From positions 186,001-250,000 of the forward strand of contig JAFSGE010000025.1 of the NCBI GenBank assembly GCA_017434885.1: DNA of 64,000 nt, given 5' to 3'. The notes under the pieces are model-generated. The model was not told the DNA's origin, did not search any database, and worked only from the letters and a program-made list of their open reading frames with translations. Source of the DNA: Lachnospiraceae bacterium (GTDB lineage Bacteria; Bacillota; Clostridia; Lachnospirales; Lachnospiraceae). Positions 1-64,000 of this stretch are shown one piece after another. Position 1 is the stretch's first letter, and every line of letters begins with the position of its first letter. The translations under genes were made by a program, and so were the position numbers.

Positions 1-138
1 GTTACATTTACGATAACTGAGGAAATGCTTAAGTTTTATGATATTAATATGGAATACGTGGCAGAGAAGGGCCGGTTTACCGTGTTTATCGGAGGCGACA
101 GCAGTACACAGAATCAGGCGCAATTTCAGTTGGTTTAA
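1..138 (+). CDS. GH3 beta-glucosidase, C-terminal tail (partial, 5' end outside window)
   Basis: Frame 1 is open from base 1 to a TAA at 136-138 and encodes 45 residues. The pattern (VTFTIT...LKFYDIN...VAEKGRFTVFIGGDSS) is the closing strand pair of the fibronectin-III-like domain that ends GH3 beta-glucosidases. These enzymes remove terminal beta-linked glucose or xylose. The next gene, 19 bases downstream, is a complete GH3 enzyme, so two GH3 genes sit in tandem on one transcript. The call rests on one short motif region, but that region is characteristic. Confidence 0.8.
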   Translation, partial: VTFTITEEMLKFYDINMEYVAEKGRFTVFIGGDSSTQNQAQFQLV

Positions 139-157
139 AACAGAAGGACAGGGGTAT

Positions 158-2437
158 ATGAAAATGAAACAAATCAAAGAATTAATTTCACAGATGACAT
201 TGGAGGAAAAAGCATCCATTTGCTCCGGTGCCGATTTCTGGCATACGGAGAAGTTAGAGAGACTGGGGATTCCGGCAACGATGGTTTCTGATGGACCGCA
301 TGGTCTTCGCAAGCAGGATGAAGGAGCAGATCATTTAGGTATTAATGACAGTATTAAAGCAGTTTGCTTTCCGGCAGGCTGTGGAAGCGCGGCGTCTTTT
401 AACAGAGAGCTCCTTACGGAAATGGGAGAGACTTTGGGAAATGAATGTCAGGCAGAGGGTGTCAGTGTCATTTTGGGACCTGCCGTTAATATCAAACGTT
501 CTCCTCTTTGCGGAAGAAACTTTGAATATTATTCTGAAGATCCTTACCTGGCTTCCCAGATAGCAGGGGCATTAATCAAAGGTATCCAGAGTAAAAATGT
601 AGGAACCAGCATTAAGCACTTCTTGGCAAACAATCAGGAAAACAGAAGAATGTCAGTATCGGCTGAGGTGGATGAGCGTACCTTGCGTGAGATTTATCTT
701 GCGGCTTTTGAAACAGCAATTAAAGAGCAGAAGCCTTGGACGGTAATGTGCTCTTACAATAGAATTAACGGCGTTTACGCGGCGGAGAACAAAAAATATC
801 TTACCGATATTCTTCGCGGTGAATGGGGTTTTGATGGTTATGTTGTAAGTGACTGGGGTGCAGTCAATGACCGTGTGGCGGATTTGAAAGCCGGACTCGA
901 CTTAGAAATGCCTTCCTCAAACGGCATGAACGATGCGCTGATTGTGGAAGCGGTGAAGAATGGTACTTTGGATGAAAAAGTAGTGGATGAGGCGGTAGAG
1001 CATATTTTAAACATTGTGTACCGCTTTGAGGAAAACAGAGATAAAACAGCAGTATTTGACAGGGATAAAGACCATGAAAAAGCCCGCAAAGTGGCAGAGG
1101 AAAGCATAGTTCTTCTGAAAAATGACGATATCCTTCCTCTTTGCGAGTCGCAGAAGGTTGCTTTTATCGGAAAGTATGCGCAGAAACCCAGATATCAGGG
1201 CGGAGGAAGTTCTCACATTAACAGCCATAAAGTGACAAGTGCTATGGAGGCAGCAGCAGATAATGCGAATATCACATATGCGCAGGGCTATGTTGATAAC
1301 AAGAATGAGGTAGATGAGGTACTGCTTGCAGAGGCTTTGGAAGCTGCAAAAAATGCTGATGTGGCGGTTGTATTTGCAGGACTTCCCGATGTTTTTGAAT
1401 CAGAAGCATATGACAGAAAGCATATGCATATGCCTGATTGTCAGAATCTGCTGATTGAAAAGGTGGCAGAGGTGCAGCCCAATGTGGTAGTAGTGTTGCA
1501 TAACGGTTCGCCTGTAGAAATGCCTTGGCTTCCTAAGGTAAAAGGTGTGCTTGAGGCATATCTTGGCGGTCAGGCGGTAGGTGGTGCTGAATATGATATT
1601 TTATTTGGTAAAGTAAATCCCAGTGCCAAACTTCCTGAAACTTTTCCGATTCAGTTAGAGGATAATCCGTCCTATCTGAATTTCCCCGGAGAGGGTGATA
1701 CTGTGGAGTACCGGGAAGGAATTTTTGTAGGATACCGATATTATGACAAGAAAAAGATGAATGTGTTGTTTCCTTTCGGACACGGACTTTCCTATACAGA
1801 GTTTGCGTACAGTAATTTGAAGCTGTCTGCAGAAAGCATTAAGGATACGGATGAACTGACGGTGTTCGTTGATGTGACCAATACAGGAACACGGGAAGGC
1901 AAGGAAGTAGTGCAGCTCTATGTTTCCGACAAAGAGAGCTTTGTGATTCGTCCGGTGAAAGAATTAAAGGGATTTGAAAAAGTATTTCTGATGCCGGGAG
2001 AAACAAAAACAGTGACATTCACACTGAATAAGAGAAGCTTTGCTTACTACAATACGCAGATTCATGACTGGCACGTGGAAAGCGGCAGTTTTACAATTAT
2101 GATTGGTAAATCGTCGAGAGACATTGTAGTTACAGCGGATGTAGAGGTACATTCGACTGTAGAACTTCCGGTTTTCTATACGACAGATACACCGCTTGGT
2201 GATGTGATAAAGAATGAAAAGGTAGCAGATATGATAAGGGGCTTATTTGCAAACAATGTTCTTGATTCACAGAACGCTGCAACGGAGGCATCTTCTGAGG
2301 CTATTACAGCAGAGATGATGGAAGCCCAGATGAGAGATATGCCGCTTAGAGGTGTACTCAGCTTTGCGGGAGATTTGGGAATTGACATGAACAAATTGCA
2401 GGAGCTGGTAGACCAAATGAACCGCATGAATCAGTAA
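158..2437 (+). CDS. GH3 family beta-glucosidase
   Basis: Glycoside hydrolase family 3 enzyme of 759 residues, probably cytoplasmic because no signal peptide is present. The start at 158 follows an AGGACAGGGG ribosome site; an ATG at 164 is an alternative, and longer open frame upstream overlaps the preceding gene. The N-terminal barrel carries the family nucleophile motif VVSDWG with Asp about residue 232 and the KHF and NRR substrate-binding blocks. The alpha/beta sandwich follows and then the fibronectin-III-like domain (FGHGLSY, EVVQLYV). After that domain there is a roughly 90-residue tail ending in a methionine-rich stretch, longer than in the minimal family. It likely cleaves plant beta-glucosides imported as oligosaccharides. 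The exact substrate cannot be read from sequence. Confidence 0.93.
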   Translation: MKMKQIKELISQMTLEEKASICSGADFWHTEKLERLGIPATMVSDGPHGLRKQDEGADHLGINDSIKAVCFPAGCGSAASFNRELLTEMGETLGNECQAEGVSVILGPAVNIKRSPLCGRNFEYYSEDPYLASQIAGALIKGIQSKNVGTSIKHFLANNQENRRMSVSAEVDERTLREIYLAAFETAIKEQKPWTVMCSYNRINGVYAAENKKYLTDILRGEWGFDGYVVSDWGAVNDRVADLKAGLDLEMPSSNGMNDALIVEAVKNGTLDEKVVDEAVEHILNIVYRFEENRDKTAVFDRDKDHEKARKVAEESIVLLKNDDILPLCESQKVAFIGKYAQKPRYQGGGSSHINSHKVTSAMEAAADNANITYAQGYVDNKNEVDEVLLAEALEAAKNADVAVVFAGLPDVFESEAYDRKHMHMPDCQNLLIEKVAEVQPNVVVVLHNGSPVEMPWLPKVKGVLEAYLGGQAVGGAEYDILFGKVNPSAKLPETFPIQLEDNPSYLNFPGEGDTVEYREGIFVGYRYYDKKKMNVLFPFGHGLSYTEFAYSNLKLSAESIKDTDELTVFVDVTNTGTREGKEVVQLYVSDKESFVIRPVKELKGFEKVFLMPGETKTVTFTLNKRSFAYYNTQIHDWHVESGSFTIMIGKSSRDIVVTADVEVHSTVELPVFYTTDTPLGDVIKNEKVADMIRGLFANNVLDSQNAATEASSEAITAEMMEAQMRDMPLRGVLSFAGDLGIDMNKLQELVDQMNRMNQ

Positions 2438-2511
2438 GGCTTCTGGGAGAATTATGTTTTGTGTAAAAGTAACGTCCGGCAGCGGGAGTATAAAGGGAAG
2501 GAAACAAAAAA

Positions 2512-4818
2512 ATGGAAAATGAAAAGCGCAGAAAAACAATAGGAATTCTGGTCGGCGGAATTATGGATGATTTCACCAAATTGATATGTCGGGGTGCCAT
2601 GCAGATGGCGAAGCAGCTTGATGTTAATCTTGTGGTGTTTCCGGGTAAATATTTAAACAGGGATTTATCTGACAATCCGGAGCTTCGATATGAGTATCAG
2701 TTTGGTACGGCATTTTCCTATGCAAGACCGGAGAATGTGGATGCCATTATGGTGGCGGCAGGCTCCATCGGTTGTTTTACCGATAAGGAAAATATAGAAA
2801 AGATGCTGAAGGAATTTGAGGGAATTCCCTGTGTATTTGTTGCATACAAGATGGACGGATATCCCTGTGTATTGTTTGATAACTACAGCGGTATTGAAGA
2901 AGGTCTGAACTACCTGATACAAAAAATCGGACTGAAAAAATTCGGTATGATAGGCGGCAGTCTTGACAATACGGATGCCATGGAAAGAAGAGAAGCATTT
3001 ATAAACGTGCTTGGAAAGAATGGAATCCCCTTTCAGGAAAAAATGTATGTAAGCGGAGATTTTTCCAAAAAGAGCGTAGAGGCATACAGGCAGATTCTGG
3101 ACAACAATCCTGACATGGAAGCTGTATTTTGTGTCAATGACGATACTGCTATCGGATTTTATGATGAGGTGAAAAAAAGAGGACTTCAAATAGGAAAGGA
3201 TATCCGTATTTTCGGCTATGATGATGTAATTATTTCTACAAAAATGAATCCGACCTTATCATCAGTTCGCGCGGACAGTACGTTACTTGGAGAAGAAGCA
3301 GTTAAGATGGCGCTTCATATGGCACATGGGGAGCAGGTGGAGAGCAGGGTACTTCCGACCCAGTTTGTGAAGCGTGACTCCGTGGGAGGTAAGGATGAGG
3401 AGGAAGAGGACAGCAAAGAGAAGATAAAAACAGCAAGTAATGTCTATACAGGGTTTGAGGATATTTTCTATCATTACAACCACGAAAAATATGAAAAGGA
3501 AATGAAACGGATTTTTGAGCCGTTCAGAAAGCTGGTACATACCATTACATTAGTATATGGAGAAGGTGATGATTCACCGGAAAACTTTATGGAAATTCAA
3601 ACGGCATTAAATGACTTTTTGAATTATGGTGCCATAGAGTATGCGGACATGAATAACCTGCTCAGTTTCTTTGAATCATTTTACAAGACTTTAAAAGAAG
3701 CGCAAAAGGATAAGGATGACCGATTCAAACTGCAGGAAATGTTTTCTGCTATTTACAGAAGAATTATCAGAGCAACCGATTACCGTATCGGAAGCATGAT
3801 CAGCAGGCAGGAAAAAGAAAACTATGAGATGAAACTGTTTGTTCGTGATGTACTTCAGTTTGAAAAAGGAAATGATTTAAGCTATGCCTCCATGCTTGGA
3901 AACCTTGAGTGGTTGGAAATTGAAAGTGCTTTTATTTATACATTTAAAAAACCGATTACTCATTTGGATAGAGAAGCATTTCAGCCACCTAAGAGTTTAT
4001 ATTTAAAGGCGATGCTTAAGGACGGGGAAGTGTCTGCCATCCCATCTATCAGACAAAAAGTATCTGTTAAAAATATTTTTGACAATGATTTTATGAACCG
4101 GGAAGAACGCCGGGCGTATGTGTGTATGCCGCTTTTTACCAATGAAATCCTTTATGGTATTTTATTGTGTGATTTGACGGAAGGTATATTTGCCAACGGA
4201 GAATTCCTGTTGAATCATATGAGCTCTGCGGCAAAGATGATATTGCTTTTGCAGACTACTGAGCAGATGCAACAGAAGCTGGAAGAGAATATGGCAGTCC
4301 TGATGGAGAATAACATTGAGCTTGATAACCTTTCCAAGTCAGACAGTCTTACCGGCATCTGGAACCGAAGAGGATTTTACGCTGAGGCCGAAAAACTGAT
4401 TTGTGAGGCAAAAGAGGAAAAGAAGAGCCTTCTTGCCATTTATGTGGATATGAATAATCTTAAGATTATCAATGACAGATACGGTCATGAGGAAGGTGAC
4501 TTTTCCATAAAACTAATCAGTAGGATTTTATCGGAAGAGATGACTGATATCGGAATTGCGGGCAGAATCGGCGGTGATGAATTTGCGTGTCTGGTTAAGT
4601 ATGGAGTGGCAGATGGCGGAGAGAGCATGATTTCCCGGATTTACAGCAGGTTTGATGCATTTAACAAAGACAGCGACAAGCCTTATAATGTTACGATATC
4701 GGCGGGTGCATTTATGATGCCGGAAGACGATACGGTTACACTGGAACAGGCACTTACTCAGGCAGATGAAAAACTGTATGAGGTTAAGAAAAACCGTAAG
4801 AAGGATGTTGCAAAATAA
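2512..4818 (+). CDS. LacI/PBP1-like sugar-sensor domain fused to GGDEF diguanylate cyclase
   Basis: Protein of 768 residues with no signal peptide or membrane segment, so both ends should be cytoplasmic. Residues about 8-290 are a periplasmic-binding-protein-like domain of the LacI type (VFCVNDDTAIGFYDE, IFGYDD, SSVRAD), but the helix-turn-helix that LacI regulators carry in front is absent. A middle region of about 300 residues is of unrecognised type. The C-terminus (about 611-768) is a GGDEF domain with an intact RIGGDEF motif (GGDEF at 687-691), expected to make cyclic di-GMP from GTP. It lies 74 bases downstream of the GH3 gene in the same direction, so a sugar released by that enzyme could be the ligand. 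That link is inference. Confidence 0.9.
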   Translation: MENEKRRKTIGILVGGIMDDFTKLICRGAMQMAKQLDVNLVVFPGKYLNRDLSDNPELRYEYQFGTAFSYARPENVDAIMVAAGSIGCFTDKENIEKMLKEFEGIPCVFVAYKMDGYPCVLFDNYSGIEEGLNYLIQKIGLKKFGMIGGSLDNTDAMERREAFINVLGKNGIPFQEKMYVSGDFSKKSVEAYRQILDNNPDMEAVFCVNDDTAIGFYDEVKKRGLQIGKDIRIFGYDDVIISTKMNPTLSSVRADSTLLGEEAVKMALHMAHGEQVESRVLPTQFVKRDSVGGKDEEEEDSKEKIKTASNVYTGFEDIFYHYNHEKYEKEMKRIFEPFRKLVHTITLVYGEGDDSPENFMEIQTALNDFLNYGAIEYADMNNLLSFFESFYKTLKEAQKDKDDRFKLQEMFSAIYRRIIRATDYRIGSMISRQEKENYEMKLFVRDVLQFEKGNDLSYASMLGNLEWLEIESAFIYTFKKPITHLDREAFQPPKSLYLKAMLKDGEVSAIPSIRQKVSVKNIFDNDFMNREERRAYVCMPLFTNEILYGILLCDLTEGIFANGEFLLNHMSSAAKMILLLQTTEQMQQKLEENMAVLMENNIELDNLSKSDSLTGIWNRRGFYAEAEKLICEAKEEKKSLLAIYVDMNNLKIINDRYGHEEGDFSIKLISRILSEEMTDIGIAGRIGGDEFACLVKYGVADGGESMISRIYSRFDAFNKDSDKPYNVTISAGAFMMPEDDTVTLEQALTQADEKLYEVKKNRKKDVAK

Positions 4819-4823
4819 TAGGA

Positions 4824-6179
4824 TTAGGATGAAGTGGCAAGACGACAGATGTTTTGCCACTTTTTCGTGAAAAAGTATGCCAACATGCAAGTCATGCCGA
4901 AAGCAAAGCTGATGGGAATGCATGCCATACAGTAAGTACCGTTTATAAAATGGGCGATAAAATATCCGGTGGGGATGCGCACAGCCCAAAGCATCAGGAT
5001 GTTGACAACAGTGGTATATTTTATTTCTCCCATACCATTTACAAAGCAGATGATACCGTTAAAGACAGCGTACATCCATGTGAAAGGCAGCACAACACGG
5101 ATGTAAGTAACAGCAAGATCCAGTACTGCTGCATCATCTGTAAAAATGCCCAGAATAGGACGGCAGAATATGGTAAAGGTAATGCCGGCACAGGCGGTAA
5201 TTAGACCGGAAGTAAGCGGAATGCGAAGACCGCCCTGCTTTAAGCGGGTGTAATTCTGTGCGCCCAGATTCTGTCCGGAAAAAGTGGTTGCTGCAGAGGA
5301 GAGAGAAGTAATGGCAACGTTGGCAATTCCTGTCAGCTTGGTTGCAACGGCGCAGGCGGCCATAAAAGTGGAACCCTGTGCATTAATCAGGGATTGCATT
5401 ACAATATGTCCCACGGAATAAACGGAATTGTTTAAGCCCAAGGGAAGACCGATGCGGATAATCTGGTTTACAATTGCTCTATCTAATTTTTTGGGCAAAA
5501 GAGTAAATTGTAAATCGGGATATTTTTTTTGGATGTAACGGATACTGAATAACCAGGAAGAAAGCATGGCAATAATGGTTGCCAGGGCAGCTCCGGTTAC
5601 ATCCATGCGGAATGCGGCGACAAAAACGAGGTCCAAAACGATATTGACAATGCAGGAAATAACTAAAAATAATAGGGAAGAGCGGCTGTCACCTACACCG
5701 CGCAGAATACCTGCGTTCATGTTGTAACCCATGTTGCCAAGGGTACCGAGGAAAATGATATTAATGTAAGCAACAGCCTGGGAATATGCATCATCAGGGA
5801 CCTGCATAATTTTTAAAATCAGGGGTCCTATCAATAAACCGAGTATGGAAAGCGGTACTGCGCATAAATACAAAAAGGAAATTGCGGTGGCAATAATTTT
5901 TTTCAGTGTTTCGTTATCACCGCTTCCTACGCATTGTGATACCAAAATAGACACGCCGCTGCCAAGCCCCATAAAAATGCAAAGAAGCATTTCCACGGGC
6001 TGAGAGCTGGTTCCTACTGCGGCGAGGGATAGGGAACCGCAGAAATTTCCGATAACTAAAGTGTCAACGGTATTGTAAAGCTGCTGCAGAATATTACCTG
6101 CACAGATGGGAAGTGCAAAGAGAAGCACCAGTTTCATAATGGACCCTTGGGTCATATCTATTTTAGATGATGATTTCAT
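4824..6179 (-). CDS. MATE family efflux transporter
   Basis: Multidrug and toxin extrusion family membrane protein, 451 residues with about 12 hydrophobic segments, the usual size for the family. The opening pattern (PICAGNILQQLYNTVDTLVIGNF) and a repeated pattern in the second half (GLPLGLNNSVYSVGHIVMQ, VYINAQG-type block) are typical of the clostridial MATE group. Such proteins expel cationic compounds using a sodium or proton gradient. The minus-strand start follows an AAAGGATT ribosome site. It converges on the GGDEF gene and stands alone. The substrate is unknown. Confidence 0.93.
   Translation of the reverse strand: MKSSSKIDMTQGSIMKLVLLFALPICAGNILQQLYNTVDTLVIGNFCGSLSLAAVGTSSQPVEMLLCIFMGLGSGVSILVSQCVGSGDNETLKKIIATAISFLYLCAVPLSILGLLIGPLILKIMQVPDDAYSQAVAYINIIFLGTLGNMGYNMNAGILRGVGDSRSSLLFLVISCIVNIVLDLVFVAAFRMDVTGAALATIIAMLSSWLFSIRYIQKKYPDLQFTLLPKKLDRAIVNQIIRIGLPLGLNNSVYSVGHIVMQSLINAQGSTFMAACAVATKLTGIANVAITSLSSAATTFSGQNLGAQNYTRLKQGGLRIPLTSGLITACAGITFTIFCRPILGIFTDDAAVLDLAVTYIRVVLPFTWMYAVFNGIICFVNGMGEIKYTTVVNILMLWAVRIPTGYFIAHFINGTYCMACIPISFAFGMTCMLAYFFTKKWQNICRLATSS
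4832..4865 (+). terminator. Rho-independent terminator of the GGDEF gene
   Basis: A 9 bp perfect stem (AAGTGGCAA / TTGCCACTT) with a 13-base loop is followed by a short T run. It lies inside the 3' end of the convergent MATE gene. Confidence 0.75.
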
Positions 6180-6365
6180 AATGATAATCCTTTTGCTGTA
6201 AATTTGATTTTAGTATATCGCATGAAAAATAGCTTAACTATAAAAAAATAATCAAATAATTGGAATAATCTATTTTTGTGAAGAAAAATTTTAGGTATAA
6301 AATCCCTTCATTTACAGATACTAGAATCAGAAATCTGAATAGCTGAAAACGGAGGAAATTTATAT

Positions 6366-6911
6366 ATGAAAGCAACAGGCATTGTGCGTAGGATAGATGA
6401 CCTTGGGCGGATTGTGATTCCAAAAGAAATCAGACGTACCTTAAGAATCAGGGAAAGTGATCCCATTGAAATTTTTACCGGCAGAGAGGGGGAAATTGTT
6501 TTGAAGAAGTATTCCCCCATCGGAGAAATGCATACCTTTGCAAAGCAGTATGCAGAAAGTCTTTGTCAGGTTTCCGGTCATATTGCAATCATCACGGACA
6601 GAGACCAGATAATTGCAATATCGGGAGGAATGAAGGGACTGATTGGAAAAGAACTCAGTAGAGAATTGGAAGAGAAGGTCAATAACAGGGAATCTGTTTT
6701 GGCGTCGAAGGGAGATAAAAATTTTATTCCCATTGTCAGGGACATGACAGAAGATTTTTTGCATGAAGCAATCAGTCCGATTATTTGTGAAGGCGATATT
6801 ATCGGGGCAGTGGTGCTTATTTCAGCTTCTGATAAAGGTAAAATGGGCGAAGTAGAACAAAAAATGATTCAATCGGCAGCAGGGTTTCTCGGAAGACAGA
6901 TGGAACAGTAA
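6366..6911 (+). CDS. spoVT: Stage V sporulation protein T
   Basis: Transcription regulator of 181 residues, the normal length for SpoVT. Residues 1-50 form an AbrB-type swapped-hairpin DNA-binding domain (MKATGIVRRIDDLGRIVIPKEIRR), and about 55-178 form the GAF-like ligand domain of SpoVT (SGHIAIITDRDQIIAISG). In Bacillus it acts in the forespore late in development and tunes sigma-G genes; clostridial homologues are also needed for mature spores. The gene has a GGAGG ribosome site eight bases before the ATG, stands alone, and ends in a hairpin. The identity is clear; the local targets are not visible. Confidence 0.95.
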   Translation: MKATGIVRRIDDLGRIVIPKEIRRTLRIRESDPIEIFTGREGEIVLKKYSPIGEMHTFAKQYAESLCQVSGHIAIITDRDQIIAISGGMKGLIGKELSRELEEKVNNRESVLASKGDKNFIPIVRDMTEDFLHEAISPIICEGDIIGAVVLISASDKGKMGEVEQKMIQSAAGFLGRQMEQ

Positions 6912-6916
6912 GAAGA

Positions 6917-6947
6917 GGGTGCAATCACAAAAGTGTGAGATGCACCC
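6917..6947 (+). terminator. Hairpin terminator after spoVT
   Basis: The stem GGGTGCA / TGCACCC encloses a second stem TCACA / TGTGA. The T run that follows is poor (TTATGTATTT), so termination may be partial. Confidence 0.6.
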
Positions 6948-7108
6948 TTATGTATTTGCCATAAAGTGCGCATAATTTGTAAAATGATTTGTGAAATGAT
7001 TATTTTTTTATGTACCTTTTTTTAAAAGTGTAGTAAAATATGTACTTACAAAGAAAACGGATTGCAGTAGTGAAACATATTTTATTAAGAATACAGTGGA
7101 GGATTATA

Positions 7109-8740
7109 ATGAAGGAAACAAGAAGAAAACCGGTTTGTCTTTTGCTTGCAGCTGTTATGTGTATTATCCTGACAGGATGCACATCTTCCGGCAATCAGGC
7201 GGAAAGTGTACAGCAGGCATCAGGGGCAAACGGTGAAAAAATAGTAAACATTGGTGTGACAGATTCCCTTGGAGGATTGAATACCCTGACAGTTGATCAG
7301 TCATGGATTAATGCATACGCCATTGGTCTTGAATTTCTGCCTCTTGTACAGCTTAACGGTGAGATGAATTTTGAACCTATGCTTGCAGATTCCATTACCA
7401 CGGAAGATAACTTGACTTTTACGGTGCATATTGATGATAAGGCTACCTGGTCTGACGGTACTCCGGTGACAGCACAGGATGTGGAGTTTACAGTACTGAA
7501 GCTGGCAAGTCCCGTGATTGCAAATCCAACCATGATGTATTATGTGTTTGAAGGGGTGGGGGATGACGGATTCACACAGGAAGGTGCTTCAAGTATTGAC
7601 GGTGTAAAAGTAATTGATGATAAAACTATTCAGTTTACCACCAAGTATCCGATTTCCATGATTACGTTCCAAAACTCCTATGCTGCATACTTGCGTGTAT
7701 TGCCGAAGCATGTACTGGAACATTATAGCGATGAGGAATTGATGACACTGGACTGGTTCTCTCATCCTGATGTGGTCAGTGGACCTTTTATGGTAACAGA
7801 TTATGACACTAATCATTACATTTCTTATACAGCAAATAAAAATTACTGGAAAGGTGCGCCCAAAATAGACAAGCTGAATTTCAAGATTGTAGACGGCAGT
7901 CAGGTTTATGCAGGACTGAAATCGGGCGAAATTGATGTTACGCATCATACTATGACGGCAATTCCCATGGAGGATTATGAAAGTATAGAAGCACTGGAGC
8001 AGGTAGAGGTTACTTATGGAGCACCGGTGACCAATCAGTCTGTGTTTATCCAGACCGCAAATATTCCTGATGCAAGAGTGCGACAGGCACTTGTGTATGC
8101 AACGGACAGACAGCAGATTTTAGAGCAGCTTATGAAGGGACACGGAGAAATTGTAGACGGATTTCTTTCTTCGGCAAGTCCATACTTTGATGAAAGCATT
8201 ACGCCCATTCCTTATGACCCCGAAAAGGCAAAGGAGCTTCTTGCCGAGGCCGGATGGGATGGTTCAAAGACCCTTAAATTTTATGTCAATTCCGGTGACA
8301 GTACCTTTGTAAATGCAGCACAGGTAATGGCAGCCCAGTGGGCGTCTGTAGGAATCAAAACGGAGATTCTGACAGTAGACTTTGCGACCCTTATGGGGAT
8401 TACGGGTAGTACGGAGTATGACTTGTTTGCGGTACAGTATACTTATGCTCCCGTAGATCCTTACCCGGATGTGACATGGCTTCTTAGCGGAGAAGGAAGC
8501 TGGACGGGATATAACAGCGCAGAAATAGATGAAGCTATGATGGTAACACAGCAGGTTTCAGAGGTGCAGGAAATTAAGGCGCAGTATTCTATCGTAGATA
8601 AAAAGGTACAGGAAGATGTTCCCATGTTTTCTGCTTATGTAATCAGCGCACAGGGAGCGGTAAACAAGCGGCTTACCGGTGTGAAAGCAGATGTATACGG
8701 CTTCTTTAACAATATTCATGAATGGGATATTCTTGAGTGA
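7109..8740 (+). CDS. ABC transporter substrate-binding lipoprotein (SBP family 5, peptide/nickel type)
   Basis: Extracytoplasmic solute receptor of 543 residues. The start at 7109 follows a GTGGAGGA ribosome site and gives a classic lipoprotein signal: basic N-terminus (MKETRRK), hydrophobic core and lipobox ILTGC. An earlier in-frame ATG at 7040 would spoil that signal. The body has the family-5 pattern (WSDGTPVTAQDVEFTV, YTANKNYWKGAPKI, RQALVYATDRQQI, AKELLAEAGW). It is the first gene of a five-gene importer operon and should hand an oligopeptide or a similar solute to the two permeases. The ligand cannot be told from sequence. Confidence 0.93.
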   Translation: MKETRRKPVCLLLAAVMCIILTGCTSSGNQAESVQQASGANGEKIVNIGVTDSLGGLNTLTVDQSWINAYAIGLEFLPLVQLNGEMNFEPMLADSITTEDNLTFTVHIDDKATWSDGTPVTAQDVEFTVLKLASPVIANPTMMYYVFEGVGDDGFTQEGASSIDGVKVIDDKTIQFTTKYPISMITFQNSYAAYLRVLPKHVLEHYSDEELMTLDWFSHPDVVSGPFMVTDYDTNHYISYTANKNYWKGAPKIDKLNFKIVDGSQVYAGLKSGEIDVTHHTMTAIPMEDYESIEALEQVEVTYGAPVTNQSVFIQTANIPDARVRQALVYATDRQQILEQLMKGHGEIVDGFLSSASPYFDESITPIPYDPEKAKELLAEAGWDGSKTLKFYVNSGDSTFVNAAQVMAAQWASVGIKTEILTVDFATLMGITGSTEYDLFAVQYTYAPVDPYPDVTWLLSGEGSWTGYNSAEIDEAMMVTQQVSEVQEIKAQYSIVDKKVQEDVPMFSAYVISAQGAVNKRLTGVKADVYGFFNNIHEWDILE

Positions 8741-8753
8741 GTGAGGAAATAAA

Positions 8754-9734
8754 ATGTCGCATTTACTGGAAGTAAAAGGGCTGACAACAGCCTTTGCCGG
8801 AGATTACGGAAAAAATATCGTTGTAGATCATATTGATTTTGCTGTAGATGAAGGTGAAACAGTCTGCATCGTAGGGGAGTCCGGTTGCGGAAAAAGTGTG
8901 ACATCGCTGTCAGTTATGGGACTCCTTGATAAAGGCGGGCAGGTGCTTGACGGAGAGGTGCTTTTTCAGGGAAAGGATTTACTTTCCTTGTCTGAGAAGC
9001 AGTTAGACGAAGTAAGAGGCGACAAAATAACCATTATTTTTCAGGATCCTTTATCCTCCTTAAATCCGGCATTTACAATTGGAAATCAGATTACAGAGAG
9101 TATCCGTACGCATATGGGACTGTCAAAGGAAGATGCTTACGCAAGAGCGCTTTCCCTTCTTCAAAAAGTGGGAATGCAGGATGCCCGGGGCGTGATGAAA
9201 AAGTATCCTCATACTTTATCGGGAGGAATGCGTCAGCGTGTCATGATTGCCATGGCATTATCCTGTGACCCTAAACTTTTGATTGCCGATGAGCCCACTA
9301 CAGCATTGGATGTAACTATTCAGGCGCAGATTATGCAGCTTCTTAAGGAACTGCAAAAAGAGAACCAAATGGCAATTTTGCTAATTACCCACGATATCGG
9401 TGTGGTGGCAAATATGGCGGACAGAGTGATTGTCATGTATGCCGGGCAGATGATTGAACATGCCCCGGTACAGGAACTGTTTGCCCACCCGAAACATCCG
9501 TATACGAGAGCACTTTTGGAAACAGTGCCGAGTATCAAGGATGCCAAGGAAAGAGAATTGCTTTCCATACCGGGGATGGTACCGGAGCGTTATGACCATT
9601 TTACAGGTTGCCGCTTTGCGGACAGATGTAAATATCGCAGACAGGAGTGTGATTTGCCACAGAAAGATTATGAATTTGGAAAAGGGCACACTGCGAAATG
9701 TATTGTAATGAAGGAAGGGGGAATCCCGACATGA
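8754..9734 (+). CDS. Oligopeptide/nickel-type ABC transporter ATP-binding protein (OppD/DppD-like)
   Basis: ATPase subunit of 326 residues. It has Walker A (GESGCGKS), the Q-loop region (IFQDPLSSLNP), the signature LSGGMRQRV, Walker B (LLIADEPTTALD) and the switch histidine (LLITHD). The C-terminus has the oligopeptide-type extension with a cysteine-rich patch (CRFADRCKYRRQEC) that in relatives binds an iron-sulfur cluster. It lies 13 bases after the binding-protein gene and overlaps the next gene by an ATGA junction, implying translational coupling. It works as a heterodimer with the following OppF-like subunit at the inner face of the membrane. Confidence 0.95.
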   Translation: MSHLLEVKGLTTAFAGDYGKNIVVDHIDFAVDEGETVCIVGESGCGKSVTSLSVMGLLDKGGQVLDGEVLFQGKDLLSLSEKQLDEVRGDKITIIFQDPLSSLNPAFTIGNQITESIRTHMGLSKEDAYARALSLLQKVGMQDARGVMKKYPHTLSGGMRQRVMIAMALSCDPKLLIADEPTTALDVTIQAQIMQLLKELQKENQMAILLITHDIGVVANMADRVIVMYAGQMIEHAPVQELFAHPKHPYTRALLETVPSIKDAKERELLSIPGMVPERYDHFTGCRFADRCKYRRQECDLPQKDYEFGKGHTAKCIVMKEGGIPT

Positions 9735-10561
9735 GCGGAAACGAAAAGGCCCCTTTGATTCAGGTAGAAAATTTAAAAAAATATTATCCGGTAAAGGGCG
9801 GAATGATTCCTCATATAACCGGTTATGTGAAAGCAGTTGATGATATCAGTTTTGCGGTCATGCAGGGAGAAGTTCTTGGACTTGTAGGAGAATCCGGTTG
9901 CGGAAAGTCTACTGTAGGAAGACAGCTGATAGGGCTTGAAAAGCCCACAGAAGGTAAGGTTCTTTATAAGGGGCGAAACCTTACTGAATTTGATAAAAAA
10001 GAAATGCAGGCGGTGAGAACCAAACTACAGATGGTGTTTCAAGATTCTTATTCTTCTTTAAATCCCAGAAAACATATTTATGAAATTCTTGCACAACCCA
10101 TGTTATATCACAACATAGCGGATAAAGGAAATGTGGAGAAGAAGATAGGTGAAATTTTAGATATGGTGGGACTTCCTAAAAGTACTTTGGGAAGATATCC
10201 CCATGAGTTTTCCGGCGGACAAAGGCAGAGAATCGGCATTGCAAAAGCGCTTTCTTTAAATCCGGAATTTATCGTGTGCGATGAACCGGTCAGCGCGCTT
10301 GATGTTTCCATTCAGGCGCAGATTTTAAATTTGCTAAAAAGTTTGCAGAAGGAATTGGGGCTTACGATTCTTTTTATCGGACACGGACTGGCAACGGTGA
10401 ATTATATCAGTGACCGGATTGCGGTAATGAATAACGGAAGAATTGTGGAAATAAGCCGGGCGGAGGAATTGTTTTCAAATCCGGTACATCCTTACACAAA
10501 AACACTGATTAGCGCTGCACCGATGCCTATCGTCAGAAGGGAGAATATCGGCAATGGGTAA
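9731..10561 (+). CDS. Oligopeptide/nickel-type ABC transporter ATP-binding protein (OppF/DppF-like)
   Basis: Second ATPase subunit, 276 residues from the ATG at 9731. This start is chosen because an AAGGAAGGGGG ribosome site precedes it and it forms an ATGA overlap with the previous gene; an ATG at 9698 is less likely. It shows Walker A (GESGCGKS), the Q-loop (VFQDSYSSLNPR), the signature FSGGQRQRI and Walker B (FIVCDEPVSALD). It lacks the long cysteine-rich tail of its partner. One small departure is GHGL at the switch region, where most relatives have SHDL; the histidine is kept. The stop overlaps the next gene by eight bases. Confidence 0.95.
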   Translation: MSGNEKAPLIQVENLKKYYPVKGGMIPHITGYVKAVDDISFAVMQGEVLGLVGESGCGKSTVGRQLIGLEKPTEGKVLYKGRNLTEFDKKEMQAVRTKLQMVFQDSYSSLNPRKHIYEILAQPMLYHNIADKGNVEKKIGEILDMVGLPKSTLGRYPHEFSGGQRQRIGIAKALSLNPEFIVCDEPVSALDVSIQAQILNLLKSLQKELGLTILFIGHGLATVNYISDRIAVMNNGRIVEISRAEELFSNPVHPYTKTLISAAPMPIVRRENIGNG

Positions 10562-11501
10562 ATACATTATAAAACGTATTTTGATAGCAATTCCTGTGCT
10601 GATCGGTATTACGGTAATTGATTATGTCATTATGTGTCTGGCGGGAAGTCCTCTGGAAATGTTACAGGGACCGAGAGTTTCCCAGGCCACATTAGAGGCA
10701 AAAGAAATTGCGCTTGGACTGGATAAACCGGTTTTTGTGCAGTATTTTATATGGCTGTCTCAGCTTTTACAGGGAAACATGGGATATTCCATGAAATCTT
10801 ATGAGCCGGTCAGCAGTATGATAGCTTCCCGTTTGGGGCCTACATTACTTTTGATGGGAGCTTCGCTTCTGGTCAGTTTGATGATTGCAATTCCGGCGGG
10901 GATTTACAGTGCAATACATCAATATTCAAAGGGAGATTATGCGGTGGTTACGTTCTCTTTTTTGGGAAGCAGTATCCCCGGTTTCTTTTTGGCGCTTTTG
11001 TTGATTTATGTTTTTACGGTGAAACTGGGATGGCTTCCGTCAAGCGGTATGACGACATTGGGTACGGAAGGCGGCTTTTGGGATGTTGCAAAGCATATGG
11101 TAATGCCGGTACTGGTGCTTGCCTTTTCACTGGCAGGAAGTAACATCAGGTATATCAGAAGCAGTATGCTTGAAATTTTAGAGAAAGATTATCTTCGTAC
11201 GGCAAGGGCTAAAGGAATCGGAAGATTTAAAGTCATTTATAAGCATGCGCTTCGCAATGCCCTGGTGAGTATTGTAACGGTAATCGGCATGCACATTCCC
11301 ATGTTGTTTGGCGGTGCGGTGATTATTGAACAGGTATTTTCCTGGCCGGGAATCGGTCTCATGACTATGAGTGCCATTACAGCAAGAGACTATCCTGTGA
11401 TTATGGGGGTATGTCTGTTATCTGCCATCGTGGTGTTGCTTGCAAATTTGATTACGGATATCGTGTATGCGTTGGTAGATCCTACGATTTCGCTTAATTA
11501 G
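10554..11501 (+). CDS. ABC transporter permease (OppB/DppB-like)
   Basis: Membrane permease of 315 residues with six hydrophobic segments. The long extracytoplasmic stretch after helix 1 and the cytoplasmic coupling loop (RTARAKGIGRFKVIYKHALRNAL) are hallmarks of the OppB/DppB branch. The gene begins inside the end of the OppF-like gene, so the two are translationally coupled. It pairs with the following OppC-like permease to form the channel. Confidence 0.95.
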   Translation: MGKYIIKRILIAIPVLIGITVIDYVIMCLAGSPLEMLQGPRVSQATLEAKEIALGLDKPVFVQYFIWLSQLLQGNMGYSMKSYEPVSSMIASRLGPTLLLMGASLLVSLMIAIPAGIYSAIHQYSKGDYAVVTFSFLGSSIPGFFLALLLIYVFTVKLGWLPSSGMTTLGTEGGFWDVAKHMVMPVLVLAFSLAGSNIRYIRSSMLEILEKDYLRTARAKGIGRFKVIYKHALRNALVSIVTVIGMHIPMLFGGAVIIEQVFSWPGIGLMTMSAITARDYPVIMGVCLLSAIVVLLANLITDIVYALVDPTISLN

Positions 11502-11516
11502 GAGAAGTAATAATAT

Positions 11517-12392
11517 ATGACAAAGAAGAAAATAACAAATCCGGCGAGTGAAAGTTATTTGCAGACCGTGTTTCGCCGTTTCAGGAGACACAGGCTTGCC
11601 ATGGCAGGAGTAGCTGTTTTGGTGATGCTTGGCGGGATGGCACTTTTGGCGCCGGTAATTGCACCTTATGACCCGGATGCGATAGTGGGGACTTTTGCAG
11701 GTGCACCGAACAAGGAGCATATATTGGGAACAGACCAAATCGGAAGAGATGTGTTTAGCAGACTTTTGTATGCAACCAGAGTATCCCTTCTGGTGGGGGT
11801 GATGGCGACACTGATTTCCACGGTGATTGGTGTTGTTTTGGGCCTTGTTGCCGGCTATTTTGGCGGCGTGATTGATATGGTAATTATGCGTTTTACGGAC
11901 GTGGTGATGTCCTTTCCGTATATTTTACTTGTACTTGTGGCGGCATCCATCTTTAAGCCGGGGATGTGGAGCATTATTTTGATTCTGGGTTTTGTGGACT
12001 GGCCGGGAATTACACGGCTTGTCAGAGGAAATGTCTTAAACTTAAGAGAAACAAATTTTGTAAAAAGTGATATTGTGGCAGGGATGCCTACGTGGCATGT
12101 TTTGTTTTCGGAAATTTTGCCAAACACAGTGGCGCCGATTCTGGTGTATGCTACTTCTGTGCTTGCCTTGTCCATGCTTGATGAGGCCGCACTGAGTTTC
12201 CTTGGAATGGGAGTGCAACCGCCTACGGCGAGCCTTGGAAATATGTTAAACGGTGCAGAATCGCTTACCGTACTGACCAGACAGCCGTGGCTGTGGATTC
12301 CGGCGGGGGTGGTGATTATTCTTTTGGTGGTGGCAATTAATTTTATCGGAGATGCGCTGCGGGATGCGCTTGACCCGAAAGGAAAAGGATAA
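11517..12392 (+). CDS. ABC transporter permease (OppC/DppC-like)
   Basis: Second permease, 291 residues. It has the OppC_N segment near the start (FRRHRLAMAGVAVLVML), the conserved GTDQIGRDVFSRLLYATRVSL loop and the coupling motif near residues 180-215. It ends the importer operon at 12392, five bases from the end of the convergent response-regulator gene. No clear terminator is visible in that tiny gap. Confidence 0.95.
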   Translation: MTKKKITNPASESYLQTVFRRFRRHRLAMAGVAVLVMLGGMALLAPVIAPYDPDAIVGTFAGAPNKEHILGTDQIGRDVFSRLLYATRVSLLVGVMATLISTVIGVVLGLVAGYFGGVIDMVIMRFTDVVMSFPYILLVLVAASIFKPGMWSIILILGFVDWPGITRLVRGNVLNLRETNFVKSDIVAGMPTWHVLFSEILPNTVAPILVYATSVLALSMLDEAALSFLGMGVQPPTASLGNMLNGAESLTVLTRQPWLWIPAGVVIILLVVAINFIGDALRDALDPKGKG

Positions 12393-12397
12393 TGAAA

Positions 12398-13117
12398 TTA
12401 TAATAAACGATAATCTTTGGTATCGTATTTCATATAGGCCAATTGGAAGGATTTCCATTTTCTGCGGGAAACAGGTATTTTTTCTCCGTTTGCCAAAGTG
12501 ATGACCTGATTTGCAAAGCTGACTACGTGAGCCAGATTCACAAGGTATTTGCTGTGGCATCTGAAAAAAGTATTGGAGGAGAGACGCATCTCCCACTGCA
12601 ACAGACTTTCGTCACAGAAAAACATGTCATTTTTAGTCCAAAGTTCACTTTTGCCGGACTGTGCCGTAAAATAGCAAATATCGCGGATGGCGATGTTATG
12701 GGGAATGCCGCGTCGCATGATGGAAATACTTTCCCGTAGTTGCAATTCTTCCATGCTGACCGTCAGATAGTCAAACAGTTCACGTTCTTCAATAGGCTTG
12801 GTCATGAAGCGGAACGCTCTTGCTTCGTAGCCTTCTTTATAGCGGTTTTCATAGGCTGTCAGAATGATAAAAATAGTATGTGCGAAATGAGATTTCATTT
12901 TCTTGAGCCAAAGGATACCGTCCTCGGATGTGTCACAGAATTCCAAATCCATAAACACGATGTCGGCAGATTCTCTTTGGAGGTGTGCCCAAACAAGAGA
13001 AGGCTTTGAAAAGTAGAGTAATTCACTGTGTTCATGATGTGTCTCGTCAAATTTCCGTAATAATAATTCTAATTCTTCAAAAATAACTTTTTGGTCGTCG
13101 CATACAATGATTTTCAT
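12398..13117 (-). CDS. LytTR-family response regulator
   Basis: DNA-binding response regulator of 239 residues. The receiver domain (about 1-120) has the acidic pocket DD at 7-8, the phospho-acceptor Asp57 in IVFMDLEF, and the conserved Thr and Lys (ILTAYE, FMTKP). Residues about 135-239 form a LytTR DNA-binding domain (FFRCHSKYLVNLAHV, ANGEKIPVSRRKW), the AgrA/VirR type. It lies 26 bases behind the histidine kinase on the same strand, so the two form a two-component system. Targets usually carry pairs of LytTR half-sites; I could not assign any with confidence here. Confidence 0.93.
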   Translation of the reverse strand: MKIIVCDDQKVIFEELELLLRKFDETHHEHSELLYFSKPSLVWAHLQRESADIVFMDLEFCDTSEDGILWLKKMKSHFAHTIFIILTAYENRYKEGYEARAFRFMTKPIEERELFDYLTVSMEELQLRESISIMRRGIPHNIAIRDICYFTAQSGKSELWTKNDMFFCDESLLQWEMRLSSNTFFRCHSKYLVNLAHVVSFANQVITLANGEKIPVSRRKWKSFQLAYMKYDTKDYRLL

Positions 13118-13143
13118 TTGTGATAAAATCTCCTTTTGGTGTA

Positions 13144-14343
13144 TTAAACAGGAAGATAAACTATGACGGTTATCATGTTGTTTTCTGATTTTATTTCGTG
13201 TCTTCCGTCGTATTTTTCCAGTACATCTTTAATTTTGTGGAGACCGTGTCCGTGATTGCGGTCTTTTGTTTTGCGTTTTGAAAATGCCTCTTGTGTATGT
13301 ACACTGTTTGACATTTCAATGGAAAAATAAGTTTTGCCGCCGGAAAAACGAATGATAATTTCGGGTGGAGCGATTTCGTTTTCGCATTGGCTTGCGGACG
13401 CGATGGCGTTGGACAACATGTTGGAAAACAAAGTGCATAAATCCATTGCGGAAACAGTGTGCAGGGTGGGCAGATTGCCGTGTGTGGTAACTTTAATTTT
13501 GTCATTACAATAGTGCGGCAAATCATGATACAGGATAGCATCAACAATATCGTTTCCCGAAAGGCTGAGCTTTTGCTGGAAAGAAAAGGACTCATCCAAA
13601 TCTTTGAAATAGTTTTGTAATTCATCGGTTTTTCCGGTATTAAAAAGGTACTCCATGCAGATAAAGTGATTCTTAATGTCATGACGGAATTTTCGAAGCT
13701 CTGTATCCATCAAATCCATGTCCTGATAGTATTTTAACTGTTTTTCTATCAGGCGTCTGTTTTCTTCATTACTCTTGGTTGCCTGTCCCAAAAAGCGTTC
13801 GGCAAAAATTTCCACAAACATAATGCACGCCGAAGTCACCACGTACATAAGAATTCGGTAAGCGATTACTTCACTCAATAACGCATCGTTTACCGGCAGG
13901 TAATTTTCGGGATATATGGCATGGGCAATCAGTAAAAAAACAGCATAAGAAAAAATGTTAAAAGCCATTAATCTGCTGTCAAACAAAAAGGCAATAACGG
14001 ACAAAAAGATAAATGTACATTCCCAGACATAATAGGAAGGGAATAAATACAAAATGGCGTTATATTGGATAAACAACAGGATTACAATAAACGCTTTAAC
14101 AAAGCGCAAATGCTCTGATATGTAAGTGGGTTCTTTTTTGTTGCGGTAAATAAAATAGACACCGACTGACATATAAATCATATGACTTACGTCAAACAGT
14201 ATAATTTGTATCCAGGATAAATTAGGATAAAAACCTAAAAACTTGCATGCGGTCCAATAGCTTCCCGCACACATGCACAGTCCGGGAATTAAAACCAGTA
14301 TATACCGATGTACGGACTCCCAATATTTTTTAATAACATTCAT
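13144..14343 (-). CDS. GHKL-type sensor histidine kinase with six-helix membrane sensor (AgrC-like output)
   Basis: Sensor kinase of 399 residues. The start at 14343 is chosen because a TTGGAG site lies seven bases upstream; an in-frame ATG at 14364 has none. Residues about 10-190 contain about six hydrophobic segments. The phospho-acceptor block is RKFRHDIKNHF with His about 221, and the ATP-binding domain at about 280-399 has the N box (NMLSNAIASA) and a glycine block (HGHGLHKIKDVLEKY). This is the AgrC/HATPase_c_5 group that partners LytTR regulators. The membrane domain is plainly similar to that of the divergently encoded methyl-accepting protein, as described among the findings. The signal is unknown. 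Confidence 0.92.
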   Translation of the reverse strand: MNVIKKYWESVHRYILVLIPGLCMCAGSYWTACKFLGFYPNLSWIQIILFDVSHMIYMSVGVYFIYRNKKEPTYISEHLRFVKAFIVILLFIQYNAILYLFPSYYVWECTFIFLSVIAFLFDSRLMAFNIFSYAVFLLIAHAIYPENYLPVNDALLSEVIAYRILMYVVTSACIMFVEIFAERFLGQATKSNEENRRLIEKQLKYYQDMDLMDTELRKFRHDIKNHFICMEYLFNTGKTDELQNYFKDLDESFSFQQKLSLSGNDIVDAILYHDLPHYCNDKIKVTTHGNLPTLHTVSAMDLCTLFSNMLSNAIASASQCENEIAPPEIIIRFSGGKTYFSIEMSNSVHTQEAFSKRKTKDRNHGHGLHKIKDVLEKYDGRHEIKSENNMITVIVYLPV

Positions 14344-14571
14344 GTAAACACTCCAAGTAAACAATACTCCCCAAATTTTATTTTACATTGTAATTGAATT
14401 AATGCAATTACCAAATAACGGTTAATTTTGACCATTTAATATTTAGTGTCTGCGAGGAAGGATGAAATGTAGTATAATAGTACCAAAGATTTCCTGAGAT
14501 TAGTTGTTTGGCAGAATTGCGCAAAGACAACATTCGGATGAAGTACAATGATTGATAAAGGAGAGGTTGGT

Positions 14572-16116
14572 ATGGGAAAGAAAAAAACAGCAGTCGAGGT
14601 ATACTTATCGGCGGTATTTAAGTGGGGACTGCTCATTTTGGTGTGTGCATGTATGTGTGCTACCGTAATGTTCAACACAGAAAAGGTATTTGGATTTTAT
14701 CCCGGTACAAAGTGGATTACTTTGATTTTGTTTGCCGTAATGGATATCTCATTTTTTGTAATGGCACTTATCATTATGAAAACGTCCTTTGACAAAGATG
14801 GTTACCTGAAAGAAGGAAAGCTGAAAATCGGAAAGATTTTTTCGTCGGTGATATTGATTATTCAGTGGAACTACATTTTGTATATGCTTCCTTCCAGAAC
14901 ATTCTGGGGATTTTTATTCTTCTTCCTGATTCTGATAGCTTTTTTCCTGGATATTAAGCTGTTGTTATTCAATGGTTTGGCTTGTATGGGTTCTCTGTTT
15001 ATCGGATGGGCAATCAGAGGAAGCGATTTGATGCCGGTGAAGGATGAACTGTTCCTTGCAGATGTCCTTATGTGTTTGGTAGCGTTGATGTTATCTCTTT
15101 CGGGATTAATTATTTTTGTATTCTTTGTATCACATTTTCTGGTAAATGCAAAGAAGGATGAGCTTGAGAAAAATAACCAGCATGTGATGGGAGTGCTTGA
15201 TTCTGTACAGACGTTATCTGAAAGATTGTTTGCGGCAGGTTCTGCACTTTCCCAGATTTCAGAAACAGAAAGTGCTTCTGCACAGGAACTGGCAGCAACC
15301 AGTGAACAGCTTGTTGAAAGCAGTAATATTCTCAGTGCCAAAACAGATGAGAGTATGGCAAACTTGAGCGAATTGAGTCAGTGGGAACAGGTAGTTGCCG
15401 AAAATGTGGAAAAGGTAGAAAGCACATCAAGAGAGTTACTTGATAAATCCATTGAAAATGAAAAACTTTTAAACAGTTTACATGAAATTAACGGTGAAGT
15501 ATCCGAGTCTATGAAGTTGACAACTGATACTGCACAGAAACTGTCAAGTGCTGTGGAAGAAATCGGAGTTACTTTAAAGTTGATTAATGATATTTCTTCT
15601 TCTACCAACTTGCTTGCGTTAAATGCATCTATTGAGGCGGCAAGAGCAGGTGAAGCAGGCAGAGGCTTTGCGGTAGTTGCTTCCGAGGTGGGAAATCTTG
15701 CAAACAGCACGCAGGAATCCTTAAAGATTGTACAGGCAGTCATTGAAAGAGTACAGAACAATGTAATTGAAATTACCAAACAAATTGAAAATAATGCATC
15801 TAAGTTAGATACACAGAATGAATATTTTGCAGATGTATTTCAGAGTATGCAGGAGATGACAAAGCTTCTGAATACGTCTGTGGATAATATTAACACCATG
15901 GGAGATGCTCACAGCAAGCAGTCAGAGGTAATTAAGAATACGGTATCCATCAACCAGGATATCGCAGAGAGTATCAAAAATGAAAACGAGCAGTTTACTT
16001 GCATTAATGCCATGGCAGAGAGCAATGCAAGCAGTACCTGTGAGGTTTCTACACAGGCAGGCGCTATCAGTGAAATGGTAGATGAAATGAGTAAATTGCT
16101 GAATGCAGATATGTAG
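14572..16116 (+). CDS. Methyl-accepting chemotaxis-type signalling protein with six-helix membrane sensor
   Basis: Protein of 514 residues. The ATG at 14572 follows an AAAGGAGAGG ribosome site; an ATG at 14548 is in frame but has no site. Residues about 15-200 are a polytopic membrane domain rather than the usual periplasmic sensor between two helices, and no HAMP domain is evident. The remainder is a long coiled coil ending in a methyl-accepting signalling domain with the tip [20 protein letters not shown] at about 350-369, the site that binds CheA and CheW. A TATAAT at 14473-14478 could be its -10. Its sensor resembles that of the adjacent kinase. No flagellar or che genes lie nearby. Confidence 0.92.
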
Positions 16117-16150
16117 GAAATCTTTTTATAAAGGTAAAAGGGGAACGAAA

Positions 16151-16182
16151 AACGGGTTGTCGTTAAGGCAACCCGTTTTTTA
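16151..16182 (+). terminator. Rho-independent terminator of the methyl-accepting protein gene
   Basis: A perfect 9 bp stem (AACGGGTTG / CAACCCGTT) is followed by a T run. Confidence 0.85.
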
Positions 16183-16260
16183 TGCACACTTCAGTATCCA
16201 TGTTAACACATTTAAAAATAAAAGTCTAGTATTTCATTTTATTTTTGATAGACTATAAAT

Positions 16261-16305
16261 ACCAAACGACGTCACGCTTTGCGAGCCGTCTTATTGGACC
16301 AAAAA
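16261..16305 (-). repeat. Palindromic repeat unit (inverted copy of 41819-41863)
   Basis: These 45 bases are the exact reverse complement of 41819-41863. The core unit is 40 bases, bounded on the minus strand by GGTCCAATAAGA and TCGTTTGGT, with an internal hairpin closing on the loop AAA. It lies just upstream of the helicase gene, probably in its leader. Confidence 0.85.
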
Positions 16306-16341
16306 GTTTAGCGGTGCACCTAAAAAAGAAAAGGAGCAGAA

Positions 16342-19300
16342 ATGGAAGTAGAGAAACAACAGGAAAAGGCATATCTGAAAAAGACATTGCAGATAATTAA
16401 ACGGAACATGGAATCCTACGAGGGCGAAGTGAACAAGATGCAGGCAGAAATCGATGAGATGCTGGAGCATTATCATGACAATGATGTGGAGCTTTACACA
16501 GCACTCACCAACACCATTACCATGAAAGATAACATGAAGCGTGCTCTAATGCGGAATCAGAAAGCGCAGAAAAAGCCATATTTCGGCAGAATTGTCTTTT
16601 GGGATGAAACAGAAGAAAAGGAAGAATCACTTTATATCGGCAGAGGCGGAATTTCTGAGGATGCAACACATCAGGTGGTAATTGACTGGCGCGCGCCGGT
16701 TGCAAACGCCTATTATGAGAACGGATTGGGGAGATGCAGCTATCCGGCTCCGGACGGTGGCGACTTTCCCATTGATTTGAAGCTGAAAAGAACTTATGAG
16801 ATTGAGAACGGAAAGCTAATCGATTATTTTGATACGGAGGTTATTGCCAATGATGATTTGCTGACCAAGTATCTGGCAAAGAATAAGCAGGCGGTTTTGG
16901 GGGAAATTATTGCCACTATCCAGAAGGAGCAAAATGAGATTATCCGTAAAAGTCCTTATCACAACATGATTGTTCAGGGTGTTGCCGGTTCGGGAAAGAC
17001 TACAGTCGCCATGCACAGAATTTCTTATATTTTGTATAACTATCAGGAACGGTTTAAGCCGGATGACTTTTATATTGTGGGAAGTAACAGAATATTACTG
17101 GAATACATTACAGGTGTGTTGCCGGATTTGGATGTATACGGAATCAGGCAGATGACCATGGAAGAGCTTTTTGTTCGGCTTCTTTACGAAGATTGGGATG
17201 ACAAAAAGTATCGCATTCGCAGAAATGCGGAAGCGGATTTTGGCAGTAATGTGCGCGGAACCTATGCATGGTTTCATGATTTGGAGGGGTTCTGCAGACG
17301 CTTGGAACAGGAAAAAATACCTGCAAAAACAATATTTTTAAATCCCAAGCAATTTGTGGAGGGACTACAAGACGGAAAGACGGGAGTTTTTGATGAAACT
17401 ATTGGGAAATGTGTAAATCCGAAGGATTTGATTACTATCTTATCTGCTGATGACATAGAGAAATATATTTTACAAAATCCCACGGTGTCTGTTCAGAACA
17501 AAATCAATATGCTGAATGAAAGACTTATCAGTAAACTGAAGGATGAGTTTTTGGGAAAAGGGGTGAAATATACAAAGGAAGAACAAAAGGCTATCATAAG
17601 AGCCTATCGCGGCAGATTTGGCAGGAACATCTGGAAATATTCTATTTTTGACATGTATCATGATTTCCTGATGGAGCAGATAGAAAAAGGAATTATGATT
17701 GAAATTCCCCACAGGGAATTTGATGTTTACGACCTTGCTGCGCTTGCGTATCTCTACAAAAGAGTAAAGGAGACGGAGGTTATCAGTGAAGCCCATCACG
17801 TGGTAATCGATGAGGCACAGGATTTTGGAATGATGGCATATGCGGTTTTGAAATACTGCATTAAGGATTGTACTTACACCATTATGGGTGACGTATCCCA
17901 GAATATTCATTTCGGCTATGGACTGAATGATTGGGAAGAACTTCGGACGTTGATGCTTTCCGGTGAGAGGGCTCATTTCGGCATTCTTAAAAAGAGTTAC
18001 AGAAATACTGTGGAAATTTCTGAATTTGCCATGAATATATTGCATCACGGCAGGTTTGCGGCGTACCCGGCAGAACCGATTATCCGACACGGAAAAGATG
18101 TAGTGGTGCAAAGATGTGATGACAGGGAAGAACTTATAAAGGAGACGGCAGGAATTTGCCGTAAGTGGCTCTCTTCGGGACTTGATACTGTTGCTGTGAT
18201 TTGCAGAAGCGAGAAGGAGGCAAAAAAAGCAGCGGCAGAACTTTCAAAATATGTCAAAGTAGCAGAAAGTGATTTGGAAAAAGCTGTTTATGAAAACGGT
18301 GTCATGGTTTTGCCTGTTGCGTACACGAAGGGTCTTGAGTTTGATGCGGTTTTGATTTTGAATCCGGACAGAGGAGATTATCCTGTGGACGACGGACATG
18401 CCAAGCTTTTGTACGTGGCAGCAACCAGAGCATTACATGAACTATGTGTGTTGTATGAAAGAGATTTGACGGGACTTATTGCAGATCCGGTTCCGGAGAA
18501 AAAAGTTTCCTTTGTACGGGAGAAAGAAGTTGTTCGTAACCAAATTGTGGAAGAGCAGAAAACGTTGAGTCAAGGTGTAAAAGCACAAACAGCTGTAATA
18601 GCGAAGAGAGCGAACCCTGCGGAAACAAAACAGAGAGGAGTAAAACCTAAAGCGGTTATCAAGACTCCGAAACAGATACAACCGAATTCCCAAACAGTAC
18701 TTCTTACAGGTGTGGGAGGAAGCGCGCGTTCCAAGGTTAATATTGTGCGTCCGAAATCTGCGGAGGAGGCAGCAAATGAAAAGTACGGGCGGGATTACAG
18801 CATCTATAACAGAAAATCTGCCAAAATAAATCAGTGTGAGGCAACAGCCGGAAAAACTGTGGAAAAAAACGGACAGGAAAAAAATGCGCCACGGTTTGGC
18901 GATATGCCGGTTACAGAGCAACTTCGCCTGCCGGGACATGCCAAAGCAGATTTGTCGGTAAAGTGGACTATGCGGCAGCCTGACGGACTTTATTTGCAGA
19001 GCCGCTGCGGAGTACTCAGAATTTCGCCGGTTACCAGTGAAATTATTCGTATTACTTTTGCGGTGAAGGGGCAACCGAAAGAAGAGTCTCATGAGAGAAT
19101 AGCATTGCAGACAGCGGAGCGTGCATGGATGTACAAAGATCTTTCAGCTTATGTGGAAGTAGCTACCGATGACATTATTCTGCGGGTTGATAAAAAGAGT
19201 GGTGCGATTACTTACATGGATGAAAATGGAAAGATTTTGCTTTCAGAACGGATAAATGAATGCCGCGTGATAAGCGAGATGTCCGGTAAGGTAAAGGCAT

Positions 19301-19608
19301 GGCAGTTTTTTGACTGGAAAAAGCAAAATCTTTATTGCCCGGGAATTGGGAATCAGGAGGGGTTAAAGCTTTCCGGCAAAGCGTATTATATTTCCGGTGA
19401 TAGAGAAAAAGCGGAACTGCCGTTTCTGCTTTCAGATAAAGGATATGGTATTCTGATTGCTTCCGATGCTCCTGTAATCTGCTGTGACATTTCAGCGTAT
19501 GGTTCTTACTTTGCGGCAGAGGAGAACCAGATAGATTATTATTTTGTTACGGGAAAAGGACAACAGAAGCTTATACAGAATTGTGAAAGGTTATATGGAG
19601 AAAAATAG
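16342..19608 (+). CDS. HelD-like UvrD-superfamily helicase fused to a GH31 N-terminal (mutarotase-like) domain
   Basis: Protein of 1088 residues; the start follows an AAAAGGAG site. Residues about 1-715 are a superfamily-1 helicase of the HelD type: N-terminal coiled coil, Walker A GVAGSGKTT at 213-221, Walker B DEAQ at 490-493, and late motifs (VLPVAYTKGLEFDAV, LLYVAATRA). HelD-type proteins bind RNA polymerase and free stalled complexes. Residues about 716-870 are a basic, low-complexity linker. Residues about 871-1088 match the beta-sandwich that precedes the barrel in GH31 alpha-glucosidases (PDGLYLQSRCGVLRISP, VDKKSGAITYMDENG, ELPFLLSDKGYGIL, DYYFVTG). The catalytic barrel is missing and the frame stays open with no break. 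The helicase call is firm; the domain's role is unknown. Confidence 0.88.
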   Translation: MEVEKQQEKAYLKKTLQIIKRNMESYEGEVNKMQAEIDEMLEHYHDNDVELYTALTNTITMKDNMKRALMRNQKAQKKPYFGRIVFWDETEEKEESLYIGRGGISEDATHQVVIDWRAPVANAYYENGLGRCSYPAPDGGDFPIDLKLKRTYEIENGKLIDYFDTEVIANDDLLTKYLAKNKQAVLGEIIATIQKEQNEIIRKSPYHNMIVQGVAGSGKTTVAMHRISYILYNYQERFKPDDFYIVGSNRILLEYITGVLPDLDVYGIRQMTMEELFVRLLYEDWDDKKYRIRRNAEADFGSNVRGTYAWFHDLEGFCRRLEQEKIPAKTIFLNPKQFVEGLQDGKTGVFDETIGKCVNPKDLITILSADDIEKYILQNPTVSVQNKINMLNERLISKLKDEFLGKGVKYTKEEQKAIIRAYRGRFGRNIWKYSIFDMYHDFLMEQIEKGIMIEIPHREFDVYDLAALAYLYKRVKETEVISEAHHVVIDEAQDFGMMAYAVLKYCIKDCTYTIMGDVSQNIHFGYGLNDWEELRTLMLSGERAHFGILKKSYRNTVEISEFAMNILHHGRFAAYPAEPIIRHGKDVVVQRCDDREELIKETAGICRKWLSSGLDTVAVICRSEKEAKKAAAELSKYVKVAESDLEKAVYENGVMVLPVAYTKGLEFDAVLILNPDRGDYPVDDGHAKLLYVAATRALHELCVLYERDLTGLIADPVPEKKVSFVREKEVVRNQIVEEQKTLSQGVKAQTAVIAKRANPAETKQRGVKPKAVIKTPKQIQPNSQTVLLTGVGGSARSKVNIVRPKSAEEAANEKYGRDYSIYNRKSAKINQCEATAGKTVEKNGQEKNAPRFGDMPVTEQLRLPGHAKADLSVKWTMRQPDGLYLQSRCGVLRISPVTSEIIRITFAVKGQPKEESHERIALQTAERAWMYKDLSAYVEVATDDIILRVDKKSGAITYMDENGKILLSERINECRVISEMSGKVKAWQFFDWKKQNLYCPGIGNQEGLKLSGKAYYISGDREKAELPFLLSDKGYGILIASDAPVICCDISAYGSYFAAEENQIDYYFVTGKGQQKLIQNCERLYGEK

Positions 19609-19613
19609 TGAAA

Positions 19614-19656
19614 CCCGGCAAATAGCGCGCTTGCGTTATTTGCCGGGAGTCTTTTT
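19614..19656 (+). terminator. Rho-independent terminator of the helicase gene
   Basis: An 11 bp stem (CCCGGCAAATA / TATTTGCCGGG) is followed by AGTCTTTTT. It abuts the end of the minus-strand nuclease fragment. Confidence 0.85.
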
Positions 19657-19927
19657 AAGCTGCCGCCTTTCGTTCCCTTGGTATAAAGGAATATCTTGCG
19701 GACACCATCATTATATACCAGTTTTCCTTCGCAGTGTCCTTCTCCATGGAGTAAAGGTCCATACGGATGCCCCGTTTGTCTATATTGATTCCCTTAAGGG
19801 ATTTCTGGGATTCAATAATCAGGTTTTTTACACGATGCCCCGTGACACGTTCAATGATGATTCTTGCAATCTTTTCTGCCTTTTCGGCATCCTCCGTAGC
19901 CGCTTCGAAGAGAAAGGAATCCATCAT
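19655..19927 (-). pseudogene. Rpn/PD-(D/E)XK nuclease-family transposase, N-terminal fragment
   Basis: Open frame of 90 residues from an ATG at 19927 behind AGGAGAACTGGAT. The sequence (MMDSFLFEAATEDAEKAEKI, then GINIDKRGIRMDLY) is the N-terminal part of the Rpn-type recombination-promoting nuclease family, in which the RxDxY block carries the first acidic catalytic residue. The usual protein is about 250-350 residues. Here the family match stops after that block and the rest reads as unrelated sequence running into the terminator of the helicase gene, so the downstream catalytic Glu-x-Lys is lost. A second broken copy of the family is at 38612-39318. Confidence 0.7.
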
Positions 19928-20326
19928 ATCCAGTTCTCCTGCTTTGTACAATAAAATGAATGGGTTGTAAAAGCATGAATTTTCGTGATAATAATTAAGA
20001 TAAACGTTGACATTTTGGAAGACGTGCAGCACAAACGGCCACGCCTAATATGAAAAATATGCTTTGAATGGAGTATAGCATGTTGACGGTATATGCGCAA
20101 GTATGTTTTTGATTTTTTGTAAAAATATGTTGGTTGAAAGTCTGGGTGGATTTACACAAAAGAAACAAATAGGAAGAAAAATTGACAATTAGGCTGAAAT
20201 AATTGCAATAAATACCAAAAAGGTAGATGATAAAAAAGACAGTAGTCTTATGCATATAAGATGAATATCATTACAACTGATTTAGATAAGTAATGAAAAA
20301 GAGTGTGAAAGAAGGAAGATGTGGGA
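19928..20326. other. Intergenic region, about 400 bases, AT-rich
   Basis: No convincing gene on either strand. It contains a 26-base block at 20171-20196 that recurs with three mismatches at 36067-36092, within which TTGACA at 20182 could act as a -35 element, although no good -10 follows at the right distance. A GAAGGAAG ribosome site at 20311 serves the next gene. Confidence 0.5.
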
Positions 20327-21451
20327 ATGAGAGTATTATCCGGAATGGAAGGTGTTTTTTCTAAAGAAGAGGTAAATACCAACAGGCAGGAAGAGTATGA
20401 TTACCTAAAAGGACTTTTTATGGTGTTTATTTTTTTAATTCATGCATTTCAGGCAACTTCAACAGAGCCTGACTTATGTGTGAAGGTAATGTTTGGATTT
20501 GCAACTATGTCGGGCGCGGCGCTTTTTATGTTTGTGATGGGGATGGGAAGCGTTTATAGTAGAAACTCCGGTGCAGATGCTTTGGCAAAAAGCGGAGTCA
20601 GAATGGTTGTTTATCAGTATCTTAATAATGTCTTATATCTGATTGCTTTGGTGATTCCATATCCTTTTGTGAAGAAACTTCTTGGTGCAGAAGAAACAGA
20701 AATGTTCTTTTGGGCGATGGAGATTTATGCGCAGTATATTAATATCTTTTTTATGACAGGTGTGATATATCTGTTATTGGCGCTGCTTAAGAAGCTGAAG
20801 CTGCCAATTGCCGGCTATGCAGTGGTCGGTATCGTATTTGCATTTGCGGCACCTTTGATAGAAGGGAAGCCTGTGGATATTCCAGTGATTGGATACATAG
20901 TAAAGTTGTTGATTGGTTGGGATTTGTTTACTTCATTTGTGCCATTGTATTTTGTTTCTTATGTTCTCTTAGGAGTTGTTTTGGGAAAATTATTACGTCA
21001 TGTAAAGAATAAGACCCTATTTTACAGAGCGGTTATGGTTATATGCGGTGTTGTGATTGTGGGAACATGGGGATATCTTTTTTCTCAATACGGGTTTAGT
21101 GAAGCGTTGTACGAGGTGCTTACTATGACCTATCCGAAGCCGGGGTTTATGCATGTGATGGCAAGCATAGCGCATATATTATTTTTTGCCGGAGTATTTT
21201 ATTTTGGGCGAAATTATCTTAGAAGCGAGAATTTAATCTGCGGACAGATTCTTTATTACAGCAGACATATTTCCAAATATTATGCGATTCATGTTGTGCC
21301 GTATTTTATAGCATTTGGGTTTCATAAGTATTTACCTTTTGAGTCATGGCAGTGCTGGATTCTGGCATTGTTCGGCATGGCGTTTACGGAAGTTGTGGTA
21401 AGAAGCTATAATTTGGTTTTAAAAAACCTATCTGCCCTTAAGAGCAGATAG
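20327..21451 (+). CDS. Acyltransferase-3-like polytopic membrane protein
   Basis: Membrane protein of 374 residues with about ten hydrophobic segments. The ATG at 20327 is preferred because it lies eight bases behind GAAGGAAG; a GTG at 20321 is in frame. The N-terminal signature (EEYDYLKGLFMVFIFLIHAFQA) fits the family that includes acyltransferase 3 and heparan-acetyltransferase-like proteins, where a histidine near the end of helix 1 is needed to move acyl groups from the cytoplasm to an outer acceptor. The match is at the level of topology and that motif, so the acceptor and donor are unknown. It converges on pncB. Confidence 0.6.
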   Translation: MRVLSGMEGVFSKEEVNTNRQEEYDYLKGLFMVFIFLIHAFQATSTEPDLCVKVMFGFATMSGAALFMFVMGMGSVYSRNSGADALAKSGVRMVVYQYLNNVLYLIALVIPYPFVKKLLGAEETEMFFWAMEIYAQYINIFFMTGVIYLLLALLKKLKLPIAGYAVVGIVFAFAAPLIEGKPVDIPVIGYIVKLLIGWDLFTSFVPLYFVSYVLLGVVLGKLLRHVKNKTLFYRAVMVICGVVIVGTWGYLFSQYGFSEALYEVLTMTYPKPGFMHVMASIAHILFFAGVFYFGRNYLRSENLICGQILYYSRHISKYYAIHVVPYFIAFGFHKYLPFESWQCWILALFGMAFTEVVVRSYNLVLKNLSALKSR

Positions 21452-21452
21452 G
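21427..21452 (-). terminator. Terminator of pncB overlapping the end of the convergent gene
   Basis: A 9 bp perfect stem (CCTATCTGC / GCAGATAGG) is followed, on the minus strand, by six T residues. It contains the stop codon of the plus-strand acyltransferase-like gene. Confidence 0.8.
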
Positions 21453-21465
21453 CTGTGGGATAATT

Positions 21466-22920
21466 TTATTTTTCGCTCATCTTATCAAGCAATTCTATCT
21501 TGGTATCATACAGCTTCTTTGATAAATCCACATAAACTTTATGGGGATTGACAAAACGCTTGGTTTCATCCCAAAGGGTGTCTTTTTCTTTGGTACAGTA
21601 ATCGCGGATTTCCATTGTTTTCGGAGATTCGTAGCAACACTGTCCACCTTTAAATACGGGAACTAAAAGTTCACGCAGTGTAAAGCTTCCGGCAGGGAGC
21701 TTTGTCTTTTTCCAAGGCTCTAACGGGTCGAACAAAAGAAGCGGTTCGTCTTCGCTAAAGGTTTCCCCTACCAGACAAATAAGATCCGCTTTGATTTTTC
21801 CGGTTTCTTTATCATAAATACGGTAAATGGTTTTGTTGCCCGGGTTTGTCACTTTCTCACTGTTTTCGGAGAGTTTAATCTTGGGAATGAATTCGCCGTC
21901 TGCGCCTTTGATGGCTGCCAGTTTGTATACACCGCCGAAAGCAGGGTTATCTTTTGCGGTGATTAAGTTTGTGCCCACACCCCAGGAGGTGATGGCGGCA
22001 CCCTGTGCTTTCATGGTTTCAATCAAGTATTCGTCCAAATCATTGGAAGCAGAAATAGCAGCATCGGTAAATCCGGCTGCATCCAGCATCTTACGTGCTT
22101 TCTTGGAAAGGTAAGCAAGGTCGCCGCTGTCAAGGCGGATACCGTAATATCCTAATTTGATGCCGGCTTCTCTCATCTCGGTAAATACCTTGATGGCGTT
22201 GGGAATACCGGAATGTAAAGTGTCGTAAGTGTCTACCAGTAAAATGCAGGCAGAAGGATACATATCTGCATAGGTTTTAAATGCGGTATACTCGTCCGGG
22301 AAACTCATAATCCAGCTGTGTGCATGGGTTCCCTTAACGGGGACATCAAAAAGCTGACCGCAGAGGACGTTGGAGGTTCCGATACAACCGCCGATAACGG
22401 CAGCGCGGGCACCGTAGATTCCGGCATCGGGCCCCTGGGCACGGCGCAGACCGAATTCCATAACACCGTCTCCTTTTGCAGCATAACATACTCTGGCTGC
22501 TTTTGTGGCAATCAAGCTTTGGTGGTTAATGATATTAAGAATAGCGGTTTCCACAAGCTGGGCTTCCATAATCGGTGCGATTACTTTGACAAATGGTTCT
22601 CTGGGGAACATAACCGTTCCTTCCGGAATCGCATAAATATCACCGGAAAATTTGAAATTTGCCAGATAATCAAGGAAATCCGCCTCAAAAATACCAAGGC
22701 CTGCCAGATAATCAATATCCTCTTTTGAAAAATGTAATTCTTTAATATATTTGATAAGTTGCTCAAGTCCCGCTGCAATGGCATACCCGCCGCCGCAGGG
22801 GTTGCTTCTGTAAAAAGCATCAAAAATAACGGTTTCGTTACGGTCTTTGTGTTTGAAATAGCCCTGCATCATGGTGAGCTCATAGAGGTCGGTGAGCAGA
22901 GTTAAGTTTTGTCTGTCCAT
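21466..22920 (-). CDS. pncB: Nicotinate phosphoribosyltransferase
   Basis: Enzyme of 484 residues that joins nicotinate to PRPP, with ATP hydrolysis, to give nicotinate mononucleotide in NAD salvage. The opening (LTDLYELTMMQGYF) and the conserved FGLRRAQGPDA, GTHAHSWIMSF and IRLDSGDLAYLSKKAR blocks are family hallmarks; the histidine in GTHAHS is the residue phosphorylated in studied members. Length is normal for the long bacterial type. The start follows GGGAGGATTCTT. A good promoter lies upstream at 22950-22978 and a terminator overlaps the convergent gene. Confidence 0.96.
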   Translation of the reverse strand: MDRQNLTLLTDLYELTMMQGYFKHKDRNETVIFDAFYRSNPCGGGYAIAAGLEQLIKYIKELHFSKEDIDYLAGLGIFEADFLDYLANFKFSGDIYAIPEGTVMFPREPFVKVIAPIMEAQLVETAILNIINHQSLIATKAARVCYAAKGDGVMEFGLRRAQGPDAGIYGARAAVIGGCIGTSNVLCGQLFDVPVKGTHAHSWIMSFPDEYTAFKTYADMYPSACILLVDTYDTLHSGIPNAIKVFTEMREAGIKLGYYGIRLDSGDLAYLSKKARKMLDAAGFTDAAISASNDLDEYLIETMKAQGAAITSWGVGTNLITAKDNPAFGGVYKLAAIKGADGEFIPKIKLSENSEKVTNPGNKTIYRIYDKETGKIKADLICLVGETFSEDEPLLLFDPLEPWKKTKLPAGSFTLRELLVPVFKGGQCCYESPKTMEIRDYCTKEKDTLWDETKRFVNPHKVYVDLSKKLYDTKIELLDKMSEK

Positions 22921-22949
22921 AAGAATCCTCCCTTTTTTCTTTTCTAATT

Positions 22950-22978
22950 AATATACACCCAATTATTCTCACTGGCAA
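22950..22978 (-). promoter_or_regulatory. Sigma-A type promoter of pncB
   Basis: On the minus strand TTGCCA (22978-22973) and TATATT (22955-22950) are separated by exactly 17 bases, 30 bases upstream of the pncB start. Confidence 0.65.
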
Positions 22979-23091
22979 GAAAAACGGTTGAAATACGGTT
23001 TGGCAAGAGCTATGATATTAGTGCACCGGATTTTGTGCTTGAGGTACTTTCGCATTCCATCAGGCGCAAGGTGATTATGTCAGCAGTATGA
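22978..23091 (+). pseudogene. Uma2-family endonuclease remnant
   Basis: An in-frame stretch of 37 residues ends at a TGA at 23089-23091 and reads IRFGKSYDISAPDFVLEVL followed by SHSIRRK. This is the core PD-(D/E)XK block of Uma2 nucleases (typically APDxVxEVLSPSTRxKD), a family about 180 residues long. No start codon, N-terminal half or C-terminal tail is present, and the upstream bases serve as the pncB promoter. It is a fragment left by deletion. Confidence 0.7.
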
Positions 23092-23663
23092 TGAACATGG
23101 GGAAGAAGACGAGGATGAATAAGACATTAAAAAGATTATTTCCGATTTTGTTATTAATATGGCCGTATACCTGTGTATTTTTCTTTGTGCCGGGAACGGA
23201 AGAAGAGGAACTTTTCGGGCCGGTTATGGCAATTTATATGGTACTGACCGCAGCGGTATACCTGCTTAATATTATCAATGTTTTTTTAGATAAAGAGGAA
23301 GATGCATGTTACCGCCTTGTTTTTTGGGATATGCTCACAAAGCTGATGCATATACCTTTTTACCTGATTGTATTTTTATTGGGTGTACTGTTGCTTTTGA
23401 CAATTGTGGTTCCGGCGCTTGTTTTTGTGACGCCGATTATGGTGGGAATGCTTGTAATTGTTGATGTTCTTTTAATGGCAACCACCTCTGTGTACGGAAT
23501 CGGCGGGATTATCAGAGCATGGAAAAAAGGCCTTGTTACCAAGACCTTTTCAGTAGTTCATATGATTATGCACTGTTTCTTTGTGACGGACGTTATCAGT
23601 GCCATTATTGTGTATTTTAAGTTGCGAAAAGCAAAGAAGAGTGCTAAAATAATAAATGCATAA
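23088..23663 (+). CDS. Small polytopic membrane protein, function unknown
   Basis: Protein of up to 191 residues with four hydrophobic segments at about 20-35, 48-68, 90-145 (probably a hairpin) and 162-180, and a lysine-rich C-terminus (KLRKAKKSAKI). Several ATGs compete: 23088, 23091 and 23115. The last follows GGGGAAGAAGACGAGG and is a good candidate, giving 182 residues. The 23088 start overlaps the stop of the Uma2 remnant. I do not recognise the family. It precedes the MFS leader region on the same strand but is not clearly co-transcribed with it. Confidence 0.65.
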   Translation: MMNMGKKTRMNKTLKRLFPILLLIWPYTCVFFFVPGTEEEELFGPVMAIYMVLTAAVYLLNIINVFLDKEEDACYRLVFWDMLTKLMHIPFYLIVFLLGVLLLLTIVVPALVFVTPIMVGMLVIVDVLLMATTSVYGIGGIIRAWKKGLVTKTFSVVHMIMHCFFVTDVISAIIVYFKLRKAKKSAKIINA

Positions 23664-23679
23664 AAAAGAGGAAAAGAGT

Positions 23680-23736
23680 ATGTTTTGGAAAATGACAAAT
23701 CTCCAACTGAAAAAAGGCTACATTTATCTCCTTTAG
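23680..23736 (+). CDS. Leader peptide of 18 residues upstream of the MFS gene
   Basis: A short frame, ATG at 23680 to TAG at 23734, encodes MFWKMTNLQLKKGYIYLL. It has an AGAGG ribosome site at the right distance. Its last codons (ATCTCCTTTA at 23726-23735) are the exact reverse complement of the ribosome site of the MFS gene (23827-23836), the arrangement seen in translation attenuators of drug-resistance genes. The role is inferred from this base pairing. Confidence 0.6.
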   Translation: MFWKMTNLQLKKGYIYLL

Positions 23737-23836
23737 GGGGATAGTGCGCCCATTTTTAGGAAGGTTTGCATTATCTCCTTATCATTTTTACACAGTCAGG
23801 CATTTGCTGACTGTTCAAAAAACAGATAAAGGAGAT
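23726..23836 (+). promoter_or_regulatory. Putative attenuator sequestering the MFS ribosome-binding site
   Basis: Two segments can pair with the MFS ribosome site TAAAGGAGAT at 23827-23836: ATCTCCTTTA at 23726-23735 (10 of 10, inside the leader peptide) and ATCTCCTT at 23773-23780 (8 bases). Between the second segment and the ribosome site is a small perfect hairpin CAGTCAG / CTGACTG at about 23794-23814. The competing pairings suggest that a ribosome stalled on the leader peptide would change access to the MFS start. Confidence 0.6.
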
Positions 23837-23842
23837 TTTTTT

Positions 23843-25015
23843 ATGCTTAATATTAAGAAACAGATTCGTTTATTATATCTATCATCCGTACTGGGAAATT
23901 TATCGGTTACGGGTGCCTGGGTTGCCATTTTGGCATTCAGGGGTTTTTCTCTGGTTCAAATCGGAGTAGCGGAAACGGTGTTCCACATAACCAGTCTTAT
24001 TTTTGAAATTCCATCGGGAATATTGGCAGACAGATATGGCAGAAAAAAGATGCTTATCGTAAGTCATGTTATGGCAGTGATTGGAAATTTAATCATGGTG
24101 TTTTCGGAAGGACTTGGGATGGTATGTCTGTCCTTTGTGTTTCATGCTCTCAATTATAATTTTGCGTCAGGTTCGGGAGATGCTTTGGCTTATGATTCCT
24201 TAAAAAGTGTAAAGCAGGAGGGACGGTATGAGACATACTTTTCGAATCAGATGATAATTTATCGGGTTGGAAGTGCACTTTCCACGCTTTGTGCCGGATT
24301 GGCATTTTGGATGGGATATAAAATGGCATATTTTGTCAGCGCCATTACGCATGTGGTGACACTGCTTGTAGTGCTTGGACTTGTAGAAGTGCAGGTAGCG
24401 GGAGCAGTAGATGCGCAAGAAGCTGCAGAGCAGAAGGGAATTGCGCCTGCAGTCCAAGATAAAGTGACACAGGAATTGACGGGTGATAAGCACATTATAT
24501 TTGGCATGATAATCGGAATGATGAATCATTTTAAGGACAGCATTCTGTTTTTGGCAAGAAACGGTAAGGCAACGCGGCTTATGTTTGCAAATTCTCTTGT
24601 AGGCGCCATTGATATTCTGCTTTTGTTTTTCTTGCAGGCAAAGCTTACTTCTGCCGGAATTATGAGTCGGGATTTGGGGATTGCGTTGTTTGTTATGGAG
24701 ATGGGCGGTATCGTCGGTGCGCGGATGATTGTCAGAATAAAGAGAGGCAGATACCTGAAAATATTTATGCTGTGTACGGCAGGTGTACTGACGGGTGTGC
24801 TTTTAGAGCATTCCGGTGTGATTCCGGTTATGGTGTTTGGTGGTTTTCTGTCGGCTATGGCAGATGATGCATTGCAGGTGAGAACGGACGCCCTTTTGCA
24901 GGAAAGTTTTCCGTCACAGCAACGGGCAACACTGATATCCATATCTTCGTTTACCTTTTCGGTGATTATGATTGTGCTATCGCCATTGGCGGGATATTTT
25001 TATTCGGTGTGGTAA
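23843..25015 (+). CDS. Major facilitator superfamily transporter
   Basis: Membrane transporter of 390 residues with about 12 hydrophobic segments. The ATG at 23843 follows AAAGGAG; a longer frame starting at 23744 has no ribosome site and runs through the attenuator. The loop after helix 2 carries the MFS signature (GILADRYGRKKMLI), and helix 1 (LLYLSSVLGNLSVTGAWVAIL) resembles the group of drug-efflux and related MFS proteins in Firmicutes. The central cytoplasmic loop is charged (VDAQEAAEQKG). The leader peptide and attenuator upstream suggest induction by a translation inhibitor, so a role in antibiotic efflux is plausible but unproven. Confidence 0.88.
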   Translation: MLNIKKQIRLLYLSSVLGNLSVTGAWVAILAFRGFSLVQIGVAETVFHITSLIFEIPSGILADRYGRKKMLIVSHVMAVIGNLIMVFSEGLGMVCLSFVFHALNYNFASGSGDALAYDSLKSVKQEGRYETYFSNQMIIYRVGSALSTLCAGLAFWMGYKMAYFVSAITHVVTLLVVLGLVEVQVAGAVDAQEAAEQKGIAPAVQDKVTQELTGDKHIIFGMIIGMMNHFKDSILFLARNGKATRLMFANSLVGAIDILLLFFLQAKLTSAGIMSRDLGIALFVMEMGGIVGARMIVRIKRGRYLKIFMLCTAGVLTGVLLEHSGVIPVMVFGGFLSAMADDALQVRTDALLQESFPSQQRATLISISSFTFSVIMIVLSPLAGYFYSVW

Positions 25016-25074
25016 GGATTGTGCGGGAATCAAATGGAAAATCATGATATTACATGATTTATGCAATATTTCCC

Positions 25075-25104
25075 TTGACAAATCCCGAGTTCATGGTGTA
25101 ATTT
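25075..25104 (+). promoter_or_regulatory. Candidate promoter of the T-box-ileS transcript
   Basis: A perfect TTGACA at 25075-25080 lies 18 bases before TAATTT at 25099-25104. A TATAGT at 25108 is an alternative -10, but it is 27 bases from the TTGACA. Confidence 0.45.
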
Positions 25105-25129
25105 TGGTATAGTATCAAAAATAACCAAA

Positions 25130-25399
25130 ACAAAAGCAATGACGAAGACAGTAACTGATGTTCCAAACGTCACAGCGAGCCGGAGAGGGTGCAAGTCCGG
25201 TACTAGTAAGAAATCAGTGAATATCACTTCTGAGCTGCGAGCCGAACGCAAACAGGTAAGTAGGTCACGCCGGCATTCCCCCGTTAAAGGAAACCATATT
25301 CAACCGATTGGTTTTTGTGAGCAGAATCGGCGCGTATGATGTAACAGGTGGTAACGAGTATATTTTAGCCTCGTCCTTTTACAGGACGGGGCTTTTTTT
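25130..25399 (+). promoter_or_regulatory. T-box leader (isoleucine specifier) controlling ileS
   Basis: The Stem I region has the usual pattern: AGCGAGCCGGAGAGGGTGCAA, then GTGAATATCACTTCTGAGC, where ATC at 25223-25225 is the isoleucine specifier codon. The T-box sequence is the AGGTGGTAACGAG block at about 25345-25357, whose TGGT can pair with the tRNA ACCA end. A terminator follows at 25368-25399 (GCCTCGTCC / GGACGGGGC, one G-T pair, then eight T). Uncharged tRNA-Ile would favour the antiterminator and let transcription reach ileS. Confidence 0.93.
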
Positions 25400-25530
25400 G
25401 AATTTTGTTTGCAGAGTAATGATTTTTATATGCAACAAGTTATGGTTAGGATAAAAAACGAGAACCAATCTAAGCAAACAGTGAACAAATCAAAGTAAAC
25501 AATGAATAAATAAAGAAAGGACGAATCGAA

Positions 25531-28500
25531 ATGTATCAAAAAGTATCCACCAACCTGAATTTTGTCGATCGTGAAAAGAACATCGAAAAATTCTGGACAG
25601 ACAATGACATTTTCAAAAAGAGTATGGAAAACCGCAAGGAAGGCCCTACTTACACCTTCTATGACGGACCTCCGACTGCAAACGGTAAGCCCCACATCGG
25701 ACATGTGCTTACCCGTGTTATTAAAGATATGATTCCCAGATACCGTACCATGAAAGGTTACATGGTTCCCCGTAAGGCAGGCTGGGATACACACGGACTT
25801 CCTGTTGAATTGGAAGTAGAAAAGTTGCTTGGACTTGATGGCAAGGAGCAGATTGAAGAATACGGTCTTGATCCCTTTATTGATAAGTGTAAGGAAAGTG
25901 TTTGGAAATACAAAGGTATGTGGGAGGATTTCTCAGGTACTGTTGGTTTCTGGGCAGATATGGATGATCCTTATGTAACTTACCATGATGACTTCATCGA
26001 GTCTGAATGGTGGGCACTGAAGCAGATTTGGGATAAGAAGCTTTTGTACAAAGGCTTTAAGATTGTACCTTACTGCCCTCGTTGCGGTACTCCCTTATCT
26101 TCTCACGAAGTAGCACAGGGCTACAAGGCAGTGAAGGAACGTTCTGCGGTTGTACGTTTCAAGGTGGTAGGTGAAGATGCATATTTCCTTGCATGGACCA
26201 CAACCCCCTGGACACTTCCTTCCAACGTGGCACTTTGTGTAAATCCGGAAGAGACTTATGTAAAAGTAAAAGCAGCAGACGGTTATACCTACTACATGGC
26301 ACAGGCACTTCTTGACAACGTACTGGGAAGTCTTGCCCAGGAAGGTGAAAAAGCTTATGAAGTGTTAGAAACCTATGTTGGTAAAGATTTAGAATACAAA
26401 GAATATGAACCTCTCTTTGCTTGCGCAGGCGAAGCTGCAGCTAAACAGCACAAGAAAGGCCACTATGTAACCTGTGACGGTTATGTAACTATGTCAGACG
26501 GTACCGGTATCGTTCATATTGCGCCTGCATTCGGTGAAGACGATGCCCAGGTAGGACGTAAATATGACCTGCCCTTCGTACAGTTTGTTGACGGCGCAGG
26601 TAACATGACAGAGGAAACTGCATATGCAGGTAAGTTTGTAAAGGATGCCGACAAGGATATCCTTGTTGACCTTGATAAGGAAGGAAAACTGTTCTCAGCA
26701 CCTAAGTTTGAACATGATTATCCTTTCTGTTGGAGATGTGATACTCCCCTTATTTACTATGCAAGAGAATCCTGGTTCATCAAGATGACTGCAGTACGTG
26801 ATGACCTTGTACGCAATAATAAAACAGTAAACTGGATTCCCGAATCTATCGGTGAAGGACGTTTCGGTAACTGGCTTGAAAATATTCAGGACTGGGGACT
26901 TTCCCGTGACCGTTACTGGGGTACTCCCCTTAATATTTGGGAATGTGAAGATTGCGGACATCAGGAAGCAATCGGTTCCCGTGCCCAGCTGGAAGAAATG
27001 AGCGGCAACCCTGAAGCGAAGACAGTAGAGCTTCACAGACCTTATATTGATGCCATTACCTGCACTTGTCCTAAGTGCGGTAAGACCATGAAGAGAGTGC
27101 CGGAAGTAATTGACTGCTGGTTTGACTCCGGTGCAATGCCTTTTGCACAGCATCATTATCCGTTTGAAAATAAAGACCTGTTCGAGGCGCAGTTCCCCGC
27201 ACAGTTTATCTCTGAAGCTGTTGACCAGACAAGAGGTTGGTTCTACTCACTGATGGCAGAATCCACTCTGCTCTTTAACAAGGCTCCTTACGAAAACGTA
27301 ATCGTATTGGGTCACGTGCAGGATGAAAACGGACAGAAGATGAGTAAGTCCAAAGGAAATGCGGTAGATCCTTTCGATGCACTTTCTACCTACGGTGCAG
27401 ATGCTATCAGATGGTACTTCTACATCAACTCGGCTCCCTGGCTTCCTAACCGTTTCCACGGTAAGGCAGTACAGGAAGGACAGCGTAAGTTCTTGGGAAC
27501 ACTTTGGAATACCTATGCATTCTTCGTGCTGTATGCAAACATCGACAACTTTGATGCTACCAAGTACAGCTTAGAATATGATAAGCTTCCCGTTATGGAT
27601 AAGTGGTTACTTTCCAAGTTAAATACAGCGATTAAGGAAGTAGACAATAACCTTGAAAATTACAGAATTCCTGAGGCAGCAAGAGTACTGGATAACTTTG
27701 TGGATGAAATGAGTAACTGGTATGTTCGTCGTTGCCGTGAACGTTTCTGGGCAAAGGGTATGGAGCAGGATAAGATTAATGCTTACATGACACTTTATAC
27801 AGCACTTGTGGAAATCAGCAAGGCGGCAGCACCTATGGTGCCTTTCATGACGGAAGAAATTTATTTGAACCTTGTAAAGAGTGTCAACGCAGATGCTCCC
27901 GAAAGTATTCATTTGTGTGACTTCCCTGCTGTCAATGAAACTATGATTGACAAGAAACTGGAAGAGAGCATGGATGCAGTTCTTAAGATGGTTGTTATGG
28001 GCCGTGCGGCACGTAACGCAGCAAACATCAAGAACCGTCAGCCTATCGGCACTATGTTTGTAAAAGCAGAAACTGAACTGGATGAGTTCTTCAAAGAGAT
28101 TATCGAAGATGAACTGAATGTGAAGACAGTAACCTTCACAGATGATGTGAGAGACTTTACAAGCTACAGCTTCAAGCCTCAGCTTAAGACGGTTGGTCCT
28201 AAGTATGGTAAACAGCTTGGCGGTATCAAGGAATATCTTGGAAGTCTTGATGGCAATGAAGCAATGGATGAGCTGAAAGCAAAGGGTGCCCTTGTATTTG
28301 ACGTAAACGGCACAGAAGTTTCTCTTGCAGAAGAAGACCTTTTAATCGAGATGAGCCAAAAAGAAGGATATGTATCCGAAGCAGACAACTATGTAACTGT
28401 TGTGCTTGATACCAACCTGACAGAGGAGCTGATTGAAGAAGGCTTTGTATACGAAGTGATCAGCAAAATTCAGACCATGCGTAAGGATGCTGATTTCGAA

Positions 28501-28686
28501 GTTATGGATCATATCAAAGTAAGTATTAACGGAAATCAGAAGATTGCCGATATAGTAAGTGCAAATAAGGCGGCTATTTCCGAAAAGGTACTTGCTGATG
28601 ATATCGTAACCGATGCAGAGCTTGCAATTTGCAAGGAATGGAATGTAAACGGTGAAACCGTAACTATTGGTGTGGAAAAACGGTAA
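25531..28686 (+). CDS. ileS: Isoleucyl-tRNA synthetase
   Basis: Class I aminoacyl-tRNA synthetase of 1051 residues that charges tRNA-Ile. The HIGH motif is at 55-58 (PHIGHVLTR) and KMSKS at 603-607. The editing domain (WTTTPWTLPSNVALCV) removes mischarged valine. Between editing and KMSKS lie two cysteine pairs (CEDCG, CPKCG) typical of the long eukaryote-like form found in many Clostridia, and the C-terminal tail matches that form in length. It is controlled by the T-box directly upstream and ended by a strong terminator at 28718-28760. Confidence 0.98.
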   Translation: MYQKVSTNLNFVDREKNIEKFWTDNDIFKKSMENRKEGPTYTFYDGPPTANGKPHIGHVLTRVIKDMIPRYRTMKGYMVPRKAGWDTHGLPVELEVEKLLGLDGKEQIEEYGLDPFIDKCKESVWKYKGMWEDFSGTVGFWADMDDPYVTYHDDFIESEWWALKQIWDKKLLYKGFKIVPYCPRCGTPLSSHEVAQGYKAVKERSAVVRFKVVGEDAYFLAWTTTPWTLPSNVALCVNPEETYVKVKAADGYTYYMAQALLDNVLGSLAQEGEKAYEVLETYVGKDLEYKEYEPLFACAGEAAAKQHKKGHYVTCDGYVTMSDGTGIVHIAPAFGEDDAQVGRKYDLPFVQFVDGAGNMTEETAYAGKFVKDADKDILVDLDKEGKLFSAPKFEHDYPFCWRCDTPLIYYARESWFIKMTAVRDDLVRNNKTVNWIPESIGEGRFGNWLENIQDWGLSRDRYWGTPLNIWECEDCGHQEAIGSRAQLEEMSGNPEAKTVELHRPYIDAITCTCPKCGKTMKRVPEVIDCWFDSGAMPFAQHHYPFENKDLFEAQFPAQFISEAVDQTRGWFYSLMAESTLLFNKAPYENVIVLGHVQDENGQKMSKSKGNAVDPFDALSTYGADAIRWYFYINSAPWLPNRFHGKAVQEGQRKFLGTLWNTYAFFVLYANIDNFDATKYSLEYDKLPVMDKWLLSKLNTAIKEVDNNLENYRIPEAARVLDNFVDEMSNWYVRRCRERFWAKGMEQDKINAYMTLYTALVEISKAAAPMVPFMTEEIYLNLVKSVNADAPESIHLCDFPAVNETMIDKKLEESMDAVLKMVVMGRAARNAANIKNRQPIGTMFVKAETELDEFFKEIIEDELNVKTVTFTDDVRDFTSYSFKPQLKTVGPKYGKQLGGIKEYLGSLDGNEAMDELKAKGALVFDVNGTEVSLAEEDLLIEMSQKEGYVSEADNYVTVVLDTNLTEELIEEGFVYEVISKIQTMRKDADFEVMDHIKVSINGNQKIADIVSANKAAISEKVLADDIVTDAELAICKEWNVNGETVTIGVEKR

Positions 28687-28717
28687 GCTCAGGCAAGGAA
28701 TGTAAGTAAAATAAAGG

Positions 28718-28760
28718 AAGACGCCCTGAAATCAAAACAGATGTAAGGGCGTCTTTTTTT
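28718..28760 (+). terminator. Rho-independent terminator of ileS
   Basis: A perfect 10 bp stem (AAGACGCCCT / AGGGCGTCTT) is followed by a run of T. Confidence 0.9.
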
Positions 28761-28816
28761 GTGCAAGGTGTCGGATTTTGGTAATTTTAGGCATAAAAGT
28801 CTAAGCTAACTGTACC

Positions 28817-28845
28817 TTGTGATTCGTTTTTGTTTGTTGTATAAT
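28817..28845 (+). promoter_or_regulatory. Sigma-A type promoter of glgP
   Basis: TTGTGA at 28817-28822 and a perfect TATAAT at 28840-28845 are separated by 17 bases. Transcription should start near 28851, within the first of two hairpins. Confidence 0.75.
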
Positions 28846-28897
28846 ATGTGCGAAGCGCATTTGGAATCGATTATAGACTTGCGAAGCAATGTCTATA
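28846..28897 (+). promoter_or_regulatory. Two GCGAAGC hairpins at the 5' end of the glgP leader
   Basis: ATGTGCGAAGCGCAT at 28846-28860 and the stem TATAGACTTGC / GCAATGTCTATA at 28872-28897 (11 bp with one bulged T) both close on a GAA triloop within GCGAAGC, a very stable mini-hairpin. They lie right at the predicted transcript start, about 55 bases before the ribosome site. They may protect the mRNA or bind a regulator; the role is not known. Confidence 0.55.
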
Positions 28898-28951
28898 ATA
28901 TAATAAGCCGTGAATATGTTAGAAAATTGGAAAATAATCGGAGGAGAGAAG

Positions 28952-31438
28952 ATGGCGAAGAAGGCTACACCGGTACTTGATTCTTTTGATAAAGAGTTGT
29001 TCAAAAGAAGTGTACTGTATAACGTGAAAACTTTGTACAGAAAAAATTTGGAAGAAGCATCCCAGCAGCAGATTTTTCAGGCGGTTGCTTATGCAATTAA
29101 AGATGCTGTTGTTGATAAATGGATGACTACACAGCAGGAATATGAAAAGCAGGATCCCAAGACAGTATATTATCTGTCCATGGAATTTTTGATGGGTCGT
29201 GCACTTGGTAACAATATCATTAACTTACAGGCATATAAAGATGTAAAAGAAGCTTGTGAAGAATTGGGACTTGATTTGAATGTGATTGAGGACCAGGAAC
29301 CTGATGCAGCGCTCGGCAATGGTGGTCTCGGAAGACTTGCGGCATGTTTCCTTGATTCCCTCGCTACTTTGGGATATGCAGCATACGGCTGCGGTATTAG
29401 ATACCGCTATGGTATGTTCAAACAGGAAATCAGGGACGGATATCAGGTAGAAGTTCCCGATAACTGGCTTATTGACGGAAATCCCTTTGAGCTTCGCAGA
29501 CCGGAATATGCCAAAGAAGTTAAATTCGGCGGTTATGTAAATGTCCGCGTGGATGAAAACGGAAGAAATAATTTTGTGCAGGAAGGATATCAGAGCGTAA
29601 AGGCAATTCCTTTTGACCTTCCCATTGTAGGTTATGGTAATGGTATCGTAAATACTCTCCGTATCTGGGATGCTGAAGCAGTAGAATGCTTTAAGCTTGA
29701 TTCATTTGATAAGGGTGACTATCAGAAGGCTGTTGAGCAGGAAAACCTTGCAAGAAATATCGTTGAAGTACTTTACCCCAATGATAACCATTATGCAGGT
29801 AAGGAACTGCGTCTGAAACAGCAGTACTTCTTCATTTCAGCATCTGTTCAGGAAGCGGTTGCTAAATACATGCGTAAGCATGATGATGTCCGCAAGTTCC
29901 ATGAGAAGGTAACCTTCCAGTTGAATGATACCCATCCTACTGTTGCGGTAGCAGAGCTTATGAGAATCCTGATGGATGAATATTATCTTACATGGGATGA
30001 GGCTTGGGAAGTAACCACCAAGACTTGTGCGTATACAAACCATACCATTATGTCCGAAGCATTAGAGAAATGGCCTATTGAACTGTTCTCCAGACTGCTT
30101 CCCAGAGTATATCAGATTATCGAGGAAATTAACCGCAGATTCATTTTGAGAATTCAGCAGATGTATCCCGGTAATCAGGAAAAAGTGCGCAAGATGGCAA
30201 TCATTTACGATGGTCAGGTGAAGATGGCACACCTTGCAATCGCAGCAGGATATTCCGTAAACGGTGTTGCAAGATTACATACAGAAATTTTGAAGAATCA
30301 GGAACTCAAGGACTTCTATGAGATGATGCCTGAGAAATTCAACAACAAGACAAACGGTATCACACAGAGACGTTTCCTGCTTCACGGTAACCCGCTTCTT
30401 GCAGACTGGGTAACTGCTCATGTCGGAAATGACTGGATTACAGACCTTCCTAAAATCAATAAGCTGAAAGTATATGCGGATGATGAAAAGGCACAGCAGG
30501 AATTCATGAATATCAAATATCAGAATAAGGTACGTCTTGCTGAGTATATCAAGGAACACAACGGTATCGAAGTTAATCCCCGTTCCATCTTTGATGTGCA
30601 GGTTAAGAGACTTCATGAATATAAGCGTCAGCTTCTTAACATTTTGCATGTTATGTACTTATATAACCAGTTAAAGGACAACCCGGAGATGGAATTCTAT
30701 CCCAGAACCTTTATCTTCGGTGCAAAGGCAGCAGCAGGTTATTACAATGCTAAGATGACCATTAAGCTTATCAATTCTGTTGCAGATGTAGTAAATAACG
30801 ACCCTGCAATTAACGGTAAGATTAAAGTTGTATTTATCGAAAACTATCGTGTTTCCAACGCAGAGCTTATCTTTGCGGCAGCAGATGTTTCCGAACAGAT
30901 TTCTACAGCAAGTAAGGAAGCTTCCGGTACAGGTAACATGAAGTTCATGTTAAACGGTGCACTGACTATCGGTACCATGGACGGTGCTAACGTGGAAATC
31001 GTAGAAGAAGTAGGCGAAGAAAATGCATTTATCTTCGGTCTTTCTTCTGATGAAGTTATCAGATATGAGAACTTTGGCGGATATGACCCCAACGAAATTT
31101 TCAACAATGACCCTGATGTGAGAAGAGTGCTGATGCAGCTCATTAACGGTACTTACGCACCCAATGACCCTGATAAGTTCAGAACACTTTACAACTCTCT
31201 TCTGAATACCATCAGTACATCCAAAGCTGATACTTACTTTATCCTTAAGGACTTCAAGGCGTATGCAGAAGCACAGAAGAAAGTAGAAGCTGCTTATCTT
31301 GATGAAAAGGGATGGGCAAAGAGCGCTATCTTAAACGTAGCATGCTGCGGTAAGTTTACATCCGACAGAACTATTCAGGAATATGTAGACGATATCTGGC
31401 ATCTTGATAAGGTAGTTTTACCTAAGAAGAAAAAATAA
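28952..31438 (+). CDS. glgP: Glycogen phosphorylase (GT35)
   Basis: Enzyme of 828 residues that releases glucose-1-phosphate from glycogen or maltodextrin using phosphate and pyridoxal phosphate. The start at 28952 follows CGGAGGAGAG. Family blocks include EPDAALGNGGLGRLAACF, DTHP, YKRQLLN and the cofactor site EASGTGNMKFMLNG, in which the lysine at about 664 binds PLP. Length is normal. It has its own promoter and terminator. It completes, with glgC and glgD about 30 kb away, a glycogen storage and breakdown pathway; glgA and glgB are not in the window. Confidence 0.97.
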   Translation: MAKKATPVLDSFDKELFKRSVLYNVKTLYRKNLEEASQQQIFQAVAYAIKDAVVDKWMTTQQEYEKQDPKTVYYLSMEFLMGRALGNNIINLQAYKDVKEACEELGLDLNVIEDQEPDAALGNGGLGRLAACFLDSLATLGYAAYGCGIRYRYGMFKQEIRDGYQVEVPDNWLIDGNPFELRRPEYAKEVKFGGYVNVRVDENGRNNFVQEGYQSVKAIPFDLPIVGYGNGIVNTLRIWDAEAVECFKLDSFDKGDYQKAVEQENLARNIVEVLYPNDNHYAGKELRLKQQYFFISASVQEAVAKYMRKHDDVRKFHEKVTFQLNDTHPTVAVAELMRILMDEYYLTWDEAWEVTTKTCAYTNHTIMSEALEKWPIELFSRLLPRVYQIIEEINRRFILRIQQMYPGNQEKVRKMAIIYDGQVKMAHLAIAAGYSVNGVARLHTEILKNQELKDFYEMMPEKFNNKTNGITQRRFLLHGNPLLADWVTAHVGNDWITDLPKINKLKVYADDEKAQQEFMNIKYQNKVRLAEYIKEHNGIEVNPRSIFDVQVKRLHEYKRQLLNILHVMYLYNQLKDNPEMEFYPRTFIFGAKAAAGYYNAKMTIKLINSVADVVNNDPAINGKIKVVFIENYRVSNAELIFAAADVSEQISTASKEASGTGNMKFMLNGALTIGTMDGANVEIVEEVGEENAFIFGLSSDEVIRYENFGGYDPNEIFNNDPDVRRVLMQLINGTYAPNDPDKFRTLYNSLLNTISTSKADTYFILKDFKAYAEAQKKVEAAYLDEKGWAKSAILNVACCGKFTSDRTIQEYVDDIWHLDKVVLPKKKK

Positions 31439-31453
31439 GACATACAGATAAAG

Positions 31454-31478
31454 ACGGTGTCAACAGACACCGTTTTTA
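31454..31478 (+). terminator. Rho-independent terminator of glgP
   Basis: A perfect 8 bp stem (ACGGTGTC / GACACCGT) with the loop AACA and a T run. Confidence 0.88.
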
Positions 31479-31502
31479 TTTGATATATATTCGTATAATT
31501 TA

Positions 31503-31582
31503 AATTATAATAATTACGATTATATAAATTGACTTCTTTGTGCGCGTATTATATAATCTGAATTATAATAATTATGATTATA
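31503..31582 (+). promoter_or_regulatory. Promoter of the ATPase gene flanked by two 22-base direct repeats
   Basis: TTGACT at 31529-31534 and TATAAT at 31552-31557 are exactly 17 bases apart. AT-rich repeats at 31503-31524 and 31561-31582 bracket the promoter and differ at one of 22 positions. Each holds partial dyads built on TTATAA. The layout suggests operators for a repressor, perhaps autoregulation. No other gene lies between glgP and the ATPase. Confidence 0.6.
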
Positions 31583-31645
31583 ATGATAGGGATTATATAG
31601 CAATACAATTATTGTACATAATATTTAGCAGAAAGGGACAAAACG

Positions 31646-33031
31646 ATGTTTTTGGGAAGAGGAGACGAGTTACAATTTTTTGAAGACAGATATACAGCGA
31701 AAGACGGTCAACTTTTGGTGGTCTATGGGAGGAGACGTATTGGAAAAACTGAAACTTTGCGAAAGTTCTGCGAAGGGAAGCCACACGTATTTTATTCCTG
31801 CATTGAGTGTCCTGATGAGCAGCAGCTTACTTCATTCAGCAACAGAGTGTTACAGACGGAAATTCCGGTTGCAAAATATATTAATCGGTTTTCGGATTGG
31901 GAACAGGCATTTTCCAGTGTAACAGAGCTTCCCGGAGAGAGGAAGAAACTCCTTGTTATTGATGAGTTTCCTTACATGGTGAGGGCTAATTCTTCTATTC
32001 CTTCTATTTTGCAAAATTTGTGGGATTTGCGTCTGAAAAATGAAAATGTCATGATTATTCTTTGCGGAAGCGCTATGTCATTTATGGAAAAAGAAATTCT
32101 GTCAGAGAAAAATCCGCTCTATGGTAGGGCAACAGGAATTCTTAAGATGAAGGAAATGACGTTTAGGGATGCTTCACTGTTTGTACCGAATTACAGTGCG
32201 GCGGATAAGATTATGACATATGCTATTCTGGGCGGTATTCCTCATTACTTGAAGCAATTTGATGATAGCTTGTCGCTTGGGGAAAATATACAAAGGAATA
32301 TTTTGACCAGAGGGAGTATTCTTTATAGCGAAGTAGAATTTTTACTTAGGCAGGAGCTTCGTGAAACTGCTACTTATAATGCGATTATCGGTGCTGTGGC
32401 ACTTGGAAATACCAGGCTGAATGATATTCATCAGAAAACACAGATGGAGAAAACGAAGCTGAGTGCGTACCTTAATAATTTAATGGAACTTGGAATTTTG
32501 CACAGAGAGTTCTCGGTAGAAAGCAGTATCAAGGAACAGGCAAATGTGCAAAGGGGATTGTACCAGATAACAGATAAATTTTTCCGGTTTTGGTATGCCT
32601 ATGTATTTCCGAACTTATCAGAGCTTGAGAGCGGGGATGCAGAAGGTGTCTGGGAGCAGATTGTAGAGCCGGAAATGAATCATTTTTCATCGGGAGCATT
32701 TGAAGAGGTGTGCCGGGAATATTTGCGAAAACAGAACAGGACGCAGGCGCTTCCGTTTCGATTCTCTAAAATCGGGCGATGGTGGAACAAGACAGATGAG
32801 ATTAATATTATGGCAGTAGACAGGGAGCAGAAACAGTATATTTTGTGCGAGTGTAAGTTTAAAAACAGTCCTTTTAGCATGGCAGACTATCAGCATTTTG
32901 TGGAAAAATTTAAGCAAAGCGATGCCGTGATTTATTATTATCTCTTTTCGAAGAGCGGATTTAGTGAAGAGGTGATAAAGGTGGCTGAGAAAAGTGGTGT
33001 GCAAATCATAACGGCAGAAGAACTTGTATAA
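31646..33031 (+). CDS. AAA-type ATPase with C-terminal DUF234 nuclease-like domain
   Basis: Protein of 461 residues. Residues about 1-220 are an archaeal-type P-loop ATPase: Walker A GRRRIGKT with Lys34, Walker B LLVIDEFPY, and the sensor LCGSAMSFMEKE. A winged-helix-like stretch follows (TRLNDIHQKTQMEKTKLSAYL). The C-terminus from about 320 fits DUF234, with an EINIMAV...YILCECKF pattern recalling the PD-(D/E)XK fold (acidic residue, then Glu-x-Lys). The family is widespread in archaea and gut Firmicutes and its biology is unsettled; mobile-element or defence roles have been proposed. Two operator-like repeats and a strong promoter precede it, and a terminator follows at 33063. Confidence 0.88.
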   Translation: MFLGRGDELQFFEDRYTAKDGQLLVVYGRRRIGKTETLRKFCEGKPHVFYSCIECPDEQQLTSFSNRVLQTEIPVAKYINRFSDWEQAFSSVTELPGERKKLLVIDEFPYMVRANSSIPSILQNLWDLRLKNENVMIILCGSAMSFMEKEILSEKNPLYGRATGILKMKEMTFRDASLFVPNYSAADKIMTYAILGGIPHYLKQFDDSLSLGENIQRNILTRGSILYSEVEFLLRQELRETATYNAIIGAVALGNTRLNDIHQKTQMEKTKLSAYLNNLMELGILHREFSVESSIKEQANVQRGLYQITDKFFRFWYAYVFPNLSELESGDAEGVWEQIVEPEMNHFSSGAFEEVCREYLRKQNRTQALPFRFSKIGRWWNKTDEINIMAVDREQKQYILCECKFKNSPFSMADYQHFVEKFKQSDAVIYYYLFSKSGFSEEVIKVAEKSGVQIITAEELV

Positions 33032-33062
33032 AATATAAAAATGGCAGTTATGTTTGACCTTA

Positions 33063-33091
33063 AAACGGCAGTGCAAAATGCACCGCCGTTT
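33063..33091 (+). terminator. Hairpin after the ATPase gene
   Basis: The stem AAACGGC / GCCGTTT continues into TGCA / TGCA around the loop AAA. Being nearly symmetric, with A on one side and T on the other, it may serve both strands. Confidence 0.65.
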
Positions 33092-33096
33092 CGTAT

Positions 33097-33375
33097 TCAG
33101 TATTGATATTCTCTTGTCTGATAAAGAAAGTTGCGAAGTCTTAAGTCATTTCCGTAAGTAATGGTATGGCATTCTGCCGGAGCCTTGCGCTCGGTAATCT
33201 TTTCTTCCAAAATACCGGAAAAGGTGTGGGTTGAATTGCCGCTACCGGAATAACCGCCGGAAGAACCTTCGTTATCGCGGGATACTTTCTTTGTATGTGT
33301 AATTGCCGATACTGAATGTACCATGAAAATGTTTGAAAATTCGTATGCTGCGATTATCCCTCCCTGGATGCGCAT
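33097..33375 (-). CDS. Small hypothetical protein (92 residues)
   Basis: The frame from ATG 33375 to the stop at 33097 has clean, gene-like codon choice and no competing frame. The protein (MRIQGGIIAAYEFSNIF start, glycine/serine-rich middle SSGGYSGSG, charged tail ending LYQTREYQY) has no signal peptide or membrane segment. The ribosome site is weak. An earlier in-frame ATG at 33414 is possible but lacks a site. I do not recognise the family. It lies between the ATPase terminator and the GH4 gene and may be a single transcription unit. Confidence 0.6.
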   Translation of the reverse strand: MRIQGGIIAAYEFSNIFMVHSVSAITHTKKVSRDNEGSSGGYSGSGNSTHTFSGILEEKITERKAPAECHTITYGNDLRLRNFLYQTREYQY

Positions 33376-33465
33376 TTCAATAGTTACTCTACTTCTTATT
33401 ATATGTATCGGCATAACAATGTGAAACTTTAGTACTAAAGTCCTAAATTATGAAAAATTTTTAAA

Positions 33466-34977
33466 TTATTCTGCAGCGGGACGTTCCTTCGCTTTATCAG
33501 CCTCCGCGGCATTACTTCTTGCAGCTTCCTTGTTCTGACGCATTTCCTCGATAGTCTTTTCCTGAAGGCGGATACCCTTGTAATCTCTGGGAGCAATGAA
33601 AGTACCGTCAGCCTTGCGCTGCTGCATACGTTTCTTTGCACGTTCTACTTCTTCTGCGTACTGAGGAAGCCATTTGCTTTCGGCAATCAGCATTTCATCT
33701 GCCATCTGATGAATTTCGGCAGGAGTACAAACAGCACCGGTGAGAGGATCCATCAGCATTGCCTGACGAAGTAAGTTGATATCACCTGCAACTGCTGCTT
33801 CTACGGAAAGACGCTGTACCCAGATACTCTGGGAGCAGACAGCGGCGCATCCCAAAGGCAGGTCACCGACTTTAGGAATGTTCATGCCGTTGGCATCTAC
33901 ATAACCGGGAACCTCTACGATACATTCGTCGGGAAGGTTGGTAATGCAGCCGTTATTCATGACATTGAAATGTCCGCGGTAAACTCTGCCTGTTTCCAGA
34001 CCTTCGATAATATAGGAGCCGTGCTCATGACTGCGGTTTTCGGGAAGGTATTTCTTAGCAGGCTCTTTCATCCAGTTGGGGAAATCCTCCTCGAACCAGT
34101 TGCGGCCTTCGCGGCAGACACGTAAGTAACCTCCGGTTTCGCCGTTAATCCATACGCCAAGGTCAATCCATTTTTCTACTTCTTCGGGACGCTTTCTGTA
34201 CCAGGAAACGTATTCTGACAAATGACCGTTGGATTCGGTGGAGTAGTAACCGAAGTTTTTCAGCACATCAATACGAACCTTTTCGGTCTGGGATAATTCT
34301 TCGTTTGCTTCATAAGCGGGAAGGATTTTATCAAGTAAATCTTCGCCGTTATGCTTGACGGAAATATACCAGGTCTGGTGGTTGATTCCGGCACAAATGA
34401 TGTCTACCTCTTCCTGTTTATAACCAAGAGCCTCTGCAATCTGCGCATGACCGCCCTGTACACCGTGACAAAGACCGATGGTGTTTACTTTGCCGTATTT
34501 GTTGGCAGCCCATGTCAGCATGGCGTTGGGGTTGGCATAGTTTAACATGATAGCACCGGGCTCAGCTACTTCACGGATATCTTTACAGAATTCCAGAATC
34601 GCATTGACACCGCGCTGTCCGTAAAAAATACCGCCGGTACAGAGAGTATCACCAACACACTGGTCTACGCCATATTTTAAAGGAATGTCTACATCCATCT
34701 CAAAGGCTTCCAGCATACCGATACGCACGCAGTTGATGATGTAACGGGCATCCTTAAAAGCCTCACGTCTGTCTGTTGTGGAATGGATTTTAATATCGAT
34801 TCCGTTTTCTTCAAGGTCACGCTGGCAAAGTGCGGTTACCATATCAAGGTTATGCTTGTTGATATCGGTAAAAGCAACTTCGATGTTGTGAAATTCGGGA
34901 ACTGTCATCAGGTCCGCAAACAGGGTGCGTGTAAAGCCTACGCTTCCGGCACCGATAAATGCAATTTTAAAAGACAT
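33466..34977 (-). CDS. GH4 family glycosidase, alpha-galactosidase type
   Basis: NAD- and Mn-dependent glycosidase of 503 residues. The start at 34977 follows GGAGG, and the protein opens with the NAD-binding Rossmann motif MSFKIAFIGAGSVGFTR. Other family-4 marks are YANPNAML, GLCHGVQGG (the CHG/CHS type that distinguishes alpha-glycosidases and alpha-galactosidases from the phospho-sugar enzymes) and GINHQTW. The C-terminus has a charged, alanine- and glutamate-rich tail. GH4 enzymes work by oxidation at C3 and elimination, not by the usual acid-base route. A divergent AraC regulator beside it very likely controls it. The galactosidase versus galacturonidase choice is not settled by motif alone. 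Confidence 0.88.
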   Translation of the reverse strand: MSFKIAFIGAGSVGFTRTLFADLMTVPEFHNIEVAFTDINKHNLDMVTALCQRDLEENGIDIKIHSTTDRREAFKDARYIINCVRIGMLEAFEMDVDIPLKYGVDQCVGDTLCTGGIFYGQRGVNAILEFCKDIREVAEPGAIMLNYANPNAMLTWAANKYGKVNTIGLCHGVQGGHAQIAEALGYKQEEVDIICAGINHQTWYISVKHNGEDLLDKILPAYEANEELSQTEKVRIDVLKNFGYYSTESNGHLSEYVSWYRKRPEEVEKWIDLGVWINGETGGYLRVCREGRNWFEEDFPNWMKEPAKKYLPENRSHEHGSYIIEGLETGRVYRGHFNVMNNGCITNLPDECIVEVPGYVDANGMNIPKVGDLPLGCAAVCSQSIWVQRLSVEAAVAGDINLLRQAMLMDPLTGAVCTPAEIHQMADEMLIAESKWLPQYAEEVERAKKRMQQRKADGTFIAPRDYKGIRLQEKTIEEMRQNKEAARSNAAEADKAKERPAAE

Positions 34978-35036
34978 TGTAATACCTCCGTATATAAAAA
35001 GTTTTTTGCTTTTAAAAACATTATATGGTATCGGAA

Positions 35037-35065
35037 TTGCACAGATGGAAAGGATTCTGTATAAT
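35037..35065 (+). promoter_or_regulatory. Promoter of the AraC-family gene
   Basis: TTGCAC at 35037-35042 and TATAAT at 35060-35065 with a 17-base spacer. It lies in the divergent gap shared with the GH4 gene, where an AraC protein would be expected to bind. Confidence 0.7.
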
Positions 35066-35173
35066 AGGGTTAAAATGTAAGGAATTCTGACATTCAAATC
35101 TAGTGATTTTGGTAATTTATGAAAATAGTAATTGAAATGCTTGAAATTTAGAAGAGAAAGGGAAATAGAGATT

Positions 35174-36061
35174 ATGATTTTTGCTAATCAAAAGGAAAAC
35201 AGTTATGACAAGTGCTGGATGAAGATTGAACGTTACTATGCGGTTAACTATCCTTTTTATACCATGGATTATCACATGCACAGCGAATGGGAAATTATGT
35301 ATGTGGCATACGGGAGAGCAAAAGTTTCCTGTATGGAGGAGGCAGAAAACATGTATGACCTCCGTGAGGGGGAATATATTCTGATAGAGGGGAACCTGCC
35401 CCATAAACTGACAGTGGAAAAAGAAACTCCCTGCCGGATTTTGAACTTAGAGGGAAAAGAATTTGGCGTAAATGGGAAATTCTCTTTTCAGGCGTTGTTT
35501 GCGGAGGAGGAAATGCGCTCTTTTTTGGAAAGTGAAAGCAACGTGATTGTGGGACGGGATGACGGCAGACTTCATGAGACATTAAGCGAACTCATCAGGG
35601 AACTAAAGAAAAGCAGGCGTATGAGGGGTGTGTCCCTGCTTTCTGATTTGCTGATGGGACAAATGCTCATTCATTTAAAACGTCAATGGGCAGAGAGGCA
35701 AAAAAATGAAGGAAACAGTAGCTTTTATATCAGACAGGCACAGGAATATCTGGAAGAAAATTTTGACAGTGACATTACTGTGGCACAGGTGGCAGCAGCT
35801 GTGAATTTGTCGGAAGGTTACTTGCAGCGCCTTTATAAAAAGGAAAAAGGAATTTCAGTTATGGATAAGGTTTTGCTGATGCGTATCGAAAAAGCAAAAT
35901 TGCTTTTGGAAAATTCCACGCTTCCGGTCATTGACGTGGCGGTAGCGGCAGGGTTCAACAGCAGGCAGCATTTCTCAGCGACCTTTACAAGGCTTGTGGG
36001 ATGCTCACCTATTGCCTGGAGAAAGAGCAAAGGGAATCTCCATGTGAGTGAAGGATTTTAA
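35174..36061 (+). CDS. AraC-family transcription regulator
   Basis: Regulator of 295 residues. The ATG at 35174 is preferred; an in-frame ATG at 35132 is possible. The N-terminal cupin domain has the sugar-sensor pattern (DYHMHSEWEIMYVAYG...EGEYILIEGNLPHKL). The C-terminal 100 residues hold two helix-turn-helix units (VAQVAAAVNLSEGYLQRLYKKEKG, IDVAVAAGFNSRQHFSATFTRLVG) as in AraC/XylS activators. It is divergent from the GH4 gene and probably turns that gene on in response to its sugar. Confidence 0.92.
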   Translation: MIFANQKENSYDKCWMKIERYYAVNYPFYTMDYHMHSEWEIMYVAYGRAKVSCMEEAENMYDLREGEYILIEGNLPHKLTVEKETPCRILNLEGKEFGVNGKFSFQALFAEEEMRSFLESESNVIVGRDDGRLHETLSELIRELKKSRRMRGVSLLSDLLMGQMLIHLKRQWAERQKNEGNSSFYIRQAQEYLEENFDSDITVAQVAAAVNLSEGYLQRLYKKEKGISVMDKVLLMRIEKAKLLLENSTLPVIDVAVAAGFNSRQHFSATFTRLVGCSPIAWRKSKGNLHVSEGF

Positions 36062-36098
36062 CAATTAGGAAGCAAAATCGACAATTAGGCAGTTTTGC

Positions 36099-36250
36099 TT
36101 GTCTTATGATGTATGAAGTGTATAGTAAAGGTAAAGAGGATGGAATGTACCCATGTACATGATGATGCTTGTTAGAATAAAAATGGTTTGTATGTAAAAG
36201 GTAATATAAAAAGAGGAAGAACTTTCAAGGCGGGGTTCTTCCTCTTTTAT
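36099..36250 (+). ncRNA. Candidate small transcript (promoter plus terminator, no clear gene)
   Basis: TTGTCT at 36099-36104 and TATAGT at 36121-36126 are 16 bases apart. A 14 bp stem AAAAGAGGAAGAAC / GTTCTTCCTCTTTT at 36209-36248 then ends in T-rich sequence. A transcript of about 115 bases from about 36133 is predicted. It contains an 11-codon frame (36140-36175) behind AAAGAGG, so it could be a tiny mRNA, a regulatory RNA or simply the tail of the AraC transcript. Confidence 0.35.
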
Positions 36251-36268
36251 TCTTGAAATCCTGCTTTT
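36249..36268 (+). repeat. 20-base direct repeat, left copy
   Basis: The sequence attcttgaaatcctgctttt is identical to 38505-38524. With the preceding CTCTT and two variable bases, 25 of 27 positions match. The pair brackets the lipoprotein/unknown/XRE module. Confidence 0.7.
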
Positions 36269-36335
36269 TGGTACTCAATTAATAGCATGGGAAAATGTTT
36301 GATAATTTCATACCTTTTAAAAATGGATAAAATTT

Positions 36336-37190
36336 CTATTCTAAAGCTAAAACTTCAGCTGTAGAATCGCCATAATTCTCATCAGACCAACCATCTTCAT
36401 CTACTGTAATAAGGTTTAAAAGGTTGCCTGATTCATCAAAAACTGCAGTAACACCACACTTTTCTTCATTAATAAGTAAAGGCATTTCATAACAAACTTC
36501 AACACCACTTACAGGATTAACTTTGCAGTTTTCATCACAAGTAATCAATTCTCCAAATGTCAAGTTATCCATATTTGCAAGTAAATAAGGAAGAACTCCA
36601 GGAACTTCCATCATTGTTACCATATCTGTATCAACGGAATCATTTTTAAGATTTGAAGAATATTTACCAATAATTTCATCATAAGTATGAGATGTAAGAT
36701 ATTCACCTAAATCATAATAACCACAATTATTATTTACATAGTCATAAAAATAATTTGTAATAGTTGCATGTTTAGGAAGCATATCTTCATCAGTATTAAC
36801 ACCGTCAGCTGTTGTAACACCTGTTAATTCAATACCACCTGTTAAAGTTTCGGCTGCTACCAAGAAATTAAGATCAGTATCAACTTTTCCGTTCTTGAAA
36901 AGTTCATTACGGGCATTAAAAAGATTTACAACTTTCTCCATTGCAATATCCCTTGTAAACTCTGCCACAGGTTCTTCTGTAGGTTCCGGTGTTGGCTCTT
37001 CGGTGGGTTCAGGAGTCGGTGCTTCCGTAGGTTCCGCAGCGGATTCTGCAAGTTCAGGTGCTTCTACAGTTTCATCCACAGTTTCAGTTGTTTTTGCCGT
37101 TTCTGCCGGTTGCTCAGTGGCACCACATCCGGTTAATAATCCTGCAATTAATGTAATGGTCATTAATGTTGTAAATATTCTTTTTTTCAT
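36336..37190 (-). CDS. Lipoprotein with proline/glutamate/threonine repeat linker, function unknown
   Basis: Exported lipoprotein of 284 residues. The start at 37190 lies nine bases behind GGAGG and gives a signal peptide with lipobox LLTGC. A low-complexity spacer follows, with two copies of TPEPTEEP within an Ala/Glu/Thr/Pro-rich run at about 25-78, which should hold the folded part away from the membrane. The globular part (about 80-284) is of no family I recognise. It follows the unknown protein by 12 bases, so the two are likely co-transcribed. Codon use leans more to A/T than in neighbouring housekeeping genes, in keeping with acquisition by transfer. Confidence 0.8.
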   Translation of the reverse strand: MKKRIFTTLMTITLIAGLLTGCGATEQPAETAKTTETVDETVEAPELAESAAEPTEAPTPEPTEEPTPEPTEEPVAEFTRDIAMEKVVNLFNARNELFKNGKVDTDLNFLVAAETLTGGIELTGVTTADGVNTDEDMLPKHATITNYFYDYVNNNCGYYDLGEYLTSHTYDEIIGKYSSNLKNDSVDTDMVTMMEVPGVLPYLLANMDNLTFGELITCDENCKVNPVSGVEVCYEMPLLINEEKCGVTAVFDESGNLLNLITVDEDGWSDENYGDSTAEVLALE

Positions 37191-37209
37191 TATCATAATC
37201 CTCCATGTG

Positions 37210-38028
37210 TTAATTTATCTGAATTACTTTATTTGCGCCCGAAGTTTTTTCATAGCTGAGGTTCCATTTCGCATTTTCGAATAAGTTGGGACCTTTTGCA
37301 TGAAACAGTGGGTAAGTGTGAGCTTCTCCGTATTTTGCAAAGAATCCATGTTCCCCAAAGTCCATAATATGATAGTAAGTCACTATTTTATCTGAAGTTT
37401 CTAACCATTTCATCAGACTGTAATTTTTATAATGGCCATGACCCGTTCTTATATTTGGCTGAGAACTTTCCGGTAAATTACTTAGAAAGTTTTTGTAAAA
37501 GCCGATAATGGGCTGATAGAACTGTGTGCTGTTTATTTCACAGCGAATGTCAATGTTCTTATCTTCGATGACCTTCAATAGGCAGTTGGCAGAAAGCGGC
37601 TTAATATTCTCCTGCCAAAAGACGGGCTGCTGAAAAATAGGAACCCAATTATTTTCGACATAAGGCCGTATTGTCCGTTGATTCAAATATAGCTTTTTTT
37701 CTCTCTCGGAGATTTTGCCGGAGTCTTTCTTTTCCCAGAACTGTAATGGGCCCGGAAGAATGTGAATATTACCGGTGCTGTGGTCAAAGTCTTTGTAAAA
37801 CATGGACACTTTGTACTCTTTTCCATGATAGATAAATTCCATCCAGTAATAATCCAAATACAATTGTGATATATTGACGCTGTTGCTTTCAGGACTGGTA
37901 TTGTTCCAATCAATTTGATAACAGTTAACGTTTCCTGGGATAGCTTCTTTTAATTTGCTTTTTAGGGACATCATGTATTCCCATATCATTTTGTTGAATT
38001 GTTCTATTTCAGGACAGGCATTCATCAT
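37210..38028 (-). CDS. Hypothetical protein (272 residues), first gene of the XRE-linked operon
   Basis: Cytoplasmic-looking protein with no signal peptide or membrane helix, rich in Tyr, Trp, Asn and His (DYYWMEFIYHGKEYKVSMFYKDF; HGHYKNYSLMKWL). I do not recognise its family. The start has a very strong AAAAGGAGG site nine bases upstream. A promoter (TTGACA, 18 bases, CATTAT) on the minus strand lies in the gap shared with the XRE gene and overlaps one of two palindromic sites there, so repression by that regulator is likely. Confidence 0.75.
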   Translation of the reverse strand: MMNACPEIEQFNKMIWEYMMSLKSKLKEAIPGNVNCYQIDWNNTSPESNSVNISQLYLDYYWMEFIYHGKEYKVSMFYKDFDHSTGNIHILPGPLQFWEKKDSGKISEREKKLYLNQRTIRPYVENNWVPIFQQPVFWQENIKPLSANCLLKVIEDKNIDIRCEINSTQFYQPIIGFYKNFLSNLPESSQPNIRTGHGHYKNYSLMKWLETSDKIVTYYHIMDFGEHGFFAKYGEAHTYPLFHAKGPNLFENAKWNLSYEKTSGANKVIQIN

Positions 38029-38052
38029 TTCAGTTCACCTCCTTTTCTACGT

Positions 38053-38103
38053 GCTACCGTATGGTAGCATTGCGCAATTCTATAATGCCACCAAATGGTA
38101 TCA
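38053..38103. promoter_or_regulatory. Two dyad operator sites between the XRE gene and the divergent operon
   Basis: GCTACCGTATGGTAGC at 38053-38068 is a perfect 6 bp dyad around four bases. ACCAAATGGT at 38090-38099 shares the ACC-N4-GGT core. Their centres are 34 bases apart. A TATAAT at 38081-38086 lies between them, and a minus-strand TTGACA (38111-38106) lies just beyond the second, so one bound regulator could control both directions. Confidence 0.65.
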
Positions 38104-38127
38104 TTTGTCAACAAGGAGGTATGTTCT

Positions 38128-38343
38128 ATGCATTTTCAGCGCTTGGAGGATTTGAGAATTGATTTTGATTTGACTCAGCAGCAGGTTGCAGATATTTTAT
38201 ATTGTAAAAGAGAAGTTTATCGTCGGTATGAAAAAGGTACTAGAGAACTTCCGCTTTCTTATGCTATTGCACTCGCAAAATACTACAATGTATCATTGGA
38301 TTATCTGGTGGGACTTAGCAATGTTAAAAATCCCCAGAAATAA
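38128..38343 (+). CDS. XRE-family helix-turn-helix regulator
   Basis: Small DNA-binding protein of 71 residues, one Cro/C1-type helix-turn-helix domain (LRIDFDLTQQQVADILYCKREVYRRYEKGTRELP, then YYNVSLDYLVGLS). An AAGGAGG site at 38113 supports the ATG at 38128; the ATG at 38121 is too close to the site. It is divergent from the unknown protein and lipoprotein and probably binds the ACC-N4-GGT dyads between them, repressing both itself and that operon. No ligand domain is present. Confidence 0.88.
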   Translation: MHFQRLEDLRIDFDLTQQQVADILYCKREVYRRYEKGTRELPLSYAIALAKYYNVSLDYLVGLSNVKNPQK

Positions 38344-38504
38344 TGTATGAGTGACCAATATTAAGTACAGAAAAAAACGGATTTAGAAAAGTACTGATTG
38401 CAATACAGTATATAACGTGATAGAATAATCGCAAAGCAAATGATTTCTTTTGGCGTAAGCCGATAAGGGGGATAACCCTATCTTGACCGATGGTCAACTC
38501 TTAA

Positions 38505-38524
38505 ATTCTTGAAATCCTGCTTTT
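38505..38524 (+). repeat. 20-base direct repeat, right copy
   Basis: Identical to 36249-36268 and 2256 bases away. Here the ATCCTGCTTTT end can also pair with a nearby AAAAGCAGGAGAT at about 38543-38555. It lies about 90 bases before the broken Rpn gene. Confidence 0.7.
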
Positions 38525-38611
38525 ATTACCCAATACAACAACAAAAAGCAGGAGATCGAGATAAAGCGTAGCGTGTTTATTTTGTATACTCCTGCAAAAG
38601 GAGGACATAGT

Positions 38612-39318
38612 ATGACGCAAAACGATGTGATGAAAAATGTTGCGACGAAACTGCAAGACTTGAATTTGACAGACCGTATCTTATTTGATGAAACGATGGA
38701 AAGCCGAGATGCGTGGACTTTAATGAGTTGAATGACAGTTTTTTGATTATGGTAGCACCTTTTGATTTGTTCGGAAAAGGGTTATACAGATATACTTTTG
38801 AAGGAACTTGCAGAGAGTGTCCTGAGCTTAAGTTGGGAGACGGAGCACTGAAAATATTTATTAATACGAATGGAACAAATAAAGAAGCGTTTTCTGAAGA
38901 GTTTTTGGACTTCATGGAATATCTGAAGCAGACCAATGATGAGACGGCAAAGAGAAGTAAAAGCAAGCGAATAAAGAAGATTCATGAACAGGTAAAGAAG
39001 GTAAAAGCTTCGGAGAAGATAGGGGTGAAGTATATGCAACTATGGGAAGAAATGGCTTTGGCAAGGCAGGAGGCAAAAGAGGAAGGTATATCGGAAGGCA
39101 GATTGGAAGGACAAAGCTGCAAACTGATAGAACAGATTTGTAAAAAAATCCGAAAGGGATACTTGCCGGAGCAGATAGCCGAAAGCTTAGAGGAAGAACT
39201 GAGTATGGTTCAAAGTGTATATCAGACAGCACAGCAGTATGCACCGGAGTATGAAGAAGAGAAAGTACTTAGTGCGTGGATGAGCAAGAGAGAAATATTG
39301 CAAACCGACAGGTTTTAG
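38612..39318 (+). pseudogene. Rpn/PD-(D/E)XK nuclease-family transposase with internal deletion and frameshift
   Basis: An ATG at 38612 behind AAAGGAGG starts the normal family N-terminus (MTQNDVMKNVATKLQDLNLT, DRILFDETMES), but the frame stops at 38731. The family C-terminal half resumes in another frame from about 38716 (FNELNDSFLIMVAPFDLFGKG through a Lys/Glu coiled tail) and ends at 39318. About 90 residues that hold the nuclease active site are missing between the two pieces. The protein must be inactive as a nuclease. A GTG at 38713 could in principle start a 201-residue remnant. The intact family promotes recombination and spreads widely in gut Clostridia. Confidence 0.85.
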
Positions 39319-39386
39319 CATATAATGTAAACTGTTGACAAATAAAAAGAAAATACCTTTTTATAAATCCTAGGAGGAACGGACAC

Positions 39387-41678
39387 ATGATATCATTGTT
39401 AAACAGTGGTGCTTATCTGGTAGGCGGAACACAGCTTATTCCCGATGACGGACAGGCATCTGCGGCAGTAAAGAGCAAAACAGGCAAAGACATTACCAAA
39501 GAGGAAGCAAAGAAGGGAACCATTGCATACGGTATTTTGGAATCCCATAATACTTCCGGCAATATGGACAAGCTTAAAATCAAATTTGATAAGCTTACTT
39601 CCCATGATATTACTTTTGTAGGAATTATTCAGACAGCACGTGCGTCAGGACTTGAAAAATTTCCCGTGCCTTATGTACTTACCAACTGTCACAACTCACT
39701 TTGTGCAGTAGGCGGAACCATTAACGAGGATGACCACATGTTTGGTCTTACCTGTGCAAAGAAATACGGCGGTGTTTACGTACCTCCTCATCAGGCAGTT
39801 ATCCATCAGTTTGCAAGAGAAATGCTTGCAGGCGGCGGCAAAATGATTCTTGGTTCTGACTCTCATACTCGTTACGGTGCTCTTGGTACCATGGCAATGG
39901 GCGAAGGCGGTCCCGAGCTTGTAAAGCAGCTGTTAAATCAGACTTATGATATTAATATGCCCGGCGTGGTGGCAGTATACTTAACAGGAGAACCTATGAT
40001 GGGCGTAGGTCCTCAGGACGTGGCACTTGCCATTATCGGAGCAGTATTTGCAAATGGTTATGTAAAGAATAAAGTGATGGAATTCGTAGGCCCCGGTGTG
40101 GCATCTTTAAGTGCAGATTTCCGTATCGGTATCGACGTTATGACTACAGAGACTACCTGCTTATCTTCTATCTGGCAGACAGATGATGAGATTAAAGAAT
40201 TTTATGATATTCACGGCAGAAGCGGCGAGTACAAGGAGTTAAATCCTGAGGATGTGGCATATTATGACGGTGTTATCACAGTTGACCTTAGCAAAGTAAA
40301 ACCCATGATTGCAATGCCCTTCCATCCCAGTAATACTTACACCATTGAAGAGTTAAATGCAAACCTTCTTGATATTCTTGATGATGTAGAGAAAAAAGCA
40401 ATGGTTTCCCTTGATGGTGCTGTTGAATATTCTTTGAAAAATAAAGTGGTTGGCGGCAAGCTGATGGTAGATCAGGGTATTATCGCAGGCTGTGCCGGCG
40501 GTGGCTTTGAAAATATTTGTGCGGCAGCAGATATCATGAAGGGAAGCTATATCGGTTCCGATGGATTTACCTTAAGCGTATATCCTGCTTCCATGCCTGT
40601 TTATATGGAACTGATTAAGAACGGCTGTGCAGCTACCCTGATGGAGACAGGTGCAGTGCTCAAAACAGCGTTCTGTGGTCCTTGCTTTGGCGCCGGAGAT
40701 ACTCCTGCAAACAACGCATTCAGTATCCGTCACTCTACACGTAACTTCCCCAATAGAGAAGGAAGTAAGCTGCAGAGCGGTCAGATTGCTTCCGTTGCCC
40801 TTATGGATGCGCGTTCTATTGCAGCAACAGCAGCAAACAAGGGTGTGCTCACAGCGGCAACCGACTTTGACGGCAGTATCGGAAAATATAAATATCACTT
40901 TGATTCCAAGATTTATGAGAATCGTGTATTTGACTCCAAGGGCGTAGCAGACCCGGAGGTGGAAATCCAGTTTGGTCCCAATATCAAGGACTGGCCGGCA
41001 ATGACAGAGCTTCCCGAAAACTTAGTGCTTCGTGTGGTATCCGAGATTCATGATCCCGTTACCACCACAGACGAGTTGATTCCTTCCGGTGAAACCTCTT
41101 CCTATCGTTCCAATCCTTTGGGACTTGCAGAGTTTACTTTATCCAGAAAGGATCCTGCATATGTAGGTCTTGCCAAGGATATTCAGGTAGCACAGAAAGC
41201 AGTAATGGATGGAAAATGTCCGATAGATGCAAGACCTGAATTGAAGGCGGTTATGGATGTGATTAATAAGGACTATCCCGAAGTGGGTAAAGGTAACGTT
41301 GGCTTCGGTTCCACTATTTTTGCAGTAAAACCCGGTGACGGTTCAGCAAGAGAGCAGGCAGCGTCCTGTCAGAAGGTGCTTGGCGGATGGGCAAATATCG
41401 CCAATGAATATGCCACCAAGAGATATCGCTCCAATCTGATTAACTGGGGTATGCTTCCTTTCCTTATCGAGGAAGGTGAGCTTCCTTTCAAGAATCTCGA
41501 TTACCTGTTCTTCCCCGGCATCCGTAAGGCAGTTGAGGAAAAAGCAGAGGAAATTAAGGGCTACATGGTAGGTGCGGATTCCATGAAGGAATTTACAGTT
41601 AAACTTGGCGAGCTTACCAATGAAGAACGTCAGATTATTTTGGATGGCTGTCTGATTAATTATAACCGTGTGAAATAA
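39387..41678 (+). CDS. Aconitase-family hydratase (YbhJ-like)
   Basis: Protein of 763 residues of the aconitase superfamily; the start follows TAGGAGGAAC. The core shows [20 protein letters not shown] and the cluster-binding pattern [14 protein letters not shown] at about 430. The usual first cluster segment GSCTNSS is replaced by [10 protein letters not shown], and GPCIGQW by CGPCFGAG. This fits the uncharacterised hydratase group that includes E. coli YbhJ more closely than the TCA-cycle enzyme. It likely adds or removes water on a hydroxy-acid using a 4Fe-4S cluster, but the substrate is open. It stands alone with a strong terminator. An ordinary aconitase is the alternative. Confidence 0.82.
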
Positions 41679-41770
41679 CCCTAAAGAATTTCATAAAGTG
41701 TCCGATATATTTAGTGCAGGGTGATCATCTGGGCCGGATGATAAAATCTTGCAATAAAATAAGTTTAGCC

Positions 41771-41823
41771 ACGGATGGTATTTTCAGAAGCAGAAAGTGC
41801 TTCTTAAGATGCCATCCGTTTTT
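41771..41823 (+). terminator. Rho-independent terminator of the hydratase gene
   Basis: A long interrupted hairpin: outer stem ACGGATGG / CCATCCGT, inner stem AGAAGCA / TGCTTCT, then TTTTT. Confidence 0.88.
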
Positions 41824-41900
41824 GGTCCAATAAGACGGCTCGCAAAGCGTGACGTCGTTTGGTCCAATAAGATGACCTGCAAAGCAAGTCATCGTTTGGT
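41819..41900 (+). repeat. Two head-to-tail 40-base palindromic repeat units
   Basis: Unit A (41824-41863) and unit B (41861-41900) share the ends GGTCCAATAAGA and TCGTTTGGT and overlap by GGT. Their interiors differ (CGGCTCGCAAAGCGTGACG against TGACCTGCAAAGCAAGTCA), yet each folds into a hairpin with the loop AAA, and the changes mostly keep base pairs. Unit A plus five T residues is repeated exactly, inverted, at 16261-16305. Confidence 0.85.
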
Positions 41901-41957
41901 TTTCCCGCGCGCATAATTGATATCAGAGAAAAAGGGTTAAACAGCAAAGGAGGCTAA

Positions 41958-43097
41958 ATGCGAATTGATTCCAGCAGTATAGGAATGGAATCCGAAAGAA
42001 CTTACCGTGCGTCAACAACGCGGGTAACAAAAATTACAATAACAAACGCAAGGCAGGTAGCTGCAGAGGGAACTGACAGTCTGTTTGGCGGTTTGTTGCA
42101 GACAGGGCAGGAAGAGGCTTCCGAAACCCCTGTGCAGGAGGAAGAAACTCCTGAAGATTATCTTCACAAAACCATGGATGAGATGCGTGCAAAGGTAAAC
42201 GCATTCCGTCTGAATAAAATTGCGGATACAGACTTGGAGGAGGCAGGAAAGCAGTTAAAGAGTATCAAGCAGCAATGTCTGGATTATCTCATGGCGCTGC
42301 TGTTTCCCGACAGAGAACGCAATCCGTTTTATGAGTATGAGGAAGGCGCCGATGAAAGCGGTCTTTCCGGTCAGACTACTCAGGACGCAGTGCTTTCCTT
42401 GGCGGGGGCAAATGTCAGAACGCTTACCTATAGTCATCAGTACTATTATGAGGAGACAGAGACTACTTCTTTTACCACACAGGGCACGGTAAAGTGTGCA
42501 GACGGAAGAGAAATTAATTTTAATCTGAATCTGAATATGAGCCGCAGTTTTCAGGAATATTATGAAGAGGTATATCACTCAGTTGAGGTATCCATGTGTG
42601 ACCCGCTTGTCATTAATCTTGAAGGCAATATTGCGGACCTTTCCGACCAGACTTTCTTTTTTGACATCGACGGCGACGGAGAGAAGGAGGAAATAAACCG
42701 TTTGGCAAAGGGAAGCGGTTATCTGGCACTGGATAAGAACGGTGACGGAGTAATTAATGACGGAACGGAGCTGTTTGGAACAGCATCCGGTGACGGATTT
42801 GCCGATTTGGCAAAGTATGACAGCGACGGTAACGGATTTATTGATGAAGGAGATGATATTTTCTTCAAATTAAAAATCTGGACCATGGATGAGAACGGAA
42901 ATGAAAAATTAGTATCCTTAAAGGATAAAAATGTAGGAGCAATCTGCCTGCAAAATGCGGCGACGGATTTCGCACTGACAAACGCCGTCAATGAACGTAA
43001 GGGAATGATTCGTAAGAGCGGTTTTTTCCTTTATGAGGATGGTGTTGCGGGAAGTATCCAGCACGTAGATGTGACAAGATATAATCAGGCAGGATAA
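41958..43097 (+). CDS. Calcium-binding RTX-like protein with EF-hand-type loops
   Basis: Protein of 379 residues without a recognisable signal peptide. The C-terminal 190 residues match the region of FrpC-type RTX proteins that starts at an Asp-Pro step (CDPLVINLEGN) and contains calcium loops: DIDGDGEKEEI, DKNGDGVINDGTELFG, DSDGNGFIDEGDDIF. In FrpC this area performs calcium-triggered self-cleavage after Asp; whether that happens here is unknown. The N-terminal part is helical and glutamate-rich (TPVQEEETPEDYLHKTMDEM). The start follows AAAGGAGG. It lies upstream of spoIID on the same strand with a 49-base gap. No secretion genes lie nearby. Confidence 0.8.
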   Translation: MRIDSSSIGMESERTYRASTTRVTKITITNARQVAAEGTDSLFGGLLQTGQEEASETPVQEEETPEDYLHKTMDEMRAKVNAFRLNKIADTDLEEAGKQLKSIKQQCLDYLMALLFPDRERNPFYEYEEGADESGLSGQTTQDAVLSLAGANVRTLTYSHQYYYEETETTSFTTQGTVKCADGREINFNLNLNMSRSFQEYYEEVYHSVEVSMCDPLVINLEGNIADLSDQTFFFDIDGDGEKEEINRLAKGSGYLALDKNGDGVINDGTELFGTASGDGFADLAKYDSDGNGFIDEGDDIFFKLKIWTMDENGNEKLVSLKDKNVGAICLQNAATDFALTNAVNERKGMIRKSGFFLYEDGVAGSIQHVDVTRYNQAG

Positions 43098-43146
43098 TCA
43101 TACATAAATATAAGGCATCGCGACATACAATAAGAAGAGGTGTCTT

Positions 43147-44154
43147 ATGAACAAACTTAGAGTCTTTCAAAATGTCTATCAAAGAGGAACCGTACAGGAA
43201 TTTTTAAGGAAGAATTTCTGTACGGTTCTTTTGCTGTTGTTTTTACTCCCTTATCTGATTTCATTATTGTGCGGAAATGTGGGAACATTGGGGAAAAAGG
43301 AAGAACATGTGATGAAGAATCAGATTTTGCGGTCGGAGGCAGTGGTAAAAAACAAAACCGGTTTCGGATGTGAGGAAATTCCTCTTGAATTGTACGTAGC
43401 GGATAAATTGTCAAGATGCATGAACAGTAGCTATGAGAAAGAAGCACTGAAGGCGCAGGCAGTATTGATTCGGACTAATCTGCTGTATCAAAAAGCAGAG
43501 GAAGTGATAATACATGATGAGGATTATGGTACGAAAAACATACCGGAACTCTGTTTTTTAGCAACTGCGGAGACAAGGGGGATGATACTGGAATATGAAG
43601 ATGCACCCATATATGGTGCATATTTTAAAAGCAGTAGCGGATGCACCAGAAATGCTGCCGAATCGTCCTTGCAGGAGCAATATCCTTATTTAAAAGGAGT
43701 TCCCTGCAGCAAGGATTATCTGGCGCCGGGAAATTGCTCTGAGGTTATTTATACAAAAGAAGCTTTTGGGCAGCTTTGGCAGGGGCTTAGGGAAACTTCG
43801 GCAAAGCAGGCAGAAGAATTATCGCAAGAACGGAGTGGAGTGGCAGAAAATACTTCAGGGCAGATATCTGAGCAGCTATGCTATGTCAGGGATAGCGCCG
43901 GTTATGTAATATATTTGTTATATGACGGAAAATGGGTATCGGGAGAGGAAGTGAGATACTGCTACGGACTTTCTTCAGCTGATTTTTATATAAAGGAAGA
44001 CGGCAATGATTTTGTTTTTGAGGTGTGCGGTGAAGGACATGGTTTGGGGATGAGCCAGTTTGCCGCAAACGAAATGGCAAAGGAGGGAAAAGATTTTTTA
44101 AACATTCTGAATTATTTTTTTGAAGATGTAACACTTGTGAAAGTGGAAGGTTGA
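43147..44154 (+). CDS. spoIID: Stage II sporulation protein D (SpoIID/LytB domain)
   Basis: Protein of 335 residues with one N-terminal membrane helix (about 25-43) and an outer SpoIID domain. The conserved blocks are EIPLELYVADKL, YEKEALKAQAVLIRTN, SSSGCTRNA and GEGHGLGMSQFAANEMAKEG. SpoIID is a lytic transglycosylase that trims peptidoglycan while the mother cell engulfs the forespore; a catalytic Glu is expected in the EIPLELY-type block. The next gene is a SpoIIQ-like protein, the same pairing known in Clostridium and Clostridioides, which supports the name. Sigma-E or sigma-F dependence is expected but no promoter was assigned. Confidence 0.9.
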   Translation: MNKLRVFQNVYQRGTVQEFLRKNFCTVLLLLFLLPYLISLLCGNVGTLGKKEEHVMKNQILRSEAVVKNKTGFGCEEIPLELYVADKLSRCMNSSYEKEALKAQAVLIRTNLLYQKAEEVIIHDEDYGTKNIPELCFLATAETRGMILEYEDAPIYGAYFKSSSGCTRNAAESSLQEQYPYLKGVPCSKDYLAPGNCSEVIYTKEAFGQLWQGLRETSAKQAEELSQERSGVAENTSGQISEQLCYVRDSAGYVIYLLYDGKWVSGEEVRYCYGLSSADFYIKEDGNDFVFEVCGEGHGLGMSQFAANEMAKEGKDFLNILNYFFEDVTLVKVEG

Positions 44155-44235
44155 TGTATAAAGAAAAAAAAGAAGGGCAAAACTATCTGTATAAAATCGG
44201 ATGAAGCGTTGAAACGGCGTAGAAAGAGGGAAAAT

Positions 44236-45147
44236 ATGAGAAGAAAAGTAAGAAGAAACACTTTTTCAAAAGAACGTATTATTATGGCTGCTTCCTCGGT
44301 TCTTGTACTGGGAGCCCTTACAGCAACCGGCTTATGGATGAGAGGAGAAGAAAATGCGCAGGATGACGGATATGTAGTAGATTTGAGTGTTATTGAAGGA
44401 GAAACAGAAGGAAAAGAAGTTAAGCAGGACATAGCGAGCATGGGAAATGCGGTGGAACAGACAGTGCCTGATTCTGACCTTGACTATGACCCTTATTTTC
44501 AGGAAACAAATTCCTCCAATGTAGAGAATCCTGATCTGTCAGGTAGCGCAAGCATGTCGGATGGGGTGATGGAATCCGAAGTAGGAGTAGCAGAAACAGA
44601 AAATACATTGCAGGCACTTGCAGAAGAAGCAAAAAGGGCAGAGGATGTGCCTGTAAATGAAACAGTCAGTGAAGAAGGTACAGCCGGGGATGATGCACCG
44701 GCGATTTCTACAGCGATGCAACCTACTTTGAATTTTGAGGAAGGTGACGCGTTAGTATGGCCTGTTGTGGGGAACGTATTGATTAATTACAGTATGGACA
44801 AAACTATTTATTTCCCCACGCTGGATCAGTATAAATATAATCCGGCGATTGTGATACAGGCAAATGAAGGCGATGTAATTACTGCGGCGGCGGCCGGAAA
44901 AGTGACGGAAGTTTATGAGGATGCACAAATCGGAACAGCAGTTGTTATGGAACTGGGAAACGGTTATGAGGTAACATACGGACAACTCAGCAACGTGCTT
45001 GTTTCGGAGGGCAGCTATGTTTCAATGGGAGACATGATTGCACAGGTGGCAGCTCCTTCAAAATACTATAGTGTGGAAGGGACTAATGTATACTTTAAGC
45101 TGACAAAGGATGGCGAGCCTGTCAATCCGATGACTTGCCTGAAGTAG
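44236..45147 (+). CDS. spoIIQ: SpoIIQ-like protein with degenerate LytM (M23) domain
   Basis: Protein of 303 residues. The start at 44236 follows AGAAAGAGGG. A basic N-terminus and one membrane helix (about 14-36) are followed by a long acidic linker and a C-terminal LytM-fold domain (WPVVGNVLINYSMDKTIYF; AAAAGKVTEVYEDAQIGTAVVMELGNGYEVTYGQL). The zinc ligands of active M23 peptidases are missing: the usual HLHF is NVYF here and no His occurs in the domain. This matches Bacillus SpoIIQ, which is an inactive scaffold that binds SpoIIIAH across the two forespore membranes. Its place directly after spoIID supports the name. Confidence 0.85.
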   Translation: MRRKVRRNTFSKERIIMAASSVLVLGALTATGLWMRGEENAQDDGYVVDLSVIEGETEGKEVKQDIASMGNAVEQTVPDSDLDYDPYFQETNSSNVENPDLSGSASMSDGVMESEVGVAETENTLQALAEEAKRAEDVPVNETVSEEGTAGDDAPAISTAMQPTLNFEEGDALVWPVVGNVLINYSMDKTIYFPTLDQYKYNPAIVIQANEGDVITAAAAGKVTEVYEDAQIGTAVVMELGNGYEVTYGQLSNVLVSEGSYVSMGDMIAQVAAPSKYYSVEGTNVYFKLTKDGEPVNPMTCLK

Positions 45148-45164
45148 AGAAAGGTGTGTTCCGT

Positions 45165-46367
45165 ATGATTATCATTCTCGGTGGAAAAGTACTGACTATG
45201 GAAGGTCAGACATGGGAAAAAGGATATATCTGTATAGAAAACGGTAAAATTCGGGATTTGGGGCCCATGAAAGAGGGAGCCCCTTTTCCTTTGCCGGAAA
45301 GAGCCGGACTGAAAGTGATAAGTGCAATCGGATGCACTGTTATGCCGGGATTAATAGAAGCCCATTGCCATATGGGAATCACGGAAGAGAAAAAGGGGAT
45401 GGAGGGGGATGACTGTAATGAAACAGTAAATCCCATTACACCTTATCTTCGTGCTATTGATGCAATCAATCCCATGGATGCTGCTTTTGATGATGCCGTC
45501 CGGGCAGGGATTACCTCTGCCATGATTGGTCCGGGTAGTGCAAATGTAGTTGGCGGTACCTTTGCGTTTGTAAAAACCCATGGAAGAAATATCGACAATC
45601 TGATTGTAAAAAATCCTGCAGCCATGAAGGTAGCATTTGGGGAAAATCCGAAAGTGAATTACGGCCAACAGCAAAAATCGCCTGCCACCAGAATGTCAAT
45701 TGCGGCTATGCTCAGAGAGGAACTTTTTAAAGCGGCGGCATATTATGAAAAGAAGAAGGCGGGAATGGAAAGACAGGATGAGGACTTTCGCTATGAATGC
45801 TGGATTCCGGTGTTTGCCGGGGAAATCCCGCTGAAAGCGCATGTACACAGGGCAGATGACATTCTGACGGCGGTCAGGATAGCAAAAGAATTTGGTCTTT
45901 CGCTAACCCTTGACCATTGCAGTGAGGGACATCTGATTGCCGAGGAAGTAAAAAGGTCGGGAGCTCCTGCAATTGTGGGACCGGACCTTGCAAGCAGGAA
46001 CAAAATTGAAGTGCAGAACATGGCGTTTAAAACGGTGGGTATTTTGAATGAAGCCGGGGTTAAAACTGCCATTACAACTGACCATCCTGTCAGCCTGATA
46101 CAATCCCTTCCCATTTGTGCAGGGTTGGCGGTAAAATCAGGGTTAAAGGAAGAGGAAGCACTGAAATCCATTACCATTTATCCGGCGCAAATTTGCCGCG
46201 TTGATGAGAGGGTAGGCAGTCTGAAGGCGGGAAAAGATGCAGATATTGTAATCTTTAACGGTAATCCCCTTTCTATAGAGACGAGGGCGCTTTGCACCAT
46301 CATTGACGGTGAGGTTGCTTATCGCGACAAATCCTTTGCTTTACCTACAGACGGAAAACGGGTATAA
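45165..46367 (+). CDS. Amidohydrolase-family metal-dependent hydrolase
   Basis: Enzyme of 400 residues; the start at 45165 follows AAAGGTG. The N-terminal beta-sandwich (IIILGGKVLTMEGQTWEKG) leads to the metal-binding VMPGLIEAHCHMG motif (His-x-His), then a barrel with DHCSEGHL and TDHPV, and the closing LKAGKDADIVIFNGNPL block. This is the imidazolonepropionase/aryldialkylphosphatase-like branch, and the natural substrate is unknown. It begins 17 bases after the SpoIIQ-like gene, so it may be read from the same transcript, though no functional link is evident. Confidence 0.9.
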   Translation: MIIILGGKVLTMEGQTWEKGYICIENGKIRDLGPMKEGAPFPLPERAGLKVISAIGCTVMPGLIEAHCHMGITEEKKGMEGDDCNETVNPITPYLRAIDAINPMDAAFDDAVRAGITSAMIGPGSANVVGGTFAFVKTHGRNIDNLIVKNPAAMKVAFGENPKVNYGQQQKSPATRMSIAAMLREELFKAAAYYEKKKAGMERQDEDFRYECWIPVFAGEIPLKAHVHRADDILTAVRIAKEFGLSLTLDHCSEGHLIAEEVKRSGAPAIVGPDLASRNKIEVQNMAFKTVGILNEAGVKTAITTDHPVSLIQSLPICAGLAVKSGLKEEEALKSITIYPAQICRVDERVGSLKAGKDADIVIFNGNPLSIETRALCTIIDGEVAYRDKSFALPTDGKRV

Positions 46368-46368
46368 T
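46340..46368 (+). promoter_or_regulatory. Candidate promoter of the GH9-like/ddl/murF group
   Basis: TTTACC at 46340-46345 and a perfect TATAAT at 46363-46368 with a 17-base spacer, overlapping the end of the amidohydrolase gene. Confidence 0.5.
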
Positions 46369-46408
46369 ATAAAAGATGTTGAATACGAAGGATTAGGGAG
46401 GAAGGGTT

Positions 46409-47938
46409 TTGAAAACAGTAGGAATCTTAACTGCTCTTCTTTGTATGTTGCTGCTGGCAGGGTGTGAAGAGGAGTTTCCTGCAGAAACAGCAACTCAACA
46501 GACAGAAGATATGATTACCAGCATGGAAGCAGAGCCGGTGCTTTCTTACGAGGTGCCAAAGAGTGTTCCGGGAATACTGGTGAATCAACTCGGATATACT
46601 ACCGGAAGCAGTAAAGTGGCGGTTTTTCGCGGTAGGGAAATGCCCGAGCAGTTTTATGTAAAGGAAGAAAGTTCGCAGAAGATAGTCTATACGGGAACAC
46701 TGGAAATAAAGAAACAGGATAGTGTCAGCAAAGAGGTAAGCTGTTACGGAGACTTCAGTGCGGTGATATCGCCGGGAGTCTACTACATAGAAGCCCCCAT
46801 ACTGGGGCGTTCTTACAGTTTTGAAATAGGAGAGGCAGTATACGCACCATTGTTTGATGAAGCCTGTAAGCAGTACTATTATAATCGGTGCGGTATGACA
46901 TTGACAGAGGAATATGCAGGAGATGGTGCGCACAATGCCTGCCATACGGCAAAAGCTGTTTCCCAGACAGATACATCACTTACTCTTGACGCAAGCGGCG
47001 GTTGGCATCAGGACGAAAAAGGGCAGAAGAATATGATGACGGCAGCAAGGACGGTATCTACGCTGTTATTGGCCTATGAGTTGTATCCGCAGGTGTTTTC
47101 GGATAACTGCGGTATTCCGGAAAGCGGAAACGGCGTGCCGGATATTTTGGATGAAATCAAATACGAAATTGACTGGATGCTTAAGATGCAACAGCAGGAA
47201 AGCGGTGCGGTCTATGCGGGAGTCAGTGTGTATGCCAAAAGCGGTGACGCATCTTCCAAAGCGGCAGAAATCTATGTAGAACCGATTTCCTTAGACGCCG
47301 GCAAGGCATTTGCCATGGCACTTGCCAAATTCAGTTATTTGTACCAAAATTATGATACTGTGTATGCCACGAATTGCCTTAAGGCAGCAGACAGGGCGTG
47401 GAAATATGTGGAACTCAACGAAAATAATAAAGAGACAGATGAGTGGGAGTTTGCGGCAGCTGCAGAATTGTACCGGGCTTCCGGGCAGACTTCCTATAGC
47501 GCACATGCAACCAGATTTTTAAGAGAAAAGAAATATGAGACGGTGTGGAATGAGACTACGATGCTTGGTTGCGTGACTTATTTATCCACAAAGCATGTAG
47601 TGAATACTACATACTGTGAGAATGTAATGAATTATTTGATGGCAAAAGCGGAAGATATTTCTTATGTGGCAAGAGATGCCGTATACTTTACGGCAGGCAC
47701 GAAAGAACAGGATAATGATACGCAGCTTTTGTTTGAAATGATGTGTCTTTCGGTGGTAAATCACATTATTTCAAATCATGAGTATGAGACCATTATCGAG
47801 AATCATCTGCATTATTTTACAGGCAGAAACATAACAGCATATAATCATATCAGTGATCCGGTGGGAATTATGAAGCAGTTTGAGTCGGATGCAAAGCTGG
47901 TGGTGATGCTTAGCGGTATTTTGTACAACGGAAGATAA
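46409..47938 (+). CDS. GH9-like lipoprotein, probably catalytically degenerate
   Basis: Exported protein of 509 residues with a TTG start behind GGGAGGAAGG. The signal ends in lipobox LLAGC. Residues about 55-150 match the Ig-like domain that precedes GH9 barrels (ILVNQLGYTTGSSKVAVF), and the rest is an alpha/alpha barrel of the endoglucanase family (ASGGWHQDEKG, GIPESGNGVPDILDEIKYEIDWML, YFTGRN). In active GH9 enzymes the first block reads GGWxDAGDxxK, with the catalytic base in DAGD; here it is GGWHQDEKG at 197-205. The C-terminal region with the acid Glu is also missing. It may bind polysaccharide rather than cut it. It leads a group with ddl and murF. Confidence 0.8.
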   Translation: MKTVGILTALLCMLLLAGCEEEFPAETATQQTEDMITSMEAEPVLSYEVPKSVPGILVNQLGYTTGSSKVAVFRGREMPEQFYVKEESSQKIVYTGTLEIKKQDSVSKEVSCYGDFSAVISPGVYYIEAPILGRSYSFEIGEAVYAPLFDEACKQYYYNRCGMTLTEEYAGDGAHNACHTAKAVSQTDTSLTLDASGGWHQDEKGQKNMMTAARTVSTLLLAYELYPQVFSDNCGIPESGNGVPDILDEIKYEIDWMLKMQQQESGAVYAGVSVYAKSGDASSKAAEIYVEPISLDAGKAFAMALAKFSYLYQNYDTVYATNCLKAADRAWKYVELNENNKETDEWEFAAAAELYRASGQTSYSAHATRFLREKKYETVWNETTMLGCVTYLSTKHVVNTTYCENVMNYLMAKAEDISYVARDAVYFTAGTKEQDNDTQLLFEMMCLSVVNHIISNHEYETIIENHLHYFTGRNITAYNHISDPVGIMKQFESDAKLVVMLSGILYNGR

Positions 47939-47992
47939 ACAGGAACAAGAAATAATTGAAAGAATATAGAGTCGGAAAGGAAAAACAGAACA

Positions 47993-49018
47993 ATGAAAGT
48001 AGTAGTTTTGGCAGGAGGAATCAGTACAGAAAGAGATGTTTCTTTAAGCTCGGGAGCAAAGATTTATAAGGCACTTAAAAGAAACGGGCATCAGGCGGTG
48101 CTTTTGGACGTTTATTTAGGATATGCGGACGAGGATGCAGATAACATCTTTGACAAAGAAGAAGACTGGGCAAAAGAACTTGGCGGTATTGCGGAGAAGA
48201 ATCCTGATATTGAGCAGGTGAAAGCAATGCGCCCTGATGGTGATAAGAATTTTTTTGGCCCCAATGTGATTTCCATCTGTCAGGCAGCGGATGTGGTATT
48301 TATGGCACTTCACGGTGAAAACGGAGAAAACGGAAAGATTCAGGCTTGCTTTGATTTGATGGGGATTAGATATACGGGAACAGACTATGTAAGTTCCGCT
48401 ATCTGTATGGATAAAGGGCTGACCAAGGATATTTTTGCATGTTACGGTATTCCTACTCCTCAGGGAATTCGTCTGAAAAAAGGTGAAAAGCAGGAGAAAA
48501 CGGTAGCATTTCCTTGTATCGTAAAGGCGTGTTGCGGCGGCTCCAGTGTAGGTGTCAGCATTGCATGGAAAGAAGAAGAGTATGAAAGTGCTTTGCAGGA
48601 AGCATTTCAATATGATGATGAGGTGGTCATTGAGCAGTACATAAAGGGAAGAGAATTTTCGGTGGGTGTGATGGACGGAAAGGCACTGCCGGTAATTGAA
48701 ATTGCGCCGCTTGTTGGTTTTTATGATTACAAGAACAAATATCAGGCAGGCTCTGCCGTTGAAACCTGTCCTGCGGAAATTTCTGAAGAAAAGACAAAAG
48801 AAATGCAGGGATATGCAGAAAAAGCATTTGTGGCACTTCGGTTAAAAAATTATGCCAGAATGGATTTCATGATGAGTGAACAGGGGGAAATTTATTGCTT
48901 GGAGGCCAATACACTTCCCGGCATGACACCTACGTCACTTCTGCCTCAGGAGGCGGCTGCAGTAGGCATTAACTATGAGCAGCTTTGTGAAAAGATTATG
49001 GAGGCAGCTCTGAGATAA
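47993..49018 (+). CDS. ddl: D-alanine--D-alanine ligase
   Basis: ATP-grasp enzyme of 341 residues that joins two D-alanines for peptidoglycan precursors. The glycine-rich opening (VVVLAGGISTERDVSLSSG), the MALHGENGENGKIQ segment, the ATP loop KACCGGSSVGVS and the closing EANTLPGMTPTSLLPQEA are all family marks. An insertion at about 45-80 (GYADEDADNIFDKEEDW) makes it slightly longer than the E. coli DdlB form. MurF, which uses its product, is the next gene. Confidence 0.96.
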   Translation: MKVVVLAGGISTERDVSLSSGAKIYKALKRNGHQAVLLDVYLGYADEDADNIFDKEEDWAKELGGIAEKNPDIEQVKAMRPDGDKNFFGPNVISICQAADVVFMALHGENGENGKIQACFDLMGIRYTGTDYVSSAICMDKGLTKDIFACYGIPTPQGIRLKKGEKQEKTVAFPCIVKACCGGSSVGVSIAWKEEEYESALQEAFQYDDEVVIEQYIKGREFSVGVMDGKALPVIEIAPLVGFYDYKNKYQAGSAVETCPAEISEEKTKEMQGYAEKAFVALRLKNYARMDFMMSEQGEIYCLEANTLPGMTPTSLLPQEAAAVGINYEQLCEKIMEAALR

Positions 49019-49105
49019 GAAGGGGGATGCAGGAAAAGGTTCGGACAGTGCTGTGAAAGAATTTGACAGCAGTACGATATAAGTCAGTAAGGAGATATGC
49101 GTAGT

Positions 49106-50500
49106 ATGAAAAATATGACGCTTGCTAATATTGCCAAGGCATGCAAAGGGACTCTTTGCGGTGCGGTTGGTGCAAACGGGAATGATGCAGAAGCAACCTG
49201 CGTGGTAATAGATTCCCGGCAAATGATGCCCGGAGGGGTTTTTATTGCGACAAAAGGAGAGCGTGTGGACGGACACAGCTTTATCCCGCAGATGGCAGAA
49301 AAAGGTGCACTTGGCATTGTGTGTGAAAAGGAGCCGCAGAACTGTGCCATACCTTATATTTTGGTGGAAGACTCTTTTTGGGCATTGAAAAAGATTGCTG
49401 AGTTTTACAGACAGCAGCTTACCATTCCGGTAGTCGGAATTACGGGAAGTGTGGGGAAAACCAGCACAAAAGAAATGATAGCGGCTGTGCTTTCGGAAAA
49501 ATTCTGTGTGCTGAAAACAGAAGGAAACTTTAACAACGAAGTAGGACTTCCACTTACAGTGCTTCGAATCAGAGAAGAGCATGAGGTAGCAGTGGTTGAA
49601 ATGGGTATCAGCGATTTTGGAGAGATGCACAGACTAAGCAAGGTGGCAAAACCTGACATATGCGTCATGACAAATATCGGACAGTGTCATTTGGAAAATT
49701 TAGGAACCAGAGAAGGGATTCTGAAAGCGAAATCCGAAATATTTGATTTTATGAATCCGAAGGGGCATGTTTTTGTTAACGGAGATGACGACATGCTGCA
49801 GAAGGTTTCCGTAAAGGGAGAAAGTTCTTTGGCGCATTTTGGGATGAACCCGGAAAATGAAGTGTATGCGTCTGATGTGATGAACAAAGGGCTTTTTGGT
49901 TCCCGGGCGGTGATTCATATGGGGCTTGAAGTATTTCCTGTAGAAATTCCGTTGCCGGGAGCGCATATGGTGTATAATGCATTGGCGGCGGCTTCGGTAG
50001 GAAAATGTCTCGGACTTACCAAAGAGCAGATGCAGGCAGGTATTGCAGGAGTGCAGGCAGTAGGTGGCAGAAGTAATGTGATGGCACTTTCGGAGTATAC
50101 GGTGATTGATGATTGCTATAATGCAAATCCGGTATCCATGAAAGCAGCAATTGACTTGCTTTCCATGGCGCTTGGACGTAAGGTGGCAGTGCTTGGAGAT
50201 ATGTTTGAACTTGGAGATGCGGAGCGTATGCTTCATGAAGAAGTAGGAGCATATGCTGCAGAAAAAGGCATTGATGTCATTGTTTGCGCAGGCGGACTTT
50301 CTGTGCATATGTATGAAGGAGCGTTAAGCTGTGAGCGGGAAGGACTTATGGCAGCGCAGAAAAGGGAAGCGTATTATTTTGCAACAAGAGATGAAATGCT
50401 GGAGAAGCTGGGCGGAATTTTGAAACATGGAGACAACATTTTAGTAAAGGCTTCTCACGGAATGCATTTTGAAAAAGTAGTAGAGTATTTGAAACGATAA
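49106..50500 (+). CDS. murF: UDP-N-acetylmuramoyl-tripeptide--D-alanyl-D-alanine ligase
   Basis: Mur ligase of 464 residues that adds D-Ala-D-Ala to the UDP-MurNAc tripeptide in the cytoplasm. The ATP-binding GITGSVGKTSTKEM, the GNFNNEVGLPLTVL block and DDCYNANPVSMKAAID are characteristic. ATGs at 49097 and 49106 compete; the AAGGAG site at 49089 is two bases from the first and eleven from the second, so 49106 is chosen with low certainty. It follows ddl in the order of the pathway. A bidirectional hairpin ends the group. Confidence 0.95.
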   Translation: MKNMTLANIAKACKGTLCGAVGANGNDAEATCVVIDSRQMMPGGVFIATKGERVDGHSFIPQMAEKGALGIVCEKEPQNCAIPYILVEDSFWALKKIAEFYRQQLTIPVVGITGSVGKTSTKEMIAAVLSEKFCVLKTEGNFNNEVGLPLTVLRIREEHEVAVVEMGISDFGEMHRLSKVAKPDICVMTNIGQCHLENLGTREGILKAKSEIFDFMNPKGHVFVNGDDDMLQKVSVKGESSLAHFGMNPENEVYASDVMNKGLFGSRAVIHMGLEVFPVEIPLPGAHMVYNALAAASVGKCLGLTKEQMQAGIAGVQAVGGRSNVMALSEYTVIDDCYNANPVSMKAAIDLLSMALGRKVAVLGDMFELGDAERMLHEEVGAYAAEKGIDVIVCAGGLSVHMYEGALSCEREGLMAAQKREAYYFATRDEMLEKLGGILKHGDNILVKASHGMHFEKVVEYLKR

Positions 50501-50515
50501 TTAGAAGTATAAAGA

Positions 50516-50547
50516 AAGAAGCAGGTTATTCGCCTGCTTCTTCTTTT
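50516..50547. terminator. Shared bidirectional terminator of murF and plsC
   Basis: The stem AAGAAGCAGG / CCTGCTTCTT has an A-rich left flank and a TTTT right flank, so it works for both converging genes. It overlaps the end of the acyltransferase gene. Confidence 0.8.
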
Positions 50548-51266
50548 ATCTTAGCATAAGTGTTCATAATTACATCACGGGTATAAGCGCCAAGTCTTTT
50601 CTGATCTTCTTTGGCAAGGTCTTTCGGATAAATAGGTTTTCCGTATTCCAAAATAACATTTGCTTTTCTGATTTTGGGAAGATGGTCTTCGAAAATAGCA
50701 GCTGAGTTGTAAATCGTCATCGGAACAATGGGGCATCCTGTTTTGGAAGCAATTTTAAAGCTTCCCTCGTGGAATTCCATAAAAGTATGATTTACTTTAT
50801 TTCGAGTACCTTCCGGAAAAATGCAAATGGAAATACCTGATTTCACCTTTTCGATGGCGGTCAGAATAATCTGTAATCCCTGCTTAACGTCTTCACGGTC
50901 AAGGAACAGACAATGCAGGTTACGCATCCAGTTAACCAGAAGAGGCCATTTTAACATTTCTTTTTTTGCAATGTAGCCGGTGGGTCTTGGAACTCTGATA
51001 TAGGTAATCAGAATGTCAAAATAACTTCTGTGATTTCCGATGTAAAGAACGGCTTCATCCTTGGGAACATTTTCAAGTCCTCTTACGGTAACCTTGGTGC
51101 CGCTGATAAAAAGACAACAACGGAATGCCCAGTTTACAATGGCAAGGGAACTTTTATTTTTGGCATCCATATTAAATTTGCCGATAATCCACTCTGCAAT
51201 CAAAAGGGGAATACTGCAAACCAAAAATAAAACAACAAAACAAACAAGTATTATAAAACGTATCAT
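50526..51266 (-). CDS. plsC: 1-acyl-sn-glycerol-3-phosphate acyltransferase
   Basis: Membrane-associated acyltransferase of 246 residues that converts lysophosphatidic acid to phosphatidic acid in phospholipid synthesis. A hydrophobic N-terminal helix (about 3-25) anchors it. The catalytic NHRSYFD (His-x4-Asp) motif and the FPEGTRNK block are intact. Length is normal for the family. It is transcribed alone and converges on murF. Confidence 0.94.
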   Translation of the reverse strand: MIRFIILVCFVVLFLVCSIPLLIAEWIIGKFNMDAKNKSSLAIVNWAFRCCLFISGTKVTVRGLENVPKDEAVLYIGNHRSYFDILITYIRVPRPTGYIAKKEMLKWPLLVNWMRNLHCLFLDREDVKQGLQIILTAIEKVKSGISICIFPEGTRNKVNHTFMEFHEGSFKIASKTGCPIVPMTIYNSAAIFEDHLPKIRKANVILEYGKPIYPKDLAKEDQKRLGAYTRDVIMNTYAKIKEEAGE

Positions 51267-51359
51267 AAAAATGCCTCATTTTCATTAATTTTTAGAGCAT
51301 TTATAGTATAGCTGATGAAAGTTGTTTTGGCAATAGTTACCTCGTAGTGTTTGATTTCG

Positions 51360-51388
51360 TTGCGACTTTAGTCCGAGTGTGATAAAAT
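51360..51388 (+). promoter_or_regulatory. Candidate promoter of the GT2/membrane-protein pair
   Basis: TTGCGA at 51360-51365 and TAAAAT at 51383-51388 are separated by 17 bases, 50 bases before the glycosyltransferase start. Confidence 0.55.
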
Positions 51389-51438
51389 GTAAAGCATCGG
51401 AAGAAAGTAGGGCACGAGCAAAGCGAAAGGATATCAAA

Positions 51439-52383
51439 ATGGACAAGATTGCAGTATTAATTCCTTGTTATAATGAAGAAAAAACCATTGCAAAGGTGGT
51501 TAAGGACGCCAAGTCGGCACTTCCTGAAGCAGTGATTTATGTATATGACAATAACTCCACAGACCGTACCGTGGAACTGGCGAAAGAAGCCGGTGCGGTG
51601 GTTCGGCATGAATATGTGCAGGGAAAGGGAAATGTTATCCGTAGAATGTTCCGTGAAATAGATGCACAGTGTTACATTATGGTGGACGGAGATGACACCT
51701 ACCCCATGGAGTTTGCCCCTGAAATGGTGGATAAGGTGCTTTCACACAATGCGGATATGGTAGTGGGGGACAGACTTTCTTCTACGTATTTCGAAGAAAA
51801 TAAGCGTCCTTTCCATAACATGGGAAACAGCGTGGTGCGTGCCAGCATAAATCATCTTTTCGGATGTAAGATAATGGACATCATGACAGGCTTCCGTGCG
51901 TTCAGTTACGGCTTTGTAAAGACATTCCCTGTGCTTTCCAAGGGATTTGAAATTGAGACGGAAATGACCATTCATGCAGTGTACAACGGTATGCAGATTG
52001 AGAATGTGATTGTGGAATACAGAGACAGACCGGAGGGAAGTGAGTCTAAGCTGAACACTTACTCTGACGGTTTGAAAGTGTTAAATACTATATTCAGGCT
52101 TTACAGGGACTACAAGCCTTTGGGATTTTTCAGCCTGCTTTCTCTGGCGCTTGTAGTGATTGCAGCATTATTCTTTATTCCTGTTCTGGTTGAATTTATT
52201 CAGACAGGGCTTGTTTTGAAGTTCCCTACGTTAATTGTTTGCGGATTTACGGTGATTGCAGCGATACAGTCTTTGTTTGCAGGGCTGATTCTCTCTAACA
52301 TGGCACAGAAGAACAGAAGGGACTTTGAGTACCGTTTTACCTGTGTATGTGAAAAGGAGCGCAGTCAGCGCAGAGAAGGATAG
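51439..52383 (+). CDS. Family 2 glycosyltransferase with C-terminal membrane helices
   Basis: Enzyme of 314 residues; the start at 51439 follows GAAAGG. The GT-A fold opens with IAVLIPCYNEEKTIAKVV, and VDGDDTYP supplies the metal-binding acidic motif. Two hydrophobic segments near the C-terminus (about 238-262 and 270-300) fix it to the membrane. It resembles the dolichol-phosphate mannose synthase-like group that loads a sugar onto a lipid carrier. The next gene, 76 bases downstream, encodes a large polytopic protein that could use that lipid-linked sugar. The pairing recalls B. subtilis YkoT and YkoS. Confidence 0.9.
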   Translation: MDKIAVLIPCYNEEKTIAKVVKDAKSALPEAVIYVYDNNSTDRTVELAKEAGAVVRHEYVQGKGNVIRRMFREIDAQCYIMVDGDDTYPMEFAPEMVDKVLSHNADMVVGDRLSSTYFEENKRPFHNMGNSVVRASINHLFGCKIMDIMTGFRAFSYGFVKTFPVLSKGFEIETEMTIHAVYNGMQIENVIVEYRDRPEGSESKLNTYSDGLKVLNTIFRLYRDYKPLGFFSLLSLALVVIAALFFIPVLVEFIQTGLVLKFPTLIVCGFTVIAAIQSLFAGLILSNMAQKNRRDFEYRFTCVCEKERSQRREG

Positions 52384-52459
52384 CAGAGGTGCTGATAAAC
52401 TGCCGGAGATTGTATGAGACGGCAGATGCAGTGGAATCATGAAAAGGATGTGACGATTC

Positions 52460-54190
52460 ATGAAAAAAATAATCAGTAATTGGTATGTGATAGTTGCCGC
52501 AGGCTTTATTGTCTTTGCGGCACTCATCTTTTTTATTTTCGGTGAGAGCAGTCTGATTGCGGTACATGACAACCTTGATTTGTTTGTAGCGCAGTTTCAG
52601 ATGCTTAAAAATACAGATACATTTTGGGCGCATAATGTGACGGTACCGTTTCTGGGAGGGATTACCAGGGATAATCTGCCTTCGGAATTTTCTCTTTACA
52701 CCATGCTCTATATGATACTGCCATCTTACTATGCGTATGTTGTGGGGTATTTGCTGAAAATTGTGATTGCCATTGCATCTTGTATTCTCCTTGCCAAGGA
52801 TTTTTGTAAAGAGCGTTACGGGGACTACAAGCCGCTTGTATGGACGTGCGGACTTGCTTACGGCATTTTAAATGTATTTCCTGCATTCGGTATTCCTTTT
52901 GCGTCTATTCCTCTTGCGGTGTATCTGGTGCGGAAAATAGAAAGAAAACCTTCATTTTGGTGGTATGCGGCGTTGTTTGCTTATCCGCTGCTATCGTATT
53001 TTTCCTATTTCGGATTATTCATTCTGGCATATCTGTGTGTGGCGGTGCTTTGGATATGGATAAAGGATAAAAAAATTCCTGTCAGGTTGCTTGTTGCTGT
53101 TGTGGTGCTTTCGGCAGGATGTATCGTGTGTGAGTACCGTTTGTTTGGTGTTATGTTGTTTAGTGATGCGCTGACGATTCGTTCCACCATGGAGGCAGGA
53201 AGCTACAACGCGGCAGAGATTTTGCGGACAATGTGGGAAGGATTTTCACAGGGAATGTTCCATGCGGAGAGTGTACACACTTATCTGGTGATGCCGGTTT
53301 GTCTGATTTATTTTATTTGCCTTAATTTTTCTTACTTGAAGCAGAAAAACGGCAAAGCGATTTTCTGTGATGTGTACAATCTTCTGATGCTTGTTCTTGT
53401 GTTTAACAGCGTTGTGTACGGTATTTATTATTGGGAAGGACTTCGGAGCCTGATAGAAACCATTGTGCCGCCGTTAACCGGTTGGCAGTTTAACCGTACT
53501 ATATTCTTTAGCCCCTTTGTGTGGTATGCTGCATTCTTTTTGGTGCTAAAGAGAATATACGATAAGAAAAATAAATGGCTCAGATATGCGGCAAATCTGC
53601 TTGCGTTTGTCTCTGTGCTTGTGATTGTTTTTTCAGGGACAAGATATAATGATTTTTATCATACCTGTGTTGCCAAGGCGTATGAATTACTGAAAGGTAA
53701 ACAGTCCGACCAGTTAAGCTATGGGGAGTTTTATTCAGTACCTTTGTTTGAAAAAACGAAGGCAGATATCGGTTATGATGGAGAGTGGGCGGTTGCTTAC
53801 GGTTTCCATCCGGCAATTCTGGAGTACAATGATATTGCAACCTTGGACGGGTATCTGGGATTTTATGAACAATCTTATAAGGAAGCTTTCAGGGAAGTAA
53901 TAGCGCCGGCTCTTGAGAGAGTGCCGGAAAGTCAAAGCTATTATGATACCTGGGGCGCCAGAGCATATCTTTATTCAGGAACGGATTTGTCTATTGTGAT
54001 GGCTACCCGTTCTTATCAAGTGTCGGATTACGATATCTATATCGATACGGATGCGTTCAAGGCGCTTGGAGGAAAGTACATTTTCTCAAGAATCGAGCTT
54101 TCCAATGCAGGGGAAACAGGGCTTTTGCCGATAGGAAGCTATACGGATGAAAATTCTCCATATGTGTTGTACGTTTATAAAGTGCTCTAA
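52460..54190 (+). CDS. Large polytopic membrane protein, YkoS/DUF6044-like
   Basis: Protein of 576 residues with about twelve hydrophobic segments in the first 400 and a soluble C-terminal domain of about 170 residues facing outward. The pattern after helix 1 (ESSLIAVHDNLDLFVAQFQMLK) has acidic residues in the first outer loop, as in GT-C-type glycosyltransferases that take sugars from lipid carriers. I believe this is the DUF6044 family represented by YkoS, paired with a YkoT-like GT2 enzyme; that assignment is from memory of the pattern. A role in decorating the cell surface or the spore is plausible but not shown. Confidence 0.75.
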   Translation: MKKIISNWYVIVAAGFIVFAALIFFIFGESSLIAVHDNLDLFVAQFQMLKNTDTFWAHNVTVPFLGGITRDNLPSEFSLYTMLYMILPSYYAYVVGYLLKIVIAIASCILLAKDFCKERYGDYKPLVWTCGLAYGILNVFPAFGIPFASIPLAVYLVRKIERKPSFWWYAALFAYPLLSYFSYFGLFILAYLCVAVLWIWIKDKKIPVRLLVAVVVLSAGCIVCEYRLFGVMLFSDALTIRSTMEAGSYNAAEILRTMWEGFSQGMFHAESVHTYLVMPVCLIYFICLNFSYLKQKNGKAIFCDVYNLLMLVLVFNSVVYGIYYWEGLRSLIETIVPPLTGWQFNRTIFFSPFVWYAAFFLVLKRIYDKKNKWLRYAANLLAFVSVLVIVFSGTRYNDFYHTCVAKAYELLKGKQSDQLSYGEFYSVPLFEKTKADIGYDGEWAVAYGFHPAILEYNDIATLDGYLGFYEQSYKEAFREVIAPALERVPESQSYYDTWGARAYLYSGTDLSIVMATRSYQVSDYDIYIDTDAFKALGGKYIFSRIELSNAGETGLLPIGSYTDENSPYVLYVYKVL

Positions 54191-54197
54191 GTGTAAA

Positions 54198-54229
54198 AAG
54201 GCTTACGCCCTGCAGCGTAAGCCTTCTTT
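54198..54229. terminator. Terminator between the membrane-protein gene and prs
   Basis: A perfect 10 bp stem (AAGGCTTACG / CGTAAGCCTT) with an A run on the left and CTTTG on the right. It probably ends both converging transcripts. Confidence 0.8.
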
Positions 54230-54241
54230 GTGCTGTAAATG

Positions 54242-55432
54242 TTAATTAATTTGCTCGCCTCTTTTGTACTTTGCAACAACGTTCTGGATACGTTCGTTGG
54301 GATTTAATAAATCACTGATGGAAGCATCATGATTTAAGGTGTCAATCAGGTAAGCAATGTACTTACTCATATCACAGTTAATGTACCAGTCTCTGGAAAG
54401 TAACTCGGGAGTCTGATAAATCAAGTTTGTAGTAAGCACTCTGTCAATAATACCGCTTTCGTAAGCTTTGTCAAAACGGTCGAGTCCGTTTGTGAAAAGA
54501 CCAAATGAGGTGCAAATAAAAATTTTGTTTGCTTTTCTTTCCTTGAGAGCGGTAGCTACTTCGATAACGCTTTCGCCGGAGGAAATCATATCGTCAATGA
54601 TAATCATGTCCTTGCCTTCTACAGAGGAACCTAAGAATTCATGTGCAACGATAGGATTACGTCCGTCTACGATTCTGGTATAGTCACGTCTCTTATAGAA
54701 CATACCCATGTCAAGGCCGAGAACGTTTGCCATATAAATAGCACGGCTCATACCGCCTTCATCCGGGCTGATTACCATCATGTGGTCGGAATCAATCTTT
54801 AAGTCAGGCACATTTTTGAGCAGGTTCTTGATAAACTGATAAGTAGGCTGAACGGTTTCAAACCCGTGGAGGGGAATTGCGTTCTGCACTCTGGGGTCAT
54901 GTGCATCAAAGGTAATGATGTTGTCAACGCCCATGTTTACCATTTCCTGAAGGGCAAGTGCGCAGTCAAGAGATTCTCTTGCTGTTCTTTTGTGCTGTCT
55001 GCTTTCATAAAGGAAAGGCATAATAACGGTAATTCTTCGTGCTTTACCGCCTACAGCAGCAATAATTCTTTTCAAATCCTGATAATGGTCATCAGGGGAC
55101 ATATGATTTTCGCGTCCGCAAAGTGAATAAGTCAGACTGTAGTTTGCTACGTCCACCAGTAAATATAAGTCGGTACCACGAACGGATTCCATGATAACAC
55201 CTTTTGCTTCACCGGAGCCAAAACGGGGCACTTTAGCCTGTAAAATGTAAGAATCACGTTGATAACCGGAAAATGCCAGGCTGTTTTTGTGTTCGCTTTC
55301 GCGGACAGTTCTCCATTCTACCAGATAATCGTTTACTTTTTCGCCGAGCGCTTTGCAGCCCTGCAGAGGAATAATGCCCAAAGAACCTACGGGAATTGTT
55401 TCCAAATTTCTTGTTTCTTCACGCAAAGACAT
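54242..55432 (-). CDS. prs: Ribose-phosphate pyrophosphokinase (PRPP synthetase), long form
   Basis: Enzyme of 396 residues that makes PRPP from ribose-5-phosphate and ATP. The start at 55432 follows GAGG, overlapping the end of dnaC by context. The family blocks are present: FDAHDPRVQNAIPL, SPDEGGMSRA and the PRPP loop MIIIDDMISSGES. Standard Prs is about 315 residues; this one has roughly 70 extra residues near the N-terminus (EWRTVRESEHKNSLAFSGYQ) and inserts, the form common in Lachnospiraceae. The last gene of the dnaD-dnaC-prs operon, it supplies nucleotide precursors next to replication genes. Confidence 0.94.
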   Translation of the reverse strand: MSLREETRNLETIPVGSLGIIPLQGCKALGEKVNDYLVEWRTVRESEHKNSLAFSGYQRDSYILQAKVPRFGSGEAKGVIMESVRGTDLYLLVDVANYSLTYSLCGRENHMSPDDHYQDLKRIIAAVGGKARRITVIMPFLYESRQHKRTARESLDCALALQEMVNMGVDNIITFDAHDPRVQNAIPLHGFETVQPTYQFIKNLLKNVPDLKIDSDHMMVISPDEGGMSRAIYMANVLGLDMGMFYKRRDYTRIVDGRNPIVAHEFLGSSVEGKDMIIIDDMISSGESVIEVATALKERKANKIFICTSFGLFTNGLDRFDKAYESGIIDRVLTTNLIYQTPELLSRDWYINCDMSKYIAYLIDTLNHDASISDLLNPNERIQNVVAKYKRGEQIN

Positions 55433-55440
55433 GAGGGACC

Positions 55441-56412
55441 TCACTTTCTGTTTTGAAGTTTCTTTTTATACATCCGGATGTCTGGTCCGGTGATTTTGCA
55501 AATTTCATAATTGCTGGTAATCCTTGAAAAGATTCTGTCTGAGTAGCGGTTACGAAAATCTTCTAAGGAAAGATTGGTTGAAATAATGACAGACTTTTTA
55601 TTTAAATGGCGGTCATTAATCAACGAAAAAAACTGGGAATTCACGAAATTGTTTGTGTATTCGGTTCCCAAATCGTCAATAATCAGCAAATCGCATTGAA
55701 GCAAATCCTCGTAAGATTTGCTGTGTTCCTCTATGCCTCGGTAATCAAACTTTACCTTGGAAAGAGCATCAAAAAGTCCGGAAGCGCTGAAATAGATAAC
55801 GGAATGCCCGCTATCAATTAATTCCTTGGCAACACAACCGGATAAAAAGGACTTGCCCGTACCTACTGTACCATAAAAAAATAAATTATGGTAGTCCGAA
55901 TTGAAATTATTGATAAAATTTTTGCAGGTTGTAACTGTATTTTTAAAGCGAAGTAAATCTTCACCCTCGTAATATTCATAAGAAAGTGTGGAAAAATTCT
56001 CGCTTTCCAGCATTTCGCGAATGCCGGACTGTTCATAGAGCAGAGTGATTTCCTTGTTTTTGAAGCAATGACATTTCATTCCGCTCAAATAACCGGTGTC
56101 TTTGCAGTCTGCACAATCATAAACCGGTTCTAAGTAATCAGATGGAAGACCTGCAGATAAAAGGAGCTGTTTTTTCATGGAAGACAGCTCGGCAAGGGTC
56201 TGCTTCAGTTCCAAAAGAGCGCTGTCATCTCCTGCGAGGAGTTTTTTACCCTGCTCTACGGAAACGGAGGCGATGGATTCATCCAATTCCCTATAACCTT
56301 CCACGTTTGCATAGACGTATGCGGTGCGTTCTTCCAGTAAACGGCGGTTTTTATTTTGTTTGGCTTCAAAGCCTCGAATAATTGTGTCGTACTGTGAATT
56401 GGTAAGTGCCAC
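55441..56412 (-). CDS. dnaC: Helicase-loader ATPase (DnaC/DnaI-like)
   Basis: AAA+ protein of 323 residues that loads the replicative helicase. The N-terminal part has a zinc-type cysteine cluster (CADCKDTGYLSGMKCHC) as in DnaI. The ATPase domain has Walker A FYGTVGTGKS, Walker B LLIIDDLG and the arginine-containing sensor NRYSDRIFSRI. It lies 12 bases after the DnaD-like gene and 8 bases before prs, so the three form one operon. The symbol follows common usage; dnaI is the Bacillus name for the same role. Confidence 0.92.
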   Translation of the reverse strand: MALTNSQYDTIIRGFEAKQNKNRRLLEERTAYVYANVEGYRELDESIASVSVEQGKKLLAGDDSALLELKQTLAELSSMKKQLLLSAGLPSDYLEPVYDCADCKDTGYLSGMKCHCFKNKEITLLYEQSGIREMLESENFSTLSYEYYEGEDLLRFKNTVTTCKNFINNFNSDYHNLFFYGTVGTGKSFLSGCVAKELIDSGHSVIYFSASGLFDALSKVKFDYRGIEEHSKSYEDLLQCDLLIIDDLGTEYTNNFVNSQFFSLINDRHLNKKSVIISTNLSLEDFRNRYSDRIFSRITSNYEICKITGPDIRMYKKKLQNRK

Positions 56413-56424
56413 GTCACATCTCCT

Positions 56425-57492
56425 TTAATTACTTAAAATCTCTCTCTCAAGAGCATCGAAATCATAATCGTTCTGCATAAACTGATTGAACTGTCCGCCA
56501 CCGGAGAAAGGCTTGGAAGCGGATTTCTTTTTGGAAAAGGCATCATCCATCAGCTTGATGTCGGCTTTGTGATGTACGTTCCCGTTATGCCAGCTGGTAA
56601 GAATGCTGTCTGCATATTCAAAGCGGTGCTTATCCGTTGCCAAAACGGTGCGGGAGCATGCTTCCATAATAATATCGGAAGTAAAACCGTATTCCTTAGA
56701 CCATTTGGTGACATAGTCAGCTTCTGCCTTGGTGGGGGAGGTACTTTTTCCAAGGGCTTTCATTACATCATAGACAATTTTGTCATACTTGCGGGCAGCC
56801 TTTGCAGCCTGCTTGGGAGTGGTAATGCCTTCCTCTGCCCAACTGATGGCAACTTTTTCTATGTAACGGAAATCCTTTTTGCCTTTTTCGACGCAGTATT
56901 CGATCAGATAGTCAATTAAGTCTGCGGAAAAACCAAGCTTGTCCGAAAAGAAAAGAATGGTTTTGATTTCGGTAGGACTTAATGTTTTGCCGAGGTATTG
57001 CTCTGCAACAAACAGAATCTGAGCGGTTTCTTCATTATTTTTAAATTCCTTCAGGTCGTCAAGCGTATAAGCGGGTTTCTCAAAAGTTACCGTCTGTTCA
57101 ATGGGTTTGACGGCAGATGGTTTCTCCAAAGCAACAGCCTTGGCCGGAAGAGGAACTACCGGAGCAAGCGGAACAATGTCTGAGCGTTCCTTTTTGTCGG
57201 ACACATCGAGAAGACGGATGCCGGAGAGATTTTTTGCCTCGTCATATTCCAATGCAAGCAGCTTGCTTTTTTCCCAATATTTGAGTGCACGCATAACATC
57301 TTTTTCAGTGTGGTTGAATTTGTCCGCAATGTCAGAAACACTGGTGGGCAAATGGGCACTCATCATGCGCAGAAGGTACAAATAAATTTTAAGCTGCGCA
57401 TCGTTGGCATCCTTCATATATTCATCTATAAACAAATTGGACACAATTGTAGTATCAGCATAATGATCCTGATAAACTGTAAAGCGACTCAT
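56425..57492 (-). CDS. dnaD: DnaD-domain replication initiation protein
   Basis: Protein of 355 residues. The N-terminal 100 residues are a winged-helix oligomerisation domain (DAQLKIYLYLLRMMSAHLPTSVSDIADKFNHTEKDVMRALKYWEKSKLL). Two DnaB_2/DnaD-type helical domains follow (about 150-230, YLGKTLSPTEIKTILFFSDKLGFSADLIDYLIEYC; and about 245-330, WSKEYGFTSDIIMEACSRTV). Having two copies makes it closer to Bacillus DnaB in layout, and DnaD/DnaB proteins help bring helicase and its loader to the origin. It is first in the operon with dnaC and prs. Its upstream region contains DnaA-box-like repeats. Confidence 0.9.
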   Translation of the reverse strand: MSRFTVYQDHYADTTIVSNLFIDEYMKDANDAQLKIYLYLLRMMSAHLPTSVSDIADKFNHTEKDVMRALKYWEKSKLLALEYDEAKNLSGIRLLDVSDKKERSDIVPLAPVVPLPAKAVALEKPSAVKPIEQTVTFEKPAYTLDDLKEFKNNEETAQILFVAEQYLGKTLSPTEIKTILFFSDKLGFSADLIDYLIEYCVEKGKKDFRYIEKVAISWAEEGITTPKQAAKAARKYDKIVYDVMKALGKSTSPTKAEADYVTKWSKEYGFTSDIIMEACSRTVLATDKHRFEYADSILTSWHNGNVHHKADIKLMDDAFSKKKSASKPFSGGGQFNQFMQNDYDFDALEREILSN

Positions 57493-57541
57493 GAAGTCAT
57501 CCCCTACTCTATATATTTACATTCGTTCAAAAGCAAGTTGA

Positions 57542-57569
57542 ATTATAACATAAGATTTTGAAAATGCAA
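57542..57569 (-). promoter_or_regulatory. Promoter of the dnaD-dnaC-prs operon
   Basis: On the minus strand TTGCAT (57569-57564) and a perfect TATAAT (57547-57542) are 16 bases apart. The DnaA-box-like array lies about 50 bases upstream of the -35. Confidence 0.7.
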
Positions 57570-57617
57570 ATAGCAATTTTCCCGAAAAATCCAGTGTTTA
57601 CAAGGGTTTGCGCAAAT

Positions 57618-57644
57618 TGTGGACAATGTGGATAGTGTGGATAT
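57618..57644 (-). promoter_or_regulatory. Three abutting DnaA-box-like 9-mers upstream of dnaD
   Basis: TGTGGACAA, TGTGGATAG and TGTGGATAT follow one another with no gap. Read on the minus strand they are near matches to the DnaA box TTATCCACA (two, one and one differences by that consensus). The strict 9-base phasing is unlikely by chance. Confidence 0.6.
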
Positions 57645-57711
57645 TTTCTTCCTGATATTTCCATAATCCCGTAAAACGCAAGTAGAAGGAGTCTCTTCTC
57701 AATGAAATAAA

Positions 57712-57766
57712 TATCCACATAAAAAGAACTGACAGACAGACCTTTTTATGTGGATAGTGTGGATAA
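57712..57766. promoter_or_regulatory. Perfect 15 bp inverted repeat carrying DnaA boxes, likely murC terminator
   Basis: TATCCACATAAAAAG at 57712-57726 and CTTTTTATGTGGATA at 57742-57756 pair perfectly around 15 bases. The arms contain ATATCCACA (57711-57719) and TGTGGATAG (57749-57757), and directly after lies TGTGGATAA (57758-57766), an exact DnaA box on the minus strand. It follows the murC stop on the minus strand and can act as a terminator. Confidence 0.65.
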
Positions 57767-57770
57767 TTTT

Positions 57771-59147
57771 TTATTTCAGAAGATTTTCGCCGATATTTAC
57801 AACATCTCCGGCACCCATAGTTATCAACAAATCACCGGCACTGCAATTTGACGAAATAAATTTTTCAATTTCTTCAAAGGAGGGCAGACAGTAGCAGGTT
57901 TTGCCCAGCGCTTCGATTTCTTTTTGCAATGTTTCGGAGCTGACGCCCAATGTGTCGGTTTCCCTTGCGGCATAGATAGGAGCCAGAATTACTTCATCTG
58001 CCAAAGAAAGGGATTTGGCAAAATCCTTTAAAAATGCTTTGGTGCGGGTATAAGTATGAGGCTGGAACACACACCAGAGCTTTTGATGAGGGTAATTTGC
58101 CGCGGCTTTTAAAGTTGCGGTAATTTCTGTGGGATGATGTGCATAATCATCTATTATGGAGATACCGTTATATTCACCTTTGTACTCGAATCGTCTGTCG
58201 GTTCCTTTAAAAGCAGACAGGGCTTTTTTGACTGTTTCGCGATGAAGACAAAGCAAATCGGAAAGGGCAATGGCAGACAAGGCATTGTAAATATTGTGTT
58301 CACCGGGGACTCCGAGAGTGACTTTGTCCTTAGAGCCGTCAGGGCCGCATGCGGTAAAAGAAGCACATCCTGTTTCGTTATAAGAGATTTCTTCCGGATA
58401 ATAGTCGTAATCGGATGTATCGCCGTAAGTGATCACGGAACAGGTAAGATCTTTGGTAATTTGCTCTATACCGGGAATGGTACCGTTGATAATTAAAGCT
58501 CCGTCTTTGGGTAAAAGCAGGGAAAATTCATGAAAGGAATTGCGGATGTCATGAATATCCTTGAAAAAATCCAAATGGTCTTCTTCCACATTAAGAATAA
58601 TACTGATTTTGGGGAAAAAGCTTAAAAAGCTGTTAGTGTATTCGCAGGCTTCCGTTACAAAATGCTTGCCGCCGCCTACACGGATATTGCCACCGATGGT
58701 TTTTAAAATGCCGCCGATGGAAAGGGTAGGGTCAGTGTCTGCCGCAAGCAGAATTTCTGACACCATGGAGGTAGTTGTGGTTTTGCCGTGTGTACCGCTG
58801 ATGGCAATGGGAACTTCATAGTTTTTCATCATCTGTCCCAAAAGCTGGGCTCTTGTCAGCGTGGGAATGGACAAATCTCCTGCTGCAACAAGCTCCGGAT
58901 TGTCGGGATGAATGGCACTGGTGTAAACAACGACGTCAATATCGGAAGAAATATTTTCGTATTTTTGTCCGTAAAAAATGTGAGCTCCTTTTTCTGACAG
59001 GCTCTGTGTTAAGGCAGAGGACTGTCTGTCGGAACCGGATACTGCAAAGCCCTTGGAGAGAAGCACCTCCGCCAGTCCGCTCATACTGATGCCGCCGATA
59101 CCGATAAAATATATGTGAATGGGGTGGTTAAAATTGATTTGATACAT
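57771..59147 (-). CDS. murC: UDP-N-acetylmuramate--L-alanine ligase
   Basis: Mur ligase of 458 residues that adds the first amino acid, L-alanine, to UDP-MurNAc. The nucleotide-binding opening (IYFIGIGGISMSGLAEVLL), the ATP loop AISGTHGKTTTTSM and the CEYTNSFLSFFP and DDYAHHPTEI blocks are definitive. The start has a GGAGG site. Length is normal. It is transcribed alone toward the DnaA-box hairpin and is apart from ddl and murF, which lie 8 kb away on the other strand. Confidence 0.97.
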   Translation of the reverse strand: MYQINFNHPIHIYFIGIGGISMSGLAEVLLSKGFAVSGSDRQSSALTQSLSEKGAHIFYGQKYENISSDIDVVVYTSAIHPDNPELVAAGDLSIPTLTRAQLLGQMMKNYEVPIAISGTHGKTTTTSMVSEILLAADTDPTLSIGGILKTIGGNIRVGGGKHFVTEACEYTNSFLSFFPKISIILNVEEDHLDFFKDIHDIRNSFHEFSLLLPKDGALIINGTIPGIEQITKDLTCSVITYGDTSDYDYYPEEISYNETGCASFTACGPDGSKDKVTLGVPGEHNIYNALSAIALSDLLCLHRETVKKALSAFKGTDRRFEYKGEYNGISIIDDYAHHPTEITATLKAAANYPHQKLWCVFQPHTYTRTKAFLKDFAKSLSLADEVILAPIYAARETDTLGVSSETLQKEIEALGKTCYCLPSFEEIEKFISSNCSAGDLLITMGAGDVVNIGENLLK

Positions 59148-59491
59148 GGGAAAACCTCCGATGTTTAATAGTATGATTTTGTTTTATCGATTTTATTATA
59201 TAAAAATACATCGGAAAAACCAATAGCATTTTCAACAAAATGTATGTCAAAAGAGATGGGGGGACACAAAATGTAGTAATTTGACCATGGATAATTGTCA
59301 AACAAAGGTAAATTATTGTAAAAATTTTACATAAAAATAGTCGGCGAGACGAAAATTTTTGTAAAAAATATTCACTTTTGAGGGATTCTATGATATACTA
59401 TTCATACACTTAATGATTGGTGTTTGTTTTGTCGTGCCAATTATTATGCGTGATTTTTCACAACAAAATATTACTGGTAAGAGGTGAGGAC
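59148..59491. other. Divergent regulatory region between murC and glgC
   Basis: No gene is visible. It holds a dyad TTTGAC-N11-GTCAAA at about 59280-59302, a perfect 15-base palindrome TGTAAAAATTTTACA at 59317-59331, and the candidate glgC promoter. The two dyads could be regulator sites for glycogen synthesis, but this is a guess from symmetry alone. Confidence 0.45.
59371..59399 (+). promoter_or_regulatory. Candidate promoter of glgC-glgD
   Basis: TTCACT at 59371-59376 and TATACT at 59394-59399 with a 17-base spacer, about 93 bases before the glgC start. Confidence 0.55.
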
Positions 59492-60766
59492 ATGATTAAA
59501 AAAGAAATGATTGCCATGCTGCTCGCAGGCGGTCAGGGAAGCAGACTCGGTGTGCTTACATCCAAGGTTGCCAAGCCGGCAGTATCCTTCGGTGAAAAGT
59601 ATCGTATTATTGACTTCCCGCTCAGTAACTGCATTAATTCGGGTGTCGATACGGTAGGTGTATTGACTCAGTACCAGCCCCTCAGACTGAATACCCATAT
59701 CGGCATCGGTATTCCGTGGGACTTGGATAGAAACATCGGCGGTGTCAGTGTACTTCCGCCCTATGAGAAGATTGCCAACAGTGAATGGTATACAGGAACT
59801 GCAAATGCAATTTATCAGAACATTGACTATATGGAAAGCTTCAATCCGGAATATATTCTGATTTTATCAGGTGACCATATTTATAAGATGGATTATGAAG
59901 TGATGCTTGACTTCCATAAAGAAAAGGGTGCGGAATGTACCATCGCGGTTATGCCGGTTCCCATGGAAGAAGCAAAGCGTTTCGGTATTATGATTACAGA
60001 TGAAGAGAGAAAAATTACCGATTTCGAAGAAAAGCCTGCAAATCCCAGAAGTAATCTGGCATCCATGGGTATCTACATATTTAATTGGAAGACCCTGAAG
60101 GAAGCCCTGCTTGCAAATGCGGATCAGCCCAATCTTGACTTTGGTAAGCACGTAATTCCTTACTGTCACCAGAAGGGAGCTCCTCTGTACGCTTATGAGT
60201 TCAACGGCTACTGGAAGGATGTAGGAACCCTGAATTCTTACTGGGAAGCAAACATGGAATTGATTGATATCGTTCCTGAATTTAATCTGTACGAAGAGTA
60301 CTGGAAGATTTACACCAAGAGTGATACACTTCCGCCTCAGTATATTGCAGACAGCAGTCTGGTTGAGAGAAGCATTATCGGTGAAGGCACCGAAGTTTAC
60401 GGACAGGTATACAATTCCGTTATCGGATGCGGTGTTACCATTGGCGAAGGTACCGTGGTACGTGATTCCATCATTATGAACGGAACCGTGATTGATGCCG
60501 GATGTGAACTGAATAAAGCCATTGTTGCAGAGAACGTAACCATTGGTAAGAATACCAAGCTGGGTATCGGTGAAGAAACTGAAAACGAGACAGATCCTCA
60601 CATTTATAACAGCGGTCTTGTGTGCATTGGCGAAAAGAGTATTATTCCCGATGGAATTACAATTGGTAAAAATGCCTGCGTATTCGGTGTGACTACAGCG
60701 GCAGATTATCAGGATAACTGCCTCGCAAGCGGTAAAACTTTAATTAAGGCAGGTGAAGAAAAGTGA
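59492..60766 (+). CDS. glgC: Glucose-1-phosphate adenylyltransferase, catalytic subunit
   Basis: Enzyme of 424 residues that makes ADP-glucose from glucose-1-phosphate and ATP, the committed step of glycogen synthesis. The start at 59492 follows GAGGTGAGGA; longer frame upstream has no site. The nucleotidyltransferase motif [12 protein letters not shown] is intact, followed by [26 protein letters not shown] and the glucose-1-phosphate site ITDFEEKP. The C-terminal third is a left-handed beta-helix of hexapeptide repeats ([20 protein letters not shown]). It overlaps glgD by four bases (GTGA) and forms a mixed tetramer with it. Confidence 0.97.
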
Positions 60767-61881
60767 GAGCAATAGGTATTATTTTAGCCGGAGGTAACAG
60801 CTTCCGTATGAAAGAACTTTCCAAGAAGCGTGCGGTATGTGCAATGCCCATCGCGGGAAGCTACAGAAGTATTGACTTTGCATTAAGTAACATGTCAAAC
60901 TCCCATATTCAGAAGGTAGCAGTTCTGACACAGTACAATGCAAGAAGCTTAAATGAACATTTAAGTTCTTCCAAATGGTGGGACTTTGGCCGTAAGCAGG
61001 GGGGCTTGTATGTTTGTACACCTTCCGTTACATCCGAGAACAGTTTCTGGTACAGAGGTACGGCAGATGCCATTGCCCAGAATCTTTCCTTCTTAAAGAA
61101 CAGCCATGAGCCTTATGTAGTAATTGCATCCGGTGACTGTGTGTACAAGATGGATTACAATAAGGTACTTGAATATCACATTGCCAAGAAGGCGGACATT
61201 ACCGTGGTATGCAAGGATATGCCGGCAGGTGCGGATGTAGACCGCTTCGGTACCATTAAGATGAATGAGGAAAGCCGCATTGAAGAGTTTGAAGAGAAGC
61301 CTGTAGTGGCTAAATCCAATACGGTTTCCTGCGGTATCTATGTCATCCGTAGAAGACAGCTCATCGAAATTATCGAGAAATGTGCCGAGGAAGAAAGACA
61401 TGACTTTGTAAAGGATATCTTAATCCGTTACAAAAATATGAAGAGAATTTATGGTTATAAGATGCAGGAATACTGGAGCAATATTGCAACAGTTGATGAT
61501 TATTTCAGAACCAATATGGACTTCCTGAATAAAGAGACCAGGGATTATTTCTTCAAAGAGTATCCCGATATTTACTCCAAGGTGGATGACTTGCCGCCTG
61601 CGAAGTACAATGTAGGAGCAAAGATTAAAAACAGCTTAATCGCCAGCGGATGCATTGTAAACGGTACAGTAGAAGACTCTGTTGTATTCAAGAGTGCATA
61701 TATCGGAAACAACTGTACGATTAAGAATTCTATCATTTTGAATGATGTTTATATTGGCGACAATACGCACATTGAAAACTGCATCGTTGAGAGTCATGAT
61801 ACTATCAGAGCTAATTCTTACTATGCAGGCACAGATGGCATCAAGATTGTGATAGAGAGAAATGACAGATATGTAATTTAA
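60763..61881 (+). CDS. glgD: Glucose-1-phosphate adenylyltransferase, GlgD regulatory subunit
   Basis: Protein of 372 residues starting at a GTG that overlaps the glgC stop. It has the same fold as GlgC, but the active-site loop is altered ([19 protein letters not shown] in place of GGQGSRL), so it is not expected to catalyse well on its own. In Firmicutes that carry both, GlgD raises the activity of GlgC and changes its response to effectors. [12 protein letters not shown] and the short hexapeptide domain at the end are retained. The pair is typical of Clostridia and Bacilli. Confidence 0.96.
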
Positions 61882-61956
61882 AAACACAGCAACAGGTGGG
61901 AAGATTAGGGGCCTTTCCGCCAGAGGGGACAAAACTATACAGGGGGTTCTTAAGGA

Positions 61957-62238
61957 ATGCAAATTACAGATGTAAGAGTAAGAAAAATTACAAAAGAAGG
62001 GAAGATGCGTGCTATTGTATCTATCACCATTGATGATGAGTTTGTAATTCATGATATTAAGGTTATCGAGGGTGATAAAGGAATGTTCATCGCAATGCCC
62101 AGCAAGAAGGCAACGGATGGAGAATACAGAGATATCGCTCATCCCATTAATTCAAAAACAAGAGAAACAATCCAGAACATTATTCTGGAAAGCTATGAAA
62201 AAGCATTGCTTGAGCCGGATGAAGACGAACTTGATTAG
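61957..62238 (+). CDS. spoVG: SpoVG RNA/DNA-binding regulator
   Basis: Protein of 93 residues, the normal length. The sequence [20 protein letters not shown] and the block [31 protein letters not shown] are the SpoVG signature. It binds nucleic acid and affects septum placement, sporulation and envelope genes in different species. It has its own transcription unit between glgD and pth and a strong terminator. Confidence 0.97.
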
Positions 62239-62279
62239 TTTGGCTTACAGGCAAGCAAAACTCAAACCAGTATGAAGAA

Positions 62280-62306
62280 ACAGGAGTGCAAATGCACTCC
62301 TGTTTT
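62280..62306 (+). terminator. Rho-independent terminator of spoVG
   Basis: An 11 bp perfect stem (ACAGGAGTGCA / TGCACTCCTGT) with a tight AA centre is followed by a T run. Confidence 0.88.
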
Positions 62307-62561
62307 TGCTTGTTAAATCTTGCTTAAAGCTTCCGGATAGTATAAAATGAAACAAATTGCATTTGATAATTATATCATAACGTAGTGGGAAGCTGTCCTT
62401 TTTTCTTCTGTGCAAAGACATATACGCCATGGAAACAAGACCAAAAACAGGAGAGCCTATGCTCGAGTGTTTTTGCTTTGGGCTTGTTGGAATGTTCGGC
62501 GTAACTGTCTGCGAACAGAAGAAAAGAGTGACAGCTTTCACTGCGGAAAAAGGAGCACACT
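62307..62561. other. Gap before pth
   Basis: No recognised gene. A 48-codon frame (62459-62605) starts behind CAGGAG and overlaps the start of pth in another frame; it has no recognisable content. An AAAAAGGAG site at about 62547 serves pth. A promoter was not assigned. Confidence 0.4.
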
Positions 62562-63167
62562 ATGTATATCATCGCAGGTTTAGGCAACCCCGGAAAACAA
62601 TATGAAGGAACCAGACACAACATCGGCTGGCAGGTCATTGATGCCCTTGCCGATAAGCATGGTATCAGAGTTCTTGAAAATAAATTTAAGGGCCTTATCG
62701 GGAAAGGCATGATAAACGGTGAGAAAGTGATTCTGGTAAAACCGCTTACGTATATGAATCTCAGTGGTGAGTGTATCGGTGAAATTGTAAATTATTTTAA
62801 AATTGATGAAACCTTTGAACTCATTGTAATTGCTGACGATATCAGTCTGGATGTAGGTTTTATCCGCACGCGTAAAAAAGGTAGCGCAGGAGGACATAAC
62901 GGGTTAAAAAGTATTATCGCTCATTTGGGACATGAAAATTTTATTCGCATGAAAATGGGTGTGGGTGATAAGCCGGCAGGTTATGATCTTGCAGATTATG
63001 TATTGGGACATTTTAATAAAGAAGAAAACGAAATTCTGGCGGAGAGCAAAAAGAATGCTGTTCTTGCCATAGAAACAATTATTGGTGATGGTATAGATAA
63101 GGCAATGAATTTATATAATACAAAGAAGGAAAATAAAAAGAAAGCGCCGAAGACGGAGGAAGTATGA
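62562..63167 (+). CDS. pth: Peptidyl-tRNA hydrolase
   Basis: Enzyme of 201 residues that frees tRNA from stalled peptidyl-tRNA. The opening IIAGLGNPGKQYEGTRHNIGW contains the conserved Asn and catalytic His, and LVKPLTYMNLSGE, DDISLDVGFIR and GSAGGHNGLKSI complete the site. A lysine-rich tail (KKENKKKAPK) extends the end a little past the usual length. The stop overlaps the start of mfd (ATGA), the classic pth-mfd order of Firmicutes. Confidence 0.97.
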   Translation: MYIIAGLGNPGKQYEGTRHNIGWQVIDALADKHGIRVLENKFKGLIGKGMINGEKVILVKPLTYMNLSGECIGEIVNYFKIDETFELIVIADDISLDVGFIRTRKKGSAGGHNGLKSIIAHLGHENFIRMKMGVGDKPAGYDLADYVLGHFNKEENEILAESKKNAVLAIETIIGDGIDKAMNLYNTKKENKKKAPKTEEV

Positions 63168-64000
63168 GAGCGTTAAGGGCACCACTTGCAGAATTGGGAG
63201 AATATGAGGATTTAAAAGCATTGTTAAAAAAGCCGGGCAAATGTGTGGCTTTATCGGGGTGTGTAGAATCCCAAAAACTTCATATGGCAGACGGGCTTTC
63301 GGAAGGCTATAAAAATAAATTGATAGTTACATTCAGTGATCTTCGGGTGAAAGAAATTCAGGAAGACTACCGATTTTATGACAGAAATGTCACAACTTAC
63401 CCGGCCAGAGATTTGATTTTCTATCAGGCAGATATTCACAGTAATCAGCTTACCAAGGAGCGTATTAAGTGCCTTCGCAGAATTCTGGAAGGAAAACCTT
63501 TTACGGTGGTGACTACGTTCAGCAGTTTGATGTCACCTCAGATTCCTTTGCCGGTATGGCAGGAAAGTGTGATTTCCATTGATAAAAAGACGGAAATTGA
63601 TGAGCAGAAGCTGGCCCGCAAGTTGGTAGAGCTTGGTTATGAAAAGAATTATCAGGTAGAGGCGCCGGGACAATTCAGCATCCGCGGCGGTATTGTGGAC
63701 GTGTTTGACTTGACAGAGGAGAATCCATACCGAATTGAACTTTGGGGTGATGAGGTAGACTCTATCCGTAGTTTTGACATTATGAGTCAGCGCTCTATTG
63801 AAAAGTTGGAAAGTATTAAAATATATCCTGCATGTGAAATGATTTTGTCGGATGAAAGACTTCGTAAAGGAATGGACAAAATTGAAAAAGAAGCAATGAG
63901 CTTTGCGGAAAAACTGCGGAAACAGTTTCAGACGGAGGAAGCACACCGCGTAGAAAGTGCATGTAAGGAACTGAGGGAAGAGGTTTTTGAATATAAAAAT
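63164..64000 (+). CDS. mfd: Transcription-repair coupling factor Mfd, N-terminal part (partial, runs off window)
   Basis: The frame opens at ATG 63164, overlapping the pth stop, and stays open to base 64000 (279 residues). It contains the UvrB-like N-terminal module: GKCVALSGCVESQKLHMADG, VTTYPARDLIFYQ, GQFSIRGGIVDVFDLTEENP and IELWGDEVDSIRSFD. The full protein is about 1150 residues; the RNA polymerase-binding and translocase domains lie outside the window. Mfd displaces stalled RNA polymerase and recruits UvrA to damage. Confidence 0.95.
   Translation, partial: MRALRAPLAELGEYEDLKALLKKPGKCVALSGCVESQKLHMADGLSEGYKNKLIVTFSDLRVKEIQEDYRFYDRNVTTYPARDLIFYQADIHSNQLTKERIKCLRRILEGKPFTVVTTFSSLMSPQIPLPVWQESVISIDKKTEIDEQKLARKLVELGYEKNYQVEAPGQFSIRGGIVDVFDLTEENPYRIELWGDEVDSIRSFDIMSQRSIEKLESIKIYPACEMILSDERLRKGMDKIEKEAMSFAEKLRKQFQTEEAHRVESACKELREEVFEYKN

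Follow-up and report, generated by a model that had tools for sequence, protein, structure and literature searches.

A HelD-type motor protein of Lachnospiraceae carries a domesticated GH31 N-terminal domain at its C-terminus

HelD has been described in two kinds, a small one of 680-720 aa and a large one of 740-850 aa, and across this range of 680-850 aa the variants in the portion of the diversity survey covered here differ in the size of their arms (PMC8655204). The Class I HelD of B. subtilis (PDB 6wvk; NCBIfam NF041464) ends with its domain 2A at 774 aa (PMC7749167). In another superfamily-1 (SF1) motor, PcrA, the beta subunit of RNA polymerase is the binding partner of a C-terminal Tudor domain, which is attached through a long disordered linker (PMC8318588, in the part consulted). 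In GH31 glycosidases, an N-terminal galactose-mutarotase-like beta-sandwich precedes the catalytic (beta/alpha)8 barrel, and in the accessible parts of two studies this domain is reported to approach the sugar: the N-loop builds part of the active-site pocket and its Asp303 binds sugar (PMC4742823), and a tyrosine of an N-domain loop, Tyr99, can contact sugar (PMC9061262). The protein analyzed here joins a HelD motor in frame to an orphan sandwich of this GH31 type, a combination put forward in the original prediction and now upheld by profile search, fold search and recurrence across genera.

The gene lies in a stretch of 64,000 nucleotides, the window, and occupies an unbroken reading frame of 1088 aa on the forward strand, from the ATG at 16342 to the stop codon at 19606-19608, so that the continuous frame initially described is correct. 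A Shine-Dalgarno-like AGGAG can be read from the sequence upstream of the start codon (16332..16336, forward strand), and just 3' of the stop codon the predicted terminator is present as a terminator-like hairpin of 15 pairs, nine of them G-C, with a T-rich tail (19614..19647, forward strand). GSGKT and DEAQ sit where they had been placed, at residues 216-220 and 490-493, and the DYYFVTG that had been noted starts at 1065.

The surroundings of the gene were considered as a clue to function and rejected as such, since no partner gene is conserved across 28 loci of the fused gene. A cluster of ABC-transporter ATPases, in which paralogues are lumped, occurs at 15 of these loci, and two permease-type clusters (c2 and c3) at 6 and 5. 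In the window itself, the neighbors at 13144-16116 are divergent, a sensor-kinase-like gene on the reverse strand and a chemoreceptor-like gene on the forward strand; their products fall into one similarity cluster and, judged by eye, have an N-terminal membrane domain in common.

The first ~715 residues had been assigned to a helicase, and this assignment holds, the best curated match of residues 1-715 being the NCBIfam profile HelD_BACSU (E 1.4e-101); the B. subtilis HelD chain 6wvk_H matches at E 6.6e-71. The window protein scores 340.7 bits against this profile, below the curated cut-off of 419, which we treat as a threshold for naming and no structural feature; the same model is matched by all 23 members compared at E up to 0.001. 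The borders of the motor domains were transferred from B. subtilis HelD, as given in the covered part of its description (PMC7749167), through a sequence alignment to 6wvk chain H that leaves the first 64 residues of the secondary-channel arm and the clamp arm uncovered. On the forward strand, they place the secondary-channel arm, an N-terminal helical hairpin, at residues 1-183 (16342..16890), the first part of domain 1A with Walker A at residues 184-271 (16891..17154), the clamp-arm insertion at residues 272-482 (17155..17787), the second part of domain 1A with the DEAQ motif at residues 483-556 (17788..18009), and an undivided domain 2A, the head, at residues 557-715 (18010..18486). The protein thus has the SF1 core expected of a Class I HelD, with domains 1A and 2A, Walker A and DEAQ, and by alignment it also appears to have the secondary-channel arm, a clamp arm replacing domain 1B and the undivided 2A that mark this class.

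In an alignment of 23 of the 28 proteins from the same genus, no variation occurs at the acidic positions D46, D48 and E50, at W116 or at the Walker lysine K219. The three acidic residues probably form the acidic tip of the arm, which was located by a turn predicted at 43-48 in a low-confidence model, and W116 would correspond to the conserved tryptophan between the arm and 1A. The likeness to the Class I HelD of B. subtilis, so far as its published description was covered, therefore extends by alignment over the arm with its acidic turn, the clamp-split 1A, the undivided 2A, the Walker motifs and the conserved tryptophan. The two differ in that the window motor is ~10 residues shorter from the hairpin turn to the first aligned block, and in that the window protein continues for ~370 residues more. 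Its motor is of the small kind. On sequence grounds, the gene product is a HelD-type (Class I-like) RNA polymerase-recycling ATPase, with a predicted release activity.

What follows the motor at the far end is a GH31 N-terminal galactose-mutarotase-like beta-sandwich with a terminal helix, at residues 869-1088 (18946..19605, forward strand), identified by fold and profile searches and by alignment. The single window sequence matches weakly, at E 0.0018 to PF13802 with a score of 19.4 against a Pfam gathering score of 27, and at E 6.5e-4 to an alpha-xylosidase model over residues 887-1087. At the level of the family the match to PF13802 is strong, with 25 of 27 members at E up to 0.01 and a best value of 4.9e-12, and the fold search of the C-terminal domain gives a clear GH31 sandwich match; the proposed identity of the domain is confirmed on both counts, and the absence of structural similarity that would have spoken against it did not appear. 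No Tudor fold was found at the C-terminus in this search. By alignment, the sandwich ends where the catalytic barrel starts in GH31 enzymes, and the (beta/alpha)8 barrel with its WxDxxE nucleophile region is absent from the protein, which stops at that point. Compared with GH31 enzymes of the FjDex31A dextranase or cycloalternan-forming type, the barrel, the catalytic residues and the C-terminal domains are all missing. Hence one part of a GH31 enzyme is present, and the fused protein is no GH31 enzyme.

Motor and sandwich are joined by a variable, Lys-rich linker at residues 716-850 (18487..18891, forward strand), delimited by its spread in length, its dN/dS and its pLDDT. It is predicted to be disordered: a poor full-length model (pLDDT 59, pTM 0.35, motor included), which we set aside for contacts between domains, gives pLDDT below 50 at 709-780 and 782-847. 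The basic linker of ~150 residues that had been announced measures 135 residues in the window protein and carries a net charge of +14. Among 55 fused proteins (L057, with ambiguous bases, was excluded from all 55-row analyses), K, E, A and P are abundant in the linker, whose length runs from 65 to 182 residues and whose net charge runs from -3 to +19, with a median of +7. By eye, the linkers of the window protein (18487-18891) and of three others (L034, L046, L049) contain a short basic-hydrophobic stretch, RKKVxxx...P..., amid loose sequence; in some linkers of the genus this stretch is a possible second binding peptide.

These charges invite a reading in which the basic linker and a mildly basic sandwich hold the template DNA or the nascent RNA while RNA polymerase is stripped. 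In the same 55 proteins the net charge of the sandwich has a median of +5 (range -2 to +12), compared with -18 for the motor, which together with the linker median fits such a tether. The linker charge is however unconserved, falling to -3 in a loose sequence, the fold found is no nucleic-acid-binding fold, and K994 is alone in being basic among the most conserved new positions of the sandwich (see below), so that we consider this role unlikely.

Just ahead of the sandwich lies an entry motif at residues 851-868 (18892..18945, forward strand), conserved in the fused form and most commonly written FGDMPxTxxLRPxGH. Of the 55 fused proteins, 43 have FGx[MLIV]P and 46 have GH, and FGx[MLIV]P was found in the first 80 residues of none of 31 frames of a GH31 set, which includes a few other frames from the same loci. 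In the poor full-length model, block 851-860 reaches a pLDDT of 82 and is the first block of good confidence after the disordered linker.

To see what became of the sugar-facing side of the domain, 56 fused sandwiches were aligned with the N-domains of 27 WxDxxE-bearing GH31 enzymes, chosen because they resemble the fused sandwich. Matched as regular expressions, YxHxAN is found in 18 of these enzymes, the GLG motif in 24 and WxDxxE in all 27. Going by its place in the chain, the segment from the end of the strand at 999 to P1027 probably corresponds to the GH31 N-loop. At window residues 1002 (Q), 1021 (N) and 1024 (I), all 27 enzymes have the same residue, and at 1004 (E), 1015 (Q) and 1019 (Q) conservation among them is 85-96%; at none of these six positions is the enzyme residue kept in more than 10% of the 56 fused sequences. 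The signatures GLGQxE[ED]G and YxH[QP]AN occur in none of the 56. The N-loop signature of the FjDex31A and cycloalternan-forming type is thus lost, together with a stretch of up to ~40 residues before the strand at 983-990, which is present in five of six aligned enzymes and shorter in the enzyme L199. Residues common to fused sandwiches and enzymes form a core (G890, R893, R903, E969, S1031, G1034, Y1035, G1054, D1065, Y1067 and F1068). Six new residues are conserved in 84-98% of the fused sequences and absent or almost so from the enzymes: A1014, I1017 and S1018 within the N-loop segment and, elsewhere in the sandwich, W987, K994 and C1048. Two more of this sort, I1050 and P1051, reach 80% (the window protein itself has S1051). 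From the shared core and the conserved new residues it follows that the fold was kept and that the sugar-facing segment was replaced by something conserved, which is not what drift would produce. Judged from their order along the chain, the changed positions may form one face.

A separate enzyme is of interest for the origin of the domain: L199 (G376:C18) is a GH31 enzyme of 786 aa whose N-domain is among the closest to the fused sandwiches. Its genome also contains the fusion, and the domain may have been donated by the group of enzymes to which L199 belongs.

These losses bear most directly on the idea, raised with the original prediction, that the sandwich gates the motor by binding a carbohydrate such as maltose or glucose. 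In its favor are the fold, which is shared with a glycosidase domain, and the hosts, gut bacteria that ferment carbohydrates, a habit that would suit a sugar sensor. Against it, most of the GH31 sugar contacts described in the portions of the literature covered are made by the barrel, a part this protein lacks, both signatures are missing from all 56 sequences, and neither the invariant Q, N and I columns nor the near-invariant ones are preserved, which makes sugar sensing very improbable. The sandwich may also have a new ligand pocket unrelated to that of GH31.

The fusion is widespread in the family. In the genus of the window, the sandwich was found in 28 of 36 genomes (its own included), always in a frame of 1,042 aa or more. 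Among 397 genomes drawn from the family, 33 genomes from 25 of 334 genera gave a fusion-type match, 30 of them (23 genera) as a single frame of more than 1,000 aa, which answers positively whether the two-domain order is shared by other Lachnospiraceae; of the other three, two are cut at a contig end (G107, G065) and one is split by a frame change (G208). At 80 loci of named records, motor and sandwich lie in one frame in 78 (the shortest 741 aa, a few with an incomplete motor), and of the remaining two one is frame-split in the linker (L106) and one has only the 3' part, at a contig end (L128). A pattern-limited contig scan reaching beyond the order kept the best 80 of 98 relatives, and named or cultured hosts among them include Acetatifactor muris, Eisenbergiella tayi, E. 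porci, Parablautia intestinalis and P. muri. In a scan of 392 genomes of the order (family included), 22 matched at E up to 1e-20. In 11 of them, all from the family of the window, the match lies in a frame of at least 1,000 aa; a further genome of this family (G704) has a GH31-type frame of 908 aa; and in the 10 that come from other families the frames measure 784-822 aa, all with WxDxxE.

The recurrence of the two-domain order in many assemblies means that it is neither a join nor a sequencing error, and the statement that the continuous frame is no obvious assembly join stands; an assembly artefact was ruled out by the one-frame recurrence in the genus, the family and the named loci. The two frame-split copies both break in the linker, with overlapping frames at 779-3028 and 2919-3887 in L206 (G208) and at 100-2943 and 2453-3508 in L106; these splits may be sequencing errors, pseudogenes or real two-gene forms.

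In a tree of 70 motors, 57 fused rows (56 in frame and the split copy L206, labelled fused) lie on one side of a branch with support 99/96. A single change explains all fused rows in 98% of 200 bootstrap trees with L206 counted as fused, and two changes are needed if it is labelled short instead. The short HelDs of the tree are 15 chosen from the matches, of which two with long branches (L211, L250) were excluded from the 72 rows for the careful tree; a quick tree of all 72 rows gives the same fused group (SH-aLRT 97). Five rows form the sister of this group (L212, L213, L215, L245 and L251) and are motors without the sandwich. One genome, G416, has both a fused HelD (L242, G416:C21) and a separate sandwich-less HelD of the sister group (L245, G416:C47). 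In a tree of sandwiches, the branch separating the fused domains from seven GH31 domains has a support of 100. Within the sampled set, these trees show one origin of the fusion; a recent or scattered fusion was ruled out, the fused motors being one clade spread over at least 23 genera.

Pairwise distances of motor and sandwich correlate at r 0.934 in 55 proteins (maximum of 1000 permutations, 0.279), which means that the two halves were inherited together; contact between them does not follow. This matters for a further reading, in which the sandwich folds back on the motor or its arms and keeps the ATPase off until it is displaced. The two parts were gained and kept together, the linker of 65-182 residues is long enough, and the entry motif is predicted to be ordered beside the sandwich, all of which would suit such a regulator, but the length of the linker is also highly variable, the full-length model is too poor to reveal contacts between the domains, and the correlation reflects shared descent and gives no sign of contact; an intramolecular regulator seems to us quite unlikely.

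In the genus, motor and sandwich are jointly present in 28 of 36 genomes and jointly absent from 8, and this lineage's motor was found in none of the latter, whose assemblies are 89-98% complete, so that some of the absences may be gaps. One of the eight has a distant HelD of 31% identity (G026) and one a weak match at E 5e-4 (G017), and no HelD match at E up to 0.001 was found in the other six (G001, G009, G010, G011, G027 and G034; assemblies 89-95% complete). The HelD motor seems dispensable in the genus, if these six assemblies are not simply missing it. The joint absence may be the plain loss of one gene and is no proof that the two parts work jointly.

Selection on the two parts was compared in nine close pairs, which are partly non-independent and of which the window pair is near synonymous saturation in the motor. 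The motor has dN/dS values of 0.032-0.145, the linker has values of 0.191-0.762, and entry motif and sandwich together have values of 0.076-0.300; the sandwich lies above the motor in eight of nine pairs. As estimated from these coding sequences, the sandwich is under purifying selection. Between the window gene (16342-19605) and its nearest relative L032, the synonymous difference is 0.726 in the motor and 0.372 in the sandwich part, the lower 3' value suggesting recombination or conversion between close species.

The frame changes in the linker of L106 and L206 are what a passive or neutral passenger, or an artefact of assembly or annotation, might leave behind. Set against them are the single frame in 78 of 80 named loci, the low dN/dS of entry motif and sandwich (0.076-0.30) and the lack of any loss of the sandwich inside the sampled fused clade, and we regard this explanation as extremely improbable.

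We propose that the domesticated GH31 sandwich, carried by the HelD head domain on a flexible Lys-rich tether, is a docking module tethering the motor to a partner, a role to which, taken as a whole, we give an even chance. The face once packed on the glycosidase barrel and active site would have been rebuilt as a protein-binding face, through which the sandwich would bind a partner and anchor the motor there; this partner would most likely belong to the transcription complex. Docking could raise the local concentration of the motor or steer its arms into the channels of RNA polymerase; HelD already grips RNA polymerase with its arms, and a motor of the small kind could benefit from a further anchor. 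Of the functions first suggested, a sugar sensor is disfavored and a docking scaffold is the best reading, in which RNA polymerase itself would be the partner only tentatively, as a reasonable minority expectation. Alternatively, the sandwich could connect the motor with something else, for instance the ribosome or the replication machinery. As for history, a single domestication in an ancestor within the Lachnospiraceae, in which sugar contact was lost, the barrel face became a protein interface, the module stayed fixed in one HelD lineage and this HelD came to be recruited by a contact unlike that of any known HelD, falls in our estimate slightly short of an even chance.

The nearest parallel in arrangement is PcrA/UvrD, in which, according to the part of the literature consulted, a long disordered tether at the C-terminus likewise connects an SF1 motor to a small beta domain. 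The fold is unrelated and the motor subfamily different, so that the similarity to the Tudor-type RNA polymerase-binding domain of PcrA or Mfd is one of arrangement only, and by this analogy binding by the sandwich would be a prediction.

The main text of the HelD diversity survey (PMC8655204) is without the terms C-terminal, glycos, fusion and extension. Nor is the fusion described in the HelD and GH31 N-domain literature examined, a partial basis that leaves most subscription papers outside its coverage and comprises the accessible portions of PMC8655204, PMC8318588, PMC7749167, PMC10719064, PMC12802891, PMC4742823, PMC9061262 and PMC9491548. The HelD motor itself is of a known kind; what is new is a HelD with a domesticated C-terminal domain, and within that partial literature we found no description of a separate tethered C-terminal module on HelD. 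The protein is a clear case of a domain of a sugar enzyme turned to another use, and its many natural sequences, those of cultured species included, make the proposal directly testable. If it is true that the sandwich docks on RNA polymerase or another partner, this would be a new way to target a recycling motor.
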